Source: Rosellinia necatrix (taxonomy: Eukaryota; Ascomycota; Sordariomycetes; Xylariales; Xylariaceae). Taken from it: a stretch of 64,000 nucleotides of DNA. The DNA lies in the NCBI GenBank assembly GCA_021209875.1, contig JAGYVD010000009.1, positions 2,480,001-2,544,000 of the forward strand, given 5' to 3'. The notes under the pieces were generated by a model. The model made no database searches. It was not told where the DNA came from and saw only the letters and a program-made list of their open reading frames with translations. Shown one piece after another: positions 1 to 64,000 of the stretch; within the stretch, counting starts at the first letter, position 1; the number at the start of each line of letters is the position of its first letter. A program made the position numbers and the translations under genes.

Positions 1-1811
1 GCAAGATAGGCGTTGATGTTTTGACATGACATCAGTGCGGCCCCTCAACTTCTGACGGGAAAGATATACACCCTCTTTGACACAAAGGTCTGTCACCAGC
101 CGAGACTTTGGGCTGGGATTGTTCCTGATCGGGAAATAGTGGACTTTTCTCGCCTTCTTTGGTACCTTCGAGCTCGGTTCTTTGCTTTGCGGGGCGGCAG
201 TCTCCTCGTCTATGCTGATAGTCGGGCGTGCTATAGCCGGCTTCGGTGCTGCAGGAATCATAGTTGGTGCGCTTACTATCATTTCTAGTTGTGTACCCAA
301 AGAAAGGCGTCCGGGTATGTTGACGAGAGATTGGCTCCTTGTTTTCGACAATCGTCACTGACACTATTCGATCTCTAGCTTTGCTGGGCATGACAATGGG
401 ATGTGAGTTTATAATACGATTCAAGTGCATACCGTGTTTGAGCTGACCACATCTAGTTAATCAACTGGGACTGGTAGCTGGGCCAGTTATCGGGGGTGTT
501 TTGACGTCCTTCAGCACTTGGCGTTGGTGTAAGTTAGGCTTATTCACACAACAAGGTTGTAACATAGCTAACAATCCTAGGTTTTTACATTAACCTGCCT
601 ATCGGTGCTATTGCAGCCGTTGCTATCATTCTGCTCCGCATTCCCCAACAGACGGTTAAACCTCCTGCTCGACTCGTGGCACGCCAGCTGCATCATTATT
701 TGGACCTTATAGGTTTTGTTTTGTTTGCTCCGGCAGTTCTGCAGCTACTCCTTGCCTTACAATACGGCGGTAATCAATTTCCATGGAATTCCTCACGTGT
801 CATTGGTCTCTTCTCTGGCTCCGTTGCCAATTTCATTGTCTGGTTCCTTTGGAATCGGCACAAAGGAGACGGGGCTTTATTGCCCCATGCAATGATAGGT
901 CGGACTGCTGTCTGGGCATCGGGAATTTATCAAGGGTTACTGATGGCAGCGGTATACGGAGGCATCTATTTTCTTCCGATCTACTTCCAGGCTATCAATG
1001 CCGCGAGTCCCTTCTTAAGCGGTGTTTATCTTTTGCCAACCATTTTACCTCAACTTGTCACGGCAGCCTCCTCGGGGCTAATAAGTAAGCCAAACCCGAC
1101 TGTGTCTACTTTGCTAAGGGTTAACATACATTGTAGTATCAAAGATAGGCTATGTAATGCCGTTGGGCTTTCTGTCATCCATCGTTCTATCAGTTGCCAG
1201 CGGCTTGTACTCTTTGCTTCAACCTGGTAGCCCAACAGGAGAGTGGGTTGGATTCCAAGTCATAGGTGGCATTGGATCCGGTGTAGGATTGCAAGTGGTT
1301 CGTATAGCCCTTTGGAAACACCTGTCTATACTTTCCTGCTGACCCGAATTCATAGGCCGTCAACGCTATCCAAGCCGTAACGACCGGAGAGGAATTATCT
1401 TCCGCCATGGCTTTCATGGTTTTTGCCCAGTCACTTGGACCTGCCATCGCTCTTGCTTTGTATAACGTCATTTTCGCTGCAAGCTTGAGGATGCAACTGG
1501 CGGGAAGCGTTCCGAATATCGATGCACAAGCTATTATAAATGCGGGGGCTACGGGCTACCGCAGCCTTGTTCAGCCCGGAGATTTGAATGCCGTCCTGAA
1601 AGCTTATGCTAATAGCATTGATCGCGTGTTCTTCTTGGTCGCTGCTCTGGCGGCTTCCGCCGGCATTTTCGTCTGCGGCATGGGTTGGCATGATGTCAGG
1701 AAAAGGAGTGGGCCAGAGCATGAAAAGAAGTCAACAGGAGCGAGGCAGGATGAGGAGAGAGTTGAAAGTAGTCTAGCAGAAAAGCAGAACGCGCTGGCAT
1801 CGGAAACTTAG
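1..1811 (+). CDS. MFS drug/toxin exporter, DHA2 (14-TM) type, 5' partial
   Basis: This is an integral-membrane multidrug/toxin efflux transporter that probably exports the product of the adjacent RiPP cluster; the export role is inferred from position. The 5' end lies outside the window. Visible exons are about 36-87, 140-314, 379-402, 457-528, 581-1084, 1137-1297 and 1356-1811, and they join in frame. Family signatures seen after splicing are [11 protein letters not shown], the glycine-rich [11 protein letters not shown] segment (motif C-like region of DHA2), GPVIGG, then WRWCFYINLP, which is characteristic of DHA2/azole-resistance-type MFS pumps. Many hydrophobic helices follow. The C-terminus is charged, with a [12 protein letters not shown] stretch, and is probably cytosolic. 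It converges on the first UstYa gene. The exact substrate cannot be read from sequence. Confidence 0.9.
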
Positions 1812-2295
1812 GATATAACTTCGCTCCACCATTTACCAATGGAATAGCACTTGTGTTCATATTTTCTAATAGCGAACTCAGTGCATCTTATTGGTTATTG
1901 ATCAGTGCTCGACAGAAGCTAATTACGCAATGAGAAGAAAGAAACAGCATCTTATTGCAGCGCTGAATTATCCTGATAGTAATGAATATACTTTGGAGAT
2001 CGCCACTAGCTACGTGACATATTTGAGAGATGAAGGAAACGCCTGATGTTCTTTGCTGGCCACTCTATCCCTCCTATGCTCCACCACGCTCTTGGGAATC
2101 TCAGCGGGAGCGTCTTTGAGATCATTGTTGACTTGTATCTGAGGCCTGAGTGCGACATCATATCTCTTTATTTAATAATTACGCTAAGAATCTGATCTCG
2201 TCTTCACAGATGCTACCTCTAAGTGTTTGAAACGGCCAGCTAGGTGTCTACTATAGGTTCCTAAGGCTAATCGAAATTTGCAATGCTTCTTTTTA
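1812..2295. other. Convergent intergenic region
   Basis: This stretch separates the 3' ends of the MFS gene and the first UstYa gene. I see no coding capacity or repeat in it. Because both flanking genes end here, it should mainly hold 3' untranslated sequence. Confidence 0.6.
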
Positions 2296-3346
2296 TCACC
2301 CTGCCGAAGTGAAAATAACAGAGGAAAAGTTCGCCTGTGGTAAAGCATAGAGTTCTGACAAATCCCGACATTGATGTATAACACCCCATCCATTAGGGGC
2401 CGTCCACGCATTATCTCCAACAAACAATGGTTTCTCGAGAGTCAGATCACCGGAGCATATAACTGCCTTTTAGCGAGAATGAGTTAACCGACGATCTCAC
2501 AAGGTCATTGGTTCATAATAGATATTTACACATACCTGACGTAGATATTCGATACAATGATTAACATGTTCCTGCGCTGGCAATTCTCTGCCGTGTTGGA
2601 GTTCGATAATTGCATGCTTAATCTCGCCCTAGATGGATATACTAGGTCGGCTCAAGAGTTTTTCTCATGGATATTTGGGAATATAGCCCTAAAGGGAGAC
2701 TTACAACACAGTGAATTTGGTGGAATACCGAGGGAACATATGCTTCGCTTTCCGGTGACACGTTGTCATAATAGTATTTGTTCATGGGCAAGCCCCCTGT
2801 CAAACCATACTTGGTGGGGTGTGCAATCTCAATCCAAGCGCCTTCAAGCATCGGTTAGTTCTTATACTGTCTGCCAACAATTCCAAGGAGTGGGTGTTAC
2901 CAGCAAATATCTCGTCCCATGGTGCCATCGGCTCCACAGACTTGCCATCAAAATTCCAGAAACCATCGTGGGGATCGGAGTTCACAAATCGAGGATCCTC
3001 CGAGAACAATCGACGAAAGGTAGGAGCTGAGTATGTTTATCAGTTATTGGCCTGCCGCTGTTTGATCATCCGAGATTCTCATCTTCTCACTTAGTATAAA
3101 CTGATCTTGAAGCGTCGAGTCTTGACGGCAAGAGCCGATTTGGAGTGATGCATATCCACCGAGAAGGAGGCCGGTAAATCCCAAGGCTAACGCAAGGAAT
3201 TGCAGTCGTGCTGGACGAGAAGGAGCTGGCTTCTCGCAAGCGGTACAGACATGCGAAACTTCAGTCTGGTCCACAATAGGTTGATACAAGCGTGATGGGA
3301 GGATTGACCAAACATTGATGCCCTTCGAGGATGGCATTTTGCTCAT
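2296..3346 (-). CDS. UstYa-family (DUF3328) oxidase, copy A
   Basis: This is a membrane-anchored oxidase of the UstYa/DUF3328 family, whose members carry out oxidative cyclisation and related steps in fungal RiPP pathways. The five-exon model is 3346-3091, 3026-2901, 2841-2705, 2628-2536 and 2466-2296, giving 260 aa, in frame throughout. A single transmembrane helix lies at about residues 48-67 after a short cytosolic tail. The two HxxHC motifs that define the family are both intact: HQIHC at 168-172 and HVNHC at 194-198, the latter followed by IEYLRQ and an AVICSGDLTLE segment. A phase-0 intron sits directly after the first HxxHC plus one residue. The ATG at 3337 is an alternative start. The leader carries an (AG)n tract. 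Pairing with copy B in subfamily is inferred from the HQ[IL]HC and LRQ context. Confidence 0.88.
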
Positions 3347-3356
3347 TGCGAAACAA

Positions 3357-3380
3357 AGAGAGAGAGAGAGAGAGAGAGAA
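3357..3380. repeat. (AG)n dinucleotide tract in leader of UstYa copy A
   Basis: A run of about twelve AG units lies just upstream of the inferred start codon of the UstYa gene on the minus strand, where it reads as (CT)n. Pyrimidine tracts of this kind are common near fungal transcription starts, so a promoter role is possible. It may equally be a neutral microsatellite. Confidence 0.85.
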
Positions 3381-4285
3381 ATCTTTTTGCCTGGGGAACC
3401 TGCCACGAATGGGTTCCCTCTCGATGATCTTCTGGGGCGCGGACTTGTCTAAGTCTATGCCATTCCATGGGATGTTATCTCAACCCCGCGTTTCCAAGGC
3501 CCTCATTTCCGTGGCCGTCGCCCACAGGATCGTCGCTCCGAGTTAGGTAGAGGTTCTTTTGTCGAATGTGCAGTGGCATGACATTCGCCCGAGCCTGCCA
3601 TCCCTGGACGGGATAAGTGTGATACAGGAAACGCACACGAAAGTGCACATCAGCAGCAACCTGATTTCAATTGGCCAATAAAGGTTCGACTTGTCAGCAC
3701 AAGTCACACGCTCGCGGCACTTCACGCCGGGAAGATGGTACAAGATGCGACATCTACTATGCACGTCAGCTTAATTACGTATCCTCCGCCTAACAGCATT
3801 AATGGGCTTTTGGGCCGCGGGTTCTTGTCATCTGGGTCGGGCCTGGCAATCTTACGCGGGGCAAGTCGCCATCGCGAGATTCTGCTGCATGGTCACCCTC
3901 TCACCGTGGGGTAAGCTGAGTTCCGCATGATAGTTTTTGTCTAGGACTTATCGTCTGCACCCGGTGTCATGAAGTTGGCTTTCGTTGAACTGTTGTGGAT
4001 GGATCCTTTCTACAGCCTTATCTCTACGTGTTATGCGAATCATTAGCTATACCGGCTGCTGATGGCTCTTTCAGCGATGAGTCGGGTACATCCGGAATCA
4101 CTGCAGGCAATCAAGGCACTGCAAAACTGGATTTTGTTTCTTTTCTTTATGGAAAGCGGGGGAAGGGTGTCGTGCCTTATCAACTCGGCGTAACGGCTTC
4201 TCATAGATTGGCATGGACCATATGCCCGTGCGTGAGCCCCTGAGAAAAAAAGAAAAAAAAAGAAGACTATTGTGACGACTCTTAG
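3381..4285. promoter_or_regulatory. Intergenic: upstream region of UstYa copy A, downstream of copy B
   Basis: No coding sequence is supported here. The stretch should contain the promoter of the UstYa copy A gene (minus strand) and the 3' region of copy B. A CGG-N6-CCG inverted triplet at 4083-4094 matches the general layout of Zn2Cys6 factor sites. It lies near the end of copy B rather than at a promoter, so its meaning is doubtful. Confidence 0.4.
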
Positions 4286-5075
4286 TCACGTTGTTGTGGA
4301 GTTCTGGCCTGGCCATTTCATCTGCTGTGCGCTCGTCCATTGCACCAGCTGCTCCCAACTTCTGCACTGGTGTTTAGTGCCAAATCCATCCACTCCGCCC
4401 GCTTCATCCGCAACCTCCAACGTAGTATCAGCGTGGCACATAAGAGTCTGTCGCAGAAGATCGATGCAATGTTGGACATGATGTGGTTGCAGATCCCTCG
4501 GTAAATCTGCTTCGTTGATCTTCTCCCCGTGAACAGCTGCTTTGTGAGAGTGCCAATAAGCTTGTCGAAGCCCATTCTATGCGCGTCAGTAACTGTTGGT
4601 AATCCGCTAGATAGAATCTTCTTACCAGACAATGCAGTTGGTGGAACGAAGAGAAGGTAGTTCTTGTGGGAGCAATGGTTGAGTGCACGAAAAAGCCGCC
4701 GTCCATGGGAAACAACTCGTCCCACAGTTGATCGGTGTAGAGAGAAGGTTCTTCAGTGAAGCTTATGTTATAGCTGAAGCCGTATGCAACTTTTTGGACT
4801 ATAGAAGCTTTTGTGAGCATCAGATATTCAAAACTTGGAAGCGCATGTAACATACGCGTAATTGCTGGATTGACTCTCTCTTGAAACGTCCCATTTCTCC
4901 CAAGAGCAAATCCAAAGATACCACCCAACATGCCGGAGAATACTAGTAGTACTGCAGCAGCAATTCCCTTTGGCCATGCCAAAAAGCGAGGGTTTCCCTG
5001 TGGCGTATTGTCTACCTCTTCTTCGTCATTGTTGGCAGGAGAGTATTTATGGCCGTAAAGTTGCGGGAATAACAT
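4286..5075 (-). CDS. UstYa-family (DUF3328) oxidase, copy B
   Basis: This is the second UstYa-family oxidase, tandem with copy A on the same strand. There are two exons, 5075-4626 and 4576-4286, giving 246 aa. A transmembrane helix lies at about 36-58, after an acidic cytosolic tail. The defining motifs are HQLHC at 145-149 and HVQHC at 183-187, followed by IDLLRQTLMCHADTTLE, a near-consensus UstYa block. A conserved WDELFP segment precedes the first motif. The phase-0 intron again falls right after HxxHC plus one residue. The 5075 start was chosen because it gives the usual short tail before the helix; the frame stays open to an ATG at 5240, but that extension looks non-conserved. It is divergent from copy C across a 566-bp promoter region, suggesting co-regulation. 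Confidence 0.9.
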
Positions 5076-5641
5076 GGTGACTTCCTTCAGTTGCAGCAAG
5101 AATGAGATAAAAGTAGGTCTTTCATGGTGTTTTTCGGTGTTCTGGATCAAACGCCTTTTACACATCAGCCCTTTCCATTGCCGGTAATATGTTGCTGACA
5201 AAGGGGCGTTCATAGAGACACTCCCCATCATTTGATTCATCTTACACCATAGCGTGGTTGAGTACCCTGCTCGCTATTCTCTAATACCCCGCTTGTCGGA
5301 GACTCTGCCGTGCTAAGCTTACATCACTCGGCAGGGGAATGTGGTGGTGTCGTCGATTTAAGAAAAGATCTTCATATGACTGCATTATCTACGATTTGTA
5401 GCAGTGTAGAAGCATAGGGAGGGAATGGCCCAAATGGTTGCGGGCTAGGAGCTGCTACCATTCTGCTCCTGGTATTCCCTCACCCAGAATCGCAGCCGTT
5501 TTCTCACGGAAGTCCTCACGCCAAGGTTGCAACCATTGTTTCCAGTTGGACATCAGCGCTGAGATCACGACTTCGTATTCAGAAACCTCTATCCCATCTT
5601 ACGTCCTTGAGTGCTTGGAGCTATTCGCCTTGAACAATACT
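5076..5641. promoter_or_regulatory. Divergent promoter between UstYa copies B and C
   Basis: This 566-bp stretch separates two outward-facing UstYa genes and should hold both promoters. It contains an inverted CGG-N8-CCG element at 5297-5310. The same spacing occurs once in the divergent promoter between the precursor and copy D (7885-7898). Zn2Cys6 cluster regulators typically bind paired CGG triplets, so this is a candidate site for a pathway regulator, by inference only. Confidence 0.45.
5297..5310. promoter_or_regulatory. Inverted CGG-N8-CCG element (candidate Zn2Cys6 site)
   Basis: CGG and CCG triplets are separated by eight bases within the divergent promoter of UstYa copies B and C. 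The spacing equals that of the element in the precursor/copy D promoter. The spacer bases themselves are not obviously alike. By chance, such a pattern occurs about once per 4 kb. Confidence 0.35.
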
Positions 5642-6595
5642 ATGGCCGCCGACAACCCATCCTACAAGTATGATCTTCTCGAAGGACATGCCGTGGTGGC
5701 CCAGAGTCAGAAGGACCGAAGAACGAAGCTATTCCTGTACACTGCCTTGGCAATATCAAGCCTCTTGAACGTTCTCTTGGCGGTAAGATGGTTCGTGTCG
5801 ATACCGAAAGAGACTCATTTCCTAAATTTAGGCCGCTCGTCATACGGTGGGGCGAACCTTTCCTCTCAAAAATTCACTCTAAGCTGACAACTCTTCAGCG
5901 GGTCTTCTCAACGATGTACCCGTGCCGTTCCAATGGACCTCAGAATACAGTGATATCAACAATCCCCGGCTAGATGAACTTTGGCAATTCGATGGGATGT
6001 TTGATTATGGCATGATTGCTCTGACGGATGCCGAGATAGACTCATTGCATCTACTCCCGTCCGAGCAGAGCTTCCCGTGGGATCCAGAGAACAAAAGCTT
6101 ATATCACTTGAACGGGCACCATGGCCTACACTGCCTAGTAAATACTACCCATACTTCCCCTTCCAGTATATCTTAAGTAAGTTACTAATATCCCGATGTC
6201 TCAAGCGCCTCGTCTACACTAGCATCTCTTCCTATCGCGCCTCGACACCTCAGAAAACCCCCTTTGCGCACATAATGCACTGCCTAGACAGTATACGACA
6301 AGATATCATTTGCGCTGCTGACGACTCCCCCCGCTATCTTACAAGAAACGGCTCTCACTCTGGAGAAAGCCAATTGCGTTTTTGTCGCGATTTCAGCAAA
6401 CTGAACGAATGGGCTCGAGAGCGTGACGCGTGCTTCCGTCAGCAGCATGACCTCGCAGATGTTATGGCTCCGATTGAAAAGTTCAAGTATTGTAAGACCG
6501 AGGAGAATAGGGAGGGGTACCTTAACCGGGTGAAGGGCTATTTTGACATGCCAAGTGATTGGCAGTTTCCCGAGCCCGCTGTTCCGTCATGGTGA
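5642..6595 (+). CDS. UstYa-family (DUF3328) oxidase, copy C (HGxHC subtype)
   Basis: This is the third UstYa-family oxidase. Exons 5642-5846, 5899-6137 and 6206-6595 join in frame to give 277 aa. A transmembrane helix lies at about 30-48. The first family motif is HGLHC (143-147) and the second is HIMHC (170-174), followed by LDSIRQDIICAADDSPRY. This LDSxRQDIxCxADD block and the HG[LM]HC form distinguish copies C and D from A and B. Two introns match copy D in position and phase: a phase-1 intron after an S-Y pair, and a phase-0 intron after HxxHC-Leu. The first of these uses a weak GTGGGG donor, chosen because it restores the aligned SYAGL segment, so a different donor is possible. It is divergent from copy B. 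Confidence 0.87.
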
Positions 6596-7258
6596 GCTGA
6601 AACTGATTGATGGTTGTTATATATTCCAGAGATGGAGAGTATGATCCATGGTTTGAATCTCTTTACCAGTCAATTTTTGGGCCTCTTTGAGAATTAGTAC
6701 TTGGATTACGATACAAGAAGTCATACGCAACTAACATGTCAAACCTCGGTCTAAATTTGCAAAACCTGTTTTTATAAATAAAGCACAACTAGTTATTCTA
6801 ACTTTTGTAAGGGGAGGTACGACCCACAGTGTCGAGTGGTTACCTACTACGGTGGGCTTCGTGTCAATTACTAGGATCCATCCCATCTACAACTTCGCTT
6901 TTCGACTGCTACACTTTCTAAACCCTTGAAATGAAAATTAGATGCTTGTGCACGAATTGTAAGGATAATGTTTTTAGTCGTTTTGGGGTTAGTGTGGTTC
7001 CTACTTGGCCTCTCTCTATCCATGACCAGGGCCAGCCACACTCTCAGGGGTCCCCTGGTGCTACTAGTTCAGTCACCCATTCCATTGGTAAGTGCTTGGC
7101 GTTATGATGACAATAGATTCATGATTGGATAACTAGCACTATCAATTGGACGCCAGGTCAAGATCACCACAAGTCCGAGCGCATCTTCCCTCTGTTCCCC
7201 CTTCCTGATCCCTCCACCTATCATCACTCTTGCCGCCGTCGCAAGCATTCCCTTCCTT
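6596..7258. other. Intergenic between UstYa copy C and the RiPP precursor
   Basis: The stretch should contain the 3' ends of both convergent flanking genes. From 6931 an ATG opens about 52 codons up to a plausible GTAAGT donor at 7088, with a CLCTNC cysteine pattern near the start. I cannot extend it into a convincing gene, and it may be a scrap of a decayed coding region or mobile element. Confidence 0.4.
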
Positions 7259-7480
7259 TCAAATACCGTAGGCGTCATGAAGCTCCTTGGCGGGGTCAAC
7301 AATGTTCTCCCGAGCCTTAATGCCGTAGGCGTCGTGCAGCTCCTTAGCGGGGTCGATGATATTGTCCCGGGCCTTGATTCCGTAGGCGTCGTGAAGCTCC
7401 TTGGCTGGGTCGATGATGTTATCCCGAGCCTTGATGCCGTAAGCGTCGTGGAGCTCCTTGGCGGGGTCAATAATGCTATC
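7259..7480 (-). repeat. 57-bp tandem repeat array encoding the RiPP core units
   Basis: Three full 57-bp units plus a final 48-bp unit encode the repeated peptide. Units 1 and 2 differ at eight bases, of which seven are silent and one changes Ser to Asn. The last unit carries Asp-to-Glu and Ile-to-Val changes confined to the amino-terminal side of the unit. The array is therefore old enough to have diverged silently but is held constant in protein. Confidence 0.9.
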
Positions 7481-7546
7481 TCGGGCTGGCAAGGCTAAGG
7501 CGCTGATGCCGATACTGAAAGCAGTAATGATGGCGAAGAAACGCAT
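7259..7546 (-). CDS. Repeat-containing secreted RiPP precursor (four HDAYGI core units)
   Basis: This 95-aa protein is read here as the ribosomal peptide precursor of the surrounding UstYa cluster. Residues 1-18 form a classic signal peptide (MRFFAIITAFSIGISALA), followed by LPAR. Four tandem units follow at 23-41, 42-60, 61-79 and 80-95, with consensus DNIIDPAKELHDAYGIKAR; the last unit ends at the stop directly after YGI. DPAKELHDAYGI is identical in all four units, while the codons differ at many third positions, showing selection on the peptide. Each of the first three units ends in K-A-R and the next begins with Asp or Glu. The Tyr-Gly-Ile piece fits the Tyr-X-Ile pattern of cyclised dikaritin cores. 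It is intronless and divergent from copy D. The maturation sites and the cross-link are inference. An alpha-factor-like pheromone is less likely, given the sequence and the UstYa neighbours. Confidence 0.85.
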   Translation of the reverse strand: MRFFAIITAFSIGISALALPARDSIIDPAKELHDAYGIKARDNIIDPAKELHDAYGIKARDNIIDPAKELHDAYGIKARENIVDPAKELHDAYGI

Positions 7547-7884
7547 GATGTTCTATGGTCTGGAGAATTGATGTAAGGTGAAGTTTAATATTGTTGGTCC
7601 GCTTCGCTAATTGTGTATTAGTGAGGGTAAACATAGGGGAAAGGCGAGACTTGTGCGTCGGAGGAAAGGGGAAGGGATTTAAGATGAGAAACAACTTGCG
7701 TTTTCAATGCGCGTCTTCGGGTAATGATGGATATGAGTTGTTGCTCACTTGTGATTTTCGAATTAGGTTCTGGCATATTATATGCAAACTTCCTCCGCTC
7801 CTGGTGTGGCCGAGCTATGAGCCTTAGCGATTTCTCTTTCGACATTCGGCATTTACTACTCGCACTCCTTACGGGTCAACTTCT

Positions 7885-7898
7885 CGGTGGAAGAGCCG
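7885..7898. promoter_or_regulatory. Inverted CGG-N8-CCG element (candidate Zn2Cys6 site)
   Basis: Paired CGG/CCG triplets with an eight-base spacer lie about 340 bp upstream of the precursor start. They share spacing with the element at 5297-5310 in the other divergent promoter of the cluster. A role as a binding site for a cluster regulator is inferred. Confidence 0.35.
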
Positions 7899-8057
7899 GT
7901 ACTTTCCTTCACATGACGAAGACTAGAAGATACATGCGCAACAGCCGACCGAGTTTCCATATCAGGAAATGAGCAGCATAGATTGGTGATCAAGGAGCTA
8001 TTAGAGAATAGCACCAGAAGTGTAGAGTACTCTCAATCCAAATTTCCTTCTGCCGAG

Positions 8058-8354
8058 GTTTGCATGCAACGGGCCATTATCGCTGCTTCTGCCTCCAAGT
8101 GGGAAAGGCTACCGATTTGCTCGATGACCGTGCTACTGCGTCCTGCAAGCAAAAGGCCGTCGTCACCTTTTCTGTAGCCGCGACACAGATCTTCTCTTAG
8201 TGTCAGCACCACGTCAGCACCACTGCAGTTCACATGCAACGGGTCACGATTGAGTCCTTGGGCAGAATCAGAATGAAGCTTCACCAAATATCAGCACTAC
8301 TGCGTTCTGCATGCAACAGGTTACTGTCACGTTAACTTTGATCCAACAGGTCAC
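8058..8354 (+). repeat. Degenerate direct repeats (CATGCAAC-GGGTCAC motif)
   Basis: Related segments occur at about 8058-8080, 8130-8157, 8213-8247, 8291-8325 and 8341-8354. The best two share a CAGCAC..CACTGC..TTC..CATGCAAC core followed by GGGTCAC or AGGTTACTGTCAC. Spacing is uneven, about 77-90 bp for the closest copies. They lie upstream of UstYa copy D and could be repeated regulatory elements or a decayed minisatellite. Confidence 0.55.
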
Positions 8355-8631
8355 TTATACCGCCATCAGGTAAATACATCCCTGTATACAAAATTCCCTC
8401 ATGTGATCTGTACCAACTACATCGAAGTTGTGCAATCATGTTGAATCATGACCCTACTTGACGTCTTCGGCTTGGATTGTGCTGCGTTGCTTTATTAACC
8501 TAAGACTCCTTTTCCATATCATATACCCACACGCCTCCATGCATTGTTGAAAAGTCTCCGGAATATAAAGCTGTAATTATTGTGAACTTGAAGAGCCTTC
8601 GTCAAAATCAAACTCTCCATTTGCTAGAGCA

Positions 8632-9739
8632 ATGACCCTCCCTAGTTTCATGAATCCTATCCCAAAACTAAAAGAGATGTCGACGTCGACGGAACGGAGT
8701 TCTACATCTTGCGATGAAGAAAAAGACTTGCTGAGAAAGCATGAGGATGATGATGAATTCTTCCACTTGCCTATTCATCGACGCAAAGCCCCCTTTCGAT
8801 TGGGCCTCGGGTCCTCTCTTGCAGTATCGGTTGCTCTACTTCTGTCTATCTGCTTCAATCTATACACTGCATTGAGATACCACCGCAAGGTTTGCGTGGC
8901 TAATACCCAGTTGAAACCATACGTTGTCGCGGCGCCTAGCTACAGTGAGTTTTTCACTCACCAAGATCAGAAGAAGAATCTATTTTTTGACCGTTTACTA
9001 ATTACCATGCTCATACTAGCCGGTTTGGAATACAACAAACTTATAGAGTTCCATGCAATGACCGACTGGCAGAGTGAAAATACGACAGTTGCCGATGCGT
9101 TGTGGGATGCTATAGACATCTCTCCAATTACGATCGCCGTTTCAAAAAAATGGGCGGCCGAGCATGGCCTACCAGAGTCGAACACATTTTATTGGGATGA
9201 AGACAAAGCTCTCTACCATATCAAAGGCATTCACGGGATGCATTGTCTGGTACGGTCACCCTTTCACTCCTCCTTAGACTTCCTTGTTAATCCGGGAAAC
9301 GAGAACACGCTGCCAATCCAATTCAATGACCCTTACTTATTGTTACCTCTAGAAATACTTGCGACATTTCATTGTCAAGAGCGGTCGGGAGGGTAAGCCT
9401 CTGGCCCCTCATGTGGTAGGGCATATGGGACACTGTCTGGACTCCCTACGCCAAGACATCATGTGCACGGCTGATGATACTCTGATGCCGGGGTTGGTTG
9501 AGCACAGGTTGGGAGACAAGCAGATATTGCAATGTCGGGACTGGGAGGCACTGAACCGCTGGGCTAAGGATCCAGAGCGCGACTCGTGCTTCCAACAGGC
9601 CTCGGACTATAAGCATGTGGCACACAATCTTGAACGTCACGCTGTTTGTCCCCCGGGCTCACAGTATGATGCGGTCTCGCGCAAGTATTTTGAGATCCAC
9701 GGTCACAAGAACTTGTTCGAGCCTGACGATGAAGAATAA
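8632..9739 (+). CDS. UstYa-family (DUF3328) oxidase, copy D (HGxHC subtype)
   Basis: This is the fourth UstYa-family oxidase and closest in layout to copy C. Exons 8632-8944, 9020-9249 and 9353-9739 give 309 aa, in frame. An acidic, Ser-rich cytosolic tail is followed by a transmembrane helix at about 58-78. The motifs are HGMHC (176-180) and HMGHC (205-209), the latter followed by LDSLRQDIMCTADDT. A C-terminal cysteine-containing segment includes CRDWEALNRWAKD, which matches the CRDFSKLNEWARE segment of copy C. Introns after S-Y (phase 1) and after HxxHC-Leu (phase 0) match copy C. It shares a divergent promoter with the precursor, the strongest positional argument that it acts on that peptide. 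It is the last recognisable gene of the cluster on this side. Confidence 0.9.
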
Positions 9740-12700
9740 AGGGGATGTTTCTCTGCTCCAACGCTTGCGAGATCAGGGACCTTCTAGGCACTTCCATTAG
9801 AGGTGGCCATCAAAGGGCAGCCGCAATACACGGTGGTTCCGACGTCTGTTGGATTGGTTAAATACGAGTTACATGTCACTCCTTAGTCAATGCAGTTCAG
9901 TTTGAGTACAGCGTTTACTACCACGGTAATGCCAAGGCCAGCCGGCGACTGACCACGGCACCGAGGACCGCTTATCAGGGGATTCTGTCAGGCAGATAAG
10001 CACATGGTGATGTACTGGCTACAAAATGGTGTAGTTCTAGTGGCATATTCATGTATATAAGGACTGAAGGTCTCCAATCAAAGATTGTAGGTCCAGGGGT
10101 TAATAGAATTGGGCCCTACCCCTATACTAGGCTATCTACTTGCGACCCTGCTACTGCCCTCTTGTGACTAGAACTCACTTTAGACATTCTCTATATGATA
10201 GACGTACTGCCTATACCTCTTGGGTAATATAGAACGGACCGCACACCACTGTGTTATTGGACCTGGCCTGGTTGAATACAGGAGTTTCTTGGTTCTAAAC
10301 ATATTGAGATGCTAAATCGTTTATTAAGGCAAGGCTAGAATAGCGATATCTGACGGGATGTTTACAAGAACAGGCGAGGCGTTTTGGGTCCAGACGTCTA
10401 TGGAGAGCTTTCTACTTGGTACTAATATGTGCAATGAGTTGAAGAGTATTGACGTTTCCAGACACAACATACACGTTCTAATTTTGTAATAGCCCTCTCG
10501 ATCTCTCTGAACTCATAAGTAAATTGAAGGCAGTCCCCACATAAAGGTACCATGCAATATCCTTGAGCGGAAAGTTCCATTGATTACATGCGATACCAAA
10601 GACAGAATATCTAGGGATGACGACTTGAAACCGGGGATACCACCCCTAATATTAATAGCCAATTAGCTTTCACTCAAAGTCATCAACTTGATAAGGATAT
10701 TCATGCGTGGAACGTCTACCCATGCCGCAACATAGAACAATTCAACTATTCCCAGGGTTTTCATTATCATCCTATTTGCAAAATAGAGAAGGATTGAGAA
10801 GGTAGAGGGAGTAATCCCGAGAACCATTGCCGCACACCCGACGGTTTTGATTATCTAGAGAGTATTCAATGTTGGGCACAACTCCATTAGGGAAATCTAA
10901 AGCAGGGCCGGTAAGGGAAAAGAAAAGGCTGTTTAGCATAGGCATACAAACCCGGGCAGTCTCGGGCAGAAGGCTAGGAAGGGTCGGTTTGAACTGTATC
11001 AGGTATTACAGTTGCCCAGCTTCTGTAAGCGCATAAGATGATGCTTTCTGGAGGGGTGATAAAGAAGTCATGACTATGAAACTTCCGATCAGACGTCCTA
11101 TGCTGTACCTCGGAAACCTAGAGGCACGCCTGACACAGTATCGGAGCGCAGCATATGGTCATTTTGAGATAGTCTTAGAGTCCTTTAGTACTCATAGGTA
11201 CTTATCTCTTTACTTAGGTATTTTGTGTTGTAGTTAGAAACTGGGTGGTGTTGGTAGGTAGGTAGATGAAGTCAACGGTGCATGTGTTTCTTGGCTTATG
11301 ATGAGATCATGCCAATGGGTGGCGCCCTCCGTTTCCCCTCATTTACCACTCTGACACGCATCTCACCAAAATGCACTTTGCCTTCTTTATACCTGTACAG
11401 AGAATAGGCTAGAGCGTCAGCATATGAGACACTAGTGTAAAGCGAACGATCCTCTCCAGTAGGCGCTGGTTGAAACTGATTACTCCGCACAAACGAAGTA
11501 GGTGATATTTCAGGTTCATTAATTATAGTGCTATAGTAGTGCGCACGCTATGGAAGTTCATTACAAGGGTATGAAGCAGTCTGAGGGAACTTGTAGGATG
11601 CCCTCGCCGTCCACGAGTGTTGTATGTTGCCGGCCTACTGGCTGTAGCGCCGACATCTTGACTTTTTTTCTCTATTTTTTTTGGCTAGATGTTGCGAAGC
11701 TACCCCGCATATCGCATATACTATATCACCGTCAGATTGTTCGCCAATCTGTATGCTACTCGGCGTTACGATGGGGAATCCCTGGACGCTTCGGCAGACG
11801 GGCATTACCTCGCCCCCTTAACCATTGGGCCGAGATCCTTCAAGGTGGCGCTTGCAGATCTTATCGTCGCCACTCCAAGCCGGGACCACGATGCTGATTC
11901 CTTGGCAGCGGGCTATTTTTGATTGCCTCGGTGTTATTGAGCCAATACCACAGAACGCATTAACCAAAGAGGAACAAGAAAATCACTGGTGGGTTTCATT
12001 CGAGGGGCCGACATGGATCAGCGTCGCCGGGGACTTGCTATATGGCACTTTTGGAGGCTATACAAGGGTAGGCAAGAAATGGCAAGCTACCTGTTTGGTT
12101 TGAGGCTATAACTACCTAGTCTAGAAACCTTTATCTCAAGTCCGGTTTCACAGTCATCAGTGAAGTGGTGGTAAGAAAGGGCTCCGGCGGTCCAGATAGC
12201 TTGATGGAACATGATGGAAATGGAGTCAGCGCATCATATGATCTATGTGCTGGCGACCATAAATTTCGAATCACTGTGGGTTGTTGGTACTAGGCGACCG
12301 GGTGTTCGTCAGCTTTTGTGCGTAGATATACCATCTCCTGCAATTAGTGGTCAGCACGTCACAATGAGATAGCTTGCTTTGGTGTCTTACGATATCCCTG
12401 CAAATTGTTCTCAGTCTATATAGTATTGCTACAGTGCTACAGGAAGCCAGTTAAATTGAGGCTACCTCTTTTAACCGCACAGGTAATCTAGTCTGGCTAC
12501 CAACCAACGTACTATCACATAGTTTATGTGGCTAGCTCGGCTAGCGTAGCCAGACCAACTGTATAGCCACTCAGAGACTATATTTAAACCGCCCTGATAC
12601 TCCGACCCTTTGGCTAGTTAGCTGCTGTAATGCGCACACAAGGTTAGATCGTAGGTTAAATGCTTCCATGAATAAAGAATGAGTATAGTGATATGGGAAT

Positions 12701-13681
12701 AAAATCAAAACATAACCTATAACTAAGTAACTAAATGTTTATCATAAACCATCACTTAGCGAGTTGGCACTTTTATATAAAAAATTTAAATAATTTTAAT
12801 ACAATGTTGAAAGTTAATTATACTAGCCTAATATTATAAGGTGTGCTTTTTATAGAGGCGAAACTCCTTGTTAGAGTTGTGTATGTATTAATTAGAGAAC
12901 AGAACAAAAAAAACTAACGAAATATTATTCATATATAACTAGAGGTTTATAACTAGTTAAGCCATGTTTACAAAAGGATAAATTGTAACAGAATTAGAAA
13001 CAGATTGGATGGTACGTATGCTACATGTCTTCACAGCGTCACGACCTTCCCCAACAACATTAAGAGATCCAAAGTTGAATCTGTTGATCGCGCGCGTAAA
13101 ACCGGTATTCATTAAAAATCCCAAAGGGAAGAGCAACACAAATCTATGCATTAATGCAAGCGCATCCCAATCAAGGTGTGACATGAATACCAACCACAAC
13201 TAACAGAAAACGGAAAATGACTACGCATCTAACTGCTTATGAAATAAAAGAACAAGCCCCATGATTAGACAAGTACTTGGAGGACGGCGGAAACGGGTTG
13301 TTGAAGAGAGCTAGGGCTTCAAAGCCCATCCTGACACAGAAGATCCTCACCCGACTTCTAAAGCCGAATTAAACGACAACTCATTATCAAATTCAATTGG
13401 CATTAAGCTTAGGCCAAGGAAGTGCTGAGAATATACTCATTTAGAGAAATAGCTTTCAGTTCCCACGTACTTATCTGCAACTTCGTCTTGGGTTTTGGGG
13501 CATTATGCGTATTTCTCTTCCTGGTGGCCAAGTCTAAAATGCAGACAGATGAGGCTGCATTGACAACCGCTCTAGTACTATTTCTCTATTCTAGGGTTAA
13601 CTAGGCTATCAGGATTCCGCCTCCTGGATCCCAGTCGCCGTTTGCGGCGGGAGGAAATACTTAAGTCTTTGGATAGCGGCT
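9740..13681. other. Gene-poor, partly AT-rich gap
   Basis: About 3.9 kb without a supportable gene follow the RiPP cluster. Small open frames at 11296-11490 (-) and 11689-12103 (+) have no recognised family. The stretch 12640-12990 is strongly AT-rich with many TAA/TTA runs, typical of decayed repeats in genomes with RIP. A short run of GGTAGGTAGGTAG lies near 11255. The region probably marks the right boundary of the cluster. Confidence 0.6.
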
Positions 13682-15017
13682 TCACATGCGCTTCCGAGGC
13701 GTTAGATTAATAGAATCGCTAACGAAACGAGTGCTAGCGGAGAATAGCACAGAGGGGTCTATCCATTTAATATTCGGCTGCTTCCCTTCGGGAGTCATAA
13801 AGACATCCACCGGCCTAAGATAAGGCTTGGCCTCTTTTGCCGTAAATACCGCCGTAATATCGTTTGCCCTTTCGGCTTCCTCATCATACCCCGGCCCATG
13901 CACTTTGTATACGGCCATCGTGGTGTTCACGCCAAAATTGCCGTTCGGCTGGCCCGCCCACTGTGTGTATCCCGCAGGTAGGATGCTCGAGTCGAAATAC
14001 GTATTCATGAATAAACTGCGGTGCAATGCATTCCACGGCCTGCCGAGCGAACACTTATCTGTAATGATAGGTGCGATGGAGCTATTGGCTGCTAGGAGTT
14101 GCGAACCCGAAATATAGACACCATACTTGTTTGCGAAAGTCGTATTGGTGCCTTTCCAGGCCGTGATGCCGCCTCCGCAGTTTCGCAACGACAGACTTGA
14201 GCTATCAATAAATAGCGTACCGAAGCCGTAGAGAAAATCCGTCTGACCTGCCACCACGCTGTCGTAGAAGTAGGCGTTACCTAACTTGCCGATATATACC
14301 TTCGTTCTCGGGTTAATTATGATACCTTCAGTCATGTGCGGAGGGTTCACCAACCGTGTCCTGCCAACTGTAGAAGCCGCAAGAATAAAACCCAGCGTTC
14401 GCACGGCTGATCCCCACGGCGTGCGCCGGGCCGTTTGAGTATGGCGCGTATTCATTTCGGAAATCGATATTGTACGCTCGGAAATCAGTGCATCCAAATG
14501 GCGTGTCACCGGGCACTGGGAAGCCTGTCGGGCCGGAACCGGTCAACGTGGCGTTCAGGTTAGGCCCGACGGTGAGAACACCGGTATACACGTTATCCGG
14601 GAATACGGCATCGTGATTTGCCGAGTTCCAATAGATCTGGACATCGTTTGCGTGAGGCGCTTCATAGCTGATGTCTGCGTAAGGTTCTCCGCGGACAGGA
14701 CGGTCTGAGACGCCCAAGAGTGTAAGCGGGCCTTGTCGGGTTACATTCAGTTGTTCCGTATACGTGCCGGGGGCGATTAAAATAACGTGGGAAGTCGTGT
14801 CGTTGCGGAGGGAAGAAATGGCACCTTGGATGCTTTGGAACTTGGCGCTTTTATCTGTCTGGCTCACGTAGATCGTCCCATCGGGGCAGCCATCGAGCGG
14901 GTTGGCAGTTTTTCGCTGGCATTGCCTGAAAGTCCGGGCTGGGACAGATTTCGTAGCACCGGCAATGACCCCATTGCATCCTAATGCTAGAAGGACGAGG
15001 TTCCTGAGCTTAGCCAT
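13682..15017 (-). CDS. Pectin methylesterase (CE8), secreted
   Basis: It de-esterifies methylated homogalacturonan in plant cell walls, preparing it for polygalacturonase. Exons 15017-14355 and 14299-13682 flank a 55-bp intron and give 426 aa. An N-terminal signal peptide of about 19 residues is present (MAKLRNLVLLALGCNGVIAG). The parallel beta-helix family motifs are GTYTEQL, SWQDTV with the candidate catalytic Asp at about 220, GQTDFLYG with the second catalytic Asp at about 242, and LGRPW near the C-terminal third. The 22-residue spacing of the two Asp fits CE8. The length is somewhat above a typical fungal CE8 because of an N-terminal linker. It is divergent from the GH28 gene, and the shared promoter holds CreA-like sites, so joint carbon-catabolite control is likely. 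Confidence 0.9.
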
Positions 15018-15626
15018 GTGTATGGAGATAGAACCTAAACGGCCGCCGACAGACAGCAGCTCTATTCAAGCCAGACGCTATGAGACATGGTCGGCCTGGG
15101 TTGACTGCCGACGCTCCCTTTTAATCTTTAACCCGATAACGAATTATCATCTCGCGACGGCTAAAGAGCCTTTTGAAATCCAAAACGACTCCTAAGTCCC
15201 CCCAAAAGAGTGCGACGCCTCAACCACACTGCCCATCATGCCGGTGTGAGTGGTGGAATAATTGGTAGGCCACTGATGCTCTGTGCGGAGAAATCGTGTT
15301 TGGACACATACCATTTACTGGACCAAGTCAATGGTCATAGTGTGGGGGACAACGACCACCTCCCTGGTACCCCAGACAGACCCCATTATATGCCCCGGGT
15401 TCCCCAACGAAGCTGTCGCTTGACCGACCCGGATTTTATGCTAATTTATGAGTGATGGAAAATTAACTTCGCCCTTTACGTGTAAGATGTTATCAGAGTC
15501 TACTAGGGTCATATTGTAATGAGAGACAGCCGCCGAAATGCATGTTAGGTATTTGAGCATCCTCCCAGAATGGTTGACTGGGAGATTCATTCATTCAGTG
15601 TGATGCGCTGACGGGCAATAGACGAG
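15018..15626. promoter_or_regulatory. Divergent promoter of the pectinase pair
   Basis: This 609-bp region separates the outward-facing pectin methylesterase and GH28 genes. At least three matches to the CreA consensus SYGGRG lie within about 60 bp: GTGGGG at 15342-15347 (+), CCCCAG at 15370-15375 and CCCCGG at 15393-15398 (both -). Clustering of such sites is typical of glucose-repressed fungal hydrolase promoters. Confidence 0.5.
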
Positions 15627-17094
15627 ATGCTTCAGAAAATCGCAGGGGCTACGGCCATCGCCATCTTGGCTGCCTCGGCGGCCGCGGTGCCAGCGGCGGA
15701 GGGACATGCTAGTAAAGTCACTATCTCGCGACCCAATCTTGAGCCATTTCCGCACAATTCTGGCCGGCTCAGGCCACTGTCGCCGCCTCGCACGAAATCC
15801 TGTTCCGTGACGGCGCTGGGTAGCGGGAAAGACGACGCCGCCCAGATTCTCAAGGCTTTCCATGATTGCAATAACGGCGGCACGGTCGTCCTGGATGGGA
15901 GTTATACAATTGCCACAGCGCTGGACCTGACATTCCTGGAGAGCGTCGATGTCGCGCTCTCGGGGAAAATCACATTCAAGGCAGATATCGACTATTGGGT
16001 GAAGAACTCATTCAAATACGCCTTCCAGAATTCATCCGCGTTCTGGCAAATCGGCGGGAGGGATGTCAACATCTATGGCGGAGGCGTAGGCATCGTAGAT
16101 GGCAATGGGCAGCCGTGGTGGGATGCTTTCGTGTCAAATCAGTCGTTATTGCGGCCCATTTCCCTCCTCCTGGATGGGCTCCAGGGCGGTTCCGTCACGG
16201 GTGTGCACATGATCAATCCACCAAACGTAAGCGCGACGCCCACAAGGTCAGGGTGGCCGAAGCAGACACTGACGAGAAATAGTGGTTTAACCTCATCGCG
16301 AACAGCTCGGATATTCTCGTCAGCGACATGGTGCTCACAGCCAAATCGTCAAATTCCAATTCCGTGAAGAACTCTGACGGCTGGGACACGTATCGCTCAG
16401 ACCACGTCGTGATCCAAAACTCCGTCATCGACAACACGGACGACTGTGTATCGTTCAAGCCAAACAGCACAAACATCGTCGTGCAAGGCCTAAGATGCAC
16501 TGGATCGCACGGTATCTCCGTAGGCTCCCTGGGGCAGTACATCGACCAGTACGACATTGTCGAGAACGTGCACATCTACAACAACACGATGTCGAACGCC
16601 AGCGACGCGGCCAGAATCAAGGTCTGGCCCGGTGTCCACTCCGAGTTCCAGCCGATCCTCTCAGGCGGCGGCGGCTCGGGGTACGTGAAGAACGTCACGT
16701 ATGAGAGATACCAGAGCACAAACAATGACTGGGCGATCGAGGTCAACCAGTGTTATGGGCAGTCGAACAAGACGCTCTGCGAGCTGTACCCCTCTAACAT
16801 GACCATCTCGGACATTTACTTCATCGATATGTGGGGGACAACATCGTCAAAGAACGATCCCAAGGTCGGCACACTAGTCTGCTCATCTCCTGAGGTAAGA
16901 TCACTTCACTCGTCGTGTTATGTGTTATGGCAATGTGGTGGTATCCCAGCTTACATATATCATATATCCGGCAGCAATGCTACAACTTCCATGCGAAGAA
17001 CGTTTCCATCACCTCGCCAAAGGGAAAGTCTCAATGGATTTGCTCCAATTTTGACACTTCGAACCTAGAGGGGTTCGATTGCGTCTCAGGGTAA
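15627..17094 (+). CDS. Polygalacturonase-type GH28 glycoside hydrolase, secreted
   Basis: It hydrolyses alpha-1,4 linkages in pectic polysaccharide. Exons 15627-16226, 16283-16894 and 16975-17094 give 443 aa. A signal peptide occupies about residues 1-23 (ends near AAAVPAAEG). The GH28 active-site motifs are present: NTDDC (251-255, catalytic Asp pair), GSHG with His276, and RIK (311-313). Several N-glycosylation sequons are visible in the beta-helix. The long N-terminal region and a [15 protein letters not shown] segment (in place of the endo-PG RGxxWW pattern) suggest an exo-acting or xylogalacturonan-type enzyme rather than a simple endo-polygalacturonase. That substrate call is uncertain. 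It is paired divergently with the CE8 gene. Confidence 0.9.
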
Positions 17095-17520
17095 GGGTAA
17101 ATGGTAGACAGATAGATAATTGACCGCGATTGGTAACTTTTATTGTTACGAGAAATCTGGTGAATTGGTTTGGCATGGCGGCCGCCACAGCTCTCTGATT
17201 GCCCACTGTAATCCAAGCTACCGCAGTGTAAGTGGCGTATAAATTATAGGGGGTCAGACGGCATACCTTGTCATCATAACCGACTACCTAGGTAGTTATC
17301 TCCTCAGACGTGCCCTGGACTAGAGAATTGATACCTGATACCTGATACTCATGCAATTGATTACAATTGAAATATGCAGACAGACGAGGAGTGGGAGTGG
17401 TCAGCCGTGCAGGTGCTATAGTAGGAAAGGAAGTCGGAGTTGAGTTGAGTTTGTGAGAGAGCGTGCCAAAAAGAAGTAGTTAAGGTGTGACGGAATTTTA
17501 GTGCACTAGGCGAAAAAGAA
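17095..17520. other. Intergenic, no feature seen
   Basis: Between the GH28 gene and the tRNA I see only short AT-leaning sequence with a TACCTGATACCTGATA direct repeat near 17332-17347. No gene is supported. Confidence 0.6.
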
Positions 17521-17591
17521 TGCATCAGCCGTGAATCGAACACGGGGCCCATCGATGGCAACGATGGATTTTACCACTAAACCACTGATGC
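17521..17591 (-). tRNA. tRNA-Gly (anticodon GCC)
   Basis: Read on the minus strand, the 71-nt sequence folds into a cloverleaf. The acceptor stem GCATCAG pairs with CTGATGC, the D-arm starts GGTTTAGTGGTAAAA, and the anticodon loop TTGCCAT has anticodon GCC. The T-arm contains GTTCGATTC, matching the internal B box. The discriminator base is A. No intron is present. Confidence 0.95.
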
Positions 17592-17793
17592 TGTTCTGTA
17601 GATAACGGAATTCAGTGGCATACAGTATATCACAGGTGGGTTGCTGCCCCACCTAAGTAAGCAAACCACCAAACCATCAGCATATGAAACAAGTACAAAT
17701 GGCTCTGATAGCACGAATCATGTACAATCTATAGTCGTAATTAATAAAGGCTAGCAACTGACTTAATCCCAATACCCTTTCGCATATTTACAT

Positions 17794-18879
17794 TTACGCT
17801 GTGTCGAGAAGAACAACTTCAGCTTCAACGTCACCCACACTCTCAACAGACAACCTATCGCCAGCGAGCACATCATCCACGAATGCACCATCTCCCTCGT
17901 TGTAAACCTCTTCCCTCCCATCCAAGCGGATCTTCGCTTTTCCGCTCTTCGTCATTGGAAGATGGATGTATACCTTCCTCTTTCCGCCCTGGGTGGCATT
18001 GGCGCCGACCACCCATTCGAACTTTCCCTGCGGCGCGATGATACCGGCGCTCATGACGAAGTCGGCATGGATGGGTATTGTGCCGTCAATGGTGGGTTCG
18101 GCAGCCTGCTCCTGCTGGTGTGTGGCGTCGGGGCCGCCCTTCAGGGGGCTTAGGATGGGGACGAAGCCCAGCCTCTTGCTCTCGTCGTCGAAGTGGCGCG
18201 TGTGGTACCGGGGCGTCAGCCCGCGCTTCCACGGGATCGCCCAGATCTGGAGGAAGTGGACGGTGTCCCTGCCGTGCTCGTTCTGCTCGGAATGCGCGAT
18301 GCCCGTCCCGCCCGTGGTGAACTGGACGTCGCCCCGGCGCATGCGGTAGAACTTGTCCGACTGCGCGCCCTCGGCGCCCTTCTTGAGCATGCTATCCCGG
18401 TGTGTCAACTCGCCCGAGAGGATGTAGCTGAAAATCTCGAAGTCCCGGTGGGGGTGCGTGGGGAACCCCGAATTCGCCTTCACGCGATCTTCATTCAGCA
18501 CCCGGAGGGAACCGAAGTGTGTGAAGTTCGGGTTCGACCAGCCGGCGAAGGAGAAACTATGATAGGTATTCAACCAGCCATGGTCGGAGTGGCCGCGAGC
18601 CGCTGAGCGATGAGGCGTGATTTTAGCGTGTAAAAGCGCTTTCGACATCGCGCTTTTGATGGCGTTCATATGTTGATGTGCGTCGGTGGAAGATGCTATG
18701 GCAACACTTGAAGTGAGGTGTATTATTGGAGGTAGTTCTGTTTCCTGGGGGGTAGCAAAGACTGATTTGTAGCACTCTGTGAGTGTCTCCTGAAAGAAGC
18801 TTTTGATTGTATCTGAATTATAGGCGATAATAGAAATTGAAGCAACAAGAATCGACAAGGAGAGAATAAAGTGCTTCAT
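17794..18879 (-). CDS. Pirin-family bicupin with N-terminal hydrophobic segment
   Basis: Pirins are iron-binding cupin proteins linked to redox-dependent transcription control or quercetinase activity; the role here is unknown. The intronless frame encodes 361 aa. The metal ligands match the family: HPHRD supplies His142 and His144, and GIAHSE supplies His196 and Glu198. The conserved SFSFAGW, GSLRVLNEDRV and FEIFSYILSGELTHRDS segments are all present, and a second cupin-like half follows to the C-terminus. About 70 residues precede the usual pirin start. They begin with a hydrophobic stretch (MKHFILSLSILVASISIIAY) that looks like a signal anchor, which is unusual for a normally soluble protein. 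A downstream ATG (Met71 or Met78) would give a conventional or mitochondrially targeted pirin. Confidence 0.92.
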   Translation of the reverse strand: MKHFILSLSILVASISIIAYNSDTIKSFFQETLTECYKSVFATPQETELPPIIHLTSSVAIASSTDAHQHMNAIKSAMSKALLHAKITPHRSAARGHSDHGWLNTYHSFSFAGWSNPNFTHFGSLRVLNEDRVKANSGFPTHPHRDFEIFSYILSGELTHRDSMLKKGAEGAQSDKFYRMRRGDVQFTTGGTGIAHSEQNEHGRDTVHFLQIWAIPWKRGLTPRYHTRHFDDESKRLGFVPILSPLKGGPDATHQQEQAAEPTIDGTIPIHADFVMSAGIIAPQGKFEWVVGANATQGGKRKVYIHLPMTKSGKAKIRLDGREEVYNEGDGAFVDDVLAGDRLSVESVGDVEAEVVLLDTA

Positions 18880-21798
18880 ATATACCTCTTGATGTGCACT
18901 TCGAGAAAGTGCGAGATTGGCTTAGATGGTTACTACAGGTAGGTAGATATACTGCGACATGCTCGAGTGAACAGAATAAATAATTATCTAAGCAACTTTA
19001 GTCAATAGAACCAGGCTTGAGTAATGATTAATTATTCATTGACGGCCAACACTATTATCTGATCCCGTTGTCTTATTCATCAAGGAAAGGCTTGGAGGGG
19101 GAAACCAACGGGGAGTGCCAAGCAGCATAAGCAATTACATACCAGCGGGACATGCTTAATGATGCTGAGCGAGCCCAGTAGTGCAAGTACCTACGTACCT
19201 ACCCTATTGTACCTACCTATCTGGGTACTCTAAGTATCTACCCTCCCTAGGTAAATGGGTAGGTACTTATTTACCAGGTATGGTAGAGGAACTAAGGGTT
19301 ATCCTAAAGCGGACTAGCAGAAAGCTAGAACCAGACTGAAGCTTTGACCAGATGCTCTGCCCAAAAGCGGATAGCTGAGATTGGCCCCGCTCTAATTCGC
19401 AGAAATTTATTCTTGACTTTGAAACGTCGGGCTGATCTCTCATCTCCTTTCCCAGCTTTGTACTCTGTCTAGATGCAACCTATATGCCCCGAGGACAGCA
19501 AAACATATCATGTAGCTGTTGGTTATATGGAATCCCGACCTAGTGCAATTACATGAAATGTTTCATTTCGGATGTTTATTGTAAGTCCACTGTACTCCCA
19601 TTCACGCGATCCCTTTTCATTCCATTTGCCTGTGATGGGAGTGCACCAAAGCTGTATGGCGGATCACTGCTCTGGCCGCGCTGTGCACCACTGTTATATG
19701 ATGAGTTTTTATTTATTTAAATGTTCGACTTCTGATCATCCATGATGATAAATCCACTCTGATAACAACATTACGCTCATATCTTTGCTGCATGGCTTGT
19801 CCAGCGTTTTCAACTGACAGATAATCTAGAGACTCTGATCCTCTTGTCATCTCCGCGATTTACTAATGTCCAAGAAACGGCAGCCAGAGGCCTTGGAGAT
19901 GCTGTAACCACTTGTTGGTTAGTGTTTGCCGGCAAGGTGGCACCTCATCCTAATATCCCCAACATGTTTGTAGATACCTACATTACAAGACAGGCAAGAA
20001 AGAGAGAGGGCTCATGGAGCATGAATGTTGATTATCAAGTAAGCATGAACAACGTAGTCGGTTGACATCCGGGCTATAATTACCACGTTACGTTTAGTTA
20101 AACGTTTTTATATCTGCAAAGTCTTGTATCCTATCCTAAAGCTGTTCCTATCACAGTTCGTACTGCTAGTAGTTCCACAAATGACTTATGGTACTGCACA
20201 AAGAGGGAAGCTTCCCCTGTCAGGTAGTCGCCAGCTATTCTAGCTTATATGCATGGTCTTTGGGTTCGTGACAATCCCTAACTATACATCAACTCTGCAA
20301 CAGTCCTAACAAGAGATGACGTACGTGTGGTAGTAGGAACTATAATTAAAGTAACCAGACTTATATCTTGGATTTTTTAAGCCCAGATCAGTCTTATTAT
20401 AGCAATTACCAAATCAGTGTTTGCAAGCTTGTTACTCTAGATCGTACCTGACCGCCTCTACCTTTATCGAGCTCTGCCCCTGTGTATTAGCTAGAACCAG
20501 GTCACAGATGAAGGGAATAGGGAGGGGGGAGGGGCGATGTCATCAGGTAAGCAAGGTTTCTGTTTTAGCATGAGATATCTTAAAATGTGGCCTGACAATG
20601 GTTGTGTATACAATTTCTTCTGCCTCAGGGACCTATTTGTTGTTATTGCCAGCTTAATGCTTGCGTAAGGGGCAACATGGATTGCTTGCTAGATATGTTC
20701 TGGTTGGATAACGTCCACCGTATTAATACATCTAGCAGTTTTCTGTCTGCTACCTACAAGGGGAGAAAACACTGGATGGTAGGTATCTATTTAGACTAAC
20801 CAGACCTACCAAGCTCCTGCCTGCTAGTACCTACCCCCTCAAGATACCTAAAAATTACCTGAGGTACCTACCTACTTACCTTGTGAGGCAGGATGTAGGC
20901 ACTAAGGCAGGCACGTAGCAGCGCACATACCTGGGTTAGGTACTAGGTAGATAACTAGTGTCGGGTAAATGATGTTGCAGGTATAGGTACCCAGGATACT
21001 TTGGGTGCTCATGAATATTACCAACAGCTTGTCGCTGTGTACTTCCAGTCGGCAGATAATAGGGAATCGACGTGAATGGAATTTTTGTTCTGTCAGGCCA
21101 CCTTTGCAGCCTCCTTCCCTTAAGTATGCCTGGCTTAAGCTACCTAAGCGACGTAGGTACCTCGGTAGTGAGGCAATAGTGAATCCCTAGCGGTACATTA
21201 CCTATCCATATCAGCACCTTCCCTGACCTCTTGTCCTATTTCTTAGTCTAAGTAGAGGCACCCTCAACCTATCTACCTGAGTACACTTCAAGTTTTTAAG
21301 CTTGACCTTCTCATCCCTCCGATTTCTTTCCTGTCGGCTTGGAAAAAAGTATACGAGTGCCCAACCAAGGCTTGAAGAAGCTCGGCTTGTCGGTCATTTT
21401 TCTTTCTCCCTTCCTCACGCAAATTTGAATTTGGAAAACGTTGACATCAGGGGATACTTCATCACATTCACAATCGCGGCTGTGGATTGGTGGCCCTGCA
21501 TTGTCATTGTATGACAATACAAAAGGGGATATTTTGGTAACTGTTGCGTGCGTATTCACAGTATGTCCCCGACCATATACACTTTTGTTCATCAATCGCA
21601 CTTTTTTGCTTGAGTGATAGCTGCTCATTGTTGCCAATGGTGCACTACACAAAACCACAGCACTGGATCTAACAGCTTCTTCCTACTTTCCAAATCATCT
21701 GATTGTCATGCTATTGTTCTGTTAATCTACTAGTCTGGCCGTGTCACGCTAATTTCACGATAGCCTTGTCACTACTTCGGTCTGAAGCTATTTTGAAA
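18880..21798. other. Gene-poor region with CCTAGGTA-type islands
   Basis: No gene is supported in these 2.9 kb. Clusters of ACCTACC/TAGGTA-type short repeats occur at about 19185-19285 and 20800-20965. They are built from overlapping CCTA and TAGG units that form many small palindromes. Short frames such as 19844-20065 lack recognisable homology. Confidence 0.55.
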
Positions 21799-23478
21799 AT
21801 GGTCAGAAGAAGCGCCAGGATCAAAAACAATGCGGTGCCCGTTAAGGGCAATTGGGATATTCTCCCACACGGCATGGGTGCTCTGCCTAAATCCACGAGT
21901 CAGCCAGCAACCGAGACAATCCCCGATGTACAATTCCCGGAGCCCAAGGGTCCAAGTGGGGACGACAGCGACGAAGTCGTTCATCAATATGAACTTGAGG
22001 AAGTCGAGACCGAAACACAAGTCATCTCGGCCGTTGTGAGCAGCCCTATTCCTCAGCCGCAATCTGACAAGGACTCAATGAGCGAGTCAGAGGACGAAAG
22101 AAAGCACCCAATAGACGCCGTTGCACCCCAGAAACCTGAAGAAGAGGCCCAGAAAATTCAAGAAGAGACGGTCCCTGCGGAACAGGTGACTGTTTTGAGA
22201 CGATCAAAGCGTATACATGCACAAGCCAAGATCGGCAACAGTGACGATGTTGGAGAAGACGTGCCGTTGAAGAGGGCCAAACACGTACATAAGACAGTGA
22301 AAATTGAAGAAGACGCTGTTGAGGTTGACGAACTATCGAAGAAACCCAAACGTGTTCCTCGCAAGACAAAGGACAACCCATACGGATTAACCCCAGGAAG
22401 AAGTCCCTTCCCTGAGTGGCATGCTCCGAGTGCTGCCCAATGCGAAGAAGTGTACCGGATTCTTGCGAACACACATGGGGAGGTGACACAACCAGCCACA
22501 ATCCCTGCCCCATCATTGGAAATTGCAGGTTGTGGAGAAGTTCCTTTTGTCTTGGAGGCTCTTCTGAGGACCTTGCTGAGTGGTGCTGTGACATTCGATG
22601 GCGCAGACAGCATGGTGAAAGGCATTATTGCAAAATATGGCATCATTGAAGACGAGCTTGCAAAAGGCTCCATCGACTGGAATAAGGTTCGGCTGTCCAC
22701 TATCGAGGAGCTAGAGGACGCCATTCGCATTGGCGGGCTGGCCAGTCGAAAGGCCAAAGCCATCAAAGGCACTCTCGACATGGTTTACCAAGAGAATTTC
22801 GATCGACGCGAAGCATACCTGGCCGAGAAAGCAACTGGTGTGCCCGCTACTGTCTATGGCTCATCCGAAAAGACTGAAGGCCAGAAAGACTTGGAGATTT
22901 TGAAGACGGAACGGAATATCCTTTCGCTTGACCACCTCCATGGACTATCGGCGGACGAGGCAATGCGACAGTTTACAAAATTCCCCGGGATTGGTGTGAA
23001 GACGGCTGCTTGTGTCATCCTCTTCTGTCTTCAGCGACCATGCTTCGCAGTTGACACCCACGTTCACCGATTCTCACGATGGCTAGGCTGGGCGCCGGCA
23101 AAAGCTGACGAGAATGACACGTTTAGTCACTTGGAGGTTCGTTGTCCCGATCATCTCAAGTATGGACTGCATCAATTGTTCATCCACCATGGAAAACATT
23201 GTACTAGATGCAAGATGTCTACCGTGGAGGGGACTAAGGAATGGGAGGCTGTTGTTTGTCCTCTCGAACACCTTCTCGTCCGCGCTAAAAAGATGACGAA
23301 GGTCCAGAAGAAGCCGAAAGCGAACAATGCCAAATCGGGAACCCCTGAGGAAGAGGAGAAGGAGGCAGAAGCTGAACATGAACTGGAGCATTTGGAGGCC
23401 GAGGAGCCTGCCTTGGAGGTCGAGGAGCCTGCCTTGGAGGTCGAGGAGCCTGCCTTAGATGAGGAGGACGAGATCTAG
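21799..23478 (+). CDS. HhH-GPD DNA glycosylase/AP lyase (endonuclease III-like)
   Basis: This is a base-excision-repair glycosylase acting on damaged or modified bases in the nucleus. The start at 21799 (MVRRSARIKNN) gives 559 aa; an upstream in-frame ATG at 21703 adds an unlikely hydrophobic stretch. The first 200 residues are charged and disordered, with basic KRAKHVHK patches typical of nuclear targeting. The helix-hairpin-helix FPGIGVKTAAC carries Lys401 and is followed by VDTHVHR with Asp419. The 18-residue spacing equals that of the catalytic Lys and Asp of E. coli endonuclease III, so bifunctional lyase activity is expected. The expected Fe-S spacing C-x6-C-x2-C-x5-C is not seen; only HCTRC and a later VVCPLE remain. 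The acidic C-terminus has a three-fold EEPALEV repeat. Confidence 0.88.
   Translation: MVRRSARIKNNAVPVKGNWDILPHGMGALPKSTSQPATETIPDVQFPEPKGPSGDDSDEVVHQYELEEVETETQVISAVVSSPIPQPQSDKDSMSESEDERKHPIDAVAPQKPEEEAQKIQEETVPAEQVTVLRRSKRIHAQAKIGNSDDVGEDVPLKRAKHVHKTVKIEEDAVEVDELSKKPKRVPRKTKDNPYGLTPGRSPFPEWHAPSAAQCEEVYRILANTHGEVTQPATIPAPSLEIAGCGEVPFVLEALLRTLLSGAVTFDGADSMVKGIIAKYGIIEDELAKGSIDWNKVRLSTIEELEDAIRIGGLASRKAKAIKGTLDMVYQENFDRREAYLAEKATGVPATVYGSSEKTEGQKDLEILKTERNILSLDHLHGLSADEAMRQFTKFPGIGVKTAACVILFCLQRPCFAVDTHVHRFSRWLGWAPAKADENDTFSHLEVRCPDHLKYGLHQLFIHHGKHCTRCKMSTVEGTKEWEAVVCPLEHLLVRAKKMTKVQKKPKANNAKSGTPEEEEKEAEAEHELEHLEAEEPALEVEEPALEVEEPALDEEDEI
23398..23457 (+). repeat. 21-bp in-frame tandem repeat (EEPALEV)
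   Basis: About three 21-bp units encode repeated Glu-Glu-Pro-Ala-Leu-Glu-Val at the acidic C-terminus of the DNA glycosylase. The copies are almost identical at DNA level, suggesting a recent and possibly length-variable array. Confidence 0.85.
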
Positions 23479-24863
23479 GATGCTAAGATGGCGATAACAG
23501 GTTTGGGCGAAGGATTCTACCATTTCAACCCACCATTTATGGAAGGGGAAAAATGCTAGCCGAAGAAGGTAACGAGATCAGATGGTTGGACAAGGTATCA
23601 AGCTTCTTGTGATGTCTGTAACCCCCTGGCCTATCTTTGGGCATTTGATACCTAGGCACTGCCTTGAGAAGTTATCCCTTTGTGTACCTTCAAGATCAGA
23701 ATTCTAAGTTACATCCTTGATGGTCAAGCCATATATTGGTAGCTACAGTTCAAAAACCAAGTTTATTGAAGTAAAGGCTTAGTGTTCTTTGTAAGTGCTA
23801 AATTCGCTCTTTTTGGATGCAACTAGATACAGTTACCTCTGTATATGCTCCTAACACAGCCAACGGTAAGTACTGCGACTGACCGACTAATTGCGGATTG
23901 CTTAAAGCAAATAATATTAATAAACAGAAATAATATTAAATAAAAAGATTGTTTCATTTTATAAAGTTGATTTTATTGCACTATAGCATTACTTAGGTAT
24001 AATAATAAATACCTCTCTTTAGGTAGGCAGGGCAGGAACAGAGCACCTTAGGTCTTGCCTGCCTTAGGTAGGTAAGTAGTTACAAGGTACCTACCCAAGT
24101 CAAATCGAACTTTATTACGGCAGCTGGCAAGACAAACTTGACAGCTGCACACACTTTGCTGTCTAGGTCGCCAATACCTATTCCGAGCCATCATATCATA
24201 GGAAACACGTCGTTGGCTGTGACAGGGGTTGGTTGCTACAGCTTCCATCTTCATATCTGGTCCACCTGGGGAATATTCCACTTTCCACTTCTCAACTCCA
24301 ACAAAGAGGTACTGGTACTGTTCTGGTCGCGTTACCGTTCGCGGGGCATCTACGATAGCTACGGGCAAACAATGTGCTCTTTATCCCGTCGCGCTAGGTA
24401 GTGTTTCTTTCAGTGCGCTCTGCGTTCTGTTGCATAGGTGCGTCGCTGCGCGGTTCAGAGTTCAGAGGGCAGGCATCAGACCTCTCAGGGCCTTTGCAGA
24501 TCCCTTTGCAACCACGGCCCAGAGGCTCCCTCCAGCTTTCCAGCCCCCCGTACCCCGTACCCCGTGCCCGCGAAACCTAAAACTGACGAGCCCAGGCTCC
24601 TACTCATCCCGGATATATCTCGAGCCCGCGCGCATCTCCCACAACCCCCGCCGCCATCTATAACTGATGCTTTGGACAAGCTCGGCCCAACTCTTCCCAC
24701 CTGCCATCGGCTACCCTCTCCCTCCTTACCGCTCGACCTTGCCCACGGGCGGCTCAACACCGGGGAGGGCCAGCTACCTCCAAAACCTTGGCGGCTGTAT
24801 TGAGTCTTCCGCGCCGCGAATCGCTGCCTCGCCGGCCGATTGACATGCCCACCGGTAGGCGCT
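23479..24863. other. Intergenic upstream of SEN1
   Basis: The stretch has an AT-rich core around 23890-24000 and a TAGGTA-type repeat island at about 24010-24095. The part nearest SEN1 (24400-24860) is CT-rich and should hold its promoter and leader. No gene is supported. Confidence 0.5.
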
Positions 24864-27800
24864 ATGGCTGGTGTACACAACGTGCTAGACGTAGGCTTCG
24901 CGAAGCTGAGGGATGTCCCTCCTGACTTCCACCTGTTCTGCCCCAGGATTTCGGCGGACGATGACGAAATATACGAGGACCCCGATGCTGTCTCCAGCAT
25001 CAGCCACGATGAGAAGCAGCAGAGAATTGAAGACGGCCAGGCGAGACTGGATCTAATGTACAACTGTTCCCTGATACTGGGGCTTTCAAGAGAAGCGGCA
25101 GGACCGCATCGTCCCGATTTCGATTCTCGATGCGACGCCTTCCTCACAACATGCGCGAGCTGCGTGCGCAACTGGCATAAGGGTCGTGCCGCCTTTATAA
25201 AAGACATTACCCCGTACGTCCGAGCTGCCCCGATGCCTACTCCGCGCTAACCAAACCTGGAGGATATACGACGACACCGTAATCGACCAGATGAGAGACC
25301 GCTTGAATCAGTTCGATTTCGAACGAATTACTAATGGCCTCGCAGCCGCCGAACAGTTCATCCTCGCACGCGACAGCATCGTTACCCAGAGCACCTTCAT
25401 TAAAGAAGGCCAGGCCGACCTCTTAGTTTCCATCTACGAGTCGCTGTGCTGTATAGCCTATTTGAGCACGCCGGAGAATCGAAAACATTTTAATTTCGTC
25501 TTCACAACCATCCAAAAGCGAAAACCATTGAAATTACACGAGGTCCTTCCTACAACGACCATTTTTCTTTTTGACCAGGACCAGACTCGGAGAGACTTTG
25601 CTGTTCAGACGTTCGAACGGAAGCCGATTGTCACCAAGTCAGATTTTGACTGGGCCATCAATGACAGCCTCTCAGACGTAATTCTCAAAGCTAATAGCCG
25701 AAACACTGATGATGGCACCCTCCAGCGCATTTGGCAGGGGTTCTTATATATCCTTGACGTTTTAGAGGAGAGTATAGTCATGGAATGTCTACGAGGTATG
25801 ACTGTACAACCAAGTGTTTACGAATTGATGATTACCCAGATGCCGCAACTCCAGTCTGCCCCCGTTTTGAAAGCTGTGCTCAAGGCATTCTGTGGTCTCA
25901 TCCGCAAGTCCCGAAAAGCTTTTTGGGACGCATATAGCCAATGGTCGCCACCCGCCATCCTAGAGCAGATTATCAGGAGTCCTGCCTTTCGCCCGCTGCT
26001 CTTGCAGTCTGGCGAGCACGATATGACCCCCGACGGCCCTGCGGCAATTTCCTGGGTAAAGCCCCTGATAGACTCGATCTCTCCAAACCAGAAGACGGAT
26101 GTTTGCGACAAGTTGGTTCATCATCTTCTTGGCGACTTTGCTAATGACCCAAAAATGTCATCCGAAGGCAAATTCGCCTGTTCCCGTGGTGCCATGGAAG
26201 CTCTTTCTTCGTCGCTCGCGGGATTCGTGTCTCCCAAGTATAGACTTCACGCTGGCTCATCCACGATCCACACCAATGCGCTGTTGAATCTTACACTAAA
26301 ATATAAAGATCTTATCGTTCATCTGGCGGAGCTCCCTTCTTCCGACCCACAGCGGGTTTCAATGTCTAAAGCGGCGTTGGCTGTGGTTGGATTTGCTCTG
26401 GCACTTGACTCTCGGATCACACTCGAGGAGTGCAACGCCCTTCAAGAGAACGAAAGTCATGTTCAGAGAGAGGTAAAACGGAACTCTGCTGGTCTATGGG
26501 AAGCATTCCTAGAGATCCTCCAGCCGGGCGCTTATGAGCTTGCCAAGGCAATGCTGCTAGCCTTCGTGCCATTAATCGCCGTCGAGACTTTCCGTCCTCC
26601 AAAGAATGAAAAGTTGTCGCCTATTAAGACTGAGTTCAATTCAGAATTCCAGAGGACCGCGGAGGTCATCGGACGCGTAGTAGACCGTTTGGAAGACTTC
26701 AACCAGACTGCTATAGGGCAATTATGCCTAGAACCTACGACTATGTATCCCCTCGTTGCGACGCTCGTACACAGCGAAGAGCCCATTAATCAGGCAGGAG
26801 CATCCTTCGTAAAGGCAATTACGGGTGAGGATAGGCGTTCGGATGCAATCTTCAAGCTTCTTGGAATGCATTTTGTCCCCATGTTATCAGCTTACACCAG
26901 AGTCGTTAATGACATCACATTGAAAAAGTCACTCTGGTCCCCGCAAAACAACATACTTCGCTACTCAAGAGAGATTCTTGATGGCCTTTGCAACGCAACC
27001 TCGGGCATCCTAAGATCTAGAGACTTGACCATAGCCGAACAGGATGTGCTGGGCAAGTGGTGGAGCTCTCAGTGGGTATTCCTAGAGAACGCCTTGTTCC
27101 AGACAGATGCCTGGAGTCGCAAGGTGAGCATGGAGACGATGAAAAACTTCTGCCGAGAAGTTATGGAACATGCCGATGCCCTGCTGGCCCAAGATGGACT
27201 TTTAGCCTCGGCAATGAGTTCCAAGTCGTCTGATGCTACATCGACTGTTGGCTCCGAAGCCTCCAGTAAATCGATGAAAGGTATTCTAGAGGAGCCACGG
27301 GTTCACTGCTTGGGCCTCTGTAAGATGCTTCGACTGAAAGATTACTATCTTGTTAGCGTTATCGTCAATGTCTTGGTCAAGCTCTTAAAACGTCTTCGTG
27401 AATTTGGCATGGAAGTACCAGGGGCGCCATTGGCGTATATCAAAGATACCTGTATCAGGACTGAAAACAGCCGCTACAAAATAATGACAAATTTGAATGA
27501 TCGGCAGCGGGCTGAGTTGATTAAAGCCCTCAACGAAGAGGATGCCGATAATGACATCGAAATCCTCTCTGTGAGGAAGGCGGAAGGACCCAAAAAGCAA
27601 ACCAAGCTCGATGCATGGTCCAAGACGGGCAGCGAGGCTCCAGACGTGCAGAGTGCTCCGTCAGCAACGAAACCAGTCATCAAATCAAGCAAGGACGATT
27701 TACACGATCTGTTGAAGACGTCATCGTCGGACAAGAGCCAGTCCGTTCTCAAGCAGATGAAGGCTCGACGAGCTGCCCCAATGCCTCTGGCCAAGGCTCC

Positions 27801-30800
27801 CCCGATTGTTTCGATACCATCCATAAGAGAGAAACGGGCTAAAGAAGCCGAAGAAAAACGGAAACGCGATGCGGAAGCCATTGCCAGGGCGAAAGCACTG
27901 CGGGCTCCAAAGCAAACCGTAGTCGGCGAAGGCTCTGCCCTGCGGTCGCTGTCGGGGGTTCAGGGCAAAGAATATGCCCCAGCCCAGCGGAGTGAGATTA
28001 TGGTGAACTCGTCTTCGGAAGATGAGAGTGACTCAGACGACGACATGGAGTTCCTGAAACGTACAGGGACTGCTCCCAAACCTAATGACGATGCACAGAA
28101 TCGCATACAGTCAATGAAGCTAAATCCTAGAGGCCCGGTAAAAAAGATGAAGCTGCAGCGCTCTGCGAAAGATATGCGAGCTCGCCTTATTCCTCCTATG
28201 GATGTATTACATCAGGCGATTCTCGAGTGGGATATCTTCCATGATGGCAGTGATCCCCCCAACGGCATAACATGTTCACGGGTAGCCGATTCATACAGCG
28301 ACCCGCAACAGTATAAACAGACATTTTTTCCACTGCTGATCAACGAGGCATGGCGATCGTTTGTAACTGCCAAGGACGAAGCGACCTCGAAGCCATTCGA
28401 AAGTAAAGTTATCACTCGGATGAACGTCGATAAATTCATTGAAGTGAGCACGGCTATGCCTATCGCAAACAATAAGGATAGATTCCTTTCAGAGGGGGAT
28501 ATCGTTCTCTTTTCGCACGCACCGAATCCTTTGGAGGTAAAGGACGAACTTCACTGCCTTGCCCGGATCTGGCGAATTCAATTCAAGAATGGCAGCCTCG
28601 AGGTTCAATATCGCCTGAGTAGCCTTGCTGGGCCCATGTTGTCGACCTTAATGCCACAGTCAGAGTTTTATGCGATCAAGATTACTAATATGACGACGAT
28701 TGAGCGCGAATATGCGTCTTTAGAAAGTTTGCAGTACTATGATTTGGCACCCGAGATTCTAGAGGCCAAACCATCCCCGATGCTTTCTTTTAGTGAGGAA
28801 GCCGTGGAAAATGTCATGAAAAATTACCACTTAAATCAAGGTCAGGCTAAGGCCATTTTGCATGCAAAAGAGAACGACGCCTTCACCCTCGTCCAAGGGT
28901 ATGTGTTCGTGATTAGAAAAAAGCGTCTGATTTTAGCTAACAGAGAGCAGGCCCCCCGGGACCGGGAAGACGAAAACGATTGTTGCCATGGTTGGCGCAC
29001 TATTAGCCGGGGTCCCTCTCCCTTCAACGGGCACTGCCATTAGACGACCCGACGGCCTAGTTCCGACAGGCAACAAAGGAACCTCTAAAAAGCTATTGGT
29101 TTGCGCACCTAGTAATGCGGCTGTTGATGAGTTAGTTCTACGTCTCAAGCAAGGAGTTAAATCGATGAATGGAACCTTTCGCAAGATCAGCGTTCTCCGA
29201 TTAGGCCGTAGCGATGCTATAAATGCGGCGGTTCGAGATGTTACTCTGGATGAGTTGGTCAAGGCTCGTGTCGAAGGCACCGAGAAAGAGAACAGCGGGC
29301 CCAGCTCAAGAGAATTAATGCATCAGGAAGCTGGCCAAATCAAAAAGGAGCTTGCCGAACTCCGTCCTCAGCTCGAATCGGCCCGAGAAATAGGGGACCG
29401 CGCCGAAGTCAACAGGCTACAACGGAAGTTCGATGAATACAAGCGGCGCCAGGCTCAAATTGGCGCAAAGATCGACGCCGATAAAGACAGCGGGAATACC
29501 GCTGCGCGAGAAAGCGAAATCCGCCGTCGGCAAATACAACAGGAAATTCTCGACTCTGCCCAAGTTCTATGTGCGACCCTCAGTGGCAGTGGCCACGAGA
29601 TGTTCAAGAACTTAGCCGTAGAGTTTGAAACGGTTATTATCGACGAAGCCGCCCAGTGTGTTGAGCTCAGTGCGTTGATTCCATTGAAGTATGGGTGTTC
29701 GAAGTGCATCCTAGTTGGGGATCCCAAACAATTACCGCCTACAGTGCTTTCGCAATCCGCGGCCCGTTACGGCTACGATCAGAGTCTTTTTGTTCGGATG
29801 CAGCGGAATTTCCCCGATGATGTTCATCTTCTCGATACCCAGTATCGTATGCACCCGGAGATCAGCTTGTTCCCAAGTCAAGAGTTCTACGAACAGCGAC
29901 TCGTGGATGGTGGTGATATGGCGAAGCTCCGTCAGCAGCCATGGCATCAAAGCGAGCTCCTTGGCCCCTACCGCTTCTTCGATGTTAAGGGTAGCCAGGA
30001 GAAAGGCCAGCGTGGCAAGTCGCTAATTAACTTAGAGGAGCTGAAAGTCGCAATGCAGCTTTACGAAAGGTTTACTCTCGATTACCCACAGGTCGATCTG
30101 AAGGGCAAAATCGGCATTATTACTCCTTACAAAGCGCAACTCTACGAACTTCGCGAGAAGTTTGCCCGCCGGTATGGAGATCAAATCACGGAGTATATTG
30201 AATTCAACACGACAGATGCATTCCAGGGCCGTGAATGTGAGATCATCATCTTCTCCTGTGTTCGTGCTAGTTCGACCGGTGGCATTGGTTTCATGACCGA
30301 CATTCGGCGTATGAACGTTGGCTTGACCCGTGCAAAGTCGTCGCTTTGGATTCTGGGTGATTCTCGAGCTCTCGTACAAGGAGAGTTCTGGAACAAGCTG
30401 ATGGAGAACGCGAAAGCTAGAAATCGTTACAGCTCAGGAGATGTTCTGGGTATGCTAAAAAAGCCAGGTGCCAAATTACCCCCAAACGCCTATCTTTCTA
30501 CTCCAGTGCATAATTCACCATCGCCTCTATCCCACCATACCCAAGGTCTCGGTAATATGACGCACTCTAATGGTGGTTCGTCATTTCGGCCGCCCGGGAT
30601 CGTTAATGTCGAGGATGTAATAATGGAAGACGCGCCTGCTTTAAAACCAGTAATGTCAAGCAAATTCCAAACGGCACAGTTATCCGAAACTTACACGCTC
30701 ATCGAACGAAACCACGGCGCAAACCCCAAGCCTTCGGGATTTGGTGGCCTCAACGAACGTGGTGAACCGGCCGTTGTTCCGAGGTCGACATCAGAACGCC

Positions 30801-31227
30801 CCGTTATCCATGAATCCAGTCTCAAACGACATAGAGACGACCCTGATATGGCGAAATCAGCCAAACGGGTAAGGCACTAGTGGGTCGATCACTTAATATA
30901 GATTTTATGACTAAAGAGGAAAATCACCAGGTTGCAAAGGACGGAGTTGGCAGGATGCCTCCAGCTGGCCCTCGGGCAATGCCGCGGCCGCAAGACCCGA
31001 CAGCGATGGCTGTTCTCGGAATACCACCCAACCCACCCCCTGCGGAGAGGAAGGCGTCCTCGGCGCAACCCCCCACACCCAAGGTTCGTAAGTACCTTTG
31101 TGTGGCAAACACTAGGCTAATATTCTACAAGGGACCTTCAAACGCTCGACAGCCTAAACCCATGATGCCACCTAAGAAGAATCCCCCAGACCCTTTCATC
31201 AGGCGAAAGCCGAACAAACCTCGTTGA
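24864..31227 (+). CDS. SEN1: Sen1/senataxin-type SF1 RNA-DNA helicase
   Basis: This nuclear superfamily-1 helicase acts in non-coding RNA transcription termination and R-loop removal. Exons are 24864-25213, 25263-28898, 28951-30868 and 30919-31227, giving about 2,070 aa, close to other fungal Sen1 proteins. The long helical N-terminal domain spans roughly the first 900 residues and is followed by a charged linker. After splicing, Walker A reads GPPGTGKTKT, split by the second intron. Further motifs are APSNAAVDEL, DEAAQCVE (Walker B), GDPKQLPPTV, TQYRMHPEI, DAFQGRECEIII and RRMNVGLTRAKSSLWILGD. The C-terminal tail ends DPFIRRKPNKPR, a pattern I associate with fungal Sen1 tails. A further 48-bp in-frame intron (31084-31131) may be spliced or retained. 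ATG 24845 is an alternative start. Confidence 0.93.
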
Positions 31228-32299
31228 TCTCTTCGTTCAGTTGTCCTCTGGATATACATAGACGGTCACAGTAGCAACAAGGGAACGGCACGGAGACACA
31301 ATGCATTTCGATGGCGTTCAAGGCGTAAGTAAACAGAAGTGTGTCAGACCAACCCGAGCAATCATTCGTGTTTAGCAATGGTTTCCATCTAGGGTCACGG
31401 CGTTTTGATATTGCAGTTATATTTCAACACCCGACCGATATTATGCGGGACAGGGAGCAGTCACCCAGTCCATATAACTGCATGGTGGAGAATCCCACAT
31501 TCTACATACCAATAGGGTACCCGCGCAGCGTAATATAGCATGTATTCTGGGGGGAGCGTGAGCCTATCTCGGGTCGCTTTCGGTACGAGGCCGTTGCTAG
31601 AGGTGCAGGTGAAGTCTGCTTGGGCTTAGCATCGAATACGGTACGTAATAGGGCCTAGAAAGCTGGCCAAGAAATGCTTCTACGCTATAAATGCTATCTA
31701 TTAGCTGAAGAGACAAACCAGTGCCAAGTATTCCTCCACCAGTGGCCTACTGCTGTTACACGCAGGTGGTAGGCAGGACGAATTCGGTGGTCTGAATGTC
31801 GGGGTTATAGAAGGGGAAGGGAAAGGGAAGTTGAGTGGTGGAGCCCTGACCCTTGTAGAACCCAATCATTATAATAACTATAGAAGGCATTCCCCCCCCC
31901 TCACCCATAGCCACACTCCCATGCCGGGCCTGAAGAGATCACCGACATCTTTGATGACGGACCTCAACCCCAGGGCACATATAGGCACAGGATAGGCCAC
32001 ACTTATCGACATAGAGCTTAGAGTACGTAGTCGCACAATATCCGCTCAAGCGAACTCTTTTTTCTGCAGCCCGCAGTTCACCAACCGGCTTATCTACCGA
32101 ATACCACTGAATTAAGACTTAAGCTCATAGTCGTATAAGGTCGTTTCGATGCACGCTATCTATGGCGAGCTGCGAGTCCGCTTCGACGAATATAGTATCA
32201 ATATACAGAGATAGTATATAAAGAAAGGGGTCCCATGATGCCGAACTGATGGGCCTTGTCAGCCTAAAAACGAACATCACGTCGACACCGGCCAACTTC
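31228..32299. other. Intergenic, no gene seen
   Basis: Downstream of SEN1 I find only short frames, a C-rich run near 31890 and no recognisable gene. The 3' untranslated region of SEN1 occupies the left part. Confidence 0.55.
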
Positions 32300-34285
32300 T
32301 CAACGGCTCCAAAACAATACCAGCCGATCAAAGAAAGCCTCTTGTTCATCTTTTCTGAGTGGAAGAGAATTATTGAGGTGTTCCACAGCGTATGATTCGG
32401 CTGCTTGCTCAAGCCGTTCAACCTCCTCTAGGTCGGGAGCATCGATGAGCTTTAGGATGGTCGAGAGTTTCCAGCGCGTTCGAGCGATCGGCCCACCCAT
32501 ATCCAGACAGCCTTGATTTGTCGATCGTTCATATATTGTCTCTGAACATTTGCAGGCGAAAGGGGGCTTACGATCCGTAGCGACAGAGAATTCTGACGCT
32601 TGGACGTGCCGCTGTCGGTGGTAGCGCTGACTGAACGGTTTTCGTGGAAGCTCGAAAATGGCTCAGGTACTTTTCATAAACTGACCAATTCTCAGGCCGG
32701 CGGCCCATGTATACTTTCGAAATCGGCGGCAAAATTTTGTACAAGCCCTCTAGCACATGTAAAATTGCTGCTTGATATCGATCTGGAGAACTCTGCACGC
32801 GTATGCGCATCGCTGATTGAAAATATTGGTGTATACATATAGAAGAGTAATCCTCCGATATGGTGACTACTTAGTGAATGTTAGATAAGACTTTCGATGG
32901 TGTTGTGGAATTCGAGTTCTTTCGCGGAAGGTTGTGCCCCTTAGCTTGAGAGAATTTCTGTAGGAATAACGTCCCCGTCGGAAAAAAAAAAAAAGAGCGT
33001 CTAATAGTGCTGTGGCTGACAGCAAAAGTGAATCGAGAGACATGTCCCAGATATACTGGAGTGTTTTTGATGTGCCTAAGCGATTTGAATTTTCAAGCCC
33101 TACAAGCCGCTGAGCATAGAATTAGGAATCTCGTGAGCGTCATTCTCTTCCTTCTCATATAAGATGCCCTGACTTTTGGGTCCATTAGAAACCCATTATA
33201 AGTATTGTCTGGTTCATTGATTGCCTCATTTTCCTCATGGTTAAAGGCAGTACTAGGCCTAATAATAGAAATGATCAAACTGGTGCTATCAGAGACATCA
33301 AATTAAGGGAGTTGAATACCGTGTCCCACGCAGTCCTTTTTCGCAGCTTGACGGCTTCGGCTTGTGACGGGGATGCATCCCCCTGAAGTTGCAGGCCAGA
33401 ACGGTCTGATGACAGGTAAGTCATCAGCGCCATCACAGGCCAAGAATCAATTTGACTCCGTCGGCTCACAATTCGTCATTAGCTAGATTAGCAAGTCAAG
33501 AAAGCTCAACTGAAAGATGCATACATACCTGTGTGTCGGAGCCAATGTTTCAGAGCTTCACAGCAGTAATTTGTGTTGTTTTGAGTACTCGCAAAACCGC
33601 CGCTTCGGTGATCAGAGTGAATTGATCGTTTAGGTTATCCTTTAAGTTTGCATGTAACAAAAGATGATCTAATATTTGCGGATATTGCGATAAAGGTAAC
33701 TCAACAGCAACTTGGGTTTTCTCAATCGCTCCGAGTTCGTGTATCGCAAATGATCTAGCACGGCTCGCATCTGGAGTAAGGACTTTCATATTAGCCAGCA
33801 TAGCCTCTTAGCCGAAGAAGCGATCGTTCTTAGCCACCTGAAATAAGAAATGGTACGGTATTGGAGGGTAGACCGAGTTCAAAGAATGATTTGTCGAAGA
33901 GATTAACACGCCGTGGAGCTCTTCGCGTCGTAGCTCGCCTGCAGCCATATTCGCAGTATGTATAGTTTCCTCGGTCTGTTGCTTGATAGCCGGTTCACTT
34001 TCGTCGAACTTGGTCTGAAATGATGATAAGATGGTTGATCGCAGTTTATTCAATATCAGAATGGGTTACTTTTATTAATACAAGTAGGGCGAACAAACTT
34101 GGTGAAGACTCTCTCAAATATATTATAGCTTCAACTAGACGGGGCAAGTATTCGAGGAATGTCTGTATAATGGCTTCCGAAAGCTCGTCAAACTTTACAG
34201 TAACTCTAAGAAATGTTGTGACTACAATATCTTCTGATTTACCACCGGCGTCCTGGAAGTTTTCATCAACGCGATGATACTCCTT
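32300..34285 (-). pseudogene. Decayed NLR-type gene (N-terminal helical domain, NB-ARC P-loop, TPR tail)
   Basis: Fragments in several frames on the minus strand line up in the order expected for a fungal NB-ARC/TPR protein of the type used in self/non-self recognition. Near 34285-34000 a helical N-terminal segment contains LPRLVEAIIYLRESSPSLFALL. At 33850-33800 the linker FQVAKNDRFFG meets a TAA stop where such proteins read FFGRE. At about 33750 a damaged P-loop reads FAIHELGAIEKTQVAVEL in place of a GLGGxGKTQ core. At 32500-32300 the tail ends in DRLVLFWSR, like many fungal TPR proteins. Gly-to-Glu and stop changes fit C-to-T damage on the opposite strand. The middle part is too degraded to assign. 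Confidence 0.65.
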
Positions 34286-35382
34286 TTAGCCATTGGGGTC
34301 ATCGTCAGATTAAGACTCAGCACGAAGAACGAGATCGCCACGAGCTCCGTTTTCATTACGGGGGGTTATAAGTACCGAAACCACCGCCCTACGTTTTCGC
34401 AACAACAACAACAACAAAAGGATACGGGCGCGATCATGTAAGTAGCCAACCCGCCGGTCTCAAAGCTAGCACAGCTCACCTTGAGCCGACAACGAATTCA
34501 GCATCAGTGTGCACCTCCGGGCCGACGATGCCAGCTACCGCACGGCCTTCGACCGCTCCTATCAGGACCACAAGTTCGACTACATATACGTGCACTTAGA
34601 CTACAACCCATTGCCGCGTGGCGGACGCGGGCGGCAACGCCACGCATATGTGCATATGCTCGACGCCACCACGACGCCGCCACCCACCAGCTAGAGCAGG
34701 TACGACGCCACCACTTATCGGCCGGAACAGGTACGACGCGATCCAGTCCGAAGTTTTGAGGCCGTGGTACTTCGTAGATGGTACACCCAATGCACCCGGC
34801 TTGTCCTACTTCCTGTTGAGGGTGGGTATTCGAAGCACTCCCCACGACGAAATAACCTATTGCTACTACCGATTATTCATGCCAACAAAGGGACCCGGCG
34901 ACTTGCACGTAATGAGAAGGTCTATACTAGGTTGCGCTAGGGGCGAGGTGGCCAGGGGCGATGGCGATAGGCGTACTTCAGGCTTGGCTCTCCAAAAACC
35001 TGGCTGGCCGACATGATTGCAGCATCGCGGTTGTCCAGACCGAGATGGAAGGGCTCTACATAGCGATCTGCCCCTCCTCACGTCAGTCACGGGCGGGGGA
35101 GCGCGGGATGCCACGGCTTGGCTTGCTTGCGAATATGCAGAGGGATCGTCTCGTCGGCCAATCTACGGTGTGGTGCTGGGCTCGGTCGAACTGCTCACCG
35201 AGGAGCTTTGCTGGCTTTTGCTGGCTTTTGCCGGCTTCAAGACAGACATGTTGGCACTGTACACTTCCAACACCACACCACCACTTTTATGCTTTTTTAT
35301 GCTTTTATGGATCGCCAACGCAGCTGATCCTCACGCCGTGAGCGTGCATCACAAAAGCAGGCGACCAATCGCATTCCTATAA
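34274..35382 (+). other. GC-rich island with possible orphan gene
   Basis: This stretch is far more GC-rich than its flanks. A plausible two-exon frame, 34274-34437 and 34502-34694, encodes about 118 aa. It has a hydrophobic N-terminus (MILLLAIGVIVRLRL), a six-Gln run encoded by a CAA array, then SVHLRADDASYRTAFDRS and HKFDYIYVHLDYN. Further long open stretches in other frames run to about 35382, including one with LGSVELLTEELCWLLLAFAGF. I recognise no family. It may be a real lineage-specific gene with more introns, or a fragment of transferred or decayed DNA. Confidence 0.3.
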
Positions 35383-36087
35383 CCAACCTATAGTTACCCT
35401 GGCGCTCCATCCAAAGCTGCGATGTAACGGTCACGTTGAACAGTGCGATGCTGCCTCGCTGCTTGCTGCCAGGCGGCTCTTCCGACGCTCGGGTATTCAT
35501 GCAAGATCATCTGTAGTTGCTTACGTCCTGCATGATACATCGGGTAACAAGTGATCTCGTTGGCTGTTGTGATGTAGGGCCTATATGACGCCATCTCAAT
35601 ACGGCGTGTCGGATGAGACCGGAGGCTGACCTGCATATGTCCGATTCCCAAAGCGGCCGACCCTGGCCACATCGCTCACTGACTTACAGCGACATCGCAA
35701 TCATGTATAGGTTGTGTCATCTCCTGACAAAGCCGCTTGCACCGTCAGGGCTGGCAACACACGAAAGGATAAATATTTAATAACTAGGAATGGCTAATGA
35801 GGTTAAATATAATATATAACTAATTAGCTAGCTTAAAAAAAAAAGCAAAGCTCAAAATGTGGTGATTTTCAATATGATCTAGTGTAGTGATAGTAGGTTT
35901 TCAGTAAGTCTTTTCCGGCCTTCGATTGGCTGATCCTATGCCTTGACCTACATTATAACACCTGGGTTTTCAACCAGAGTGGACAGAACGGTAAGGTCTC
36001 GTTTTGTGGCATCGCATTGTTTCCCCCCCCATCAACTCATCAACTTTGCTTGTTTCCTATTTTCTCGCTTGCTGCCCGAACGCCAAG
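35383..36087. other. Intergenic upstream of the MFS gene
   Basis: The stretch is AT-rich around 35765-35870 (decayed). The right-hand part, with a pyrimidine-rich CATTGTTTCCCCCCCC segment near 36020, should be the promoter and leader of the MFS gene. No gene is supported. Confidence 0.5.
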
Positions 36088-37834
36088 ATGATGGACAGCA
36101 CCTATACCAGCGAAAAGGATGGCACTATAACCCCGGACAACACCACACAACAGCACGTGACAAAGCCCGAGTATCCCCCCAAAGACAAGGGCACGAAAGC
36201 CTGGCTGTTTCTCATCGGCGCGTCAATTGTGGAAATTACAGCCTGGGGTGAGTGATTCTTTCTTCCGTTCTGGTTCTAGATCACGAGCTTTGGACTGACA
36301 TGAGGTCGTTGTGCCAGGCTTCCCATTTGCATATGGCGTTTTCCGAGAGTATTTCTTTACCCATCCTCCGTTTGAAGGCGCAGACATCGTCTCGACTGGC
36401 GGTTTGCTGGCCAATGTAAGGAAGGACCTTGATTTTAGGGCAACGAGTGATGCATTCACCCCAACTAACGCGCAATTGCAGGGCGTCCTACAAATATGCG
36501 TACCCGTCGTGATCTACGTGTTGAATTACCTTCCGCGCCAAAGGAAAAATGCCATGTGGCTCGGGTGTTTCTTCTGCACCATTAGTCCAATCTCCGCCGC
36601 ATTCACAACCTCAGTAAGTGTCCACATTCCCGAAACGAGCTTCAGAACGAAAATGCTGATCAGCGGGTTCGCCTGCTAGCCGGCGGTCCTGGTCGTGCTG
36701 CTCGGCCCATTATACGGCATAGGGGCAGGACTGCTCTTCGCCCCTTCCATGCACTTCATGGACGACTGGTTCCTGGAAAGGAAGAGTTTTGCATACGGCA
36801 TAATGTGAGGACCTCTTCTCCGTCGCGAGGTACCCGACGACGCGCCCGCCATGATATGCTGATGACGTTTTGATAGATGCGCTGCTGGTTCGGCGGCCGG
36901 CGCTGGCCTATCCCCCGTCTACGCCATCGCTCTACGCGCCTACGGTCACAAGGTGACTCTCATCGCGATGGGCCTCATCACGTTACTTGTGACTGCGGGT
37001 GGGCTGTGTCTCGTCCATCCTCGCACGCCACCTGAGAAAGCGCTGAAGCCAACTCGCGCCGACTTCGACTTCCTGCGCAAACCGCTCTTCCTGATCTTCT
37101 TGGCGGCCACTATTGTCCAGTCCTCATCCAACTACGGCCCCAACAATTACTTGCCGTCCATTGGCGCCGACTTCGGACTGACGAGCACGCAGGGCGCGCT
37201 TCTCGTGAGTCTTCTGAATATCGCGCAAGCGTTCGGGCAGCCCCTGCAAGGTGCCATTGCGTACGTGCCACGAGCCCCCCCCCTCCCCCCCTTCCCGGAT
37301 GACTGAAGCGTAGCAGGTTGCTAACGGCAGATTGTCAACAGGGATACCAAGGCGTCATTCTACACTTCGCTATTGATCAGCACATTGGGGGGCAGCGCAT
37401 CGTGCCTACTGATTTGGCCATTCGCCCGCAAGTTCTGGTCGCTGATTGTCTTCGCCGTTCTGTTCGGACTCTTCGTGCCGGGGTTTGCCGTGCTGCGCCC
37501 CCGGTTTGCCGCAGCGGTCATCGGGAAAGACGGGCGGCCGCCAATCCAACAGAGCTCGTGCGAGGGTGCGGAGGAGGTCAAGGCCGAAGCTGATGTGGCC
37601 AAACAGCGAAATAAATCCCTGCTGATTTTCGGAATTTTCACGGCTGCGCGTGGAATAGCCGTGGTCGCAGCAGGATTTGTCTCGGTGGCACTCGTCCACG
37701 AAGACTCCGAAGATCTAAGTGGTTACGGCTTGGGGACCAGATGGCGTGGCCTCATCCTGTACACAGGTGTAACCCTGGGCGTCTCGTCGTTTGCGGCATT
37801 GGGCAGGCTGGTACCGCGCGACACCCGGGATTAG
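36088..37834 (+). CDS. MFS transporter, monocarboxylate (MCT)-like
   Basis: This is a plasma-membrane carrier of the fungal monocarboxylate-porter-like MFS group; the substrate is unknown. Six exons (36088-36247, 36318-36415, 36482-36613, 36680-36804, 36877-37260, 37342-37834) join in frame to give 463 aa. After a polar N-terminal tail comes KAWLFLIGASIVEITAWGFPFAYGVFREYF, quoted here in part, the usual first helix and loop of this group. Later segments include GPLYGIGAGLLFAPSMHF, CAAGSAAGAGLSPV and SSSNYGPNNYLPSIGADFGL. The family normally has 12 helices and the protein length fits. A large cytosolic loop lies between the two halves. It stands 1.75 kb upstream of a 2-oxoglutarate dioxygenase on the same strand, so a shared small pathway is possible but unproven. 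Confidence 0.88.
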
Positions 37835-39589
37835 TTGATTATCTAATATGCTCACTTGTACTTCGCTTATGAAAGACGCATCGATTGCAAACTAAATCAG
37901 GGTTACCGTCAACCCCACGGGGTTTGAACCAGTTTAAACTTGTGTGATTATGTAATTCATGCAACCAAATCCATCTTGCTGGACCAGGCCGCCAAGTATT
38001 TGTGCCCCTGTTGGGATGCTGGATGTATGGCTGCCCACAGTAATTAGTATGCACAACTTTGTAGAGAGTATCATCTAAGACTTGCTATTACGCAACCCTT
38101 GTATAAACAGATTTGTTTACTTATTTCAAAAGCTATTGTGGCTCGGTACCTTACTACCCTGAGTAGACTTTATTCTTAAGAGATAATCATTAAATGGCAT
38201 AAAGATTATTCAAAACTATGCCTTTTTGACGTTGTAAGCTGTTTAAAAATATATATAAAATTTAGATGACTGAAATATAAAATAAAATACGAGGTCCTAC
38301 ATGGGCCTAGAGCATCTAGAGTAATAAATAGGAGGTTATGGAGTGACCCACATACATTTGACATACTTCGTACCTGGGTACAATAATGAGCCTCCGAAGT
38401 GCCATGGTGTAATCAATCCATGACGAAAATCTGTACTAACTTTAAACAGTACCCCTGAAGTGCTTGGGTGGGGTTGAATTCAGTTTTCGGCAACCCGATT
38501 ACAATAGGCATATTATGTCATAGTCCCATCCACATAAGCTGCTGCAGACGGTCCAGTCTCCGACTTTGCGACTTGCGACGGTCGATCTTTCGATGGTGTC
38601 GTGGTATAGCGCTGCAGCACTGTTCCGCGACATTGTAGCCGTTACCGACAGTTCAGGACAAGTCTACTTTTCAAGTAGATATTTCTAATCATTAAAGCAA
38701 GGACACACGTCACATATTTTTGCCCAGAACCAGAATGGCAGCCTGAGTCATCATGGCCATTACTTCATACGTGGACACTCACTATTTACTAATCGTCAGA
38801 TGTCTTATCAAACAACACCCGCAGATCGATGCGATGTGGTTGGATACGTAGCACTGCCTACATATGTATATGTAAGCTAGGGTACATGCGAGGCTTACGG
38901 CGAACGTGCCATGACCAAACATGGCCAAAGTCCCTGGAAAAGGTTACACTCGGCGCCGCACACCGTCAGCAAATGGCATGCAGAAATGCGTACACGGGGA
39001 AGTCTTGCACCATTGCTTGATGCGAGCTGCTACAGTAGCCCGATCCATCGTGGCCACCTCACCACGCTTCCCGTCCGTCTTGGATGGATCCTTCCTGTAG
39101 CGGCAGCATGATTCATGCATCCGGATGATCTGGATCTCCTCGGGTTCTCCTTCAGACCCCGCTCTTCTATGCTCCGCGAGGACTTTCGTCACTTCGGAAC
39201 AGCGGTCAGCTATTTCATAGCCATGAGTATCTCGATGCTTGGCGGCTTTAAAGCCGTATTAACTTCTCTAGAGTATTACCGGCCCGTTGGCCTGAGCCCA
39301 AGCGCAGAAAGAGTCTGGACAATCCCCGAAGACAGACCGGGTTTCGGGCAACAAACGGCTGCAGTTCGGCCAAAGTAGAGATTGTTGAACGGCTGGCGAA
39401 TTTGGCCAGAGTCGGGGCAGGCTTGCCGTGATCGGAGGCGTGCCTATAACTACTGACAGACCTGCACGACGATGTGTGCTTCAAGCTGCTAAACCGTTCA
39501 GCAACCAAGCATTGACATCTTCAAACATTCTCATCACTTGAGTTCAAACTGAATTCTCACGAACACAGTTTCGCCCTTGACTCGTCATC
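37835..39589. other. Intergenic, AT-rich in part
   Basis: No gene is supported. The stretch 38100-38340 is AT-rich with ATATATAA and TTTAAA runs. Just before 39589 lies the presumed promoter and leader of the dioxygenase gene. Confidence 0.55.
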
Positions 39590-40804
39590 ATGAGTGCCAT
39601 TCACGTGAACGCCGCCGACCCTGCTGGTGGAAGCTCGAAAGTAGCCCCTATCTCTCTTATCAGCTACGACAAGTTGCTCAAGAAGGATGCGGCAGAGGCT
39701 GCCCGTCTTTTCACTGCGTGCGCAGATTGGGGCTTTTTCTACCTGGATCTCGCTGGGGCCAACTCAAATGGCTATATTGAAAACATAGATCGCCTGTTTG
39801 ACGGGAGCAAAGCATACTTTGCTCAGACGACCGAAGAGAAGATGCAGGATACCAGGAAGGAAATTGACGTCTACAACATCTGCGGGTAAGCCATCACGCT
39901 CGAGAGCTAGAGGGATTTCAATGGCTAACAATATGCGTCAGATTTAAACCCATGGGTGCTCAGGGGCTGGATTCGGGTAACATGCAGCAAAAGAAGAACG
40001 GATCGGAAAACCTACGAGTGCGCACCCTAGCCGAAATCAGATGCTGATTTGATGTAGTGTGGTATTCACTGACGATCACGAAACCAGGTTCCTGCGAACC
40101 TCATCCACCTGCCCGATCAACCTTCAAAGCTGTACTTCCCTGTCGGGATGAACCCCTACAAGGCCGAGTTCACCAGCTTCATCACCGATTCGTCCGGGAT
40201 GGCGAGACTGATCCTAGAGAACCTGTCCGATGTTTTGAAGCTCGAGGGCGACCAGCGCTTCGAGTCCTTCCACCCCATCGGAGAGTCGTCGACGTCGTCC
40301 GCGGTGGTGCAGCACTACCCGACCGCCGACCTGCCCCCCGACACAAGCGCGGGGCACTTCACACACACGGACACGGGCAGCATCACGGTGCTCTACAACA
40401 CGGAGTGGGGCCTGCAGGTGTTCTCGCCGGTGACGAGCGAGTGGGAGTACGTGCCGCCGCGCCCCGGGTGCGCCATCATCAACGTCGGCGACACGCTCAA
40501 GTTCCTCTCGGGGCTGCGTCTGCGCTCGAGCCTGCACCGCGTGGCGCCGCCGGCCGGCAGCTGGGGCTCGGGGTCGCGGTCCCGGTACGCGTGCATCTAC
40601 TTCCTCCGGGCGGCCGACAACGCCCGCTTCGTCGACATGGACGGCGTCGAGTGGACCGGCGCCCAATGGCTCAGCCAGAAGTTCGGCAGCTACAGGAAGC
40701 CCCACGAGGAGCAGGAGAAGACCACCATTTCCACCGGCCGGATGGGCTTTGCCGGGCTCTGGGAGCCCGAGAGCAACCTGCCGAGTGAGACTGTCGTTAG
40801 CTAG
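39590..40804 (+). CDS. 2-oxoglutarate/Fe(II)-dependent dioxygenase (isopenicillin N synthase-like)
   Basis: This is a non-heme iron oxygenase of the DIOX_N plus 2OG-FeII_Oxy type, typically acting on small-molecule substrates in the cytosol. Exons 39590-39885, 39942-40017 and 40088-40804 give 362 aa. The N-terminal domain has the usual AARLFTACADWGFFYLD pattern. The iron-binding triad is His217 and Asp219 (HTDTGS) with His274 (SSLHRVAPP). Arg290 in SRYACIYF occupies the 2-oxoglutarate-binding position, with Ala where RxS members have Ser. Exon 3 is strikingly GC-rich, creating a long open shadow frame. The start gives MSAIHVNAADPAGG. The substrate cannot be predicted. The neighbouring MCT-like transporter might supply or export a carboxylate, which is speculation. 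Confidence 0.92.
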
Positions 40805-43184
40805 GTTTTTGGGACAACTGGAATTGCGCCGAGAATTAAGCTGTCGTCCGGGGGTTCAGGGCTGCCTTGTAGTACCGCAAAGAAGTCTTTTGAACAGAAA
40901 TGAATAAAACCAAATCCACAACCAAAACACCACTCGTTATGGCTGCCGCTGCGGGTAATGTATATTCAAGGCGGATAGACGTGTGTTGGAGATACATTGG
41001 CAAGGTTGCTGGATGAAACATTCGGCAAAGAACATAGGTAATATAGCCACCAGGTTGCGATTCCATACTTGCTGCACATACCCCCAACCCCGGTAAATGC
41101 AGGAACTGGAGCCTGTCTACCATATAAGCCACGTTGAGGACGTGAAAGACTAGTGATTTAATTTCGCAAGTTCAGTTGAATACAGCATTGCATCAAACTT
41201 GCATATGAACATCTCCGGCCAATTCGCTTCCGGCAAGATAGTCACGCCGGCAGCTTGCGAGAGGCCACCTCCGCAAAATAGGAAAATACAGAACGGTCCT
41301 ATACAAGTTTGATGGGGTAGGTTTCCGGATAAGCGACTGTAGAATTGAAACCTCCAGTCAAAGGAAAAGTGTCCACATATTTTACAGATGAATATAAACC
41401 ACGTAGTTAGTCGATCCAATCAATCCAATGAGACTCGCCACCAGAAACTTCATGGATTCGAATCGAGCTAGGCATGGTTCAAGGAGAAAGATAAGATGAA
41501 AAATGCTCATGATTAATCATAGGAAAGTGATCTGAAAAACCTAGCTCATACCAGGTATACTATCAAAGACGGCTTCCCAACCAAGGACGGTGACGAGTTC
41601 CGGCTGGACATAATTGTTCTTATACATAGGGTTACTAATCGCCCGGCCTCTTGTATTTACGACAGGGTCAATTTTTTTTTTTTTAAGTATTGCTAGCAGA
41701 TAGAAACTTCAATCAAAGCCGCAGTTGGGACAATAATAATTGATTCATATAGTTCAACGAAGAAAAACACGAGAACGCAAATAATCTGTCCGTTATTCAG
41801 TGAAAAGAATGTTTCTTCGTGTAGGATGATAGCACCATCGAGTGTAGGTGAAGGGGCGTTGACGGGTCGTTCGGCAAGTGTCCAGTCTTCCTCCGTTTTT
41901 TCAACAGCTGGCTTTTTTTCGGCTGCAAAAACAATATTGGATCAAAGCCGTGAGCGAAACATGAAGTTGTTAGGGAATGAAAGCCGCTATACCTATAGAC
42001 AGATACCTTCTTCTCTAGTTTCCAAGATACAATCTGGGTGACAAAGTGCTACCTAAAATAGGGGTCCCCCCAGAGGTAAGTATTCAGGGGAAAGCCCGCC
42101 TGCGACTGCTCCTAAACATCTTATATCACCTACCCGATTTCGAGCGCTAGCTCATTAAAGGGGTGGAGGTTTATTAGTATTACCTACTACCATACTACCA
42201 TACCTAGGTCCCTAAATACTAAAACGAAAGAGTTCTGGAGAGATCTCCCCCGAGAATTCCCGACGTGTGCCTAGCCCCCAACTCTATTAACAATCCTCGA
42301 AGAGACCAAGTAGTTATTAGTGCAGTGCAAAGACGATCATCACAAACATCGTCGCGACCTTGGAAATACTTTAGGCGCACATAGCGCACACAGCACTAGT
42401 AAAATTGTAAAATTACTGAAGCGTTTTATATCAACCTATTGAGCTTCTTTCTCAGTATAAATTAGTGTATGGCGACCGCTGTTAAGGCCCCTGTATGACT
42501 GGCCTCTAGCGCCACGAGACTGGCGCTCTATCGATGCATGTGTAGATCTAGAGCCGAGCGACAACGTATGTTACCATGACAGCTAGAGGTGGTACTATGC
42601 GTTGGGCATGCAACCAACTTAAACCTTGGTCTAAAAAAAGGTTTGGTTCTGATCGATGCGAAGAGACCTCACGAGGTGTGACTCTAGACGTAGAGGTGAA
42701 CTTGATACTAAACTGAATTGACCTTCACCTAATTTGTTCCTATGTAGCTTTTTACAACCCACTGGCACCAGAAGGGGCTAAGCCTCGACGGAGCATTGAT
42801 TGTCTTGGTGTTGTGGTGTATCCGGAAAGCACAAGTGGAACAGGCGATCACCGTGATGAGGTATTTATACTTACCTATCTTCACTGTGATGGAACTATCA
42901 ATAACATAATTACTATTCAGTGGTTACCTTGATAACCCTACGTGAAGTATAGTAAGTGTTACAGCGTGGAAAAAATATGATCATTCAAAAATATCAGGCA
43001 GATAAATTATATAGCGATGTACTAGCTGCTTTATAAAGTAGCTCTGAAAACATATTTATATATATAAAAACTAAAAACTTTTTATTTAAATAATAAGCTT
43101 AAAAACTGATAATATTAAGCCTTATTTTATACTAAGCTATTTATTTATGACTCAGCTGCTACCTTATAATAACTAGACTTTACT
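40805..43184. other. Gene-poor region
   Basis: No supportable gene is found in these 2.4 kb. There is an ACCTAGGT/CTACCATACTACC-type repeat patch near 42180-42215 and a strongly AT-rich end from about 43000. Short frames at 40836-41132 and 41150-41419 (both -) show no family signature. Confidence 0.5.
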
Positions 43185-43960
43185 CTAGGCATTCTTCCCA
43201 TCACAAAAAGGCTCCCTAAGAAGGCTGTCGTTAACTAAAGCCCAGTTACCAGAACCTACCGCAAGCATCAAATCAATAACATCTCGAGCTACCTTTTCCC
43301 GTTGTTCCATATCATCCGTCCAATTTGAAAATCTTAAAAAACAGCATATATGGCCGCCAATATACAAAGCGATCTTTTTGCAGTCGATGTAGCCACCGCA
43401 AGCCCTATGCGGGGCAAGAAGAGAAACTGCAGCTCTCCGATTGGCAATAGAAGCTAGTCTATTGTCTGGGTGAAAGCGATCTTGCAGCCAAATTTCAGAG
43501 GCAAAGTGAGCTAAATCAACAAAAAGGGGTCCGCAAGTTGTAAATTCTCAGCCTATAACGCCAATCTGCGTCAAGTCACGTAGCTCGGCTCCTGTTTGGA
43601 ACTTCAAGAGGATATTTCCATACCTAAATAACATCATTTCAGTACTAGCTATTCGTAGTAGCATCAAAGTTATCAGACTCACCAGAACTCTCCCATGATG
43701 ATCGTCTCAAAGTTGTTCATTATCTCAAAACTTGTTTCCTGGATGAGACGTTCAAGAATGCGCTTTTCGTCAGCGCTGTACGCAACATTGCTGATGTCAC
43801 GCAAGTGCATTTATGTGATGTAGCCAATATAAAAGGGTCGAATGGCTCTCGGGAGGGGTAAAGTTGAAATGATTGATCATAAAGATGAGCAAGTTTCTCG
43901 TCCTCTAGGGATGATGTTGAAGAGCACTTCTTACCCCGCATCTGCTGATATTTGTCTCAT
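43185..43960 (-). pseudogene. Broken APH/choline-kinase-like phosphotransferase
   Basis: A decayed member of the fungal kinase-like phosphotransferase (APH) family. In order, the minus strand shows MNNFETIIMGEFW, an intron-like gap at about 43625-43685, YGNILLKFQTGAELRDLTQIGVIG, a TGA stop, then EFTTCGPLFVDLAHFASEIW and a C-terminal GGHICCFLRFSNWTDD segment. In intact relatives the stop and the residue before it read Asp-Trp in a DWE motif that binds metal. Here Trp is TGA and Asp is Gly, so the enzyme is dead. The upstream N-terminal lobe, beyond 43960, is interrupted by further stops. The changes are consistent with RIP-like mutation. Confidence 0.65.
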
Positions 43961-45959
43961 AAAGCTACATATTAGCGCCTCTATTGTTCGAAATGCTCAG
44001 AACTAAGCGAACACAAAGCCCCCAAGTGTATGTTCCTACCATGCAGCGGCAGGGGCAGCAGGATAAGTGCCCAAGGCTCAACCGTAGAAGGCCTTCTGGC
44101 CATGAAGCAAAGATGGTACCACTGCTGCGGAGCAATCTAACACGCTCTGGCTTACCTGGAAACCTAATCCCAGTCATCCTGACGAAAAGAGAGCATATAT
44201 ATTAGCTAAACAATCGACTATCATCCGACGAGGCTCGTCCTGGTGAACTAGACAGAATAATGCGGGGCTCGCTAGACTCCCCTCTCAACGCAAAAAGGGG
44301 TAAATGGAGATGATTGGTGAATTGGTGTGAAAGTTGCCGCGACCCAGTTGGTCTGTTGTCTCTTGGGAACACGGATTATACGGTTTAACTCTCAGCATTG
44401 GGACTGGAAGGATCTTAAACCAACTTGTACTCGGGGAAACTCCTGATATTGAGGTGTCTTTTTTTGACATTGACCGAGACGCAAATACTTGAATTCTCAG
44501 CAGGAAAAAAAGGGGTTCAGCCTACCGTACATATCGTGTCATTATTGATTTAAATTTTGGATGGTTCCTGCGCCACGATACATGCGCCGTGCCTGTATAA
44601 TTACGTGACACTATAGTGGTTCTATGGATGGACGTCATGTGCCTACGAATTTAGTTAATGTGGAGGTGTGATCAGTTTAGCATTCCCCATTTACGTCGGG
44701 CCCAGAGCTCCCTTTGCGAACGAAATCGCCTTGGCTCTTTCATTCATAAAACCTCATTAACCTCTCAGATCTATGTTGGTAACAATATTGCAGTGAGCAA
44801 AGTACGGCAAAAGAAACCAACATATGTAGCTATAATTTCGTTTATGAGATAAAGGGTCTTACCTACGATCAACGGTCTGTGGACCGCAAATATCATTGCC
44901 TTCCACTTCTGACAACGACTACCATTCCTTGTCATATCTAGGCTAGCTAGGCTTCTTAAACTATAATTAGTTCTTGGTACCTTAGAAACACTTATATAAT
45001 AACTAGCATAGGCATATTTTCAGAGTCTGCCCTGAAACAAAGGTCATACAAAGAAGAGCTCAGTACGAGCTTGGGTGAAGTGAAAATGTGCTCGGAAAGG
45101 CTACAAGAGCAAGCAAGTCAGTGTCTTGCATGGCGTCTATTTAGACAAGATAGCGTGCTTCAACAGGTGTGTCAGAAAGTTGATCTATAATTGAACTTGC
45201 TTCAATCTATTTACTAATTACCCCTAAAAGTCCACTCCTAGGGACCAGTGGTGAAGGTGAGTCCAGAATAGCCCAGGGGGTTGTTTTAGTGCTGGGCCAA
45301 CTTGGTAGCGTACAAAACAGAGAATAATCCCAGCGAGAACATTCTTGCTCGTCAAAATTTGGAGGCTATTGTGTACTCATCATTAGGCTAGGCTCCTGAT
45401 CCGAAGGATACTGCTAATAATCACTATGAAACCCAGTAAGAGAGTTTAACGACGAGCGCATCTAGTAGAAGTCGAGCGTAGAAAGCACGTAGCTGCTCGA
45501 GGCATGACGCTATTATTCGAGCATAGCATCATGAGATGTCCACAACAACCCAGAACCAGGGAAAGCATTCGAAGAACTTAAATGGTTAGGGCATCAGTAA
45601 TGATCGCAAGCCCAAGGTTCAATGAGTCCATACTATACCTAGCGCCATTGTCCCTATCAATCAACATTAGAACGGGCATGTCGTCTGCGGAAGGTATATT
45701 AAAGTGGACTACCTATATTAGGGAGATAGGCCGCTATTACACTTCTAACTGTAGGCCGTATCATCCTCTCGTATGAGGAACCGGTTGATCAAGGGGATGA
45801 GGGAATATAAGAACCAATTGAAGTAATTTATAAAAATCATCGATGGCAAAAACTAGCTGGAGAAGTGAATCTTCAAAATTTACATAGACAAGTTTATACC
45901 CCTATTTTATGCCACTAAGGCTAATTTAGCCCCTGAGTATCCGCTTCCCTATTGACCCA
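43961..45959. other. Decayed, gene-poor stretch
   Basis: Only short frames without family matches are seen. The left part may contain the ruined N-terminal lobe of the phosphotransferase pseudogene, and the right part the ruined N-terminal portion of a transposase. I cannot define either. Confidence 0.4.
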
Positions 45960-46383
45960 GTCACAATACCCCACTTCAATGCTAAAGCTAGAGAAAGGCT
46001 TCTAGAGCCTGAGATCATTACTGTTGCATTTAGAAAATTTGGTACTCGGTCCATTAATCAAAGAAAACCATTTGAAAATGAGAAAATGTTTAACGTGAGC
46101 TATCAACTTACAACGCTGGAAGAGGCTTTATGTGAGATCAACGATCAACCAAAGGGGGAAAAAAAAATTGACTTGGAAGACTCTAAATGGATCTCACGAC
46201 CTTCGCAGCCAGTTTCCTAGCCTTGAGACGCCGACTGAGAGGCTCACAGGCAAGGCAAGTGCCCTCATACGCAAGGGAAGCAAACCGATTGACCTTCTAG
46301 CTACGGCGTTGACTATATCGGAACGGAAGAACGCCGAACTAATGGCTGAAATAGAGAGCCTGCAGCTTACAGCGCGTAAATAA
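45960..46383 (+). mobile_element. Fot1/pogo-like (Tc1-mariner) transposase remnant, C-terminal part
   Basis: Frame fragments resemble the end of a Fot1-type DDE transposase. LLEPEIITVAFRKFGTRSIN looks like the AFRxTGIxPxN block. A shifted frame continues with LETPTERLTGKASALIRKGSKPIDLLATALTISERKNAELMAEIE, quoted here as a description of the typical C-terminal helical segment. Frames change and stops occur. No terminal inverted repeats or TA duplication were identified. Confidence 0.45.
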
Positions 46384-46490
46384 GTCAAAAAAGATCCTCA
46401 ATAGAGCTTTTATAATATTGAAGAAATTTAGATAGCGCGACTCCAAGCGGACTGACAAGTTTTCGCAGGTTCACCCTATTATCGCGCAGG

Positions 46491-46934
46491 GTGGGAATGG
46501 TGCCATGGAAACAGCGGCAGTTCTTGTCAACGAACTCAGGCGAAAACCAGACATTGATTCAAGGAATGGGGGGCCTATCGGAAGCCGAGATCGGAAGCAT
46601 ATTTACCGACATTCAAGCCGGTCGCTTCCATCGAGCCTGGGACGCTGTGAAGCAAGGCCGCCGTACGAACTCCCTCTCCACTCGGAATACTCTTCTCGCA
46701 CGCCTCCTCGCCCATCATTTCTTCCCTAGATTTGGTGACCGCTTAATTGTGAAGCTCGTCAACGGTAGTTTTCAGGCTAGCCCCCTCATCGAGAACGTTG
46801 ATGTACCTCAACGGTGCATCATTTGTCTATCACATAATCGTGCGAGATATACCATTAATGGTTGGGGCCTGTGGACTTATGGAGCGTTTGGAGTTGGATT
46901 TCTTGCCTCGCTCTTCTACTGTGTTGTGGACTAG
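46491..46934 (+). CDS. Short hypothetical ORF with C-terminal hydrophobic helix
   Basis: This is an open frame of 147 codons following the transposase remnant. Its middle is amphipathic (GLSEAEIGSIFTDIQAGR, then RAWDAVKQGRR), and the C-terminus is hydrophobic (TYGAFGVGFLASLFYCVVD), suggesting a tail anchor. I recognise no family. It may be a real small gene or a remnant; the codon pattern is cleaner than in flanking DNA, which is the only support. Confidence 0.3.
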   Translation: MGMVPWKQRQFLSTNSGENQTLIQGMGGLSEAEIGSIFTDIQAGRFHRAWDAVKQGRRTNSLSTRNTLLARLLAHHFFPRFGDRLIVKLVNGSFQASPLIENVDVPQRCIICLSHNRARYTINGWGLWTYGAFGVGFLASLFYCVVD

Positions 46935-47234
46935 GCTAAAGCTAGGAGATGTAAGAATACTGTATTGGTGAGCGAGGAAATGAAGTTGTTGTCTATAAAG
47001 CAGCGGCATAGGACAAGAATAGAACCATTTACTGAATATACGATGGCGATATGGCACGCTTGCCGGCCGTGCCATACGGATGGGTTCAGATAGGTAGGGG
47101 GTATAACGTTGGCGCTCAGGGACATAGGGATATTAGAAAGCATGATCAAGCGACACGTGATTACTTCTTTAATGACCGCCGCCGGTCTTCTTCCATACTT
47201 CTAGATATGTATTACATAGGCCTCTAGACTGTGT

Positions 47235-48645
47235 TTATCTATCTCCATGGTAATGCTCCCTGTTGTTACGCTGACTGGACCACCCCTGAGAAGCACGAGG
47301 GGTAACATCGTCTTGCGTGGTAAGTTGCGTCGTCAGGAGTATACCTTGAGCGTTATGTTGGCTATTGTTCCATTGGTTTTCCTCCCTTGAGTCCGAATTT
47401 GAAATTTTATTGGGGGCCCACGTTGTCACATTTCTTTCCGATGGCGCGTTCTGGGGCTGTATCCGGACCCAAGACTTGAAGGAGTATAGAAACTTCTCAA
47501 AAGGCATCGATTGATTGAGGACTTTAGGTACCACGGGCACGCAAAAAACAAGATAACCTCCAGTCATTTCCGCAATCGCTAAAAGGGCAGGGACTGCGAG
47601 GTAGTATGTCCGATCCGCCGAGTCAAGCAAAATATGGCCCGTGATTACCCGGCCTAATGCAGATGCGCAGGTTCTGCTACGTTAGTCTAGTATTGCCCTG
47701 CGGAAGAGTAGGGGTCTTACAAGATTCCGATAGAGAATAGCACCGACAGTCCAACTTTTCTCTTGACCCGCATGTTTAGCGCCCATATGATGCGTTGAGG
47801 AATCGCGATCATAGTGAGGTCAAGTATAAAGTTGATGATGGAGGAGGCGAAATCAAAAGCCCGTCTGTCGAAACAATGTCCGTGCAGCATAGGCATCCAA
47901 TATTTTTCAATCGGGCGACAGGTGAAGCCGATGATGAAGGTAGCCGCAACGTAAAAGATGCCATTCACGATTATTAGGGCCCAGCAAGCCCAGAAGAAGA
48001 GATTACGGGTGCCGAAAGGGACAAAGACGCTTAACCATTCCAAGAGAATGGCGGATTTGATGAACAGTAGGGTAAGGGAGTAGAATAAGGGGAGGAGGTT
48101 GAACCCCTAATTCGGGTCAGCTTTCCATCTCTCCGACAGAGGTAGTTTGAATTGACGGTAGAGGTCCTTACGTAAAGAGCCGAGAGAAAGTTTCGAACAG
48201 AGACATCCCACTGATGCACGAAGAAGCTACCAAAGGTAAGAGAATGAAACACGGTCCATACCGAGGCTATGTATGAGCCCTTTCCCATGGTGTATTAGTG
48301 ATAGCCGGGGTTTAGAGTGCGGATAGTGAACTCACGTATCCGAGCAGCGCAAGAACTACCAGACTTTGTTAGACGGGAATGTGGCGATAGGCCCTGGGAA
48401 CTGTTGCCAGTTGACTTACCATCTCCCACATTTACCTTCCTGTCGATAGCCAGCTTTGAATATGTTCTGACTAGCGCACATGCTGTCGTCAAGATCAAGA
48501 GTGTTGTTGTGACTCCAAGCACGAGCGCGTTGTGATTTGGCGGACTGTGACGACCGGGATCGACGCTGGGAGGGTCCAAGGCCGGTCCACTCAGCACGGC
48601 ATCCTGTTCCTCGGGAGTCAGGGAATCCCATTGATCTGGGTCCAT
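47235..48645 (-). CDS. Fungal rhodopsin-domain integral membrane protein
   Basis: This is a seven-helix membrane protein of the fungal 'rhodopsin domain' group related to PTH11-like receptors; ligand and function are unknown. Five exons (48645-48420, 48355-48336, 48279-48172, 48106-47721, 47676-47235) join in frame to give 393 aa. The second exon is only 20 nt. Family-like segments include LRYL-type helices, LPLFYSLTLLFIKSAILLEW, GFTCRPIEKYW with the conserved CxPxxxxW pattern, and a CFDRRAFDFASSIINFILDL helix. The C-terminus is Gln/Asn-rich and cytosolic. The start MDPDQWDSLTPEEQD was chosen because such proteins begin with a short acidic extracellular tail. No CFEM cysteine domain is present. 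Confidence 0.85.
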
Positions 48646-50309
48646 GATGTATCGACACACGTTCGTTTGTGCGGCACCCACGAATACGATATCCAGAGTG
48701 CAGAGGGACCCGAAACCCCAAGGTTGAACTATGTGGACTCGCTTCGTGCGTGCCCTGCGTGCCTTGCCATACTGATATAGGCCGCTCTCAATTTTGTTAC
48801 TGAGTAAGTGGCGCGCAGGGTTCGATGGCACTCGACACGGTCGATTGGCGGTCTCTGAATCACTAATAAGACCTAAGGGGGTTTGGGGCCTAGTATGGCT
48901 ACACACGGCCGGGTGCTGAAATCAAGTCGACCCGACCGCGCCGCTCTATTATTAGGTGCATTGCACTATCTCGTTATCGGGTTGCCTTGACGAAGATGAA
49001 CCGAGCCGATTGGCTGGATGGACTGAGTGTCCGACTCCTTCCCGTGCCGAGCCCACAGCCACCTCCCTCGGCTCCCCATTCCGGACCACAGGCCACGGAA
49101 TTACGATTGGGGCTCTTCGGTCTTCCTTTCTCTGTGCCTGGCTTGGTCCTTGGTCTGAGTTACACAACTCCAGCGCGTGAGGTCCCCGACAAGGCGCCTC
49201 AACTCAATCACATGGCCATAGGTCTATTTCTTCAGACAATCAATGCGCCGTAGACTAAATCTGCCAGCGCTTACTACATTTGATCCCCAGCCCGATTATC
49301 CGAAGAGGCGCGGTATCGACGAGGTGTGAACAAGATGGTTGGGTAACCAAGATTGCCCAAAGAGGATAACCACAATTCTTTAATTTAATTGGTCCGTACA
49401 TCCCCATCGCTTGGACTCGGTCGGTCGCCGTTGTTGGTGAGGTGGTAATAGGTAGTATTCGCAGTATACTCAAGTAGTTTTACTTCTGGAAAGAGTACCT
49501 AGGTAGTAGTAGTAGTGGTGGTGGTAGTGATTATCGCAGAAGGGCCTATATATAGGCTTTGCCTTAGAGGGCTATTCTGGGTTATTTTGCCTGTAGGTAG
49601 AGTTATTTTAACCAGGTCGTACATACACTAGTGCTGTAGGTTGCCATTCAGCTACCTCTTAGGTAGCTACAGCTGAAAGCCTAGAGGCAAGTGCGGACTT
49701 AGACTTAGGTGGGGGCGGGGCAGAACAGGACCGAGTGGGGTAGCCTAATAGGCTCTTCCCACTCACCGGATAGCGAAGTTGTAGTTAGGATGGAGACCTA
49801 TGTGGGCTGTACCTCGCCTTACAGTACCTGAGTATAATTATACCCCACTGGTAATTAGTAGATAGATAGCGGAAGGCACAAGATCTCTGTACTATCTATC
49901 TGGCTCCTTACCCTAGATACCTAGGAACGAAATCGTGCCAGATGGACACATAAATGCTCGGATGATTGATCAGCCCATCGTTGCAATGAACACTCTACAC
50001 TCTACGTTAAGATAAGTTTGATAGCACATGCATAATCATCAATTATATTCTCTACATTTTGCCCATACAATAATGTGAGCGAGTTCTAGCAAAAGTGCGA
50101 CATGCAAACATGAAGAGCGAGAAGGCATCGTCGCCTCCCTAGAATGATGGTGACAGCTCGTAAGGCTGGCTGGCTGGCTGGCTGGCTGGCTACTATCGGA
50201 CTCTGCGCGCGAAAACTCGGGATCGACGGCGATCCTGCCCCCGAGGCGCATGCATTGTCGACTATGATCAATGAGGGGAAGAACGGGAGGGAAGGTGGTG
50301 GTGGCGAGT
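48646..50309. other. Intergenic with short-repeat islands
   Basis: Around 49490-49535 there is a run of TAGTAGTAGTGGTGGTGGTAG. CCTAGGTA-type patches occur between 49610 and 49925. A GGCT tetranucleotide array lies at about 50165-50190. No gene is supported; the frame at 48956-49253 lacks any match. Confidence 0.5.
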
Positions 50310-50475
50310 TCACGAAGACGCATTCCGCTGACGCCCGTCGCCGGGTCCGAGGCTCGGCCAGCTCTCCTCGCTCCTGGCGATGCTGTCGGATCCCGCCCTC
50401 GCGGTCGCGAGGGGGGCCGCCGCCCCCGACCCGCCGACTAGCTGGCTCCAGAGACGCGGCGGCTGCGTCGGCGGT

Positions 50476-50526
<51 letters not shown>

Positions 50527-52550
50527 GGCTCCGCCGGCGTGGGCTTCGGGTCTCGGGATGGGGTCCTAGATCGCCGCGGCGACTCCGACGACGACGACGA
50601 CGACAACGTTGGAGTGGTGACGTCGGCGGGCTGGCTAGGGCAGACCGTCTTCTCGTCCGCCGCGCTGTGGGTGGTAATCTCGGTCGCGGACGCGGAGTCG
50701 TCTGACATGATACTAGCGTCGTCGGGGCCGCCCCTGATCGCGCTGGTGGAGGTGGAGGTGGGGGATGTGGCGTCTGGGTTGGGTGTCGGTGCGCAGGTGG
50801 CTGCTGCCGCTAGAGCCTCGGGCGGGAGTGTTGGTTTCTTGGGCTGGAATGCGTGATTTGTCGTCGGGAGAGCCACGGAAAGCGGGGCACTGTTGTTGTT
50901 GTTGTTGTTGTTGTTGTTGTCGTTGTGGTTGTTGTCTTTTGCTTCCGCTCCTGCGCTTTTCGCTGCCTGTCGGGGTTTGGGCGTCCCGGATTTTTCCCTG
51001 AGGATGCTAGCCCAGGTCCTGGGAGCCGCTTCGTTCCGGACCGGAACGGGCGATGTGTTGTTGCTGTTGTTCAATGGTTTATCCATGATGCGAGGTGCTG
51101 TTGTGGGCTGGGTTGGTGCATCGGCTTGTTGGGAGTTAGGCTGCTTCAGTGCTGATTCTGGTGCTGGTTCCGGTGTTGTGTTAACCGAACACACTGGTGC
51201 AGCATCTTGAACTTGGGGCAGGTCGGAAGCTCTAGAGGGTGAATAGGTTCCAGAAACTACGGCACTCCATAGTCTTTGAACTGGGGCTGCGGCTTTTGAC
51301 TTTGATTGTTGAAGCAACGGTGGCCGGCTCTTGGGTATATTCAAACCGGGCATATCCCGGGCCATTGCTTCCACCGCCACTTTTCCGTCGGAACTCCGAG
51401 AAGAGTTTAAATTGGCGTTAAATGTAGTTGCCGGGTTATGGGCTGGATCACCTCGTAGCCTGCTAGAATGTGGTTGTAATTGCCCCTCAGTATCAACTCC
51501 ATGTACGGTGCTATCCTTTGCTACAGCCTGCCGAGTTTCGCACCCAAGTGCATGGCTCTGGGCATCGGTTTTATCGACAGACGACGTTGTGTATCCCGAA
51601 GCCGTCAGCAGGGGTTTCGGGACAGGCGACCCTTCGTCATTGGTTTCTGGCTCTTTGTCAAAGGAGTATTGTAATGTCTCTAGTCCCCCCCTGGACAAGC
51701 TCAAGGGGGCCACACTTGTGACTTTTGGTTCGTCGCAGGGCTCGGACGAACTCCGTCGTCTATTGTGGCGATTCAAAGCAAGCGAAGGGCCATCCTTGAC
51801 ATGACGACTGTAGACGTAGTATGCCGCATCGTTGGATCGTTGGAGCTGTTCCAGATTTTCGCGGAGGCAATCGCGCGATTGAATACTTGTGTCGGGTGCT
51901 TGGGTCTCGCAAGTGCCGTTACTACGCACAAGACCAGGGGTGACCTGTTTAGAGCTCTCTACTCGCGTACGTGCATGCCCAGGCAGAGCGTGTACTTGCG
52001 ACCCATGAAATGCTGACACCGTAGCTGCCTGGTACGGATAATGTTGGTGCCGGGGACCACCATAAGATGGGTATTGAGAATAGAAGGGGACTGTTGAGTA
52101 AGGATCAATGGTGCTTTGGGCTCTATGCCCGCCATATGTGGTTGTTCTTGGGTCGACCGGGGTGGGATATACGGTCTTGGTAATACCTGTTCCATGATCT
52201 AGCCACTCCTCTCGCGTTGGGTTGGTATGCCTATCGTTTAAATACGGTTGCGCTCCTGGGTGGTTGGCAGCATCGCGTCTCGCAAATGGGGTTCCGGAAA
52301 CTGCCTCGGTGATTGGGTTCAAATTTGGTGGGTTGGCAGGCCGAAGGTTGCCATAGTCTTCCGCTCCAAGGTGCGATGGTGGGGCGTGATGAGGATGCAG
52401 ATAACATTGTTGTTCTTCAACAATGTGAAATTTGAATTGTGTGCTCCGAGGGCAATAGATGAGGGGTGGATGCATAGAAGGGCAGCAATCAGTGAACGCC
52501 GGATAACCGTAGTAACACCTCGAGCAGATGTAGTACATGAGAATGCACAT
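50310..52550 (-). CDS. Large low-complexity protein with polyQ, polyN and Cys-rich N-terminus
   Basis: An intronless frame of 746 codons with no recognised catalytic domain. The N-terminus has a cysteine pattern (MCILMYYICSRCYY, then DCC and YCP within 35 residues) that could bind metal, as in several fungal-specific proteins. Most of the rest is predicted disordered and rich in Pro, Ser, Thr, Asn and Gln. There is a polyAsn tract near residue 570 and a polyGln tract of about 16 residues near 675-690. A short motif, aromatic-basic then W-S/A-x-hydrophobic-hydrophobic, recurs as RLWSAVV, TWASIL and RLWSQLV, and the end carries ESWPSLG. These may be protein-binding motifs in an RNA-related or regulatory protein, by inference. 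The length of open frame and the reading of the repeats support a real gene. Confidence 0.7.
50480..50525. repeat. (CTG/CAG)n microsatellite coding polyGln
   Basis: About fifteen CTG units on the plus strand read as CAG in the minus-strand gene and encode its polyglutamine tract. The array is nearly pure and so likely length-variable. Confidence 0.95.
50891..50920. repeat. (GTT/AAC)n microsatellite coding polyAsn
   Basis: About ten GTT units on the plus strand read as AAC in the minus-strand gene and encode its polyasparagine tract. Confidence 0.95.
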
Positions 52551-54509
52551 TGTAGGGCTTAGATGTGGATCGATGGGGAGGACAAAGATGGATTAAGTTC
52601 TGCGAAAGTGACAATGAATAAAGGAACTGAAGTTGTCTGTTGTTGTTCGTTCGGCTAAATTCCTACGAGTTTGTTAGATCTTTGGACTAGTAAGGAACTA
52701 ATAGAAGGTGATATTTGCAGGGAAATGGATGCAGATTTTAAACTAACAGAACAGTCAATTATGTATATCATCTGTAAATGAACGGCGGGGGAAACCAATG
52801 AACAATAGTTGTGGTCGAAGATCCGCTGCCTGAGTAGGCAGGACAGCTTCCTACGGCGAATAGATAGGATGTTCAATGCAGCTAGCTACCTTGCTAGCAA
52901 CTGAGCATAGCCTATCAGTCTCAAGGTTTGCTGTTTTATCAGGCGACGAACGCCGTGGAAAATTATAGAGTGCTAAGCCGAATAACCGTTTAGGATGATT
53001 TCAATGCGCTAGAATAAGTGCCTACCCAGGTAGTCACCGAAAATCACACCTTCGCAAATAGGCAGCATCGATTTGGAGCGGGCAGGAAGCGGCTACACCT
53101 GCCTCTAAACGAACCTAACAGTAATTATTCTATATTAATATGGTAGGAACCGACGGTGGCAATATTAATAGCTCGCTATGTTGGCATATTCGTATCTGGG
53201 AATTAACTGCTAGATGTGGTAATTAGTCTAGAGTGCCCCCTAGATTGTTAGTAAGTCTAAAGGCACATAAAAATATGGCGAGAGAGGCAGTACTGAACCA
53301 TTCCGATTGAAACGGAGAAACATCAAGGAATATACACGAGGGTGAAGCGGAGGAAACTGAAGGAACATATTTAAATGGGATTACATACTATAATCACGTG
53401 CTGGGTGATGTACAGGCGCCGAATAAGCCCTTGAGAAGAAATGATTGAGAAATTTTCGAGGTGAGAATAATTTTTAGCCATAATGACGTAAACCATAAAT
53501 AACCATGCTGCTTGTCTAAACATGACAGGACGGTTGACACCTTTGGGATGGTACTCGTTCCCAAACGGCTGAAGTCATCTCAACAATATGTACTTGAAAA
53601 TCGGATCGGGTACATCACGCTCCTATATATGGGCTGCTATATCAAAGGCACCAAGTGGGCAAGAATCCAAGCAACACCTTGTTGTTAATACAAAAGATGA
53701 TGGCCAAGGTTGTAGAGTCAGATGATGCATCAACATTATTTCTAGCATACGGTAAGTAAATATTGCATTGCTCGACATTGCCCGAGGCTAGGTTATATTA
53801 GGATTCATACACCCATGTATGCTAGCCCCTAAAGAAAATGCATAGCGGAGTATCGGTAGAAACCGCATTGTCAAGCTACTGGCTGTGTTTCATTATCTGT
53901 TAATTTGACTTTTTACTTCGCGAGCTCGAGCTCTAACCTCCTTTGTCAACGACAATACTTTATGGCGGAATCGATATAATAGAATGGTAACGGCTAAGGT
54001 ACGGTATTCGTAATCTTGCCTTATATATAACCACTGGATTCGCTGTACACCCCTTTGTGTCCTACCTAAAGATTCACGCACGTCGATTATATACGAAATT
54101 GTAGAATATGGATAGACCATATGCATATGTGCTTTTTTCACAAACATTCCGGCGACAAGGAGTAAAAGACAAGCCAATTTTATGTTAGGGGATAACAAGT
54201 AACAGAAACGAGGATCACATCATGTAAAGTCTAAGACCTGCGTCGCGGAGGTTTGAGCATACGGATTCTCGACCGGCCGTCAACAAATAGTATGATGTGC
54301 TTTCATAGGTAAACAAACGCAAGTAGTTTCATATTCGCATACTTTATGAGCTTAGGTTCGATTTATGTGAGCAATAAACTTCTTTACGCTTCTATATCCT
54401 TCTTATAGTCACACCTCCTCGGAGATTTTGCGGCCTTACGATTAGGGAAATGCCATCTAGCAAGAACGATCCTTTACTATCACCTCAGGCTCCCCCCCGA
54501 GTGTCCAAC
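52551..54509. other. Intergenic, no gene seen
   Basis: Almost 2 kb without a supportable gene. The left part should hold the promoter of the low-complexity gene. Short frames at 52655-52876 and 53893-54198 (both -) have no family signature. An isolated CCCAGGTAG patch is near 53025. Confidence 0.5.
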
Positions 54510-56354
54510 TTATATGAGCTCAATTTTCGTCAGCTTAGGTACGCCACCCAATGAGGGCAAGTCCGTGGGTTTGCAGCTGATAGCTTCTTGCGCATACGCA
54601 TCGCCTAGAAAAGCATACGCTTTTCCATTGCCCGTCTGTAATTGTTTCAAAATGTAAGGAACCTTACTTCCGGGTATCATAGCTAAGGAATCAGAGATAC
54701 GTAGAGATTCGGGCCCGAACCCTATCCACCCCGTGTCGGTCCTAAAGAGCCGCCTTCCAAGCGTGTTCACCTGAACAAACTCATCAAATTCTCGAACATC
54801 ACTCCTTACGCTCGCTGATAGTGAGCTCGGATTCTCAGAAGCAAACCATGCAACCCACATCTGATATGCTTTCTGATGGGACGACTCTGACGGATCGTCA
54901 CTCCATCTTTTCAATTCCAGGTTGCCAGATATTAAGATAGAAAACTCCCGCTCTCTTTCCCATACTGTATCACCTCCCTCCTGTATCTTGTGGTTCTGTT
55001 CGACTTCGGTCCCCATACTCGCGGTCTTCACCCACATATCTAGTAGTGGTTTGCCGGTAAGTATCGAATTACGTTTCGGGTAACCGGGGGCATTAGCGAC
55101 AATGTTGCCGATAAAGTGCGCTTCGGTGGCAACTCTCCCTGCGCTTGTAAGTGCCCACGTGGGCTTTGGGTTACCAGGAACATGGTATAGGTTCAGTCGT
55201 GTTGTTCGATCTGAGTAGACCAGATGGGATGATACATCCAACCTAGCGTTCCAATCTGGCACCCAGCTAGGCAGACCCTGCACCGTTGGCTCCGCAACAG
55301 ATGATGGCAAGACGTGACTGAGGAGATCAAGGGTCCCCGATTGCTCAATTATAATCATTGCTATATCCTGAAATAGGCTTGCGGCCGACGGATAGTTATT
55401 AGTATGAACTAGATCCCGGATTTTCTTATCTTTCAATTTTAGCCCTAGCATACCATATATTCGATCACGGGGATCTGAACATAACCGCGGGCGGAAAGCC
55501 TTCATCAGTTCCACAAAGTCGTAGCCTTCAGCATCGTCGGGAGCGATCATGGTGTGTATCTGGTCGTATCGTAATATTGAGCGGAATATCGACAACCCGC
55601 CGTTGGCGGGACTGGGTATGTCTAGGTAGCCGCGGGGGTAACCGTCGGCGACTCGAAGAGATGCCCAGCAGCAATTTCTTTCATGATCGCGCAGGCACTC
55701 AAAAGCCCTGCCAAGTGTCGCCCTGTCTATCCTACGCTGTCCGCATTGGAACAAGACATTCTGGGCTAGGGCAAACTCTTGAACCGTCCATACCCGAGTC
55801 CACCAGGCGGTACCGAAGAACCCAATAAGCGAGTCCCGCAAGGCTTCGGAGTGGAGGTTCAGGCCGTCAATTGCGATGTGAGGTGATAGGGCCGGCTCGT
55901 AGTGCTCATTCACATGGGTTGCGGCTCTCTCGAGGAAGGATATGCCGATATCAAAAGGCGTCGACACCGGGGACAGGAACACGAGAACCAGTGACGCCCG
56001 GGAATAGACACTGCCCATGAGTCTTACTTGTATAGCCCGTTCTGCGACATCGTTCTGATTAATGCAGATAGCGTCGACCCAGAGGCACTGGGAGGGGTCG
56101 CGGGAGCTGAGGGTCTCCAAGATGGTATACAAGTTCTTGGTGACGGAGAGTTGCATGTTGGAGACCGTGAGCGGCACAGTGGCCTCCTCGCAGCCCCAAG
56201 CATACGAGAGGGCCGTATATGAGGGCAGAGGGCGGTCCGTAAGAGAGGCTCTTTCCAACGATAAGCGAAAAGGCGGGTTGTCTCCCTCATCTTGTCGGCT
56301 CAGGCGAAGAATACGGATCTCGTTATCTTGCAACGGGCAGTAGGCAGTAGCCAT
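54510..56354 (-). CDS. HET-domain (heterokaryon incompatibility) protein
   Basis: This is a protein with the HET domain, found in fungal allorecognition and programmed cell death, though many family members have unknown roles. The single exon gives 614 aa from MATAYCPLQDNEIRILRL; an open frame extends to 56507, adding 51 residues unlike the family. HET blocks in order are SYTALSYAWG, LWVDAICINQND followed by QVRLMGSVYSRA, and TAWWTRVWTVQEFALA. A C-terminal region of about 300 residues follows with PRDRIYGMLGLK and a GTEVEQNHKIQEGGDT stretch, typical of long HET proteins. No NACHT, ankyrin or TPR domain is fused. The frame is intact and uninterrupted. Confidence 0.92.
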   Translation of the reverse strand: MATAYCPLQDNEIRILRLSRQDEGDNPPFRLSLERASLTDRPLPSYTALSYAWGCEEATVPLTVSNMQLSVTKNLYTILETLSSRDPSQCLWVDAICINQNDVAERAIQVRLMGSVYSRASLVLVFLSPVSTPFDIGISFLERAATHVNEHYEPALSPHIAIDGLNLHSEALRDSLIGFFGTAWWTRVWTVQEFALAQNVLFQCGQRRIDRATLGRAFECLRDHERNCCWASLRVADGYPRGYLDIPSPANGGLSIFRSILRYDQIHTMIAPDDAEGYDFVELMKAFRPRLCSDPRDRIYGMLGLKLKDKKIRDLVHTNNYPSAASLFQDIAMIIIEQSGTLDLLSHVLPSSVAEPTVQGLPSWVPDWNARLDVSSHLVYSDRTTRLNLYHVPGNPKPTWALTSAGRVATEAHFIGNIVANAPGYPKRNSILTGKPLLDMWVKTASMGTEVEQNHKIQEGGDTVWEREREFSILISGNLELKRWSDDPSESSHQKAYQMWVAWFASENPSSLSASVRSDVREFDEFVQVNTLGRRLFRTDTGWIGFGPESLRISDSLAMIPGSKVPYILKQLQTGNGKAYAFLGDAYAQEAISCKPTDLPSLGGVPKLTKIELI

Positions 56355-57132
56355 CGGAATCGGAATCGATTTTATCATTGCTGTAGGAGCTGAAAGACAT
56401 ATTCGTTGTATGATGCATCTTGCTCCATGACTACCCAGGTACCTAATTAAGAAGGTATTTGGTAATTGGTTTGTTCTAAGACTACGCCTAACTAGGGAGG
56501 CACTCACACAAGACCCGACCGGCCGGCCAGGGCTCCGATAAAGGGCCCTATCTTAAGTGCCCACACCGCTAAGGCCTTCATCATGCCCCCCCCAATACAT
56601 ACCTATATCGTTACAGGCTATCTAGGTATAGTTATCTGTTCGAGCGCATATTTCATTTTGATTTGGCATAAAGCGCCCGCCGTAGTCCACCTCAAGGATC
56701 CGTGGAACTAGGTAGCTCCATCCGCGATTAGGAAAAGACAATGATACAAACAGTATCCCTTACCGCCTTAGTTCCTCTCAAGTTGCCTCGAAAGCGGCCC
56801 CCTTCGTCCGTGCGCATGATGGCACCTAATGCTGGTTCAGTGATCGTGTCTTATAAAAGACAAACGCTAGCGCAGAAGCTTCATCTTTATGTATAGGTGA
56901 CGTGAGGAACATGGAAATTTTGACCCGAATTCAGTGTGAATTATCGAGATAATGGCACGATGACCGAATTCTGACAAGCACGGGATGCAGTGAAGGCCCG
57001 TAGGGACGGTACGCTCAACTTTACACGCAACAAGACAAAGACCGTCCTCCCAATCGCTAAGAACGTGACTCGCTCGTATCCGACAATTCATCGCTTTCGA
57101 CGCCCCTCAAGTTCTCCGGCCAAGCCAACAGC
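56355..57132. promoter_or_regulatory. Upstream region of the HET gene
   Basis: This tandem intergenic stretch should hold the HET promoter on the minus strand and the 3' end region of the next gene. No further coding sequence is supported. Confidence 0.5.
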
Positions 57133-58599
57133 TTAAGGGCTTGTCGGCAATTCCGTTGGTCTGGTGGGTAATTCGACGATGGGTTCAGCTGGCTTCTCTC
57201 GCGTCATCCCAATGCCGTCAGCTTCCTGCAATCCGGCCGTTTGCGGCTTCTCAGAACCCTCTGCCACTTCGCTCTTGCGTGGTTCCGGCGGAATATTCTC
57301 CCCTAACTCTCTCAACTGACGTTTGAAGTGAATATAGAGCCATAACAATCCCCCTACTATCCCGATGACGACGACACCGATAGATACACCAATGCCCGCC
57401 CACGCGCCTTGGGATAAGGCGCCATTGGAACCGCGTGAAATTGTATCCGTTCCGCTGTTGGTCCCGTTGTTTGTCCCGTTACAGCTAAGGTTGTGGATAA
57501 TGTGGTCGTTTTGGTATTGAACCAACTTTGAACAGTCGAAATCATCGTTCCAGGGTTCGATAATCACCGACCCCGGAACTATTTCAAGAGCAGGGAATAT
57601 GTTTGGTCCAACTGAGCTGCATAAGTGTCATTATCAGCCCAGTCGTCATTACGGGAATGGATTGGGCTTGACTCACGTGTCGATATAACCACGAAGATGT
57701 ATATCGTCGGCTCTTTTCAGAGCGGGAAACCACGGCAGACTTGTGTTGATGTTATCTATGAGCACGAGGCTCCCGATTGTAGTGACTTTATCAAACGTGA
57801 ACCCGCAGTTTGTGTTGTTGTAGACAAACAGCTTTGCGCCTATTTCCATCAGGGGATCAAAGGTGAGATTTATGTTTAAATTCGAGGTAATATTGAAGTC
57901 CAACCCGATCGTGATGATATTAGGCACTATCGAGCGCCCTTCTTCCCCTTGAAGAACTGAGGAATCAAGGATCATCGAGTCATTGATCACGAGCGGTCGT
58001 TCATATCCGTTTGGCACATCGTCTTCTCTGATCACGTTGCCCCCTTTAAGAAGCGTTGAAAGTTGAAAAAAACCATTCGCACCAGTGGCCTTGTAGTAGC
58101 CTATTGACTTTAAGTTCTTAAAATCATAGTGACACCCAGAACCTGCTGAAATCTCCAGAATGAAGATAGTTTCTAGTGCCCTTAGACTTAAACAACTGTC
58201 GGTCTCTATCACCACTGCAGTCGTAAGGTTGGTAAAGCCGAATGATTCTGAATTTTGCCACCCAGACTCGCCATCGTCAATATCGAACAAAGCTAGGCTG
58301 TGTATACCATCGAAACACTGAGGCGGGATCGATACGTTTGTAAGGTTATTAGGCCCTGTGATATCAATTGACTCCAAGCGGTACGTATCAGGGATGTCCA
58401 ACGCCTGTAGTCCTGGGCAGTCACGGACAGTTAGATTTCCTACATTTGGCGCTCCAATAAACTTGAGAGTGCCGGTCGCATTTCTGATGTCGATCTGTAG
58501 TATGAAGATTGTACAATTCGATAACGGTCCATGGTCAATATCATCCTGGCTAGTGACCGTAATAACCTGGTTTAATACACAAGAAGGATCCATTACCAC
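57133..58599 (-). CDS. Receptor L-domain-like (Ecm33-related) single-pass membrane protein, 5' end uncertain
   Basis: This is a cell-surface protein with leucine-rich L-domain-like repeats of the fungal Ecm33/SPS2 type. Exons 58599-57677 and 57616-57133 give 468 aa. The ectodomain shows repeated 'n-L-x-V-x-x-C-x-x-L' units, many N-glycosylation sequons and cysteines. It is followed by a Gly/Thr/Asn linker, one transmembrane helix (WAGIGVSIGVVVIGIVGGLL) and a basic, Pro/Glu-rich cytosolic tail ending near LPTSP. Ecm33 itself is GPI-anchored; here a helix with a long cytosolic tail argues for a transmembrane receptor-like form. No signal peptide precedes the Met at 58599, so an upstream exon between about 58620 and 58950 is probably missing from this model. 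Confidence 0.75.
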
Positions 58600-61500
58600 T
58601 TTTGAAATTGGCGATTGGCTCTGGCTCTACCAAACACAAATATATGATAGGTGATGATTGTTATATACTTGATATAGCATATTTCATATGAAAAAAAGAG
58701 GAAAACACAGTGAAATACGGGCTTCCAAAATGTAAGGCGTTGAGGTCTAGGGCAAGCTCCAGAGTGAGAAGAGGGGATAGTGAAGCAAAGACAAGGCATA
58801 GGAGTCAATCTTACCTTATGCACTCTACGCAAATCGACGGCGCATTTGTTATGGATCCCAAGAATCCCTCGCCTCTCGGAATAAGTATAATACGGAAATT
58901 TTCTACTGTACTGAATGTGTGGGTTACATTGAGAGGATGTCAATTAAAAGGAATCATGCTGCGACGGCACAATCCCAATTGAAATCAACTCGTGCCGATC
59001 AAACTGCAAAGTCCCATATAACCTCTAGCCCCCAACGCCTAGCCCCCCCAATTGAAGAAACCTACGACAACAGCAGTCCAATTACTAGTACTTGCCAAGG
59101 ACTGCAGTGGGGAACTTCAGAGCTGTTGCATACATGAAGTATGCTCAGCAGTGATGTTATCACAAGGGCTTAAGAGGCAAGTGCTTGCAGATACCTAGGC
59201 AGGCTCAATTCAACAACAATCATCTATGGCGCCAAGGGTTTTATGCAGTCCACACTATGTGCGAATACGCCGGAAATACCAGGACTATATACAAACAGAG
59301 TCACCTAACTCGAATTATCGGCGCAAGTGCTAATATAGCTGAAATCTGGCTGATCTCTGTCCTACTGTATCTCTTCAATACGAACGAAATACAAAACTAC
59401 GGCTCTACCGATCTTCTCAGTAAAGCAGCATTTCAATATGAGGGTTGAAGTCCAGTTACCGAGACGATTGGTATTAATTACATACCAGGGGCCGGAGACC
59501 AATTGCCATGGAACGGGCGTTGTATTTGGTGAATTCGGTTACATCGCGCGGGCGCCCTCCAAATGCGCCACCAGATTGCATTAGAACAGATACGAAACCG
59601 CCCTCCACTGGCCCAATCCCTCTCTAAGGCTGTGTAACCAAGCTTTGAGGTCCTAGCATAAGTGAAGTGACCCCACTAGCCCCCAAGCCGTAGCTAGCTT
59701 TATTGCTGCTCAGAGTTTACCTACATCTCGCGTATAGGTGCACTTGATAGGATCCTATGAGTGGCTGAAGTCTGTCGCAGCTCTGACATAGTCCCTCATA
59801 CAAATAGTATAGTTTTATTTTGATTGTAAATAGAGCTTAGACTTTATTGAGATTAAAGTAAAGCTGCAAGTGGGCTTATGGGTTTAGGATGGGCAGCACT
59901 AAAAGTCCGGCTTTTGCAATGCATCGTGTCCTTAACGCTCACAAGGTTTATAACTAAAAGACAACCACTGCTTACCTAACTTATCGAAAAATATGGGGCG
60001 CTCATCCATCGGCCTCAATAGATGAGACTGAGCAAATTTTGGTGCCGCTTATCCCCGGTAGCGAGCCGAAATCTTTCCGCACCGTTTCCATGAGTTCTAC
60101 AAGCAATTCCCCTCCTGTATGAGTGACTGCGTCTTTCCGACTAGCCTGTTTTGTCCTAGTAGCTGGAAGCTTCAAGAGTGCGGCTTGCTGACACTCGGCA
60201 GATCATCTATACAAGTTATTGATGTAGCGTGTTAATTTCCCGGAGCCGTCATCATGTAGGGCCACGTTGGAGGAAGCCATTGGCAGTCATCCAACTAGAA
60301 TTCAAATGATTCAAATAGCACGTCGCCCGGGGATCGTCGTTAGTTTTGTTATACATGTCTTCACCCTTGCCAGCCCATTTCCCAACGGCACCCGCGACGC
60401 CAACAACTTCAGTGCGGAACGCCTTAGTGAAATTGAAGGTAGGAGGATACATGGATGGATGGATGGACAAGGCTTGAAACACTCTCATCGGTCCCCGGGT
60501 ACCAATCTGGGAAGTTGGCTTCGTCCTTCTTTTACCTGCCAAACGCTTTGCGCGATACATTATCAATACGGGTTGGACGGATTTGTCTAACCTTGTAACG
60601 GCCGCCGTGGTATCCAGGGTAGGGACAACACCAGTGTCAGCGAAATACTTAGCCTTGGCTCGGAGCCCCTGGATACATTTTCGATCTGCTAATAGAGAAG
60701 AAGCGTTGTTAGAAATCATACATACGTAGTCGAATATCCCTTCATTGATAATTCCTGTGATGGGTGGGGGCTCTCCTTCAGCATTCTCGAAACTGCGATT
60801 TCTCAAATCCTTGGGATAGAGTATATGCATTTCTCGGACTGGGCTATAAAGGATACGATACAACCCCGAACTAGGCAGGCTCAAAAGATAGCAAGAATGT
60901 GCTAATCGAGACCGCAAAGGGCATCACACGATTTTACAAATCTCTTGGCATCCTTAAGCAGATGCACTATGGACGCGACAGGCTGGGTTTCCAACTTCCT
61001 TCGTGGATGCTTAATAGGGCTAGTAGGGAGACCATGACGGAGCTGAGCTGGGGTTCGTGCAAAAAATCCACCTTAGTCGACACATAGAAAGGCTTACCTA
61101 TGGACGTTGAATTTAGTAGTACGACCGGCGATGGTAATCACCAAGACCTGAAAAGTTTCGGGAATTACTTCTTGATGGCATCAGCGGTGCGGTATTTGAG
61201 CCGTCTGGTTTCGATAGGGAGTCATCCCTTCTAACAATAGACGACAATATAGTTATCGAGCGGAAATTTATCCCCAGGGACGATGAAGTCTAGGTTCTAT
61301 ACGGCTCCAAGATGTAGGAGGCCAGCTCTTTTAAGGCAAAATGGTAATATTGGGGGGACTCGTACGGGTGTCTTGGAAGTGCTCGAAAGTGTGCTAGTCT
61401 ACGAGAGGGGACATGACGGTATTTTCATATATCATCTTTGGCGAAATAGATGAGAGAATGCACCAAGGGGCGATAGATAAGAACAGGGAAAGGGTTATTT

Positions 61501-62091
61501 AGGTCATCTAAGCACCAATTGACATCATGCGGCTGTTTGATGCGGCCGGCTTTAACTTCCTTTTATACAGACGCCGAGGATGTAGGATCTGTACCTGCGG
61601 ATTGGCGTCCGCTGGTGTTGACTAGACACATTGGAGGGCTAGAATAGGGAGATATCAGGATGGTATAGAGGATAAGAAGGGTGTTTCCTAGGTTATCTTG
61701 TAACACAAGATGGTTGATAAACGATCACGTGATATATGGAGTTTATGATGATGATTAAGTAAGTATCCAACTGCACCCACAGTTTCCCTTAGGTCTTGGC
61801 TCGCAGCCTACGCTTGGACCAACAGACCCATCTTTTTAGCGCCGCAATGTACTTAGGCAACCTGGAGCTTCGTAGCCCTGCGCAATTCATACTGCCTCCT
61901 ACCTGGGCAGCCTCGACCCAATCCAACAACCACCACACCGCACCACCACCACTGCCACTCCGACCATCTGCCCGCCCACTCTGCGCTCTACCACGCCCCG
62001 CTCCCACTACATCATCCCATCGTCGTGTTCATAGGCGTGCATTGCTCATTCAAGGCGCGACAGTTCCTTTAGATTCGCATCGTCTGGCATT
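58600..62091. other. Gene-poor region
   Basis: No convincing gene is present in 3.5 kb. A 222-codon open frame at 60252-60917 (-) has no recognised family. A shorter stretch near 61160-61295 (+) reads ELLLDGISGAVFEPSGFDRE and looks codon-like but cannot be extended. The last 300 bp are C/A-rich (repeated CCACC) and should hold the RPN5 promoter and leader. Confidence 0.5.
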
Positions 62092-63773
62092 ATGGCGGAG
62101 GCAAGCCTAAAGCCCGAGAAGGACTTCAGCAAGGAGGCCGACCAACAGATCCCGGAAGCAGAGAAGCTTGCCAAGGTGTGCACCCACTTCTGGCATCTCG
62201 TACCATTCCCAGAAGACTGCTGACCACATCCCCGCCAGACTGATATACAGGCCGCCATTGAGAAGCTTACGGTCTTCGAGAAGCAAACTCGACAGGTCCG
62301 TACCCTCGCTTCATATATATATATATATATGGTACATACAATATGTTGTGCGTCTGGTACTAAAGATAATGTTATATAGGCCTCGGATTTAGCATCGACG
62401 TCTCGGACCTTGATCGCGATATGCACGATTTGTAAAGATGCTGGAAACTGGAATCTCCTGAATGACCAGGTTCTTGTCCTGTCCAAGAAGCATGGCCAGC
62501 TCAAACAGGCCGTTACCAAAATGGTCCAGACAGTTATGAGCTTCCTAGATCACACCCCAAGCTTGGAAACGAAGCTATCGGCTATCGAAACCCTGCGAAC
62601 CGTGACGGAAGGCAAAATATTCGTGGAGGTGGAGCGGGCCCGCGTCACCAAGATTTTGTCAGACATCAAGAAGCAACAGGGGGATTTGAAGTCTGCGATG
62701 GAGACACTGTGCGAACTGCAGGTTGAGACATTCGGGTCAATGGATAGACGGGAAAAGACCGAATTCATCCTTGCCCAAGTTGCGCTGTGTATAGAGAATA
62801 ACGACTGGACACAAGCGGGCATTCTAAGCCGGAAGATTAGTACGCGGTACCTCGCTCGCAAGCCGAAGAAGACACCAGAGCAACTGGAAAAGGAAAAGAA
62901 GGCTCGCGAAGAAAAAGAGAAACGGGGAGAAGAGGTGCCCCCCGAGAAGGATGATGATACCACCGACCTCAAACTGAGGTACTACGAGCAACAAATCATA
63001 CTAGCGAAGCATGACGACAAGTACCTGGACGTGTGTAAACACTACAGACAGGTCCTTGATACGGAGGCGGTCGAGGAAGACCCCTCGAAACTTCAGCCGG
63101 TAAGTTGAAGTCATAGTCGTCCGAGGTCCCCATCCTGTAACTAACCCCAGTCTAGGTTCTCCAGCGCATCATTTATTTCGTTATCTTGGCCCCCCATGAC
63201 AACGAACAACACGATCTACTCCAGCGAATCTACCGCGATACCCGGAACAGCCAGGTGTCCGAGGATGCCGACCTTCTAAAGTTATTCACAGTACATGAAC
63301 TTATGAGATGGCCTGAAGTGTCCAAAGAGTTTGGTCCTCATTTATGTAGCACCGATATCTTTGACAGCCAACCCAACCAATCCGGCGATGAGAAAGCGCA
63401 CCAGCGATGGCAAGATCTGCGCAAACGAGTCATTGAGCATAACGTCCGAGTTGTGGCAAAATACTACACCCGCATCGGTATGAAACGCTTAACACAGCTT
63501 CTCGACCTGACGGAAGACGAGACCGAGAAGTACATCAGCGAATTAGTGTGCTCTAAGACCGTGTACGCTCGTATTGACAGACCGGCTCGGATCATTAGTT
63601 TTGCTAAGCCGAGGGATGTCGATGATGTCCTAAACGAGTGGAGCCATAACATGAAAAGTTTACTTGGGCTACTGGAGCGTGTTGATCACCTTATTACTAA
63701 GGAAGAGATGATGGCCCGTATCCAGCCCGGAAGTAAAGGAGGTAAAGAAAAGAAGAGTAGGAAGAAAGCGTGA
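62092..63773 (+). CDS. RPN5: 26S proteasome lid subunit Rpn5 (PCI domain)
   Basis: This is a scaffold subunit of the 19S regulatory particle lid, also related to COP9 signalosome CSN4. Exons 62092-62175, 62239-62295, 62380-63099 and 63156-63773 give 492 aa, in the fungal Rpn5 range. After an acidic N-terminus (MAEASLKPEKDFSKEADQQI) come helical TPR-like repeats, including ICKDAGNWNLLNDQVLVLSKK and VEVERARVTKILSDIKKQ, quoted here in part. A charged KKTPEQLEKEKKAREEKEKR insertion follows, then LRYYEQQIILAKHDDKYLDVCKHYR. The C-terminal PCI winged helix includes MKRLTQLLDLTEDETEKYISELV. The tail is basic (KGGKEKKSRKKA). The second intron holds an (AT)n microsatellite. Start and splice sites join all segments in frame. 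Confidence 0.95.
62313..62330. repeat. (AT)n microsatellite in RPN5 intron 2
   Basis: About nine AT units lie inside the second intron of RPN5. It is intronic and probably neutral, but likely length-variable. Confidence 0.9.
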
Positions 63774-64000
63774 GCGGATGTCTTCCGCTATTGAGTAGTA
63801 ACTGTCCCGCGAATCCCAGATGGCACTCCAGAGGGCGGTTCGGGTTATGAATAGGGGTGCAATCCTCATCCTCATCATGCGGCATGGGAATGTATACTAC
63901 AGAATTGGACCAGGAGGCAACCATGCCATCGTAGACCTTGTGAATATGCTTTCCACGGCGTATCGATACCTCTATCTTATGATTGTCTATATGCTTGTTA

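What the first reader, a model, noticed from the sequence alone, without database searches (positions are those of the whole stretch)
1..9739. Apparently undescribed UstYa-type RiPP (dikaritin-like) gene cluster
Seen: a secreted tandem-repeat peptide gene, four intact UstYa/DUF3328 oxidase genes and a DHA2 MFS exporter are packed in 10 kb with two divergent promoter pairs. Known: clusters of this make-up produce ribosomal cyclic peptides such as ustiloxins, phomopsins and asperipin. Inference: this locus makes a new cyclic peptide from an HDAYGI-type core. Partners known from relatives (tyrosinase, S41 peptidase, methyltransferase) are absent here and may lie left of the window or be truly missing.
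Basis: partly seen in the sequence, partly recalled or inferred. Interest (0 to 1): 0.92.

Follow-up and report, generated by a model that had tools for sequence, protein, structure and literature searches.

The report
Fungal UstYa-type cyclic peptide cluster
A fungal gene cluster appears to build a small ring-shaped peptide from a repeated secreted precursor using oxidase genes and an exporter; it looks like a new family within a known class, unusual mainly in how its precursor seems to be cut.

Summary
Window -398 to 9739 holds an MFS exporter, four intact UstYa (PF11807) genes, each with two HxxHC motifs, and an intronless 95-aa precursor with a secretion-type N-terminus and four repeats ending in HDAYGI. 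The expected partners were not found nearby: no tyrosinase or S41 match within 1 Mb. The family is conserved: a Xylaria strain has precursor and U4 relatives on contigs of identical length, and a Diaporthe batatas U3 relative has a tail matching the antisense of a precursor with the same 19-residue period. Repeat copies differ mostly by synonymous changes. The core, DAYGI, resembles the EDYXI printed for ustiloxins and phomopsins. The precursor has no dibasic pair; joints are (L/I)xAR|(D/E), so two published screens built on dibasic sites would not list it. Most likely a UstYa-type RiPP with a Tyr-Ile ring closed without tyrosinase; the chemistry is inferred, with no expression or mass data. 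It is not alone: 6 of 13 other UstYa stretches of this genome hold a repeat-peptide ORF. Verdict: new member of a known kind, with a plausible processing variant.

The parts
1..1811 (+). MFS exporter gene, DHA2-like; 3' part of a 582-aa protein whose start codon lies 398 bases left of the window
   Evidence: Model; Pfam MFS_1 126.4 bits, TRI12 42.3 bits; NCBIfam TIGR00711 DHA2 efflux 151.1 bits, below its cut-off of 230.2
2296..3346 (-). U1, UstYa-family protein, 260 aa, 5 exons, HQIHC and HVNHC
   Evidence: PF11807 61.9 bits; relatives 81% in Diaporthe sp. PMI_573, 76% in Xylariaceae sp. FL0594
4286..5075 (-). U2, UstYa-family protein, 227 aa, 3 exons, HQLHC and HVQHC
   Evidence: PF11807 98.0 bits; no protein with U2 as best match among 19 hits
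5642..6595 (+). U3, UstYa-family protein, 277 aa, 3 exons (5642-5846, 5899-6137, 6206-6595 with stop), HGLHC and HIMHC
   Evidence: PF11807 91.6 bits; 96% identical over 277 of 277 aa to Rosellinia necatrix P0011, 81% to Diaporthe batatas P0012
7259..7546 (-). precursor peptide gene, 95 aa, no intron, hydrophobic N-terminus then four repeats
   Evidence: relatives P0001 (Xylaria sp. FL1042) and P0002
7262..7486 (-). four 57-base (19-aa) repeats, AR(D/E)(S/N)I(I/V)DPAKELHDAYGI(K); joints LPAR|D, IKAR|D, IKAR|D, IKAR|E; no dibasic pair
8632..9739 (+). U4, UstYa-family protein, 309 aa, 3 exons (8632-8944, 9020-9249, 9353-9739 with stop), HGMHC and HMGHC
   Evidence: PF11807 92.4 bits; 91% over 294 aa to P0003 of Xylaria sp. 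FL1042
5076..5641 (.). head-to-head intergenic region of U2 and U3
   Evidence: Start codons
7547..8631 (.). head-to-head intergenic region of precursor and U4, with three exact ATGCAACRGG sites (8064, 8234, 8311) and one with a mismatch (8341) inside degenerate 15-37 nt repeats
   Evidence: exact ATGCAACRGGTYA occurs 5 times in the 49.1-Mb genome, 2 of them here, against 4 matches of the backward-read control pattern

Best explanation
This is a UstYa-type RiPP biosynthetic cluster. Shown: the genes and their integrity, the repeat precursor, selection on the repeat, and linkage of precursor with U4 (Xylaria, by equal contig length) and, indirectly, with U3 (Diaporthe). Inferred, in order: the precursor enters the secretory pathway; Kex2 or a similar protease cuts after the Arg of (L/I)xAR, giving three peptides of 19 residues and a last one of 16, each with the core and a DPAKEL segment that may serve recognition; the UstYa proteins, membrane-anchored and with two HxxHC motifs as likely catalytic site, oxidise the Tyr-Gly-Ile part, most likely joining the Tyr oxygen to the beta carbon of Ile two residues on, as in the Y-x-I ring of ustiloxin and phomopsin but without a tyrosinase, as in asperipin; other UstYa proteins make further oxidations, for example desaturation; trimming proteases encoded elsewhere free the core, ending at Ile as the last repeat already does; the MFS protein exports the product. 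Ecological role unknown.
For: Four PF11807 genes plus MFS_1 in 10 kb; two HxxHC motifs in 4 of 4. Selection on the repeat: 43 synonymous, 12 non-synonymous pairwise codon differences, DPAKELHDAYGI unchanged in protein although 7 of its 12 codons vary. P0002 keeps ELHDAYGIKAR and a C-terminal HDAYGI while its spacer differs in sequence and is one residue shorter. Linkage: P0001 (precursor) and P0003 (U4, 91%) of Xylaria sp. FL1042 are on contigs of identical length, 276,746. The D. batatas U3 relative has a 72-aa tail whose best match among 2030 open segments of the window is the antisense frame of the precursor, 108 against at most 54 in 1000 shuffles; read back by codon complement it permits DAYGI twice, 19 residues apart, 0 of 5000 shuffles doing so twice; the window's own antisense frame, as positive control, permits it at 4 places 19 apart. 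Published: EDYXI core of ustiloxins and phomopsins (PMC6339444 section 10); 13-membered Tyr-Ile ether ring of phomopsins, AprY for asperipin with no tyrosinase in its cluster (PMC6514808 passages); PhomYc, d, e tied to dehydro-residues (PMC10880069 passages); Kex2 tolerates varied P2 and prefers aliphatic P4, LxxR (PMC8528282 passages).
Against: No transcript, peptide or product data. No dibasic site, whereas repeats of the ustiloxin, phomopsin and epichloecyclin precursors are flanked by KR (PMC6514808 passages). No tyrosinase, which ustiloxin and phomopsin need. After cutting at KAR a K-A-R end remains that removal of basic residues alone would not clear. The D. batatas tail does not permit His before DAYGI, so HDAYGI as such is not conserved there. 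No U2 relative was seen, so not all four oxidases need belong to the pathway. The promoter element was found only in the precursor/U4 gap, so it gives no sign of shared regulation. Structure models of U4 and U1 relatives were too poor (mean pLDDT 46.1 and 49.8) to test the active site.
Confidence: 0.82

Rival explanations
1. The repeat protein is a secreted linear peptide precursor (pheromone-like or cell-surface) and the UstYa genes beside it act on something else.
For: Most repeat precursors in print (6120 of 7878) are not accompanied by UstYa genes (PMC7329392 section 7). No product data here. 7 of 13 other UstYa stretches of this genome showed no repeat ORF at my threshold.
Against: Precursor linked with U4 in Xylaria and, indirectly, with U3 in D. 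batatas; the Tyr is present in each copy of the window and of P0001 and P0002. Precursors annotated as mating factors are, with three exceptions, not next to UstYa genes in print (PMC7329392 abstract).
Confidence: 0.1
2. It is a full dikaritin pathway whose tyrosinase, peptidase and methyltransferase are encoded elsewhere in the genome.
For: The genome has 22 exon-level tyrosinase-family matches on other stretches, and one S41 match on contig C3.
Against: The nearest tyrosinase match on the same contig is about 1.6 Mb away (C11:874,662); the genome has 13 other UstYa stretches that could own them. The asperipin cluster has none (PMC6514808 passages).
Confidence: 0.2
3. The cluster is a remnant: some UstYa genes are decaying and no product is made.
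For: No U2 relative as best match among 19 hits; U1 and U2 match the Pfam profile only over their C-terminal halves.
Against: Reading frames open with GT..AG introns and both motifs in 4 of 4; U1 relatives have the same make-up at 72-81% identity; repeat copies are kept alike in protein.
Confidence: 0.05

Closest known systems
Asperipin-2a cluster (AprA, AprY, AprT, AprR)
   Same: Small cluster of repeat precursor, UstYa protein and transporter, no tyrosinase; Tyr-ether rings
   Different: One UstYa gene against four here; has a reductase, none seen here; core FYYTGY. Compared through a review (PMC6514808 passages), not by sequence
Ustiloxin and phomopsin clusters (dikaritins)
   Same: Secreted repeat precursor, several UstYa genes; core Y-x-I preceded by D (EDYXI in print, DAYGI here, with one Ala between D and Y)
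   Different: Those have KR-flanked repeats, a tyrosinase and a methyltransferase (PMC6514808 passages); no tyrosinase and no dibasic site here. Not compared by sequence
Kex2-processed repeat proteins (KEPs)
   Same: Secretion signal and tandem short repeats, often beside UstYa genes
   Different: Published screens use dibasic KR, KK, RK or RR (PMC7329392 section 13) or KR, RR, KK (PMC6339444 passages); this precursor has no dibasic pair
Repeat precursor beside a UstYa gene on contig C5 of the same genome (L037:1942-2733)
   Same: Repeats joined by non-dibasic LK(V/A)R|D (three LKVR, one LKAR) and a first joint LQTR|E; no dibasic pair
   Different: 45-aa unit, different core; neither precursor finds the other in the genome searches
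Ustiloxin-like RiPP clusters reported in Hypoxylaceae
   Same: Same fungal order by recall; ustiloxin-like clusters in Hypomontagnella and two Hypoxylon species (PMC8403587 passages)
   Different: Found there by similarity to known precursors; not compared by sequence here

Membership tests
UstYa-type RiPP / dikaritin in the wider sense (UstYa as class-defining enzyme, two HXXHC motifs; as told in PMC12048977 section 23) | UstYa (PF11807) protein(s) with two HxxHC motifs | tested here: met
   4 of 4 proteins
UstYa-type RiPP / dikaritin in the wider sense | Precursor with N-terminal secretion signal and repeated core | tested here: met
   Four repeats; the signal rests on hydropathy alone
UstYa-type RiPP / dikaritin in the wider sense | Tyr-containing core oxidised by UstYa | not testable with these tools
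   Tyr present in 4 of 4 copies; oxidation needs mass spectrometry
Dikaritin in the first, five-part sense (Ding et al., as quoted in PMC12048977 section 23) | Tyrosinase in the cluster | tested here: not met
   No PF00264 match near C11:2.48 Mb; nearest on that contig at 874,662
Dikaritin in the first, five-part sense | Methyltransferase in the cluster | tested here: inconclusive
   None but a DNA cytosine methylase among 20 flanking ORFs given to Pfam, of 135 listed; no genome-wide methyltransferase search
Dikaritin in the first, five-part sense | Transporter or peptidase | tested here: met
   MFS_1 exporter present; no S41 match near
Dikaritin in the first, five-part sense | Multiple DUF3328 (UstYa) proteins | tested here: met
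   Four
Kex2-processed repeat protein as screened in print | At least three repeats between KR, KK, RK or RR | tested here: not met
   No dibasic pair in the 95 aa; joints are (L/I)xAR
Kex2 substrate in the wider sense (aliphatic-x-x-Arg) | Arg at P1, aliphatic P4 | tested here: met
   LPAR, IKAR x3; IPAR and IKAR in P0002, LLAR and IKAR in P0001. Only the motif was tested, not cleavage

The most novel reading that the evidence does not exclude
A family of UstYa-type RiPPs, present in Xylariales and Diaporthales, whose precursors are cut at non-dibasic (L/I)K(A/V)R|(D/E/N) sites and so lie outside published dibasic-based screens, and whose Y-G-I ring is closed by UstYa proteins alone with no tyrosinase. 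A second precursor of the same genome (L037), with LQTR|E and LK(A/V)R|D joints and no dibasic pair, suggests a class and not one odd gene.
Probability: 0.45. Interest if true: 0.55.

Novelty: new member of a known kind. Interest (0 to 1): 0.42.

Why it matters
If right, it adds a conserved cyclic-peptide family with a testable core sequence and a list of exact masses. It shows that genome screens which demand KR-type sites leave precursors out, and it offers a case in which up to four UstYa oxidases act without a tyrosinase, so that each one's reaction (ring closure or desaturation) can be assigned by single deletions. The link to Rosellinia, Xylaria and Diaporthe (plant-associated fungi, by recall) gives a reason to look for the peptide in plant tissue.

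Tried and rejected
Rejected: the Pfam match of the precursor to MCM_WH_arc (27.8 bits, cut-off 26.1, no stretch passing on its own) is a sum of weak matches over repeats, taken as spurious. Rejected: first splice choice for U3 (5783-5898), which broke the frame; the 5847-5898 intron gives a protein that aligns end to end with R. necatrix P0011. Tried without result: structure models of U4 and U1 relatives, mean pLDDT 46.1 and 49.8, too poor for a fold search, so none was run; search of solved structures with U4 and with alignment A3, 0 matches; a shared promoter element across the cluster, exact sites found only in the precursor/U4 gap. The original phomopsin paper is not held.
Full report
What is there. 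The window is G000:C11:2,480,001-2,544,000 of an unnamed 49.1-Mb genome in 12 contigs, fungal by its genes. Reading the sequence and open frames, and placing introns by hand, gives six genes: an MFS exporter (+, -398..1811), U1 (-, 3346..2296), U2 (-, 5075..4286), U3 (+, 5642..6595), the precursor (-, 7546..7259) and U4 (+, 8632..9739). All frames are open. Pfam puts 4 of 4 U proteins in UstYa (PF11807) above the curated cut-off and the exporter in MFS_1; a DHA2 efflux model is the best NCBIfam match, though below its cut-off. Each U gene has two HxxHC motifs and one hydrophobic stretch in the N-terminal part looked at. U3 and U4 share 32% over 226 aa; other pairs align over at most 141 aa.

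The precursor. It has 95 aa, no intron, a hydrophobic N-terminus, then four 19-aa units, of which the last ends at HDAYGI and the stop codon. Between copies there are 43 synonymous and 12 non-synonymous pairwise codon differences, 3 of the 12 being the last column (Lys against stop); synonymous sites are about 12.5 of 57 per unit. The block DPAKELHDAYGI has no amino-acid change while 7 of its 12 codons vary. The copies are thus old enough to differ and are kept alike in protein; these counts are pairwise and not independent. No dibasic pair occurs; the joints are LPAR|D, IKAR|D twice and IKAR|E, which would give three peptides of 19 residues and one of 16.

Neighbourhood. Left of the exporter, 30 kb fetched: a DNA cytosine methylase (-3582..-1698), a SUR7 family protein, a membrane transport protein and a Sir2 protein by Pfam; a kinase-like frame at -10796..-9057 was read by eye. 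Right: pectinesterase (13,685-15,065), GH28 (15,612-17,065), pirin, an HhH-GPD DNA repair protein, Sen1 helicase and a 2OG-Fe(II) oxygenase and, at 54.5-56.6 kb, a HET protein. I gave Pfam 20 chosen ORFs (6 left, 14 right) of 135 listed (39 of at least 110 aa left, 96 of at least 100 aa right); 15 of 20 matched a family. Small or intron-rich genes may be missed. Genome-wide there are 22 exon-level tyrosinase matches, none close: the nearest on contig C11 is at 874,662. One S41 match lies on C3.

Relatives. The precursor search found 2 proteins with E at most 1 among 1716 candidates: P0001 of Xylaria sp. FL1042 (85% identity over 58% of the query) and P0002 from a JGI source (65% over 60%). P0002 has two units, ends in HDAYGI and keeps ELHDAYGIKAR while its spacer changes and is one residue shorter. 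P0001 has one whole unit and a second that leaves the repeat after HDAY. U4 gave 8 of 708 candidates at 1e-20; the best, P0003, is from Xylaria sp. FL1042 at 91%, on a contig of 276,746 bases, the same length as that of P0001, which I take as the same contig. An alignment of U1, U2 and U3 gave 19 of 3555 candidates at 1e-10: by best match 10 belong to U3, 9 to U1 and 0 to U2. U3 is 96% identical to a Rosellinia necatrix protein over its full length and 81% to a Diaporthe batatas protein. The organism is therefore probably a Rosellinia or near relative (Xylariaceae, Xylariales), an inference from one protein.

The Diaporthe tail. P0012 of D. batatas (Diaporthales) has 72 extra residues after the U3 end. 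Against 2030 open segments of at least 20 aa in the window its best match (108) is the + strand frame antisense to the precursor; the next, 54, starts where that frame stops; the best segment elsewhere scores 48; 1000 shuffles of the tail reach at most 54. Read back by codon complement it permits DAYGI at two places 19 residues apart, and AYGIKAR once; 0 of 5000 shuffled tails permit DAYGI twice; the window's own antisense frame, as positive control, permits it at 4 places 19 apart. Most likely the gene model ran U3 into a convergent precursor gene, so that the order U3 then precursor, and the 19-residue period, are kept between two fungal orders. The DNA itself was not seen.

How it works. 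The closest published core is EDYXI of ustiloxins and phomopsins (PMC6339444 section 10); the phomopsin ring is an ether between Tyr and Ile (PMC6514808 passages). DAYGI has the same Tyr-x-Ile spacing. Ustiloxin needs UstYa, UstYb and the tyrosinase UstQ; asperipin needs the UstYa protein AprY, and its four-gene cluster has no tyrosinase (PMC6514808 passages). PhomYc, d and e are tied to dehydro-residues (PMC10880069 passages). I therefore propose ring closure at Tyr-Gly-Ile by one or two of the four UstYa proteins and further oxidation by others. The joints fit the wider Kex2 motif, Arg at P1, variable P2 and aliphatic P4 (PMC8528282 passages). All of this paragraph's proposal is inference.

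How unusual it is. One search puts UstYa matches on 13 other stretches; I fetched all 13 as 10-kb pieces. By self-comparison of ORFs (periods of 8-59 aa), 6 of 13 hold a clear repeat peptide: on C8, C1, C10, C2, C3 and C5. Low-complexity hits of two further stretches and other frames of the same repeats were left out of this count. The 30 kb left and the 54 kb of the window right of the cluster hold none at the same threshold. The C5 and C10 precursors also have no dibasic pair; the C5 one is joined by LQTR|E and LK(V/A)R|D. Such clusters are thus common in this genome. In print, 7878 KEPs were found in 1345 of 1461 strains, 22% near UstYa genes (PMC7329392 abstract and section 7); that screen required KR, KK, RK or RR (section 13), and Le Marquer et al. 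speak of KR, RR or KK (PMC6339444 passages). Text searches for HDAYG, DAYGI, AYGIKAR and KELHDAY listed only papers on other subjects, judged by their titles; supplements could not be searched.

Verdict. Confirmed as a UstYa-type RiPP cluster and a new family within a known class, with a plausible new way of cutting the precursor. Literature seen: abstract and sections 7 and 13 of PMC7329392; passages and sections 10 and 16 of PMC6339444; passages and sections 22 and 23 of PMC12048977; passages of PMC6514808, PMC8528282, PMC10880069 and PMC8403587; all others in search listings only. The original ustiloxin, phomopsin and asperipin papers were not read.

Noticed in passing
L037:1942-2733 (contig C5, 1,553,942-1,554,685), minus strand: Repeat precursor of 248 aa with 45-aa units ending LGNLK(V/A)R|D and a first joint LQTR|E, beside a UstYa gene; a second precursor of this genome without dibasic pairs.
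   Followed up: partly
L028:4972-5520, L033:6374-6805, L030:1405-1986, L031:3307-3729, L036:6038-6454: Five more repeat-peptide ORFs beside UstYa genes (units SESDIDVADAFKR, APWPLYVAKDAKRSEEAA, TDAITFRYPIFRVAQG..KR, DNDDIWLWKK, FNYTNNIDNAV..).
   Followed up: partly
window 8050-8355: Degenerate repeats with ATGCAACRGG between precursor and U4; 2 of 5 genome-wide exact ATGCAACRGGTYA sites lie here (control pattern 4 matches). Possible regulator site or old duplication.
   Followed up: partly
P0013 and P0017 against U1: U1 is closer to a Diaporthe protein (81%) than to one from Xylariaceae sp. FL0594 (76%); horizontal transfer or hidden paralogy could explain it.
   Followed up: no
window 13685-17065: Pectinesterase and GH28 genes side by side next to the cluster.
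   Followed up: no
L009:6418-8302, minus strand: DNA cytosine methylase gene directly left of the cluster's exporter.
   Followed up: no
window 54513-56552, minus strand: HET-domain protein in a 680-aa frame.
   Followed up: no
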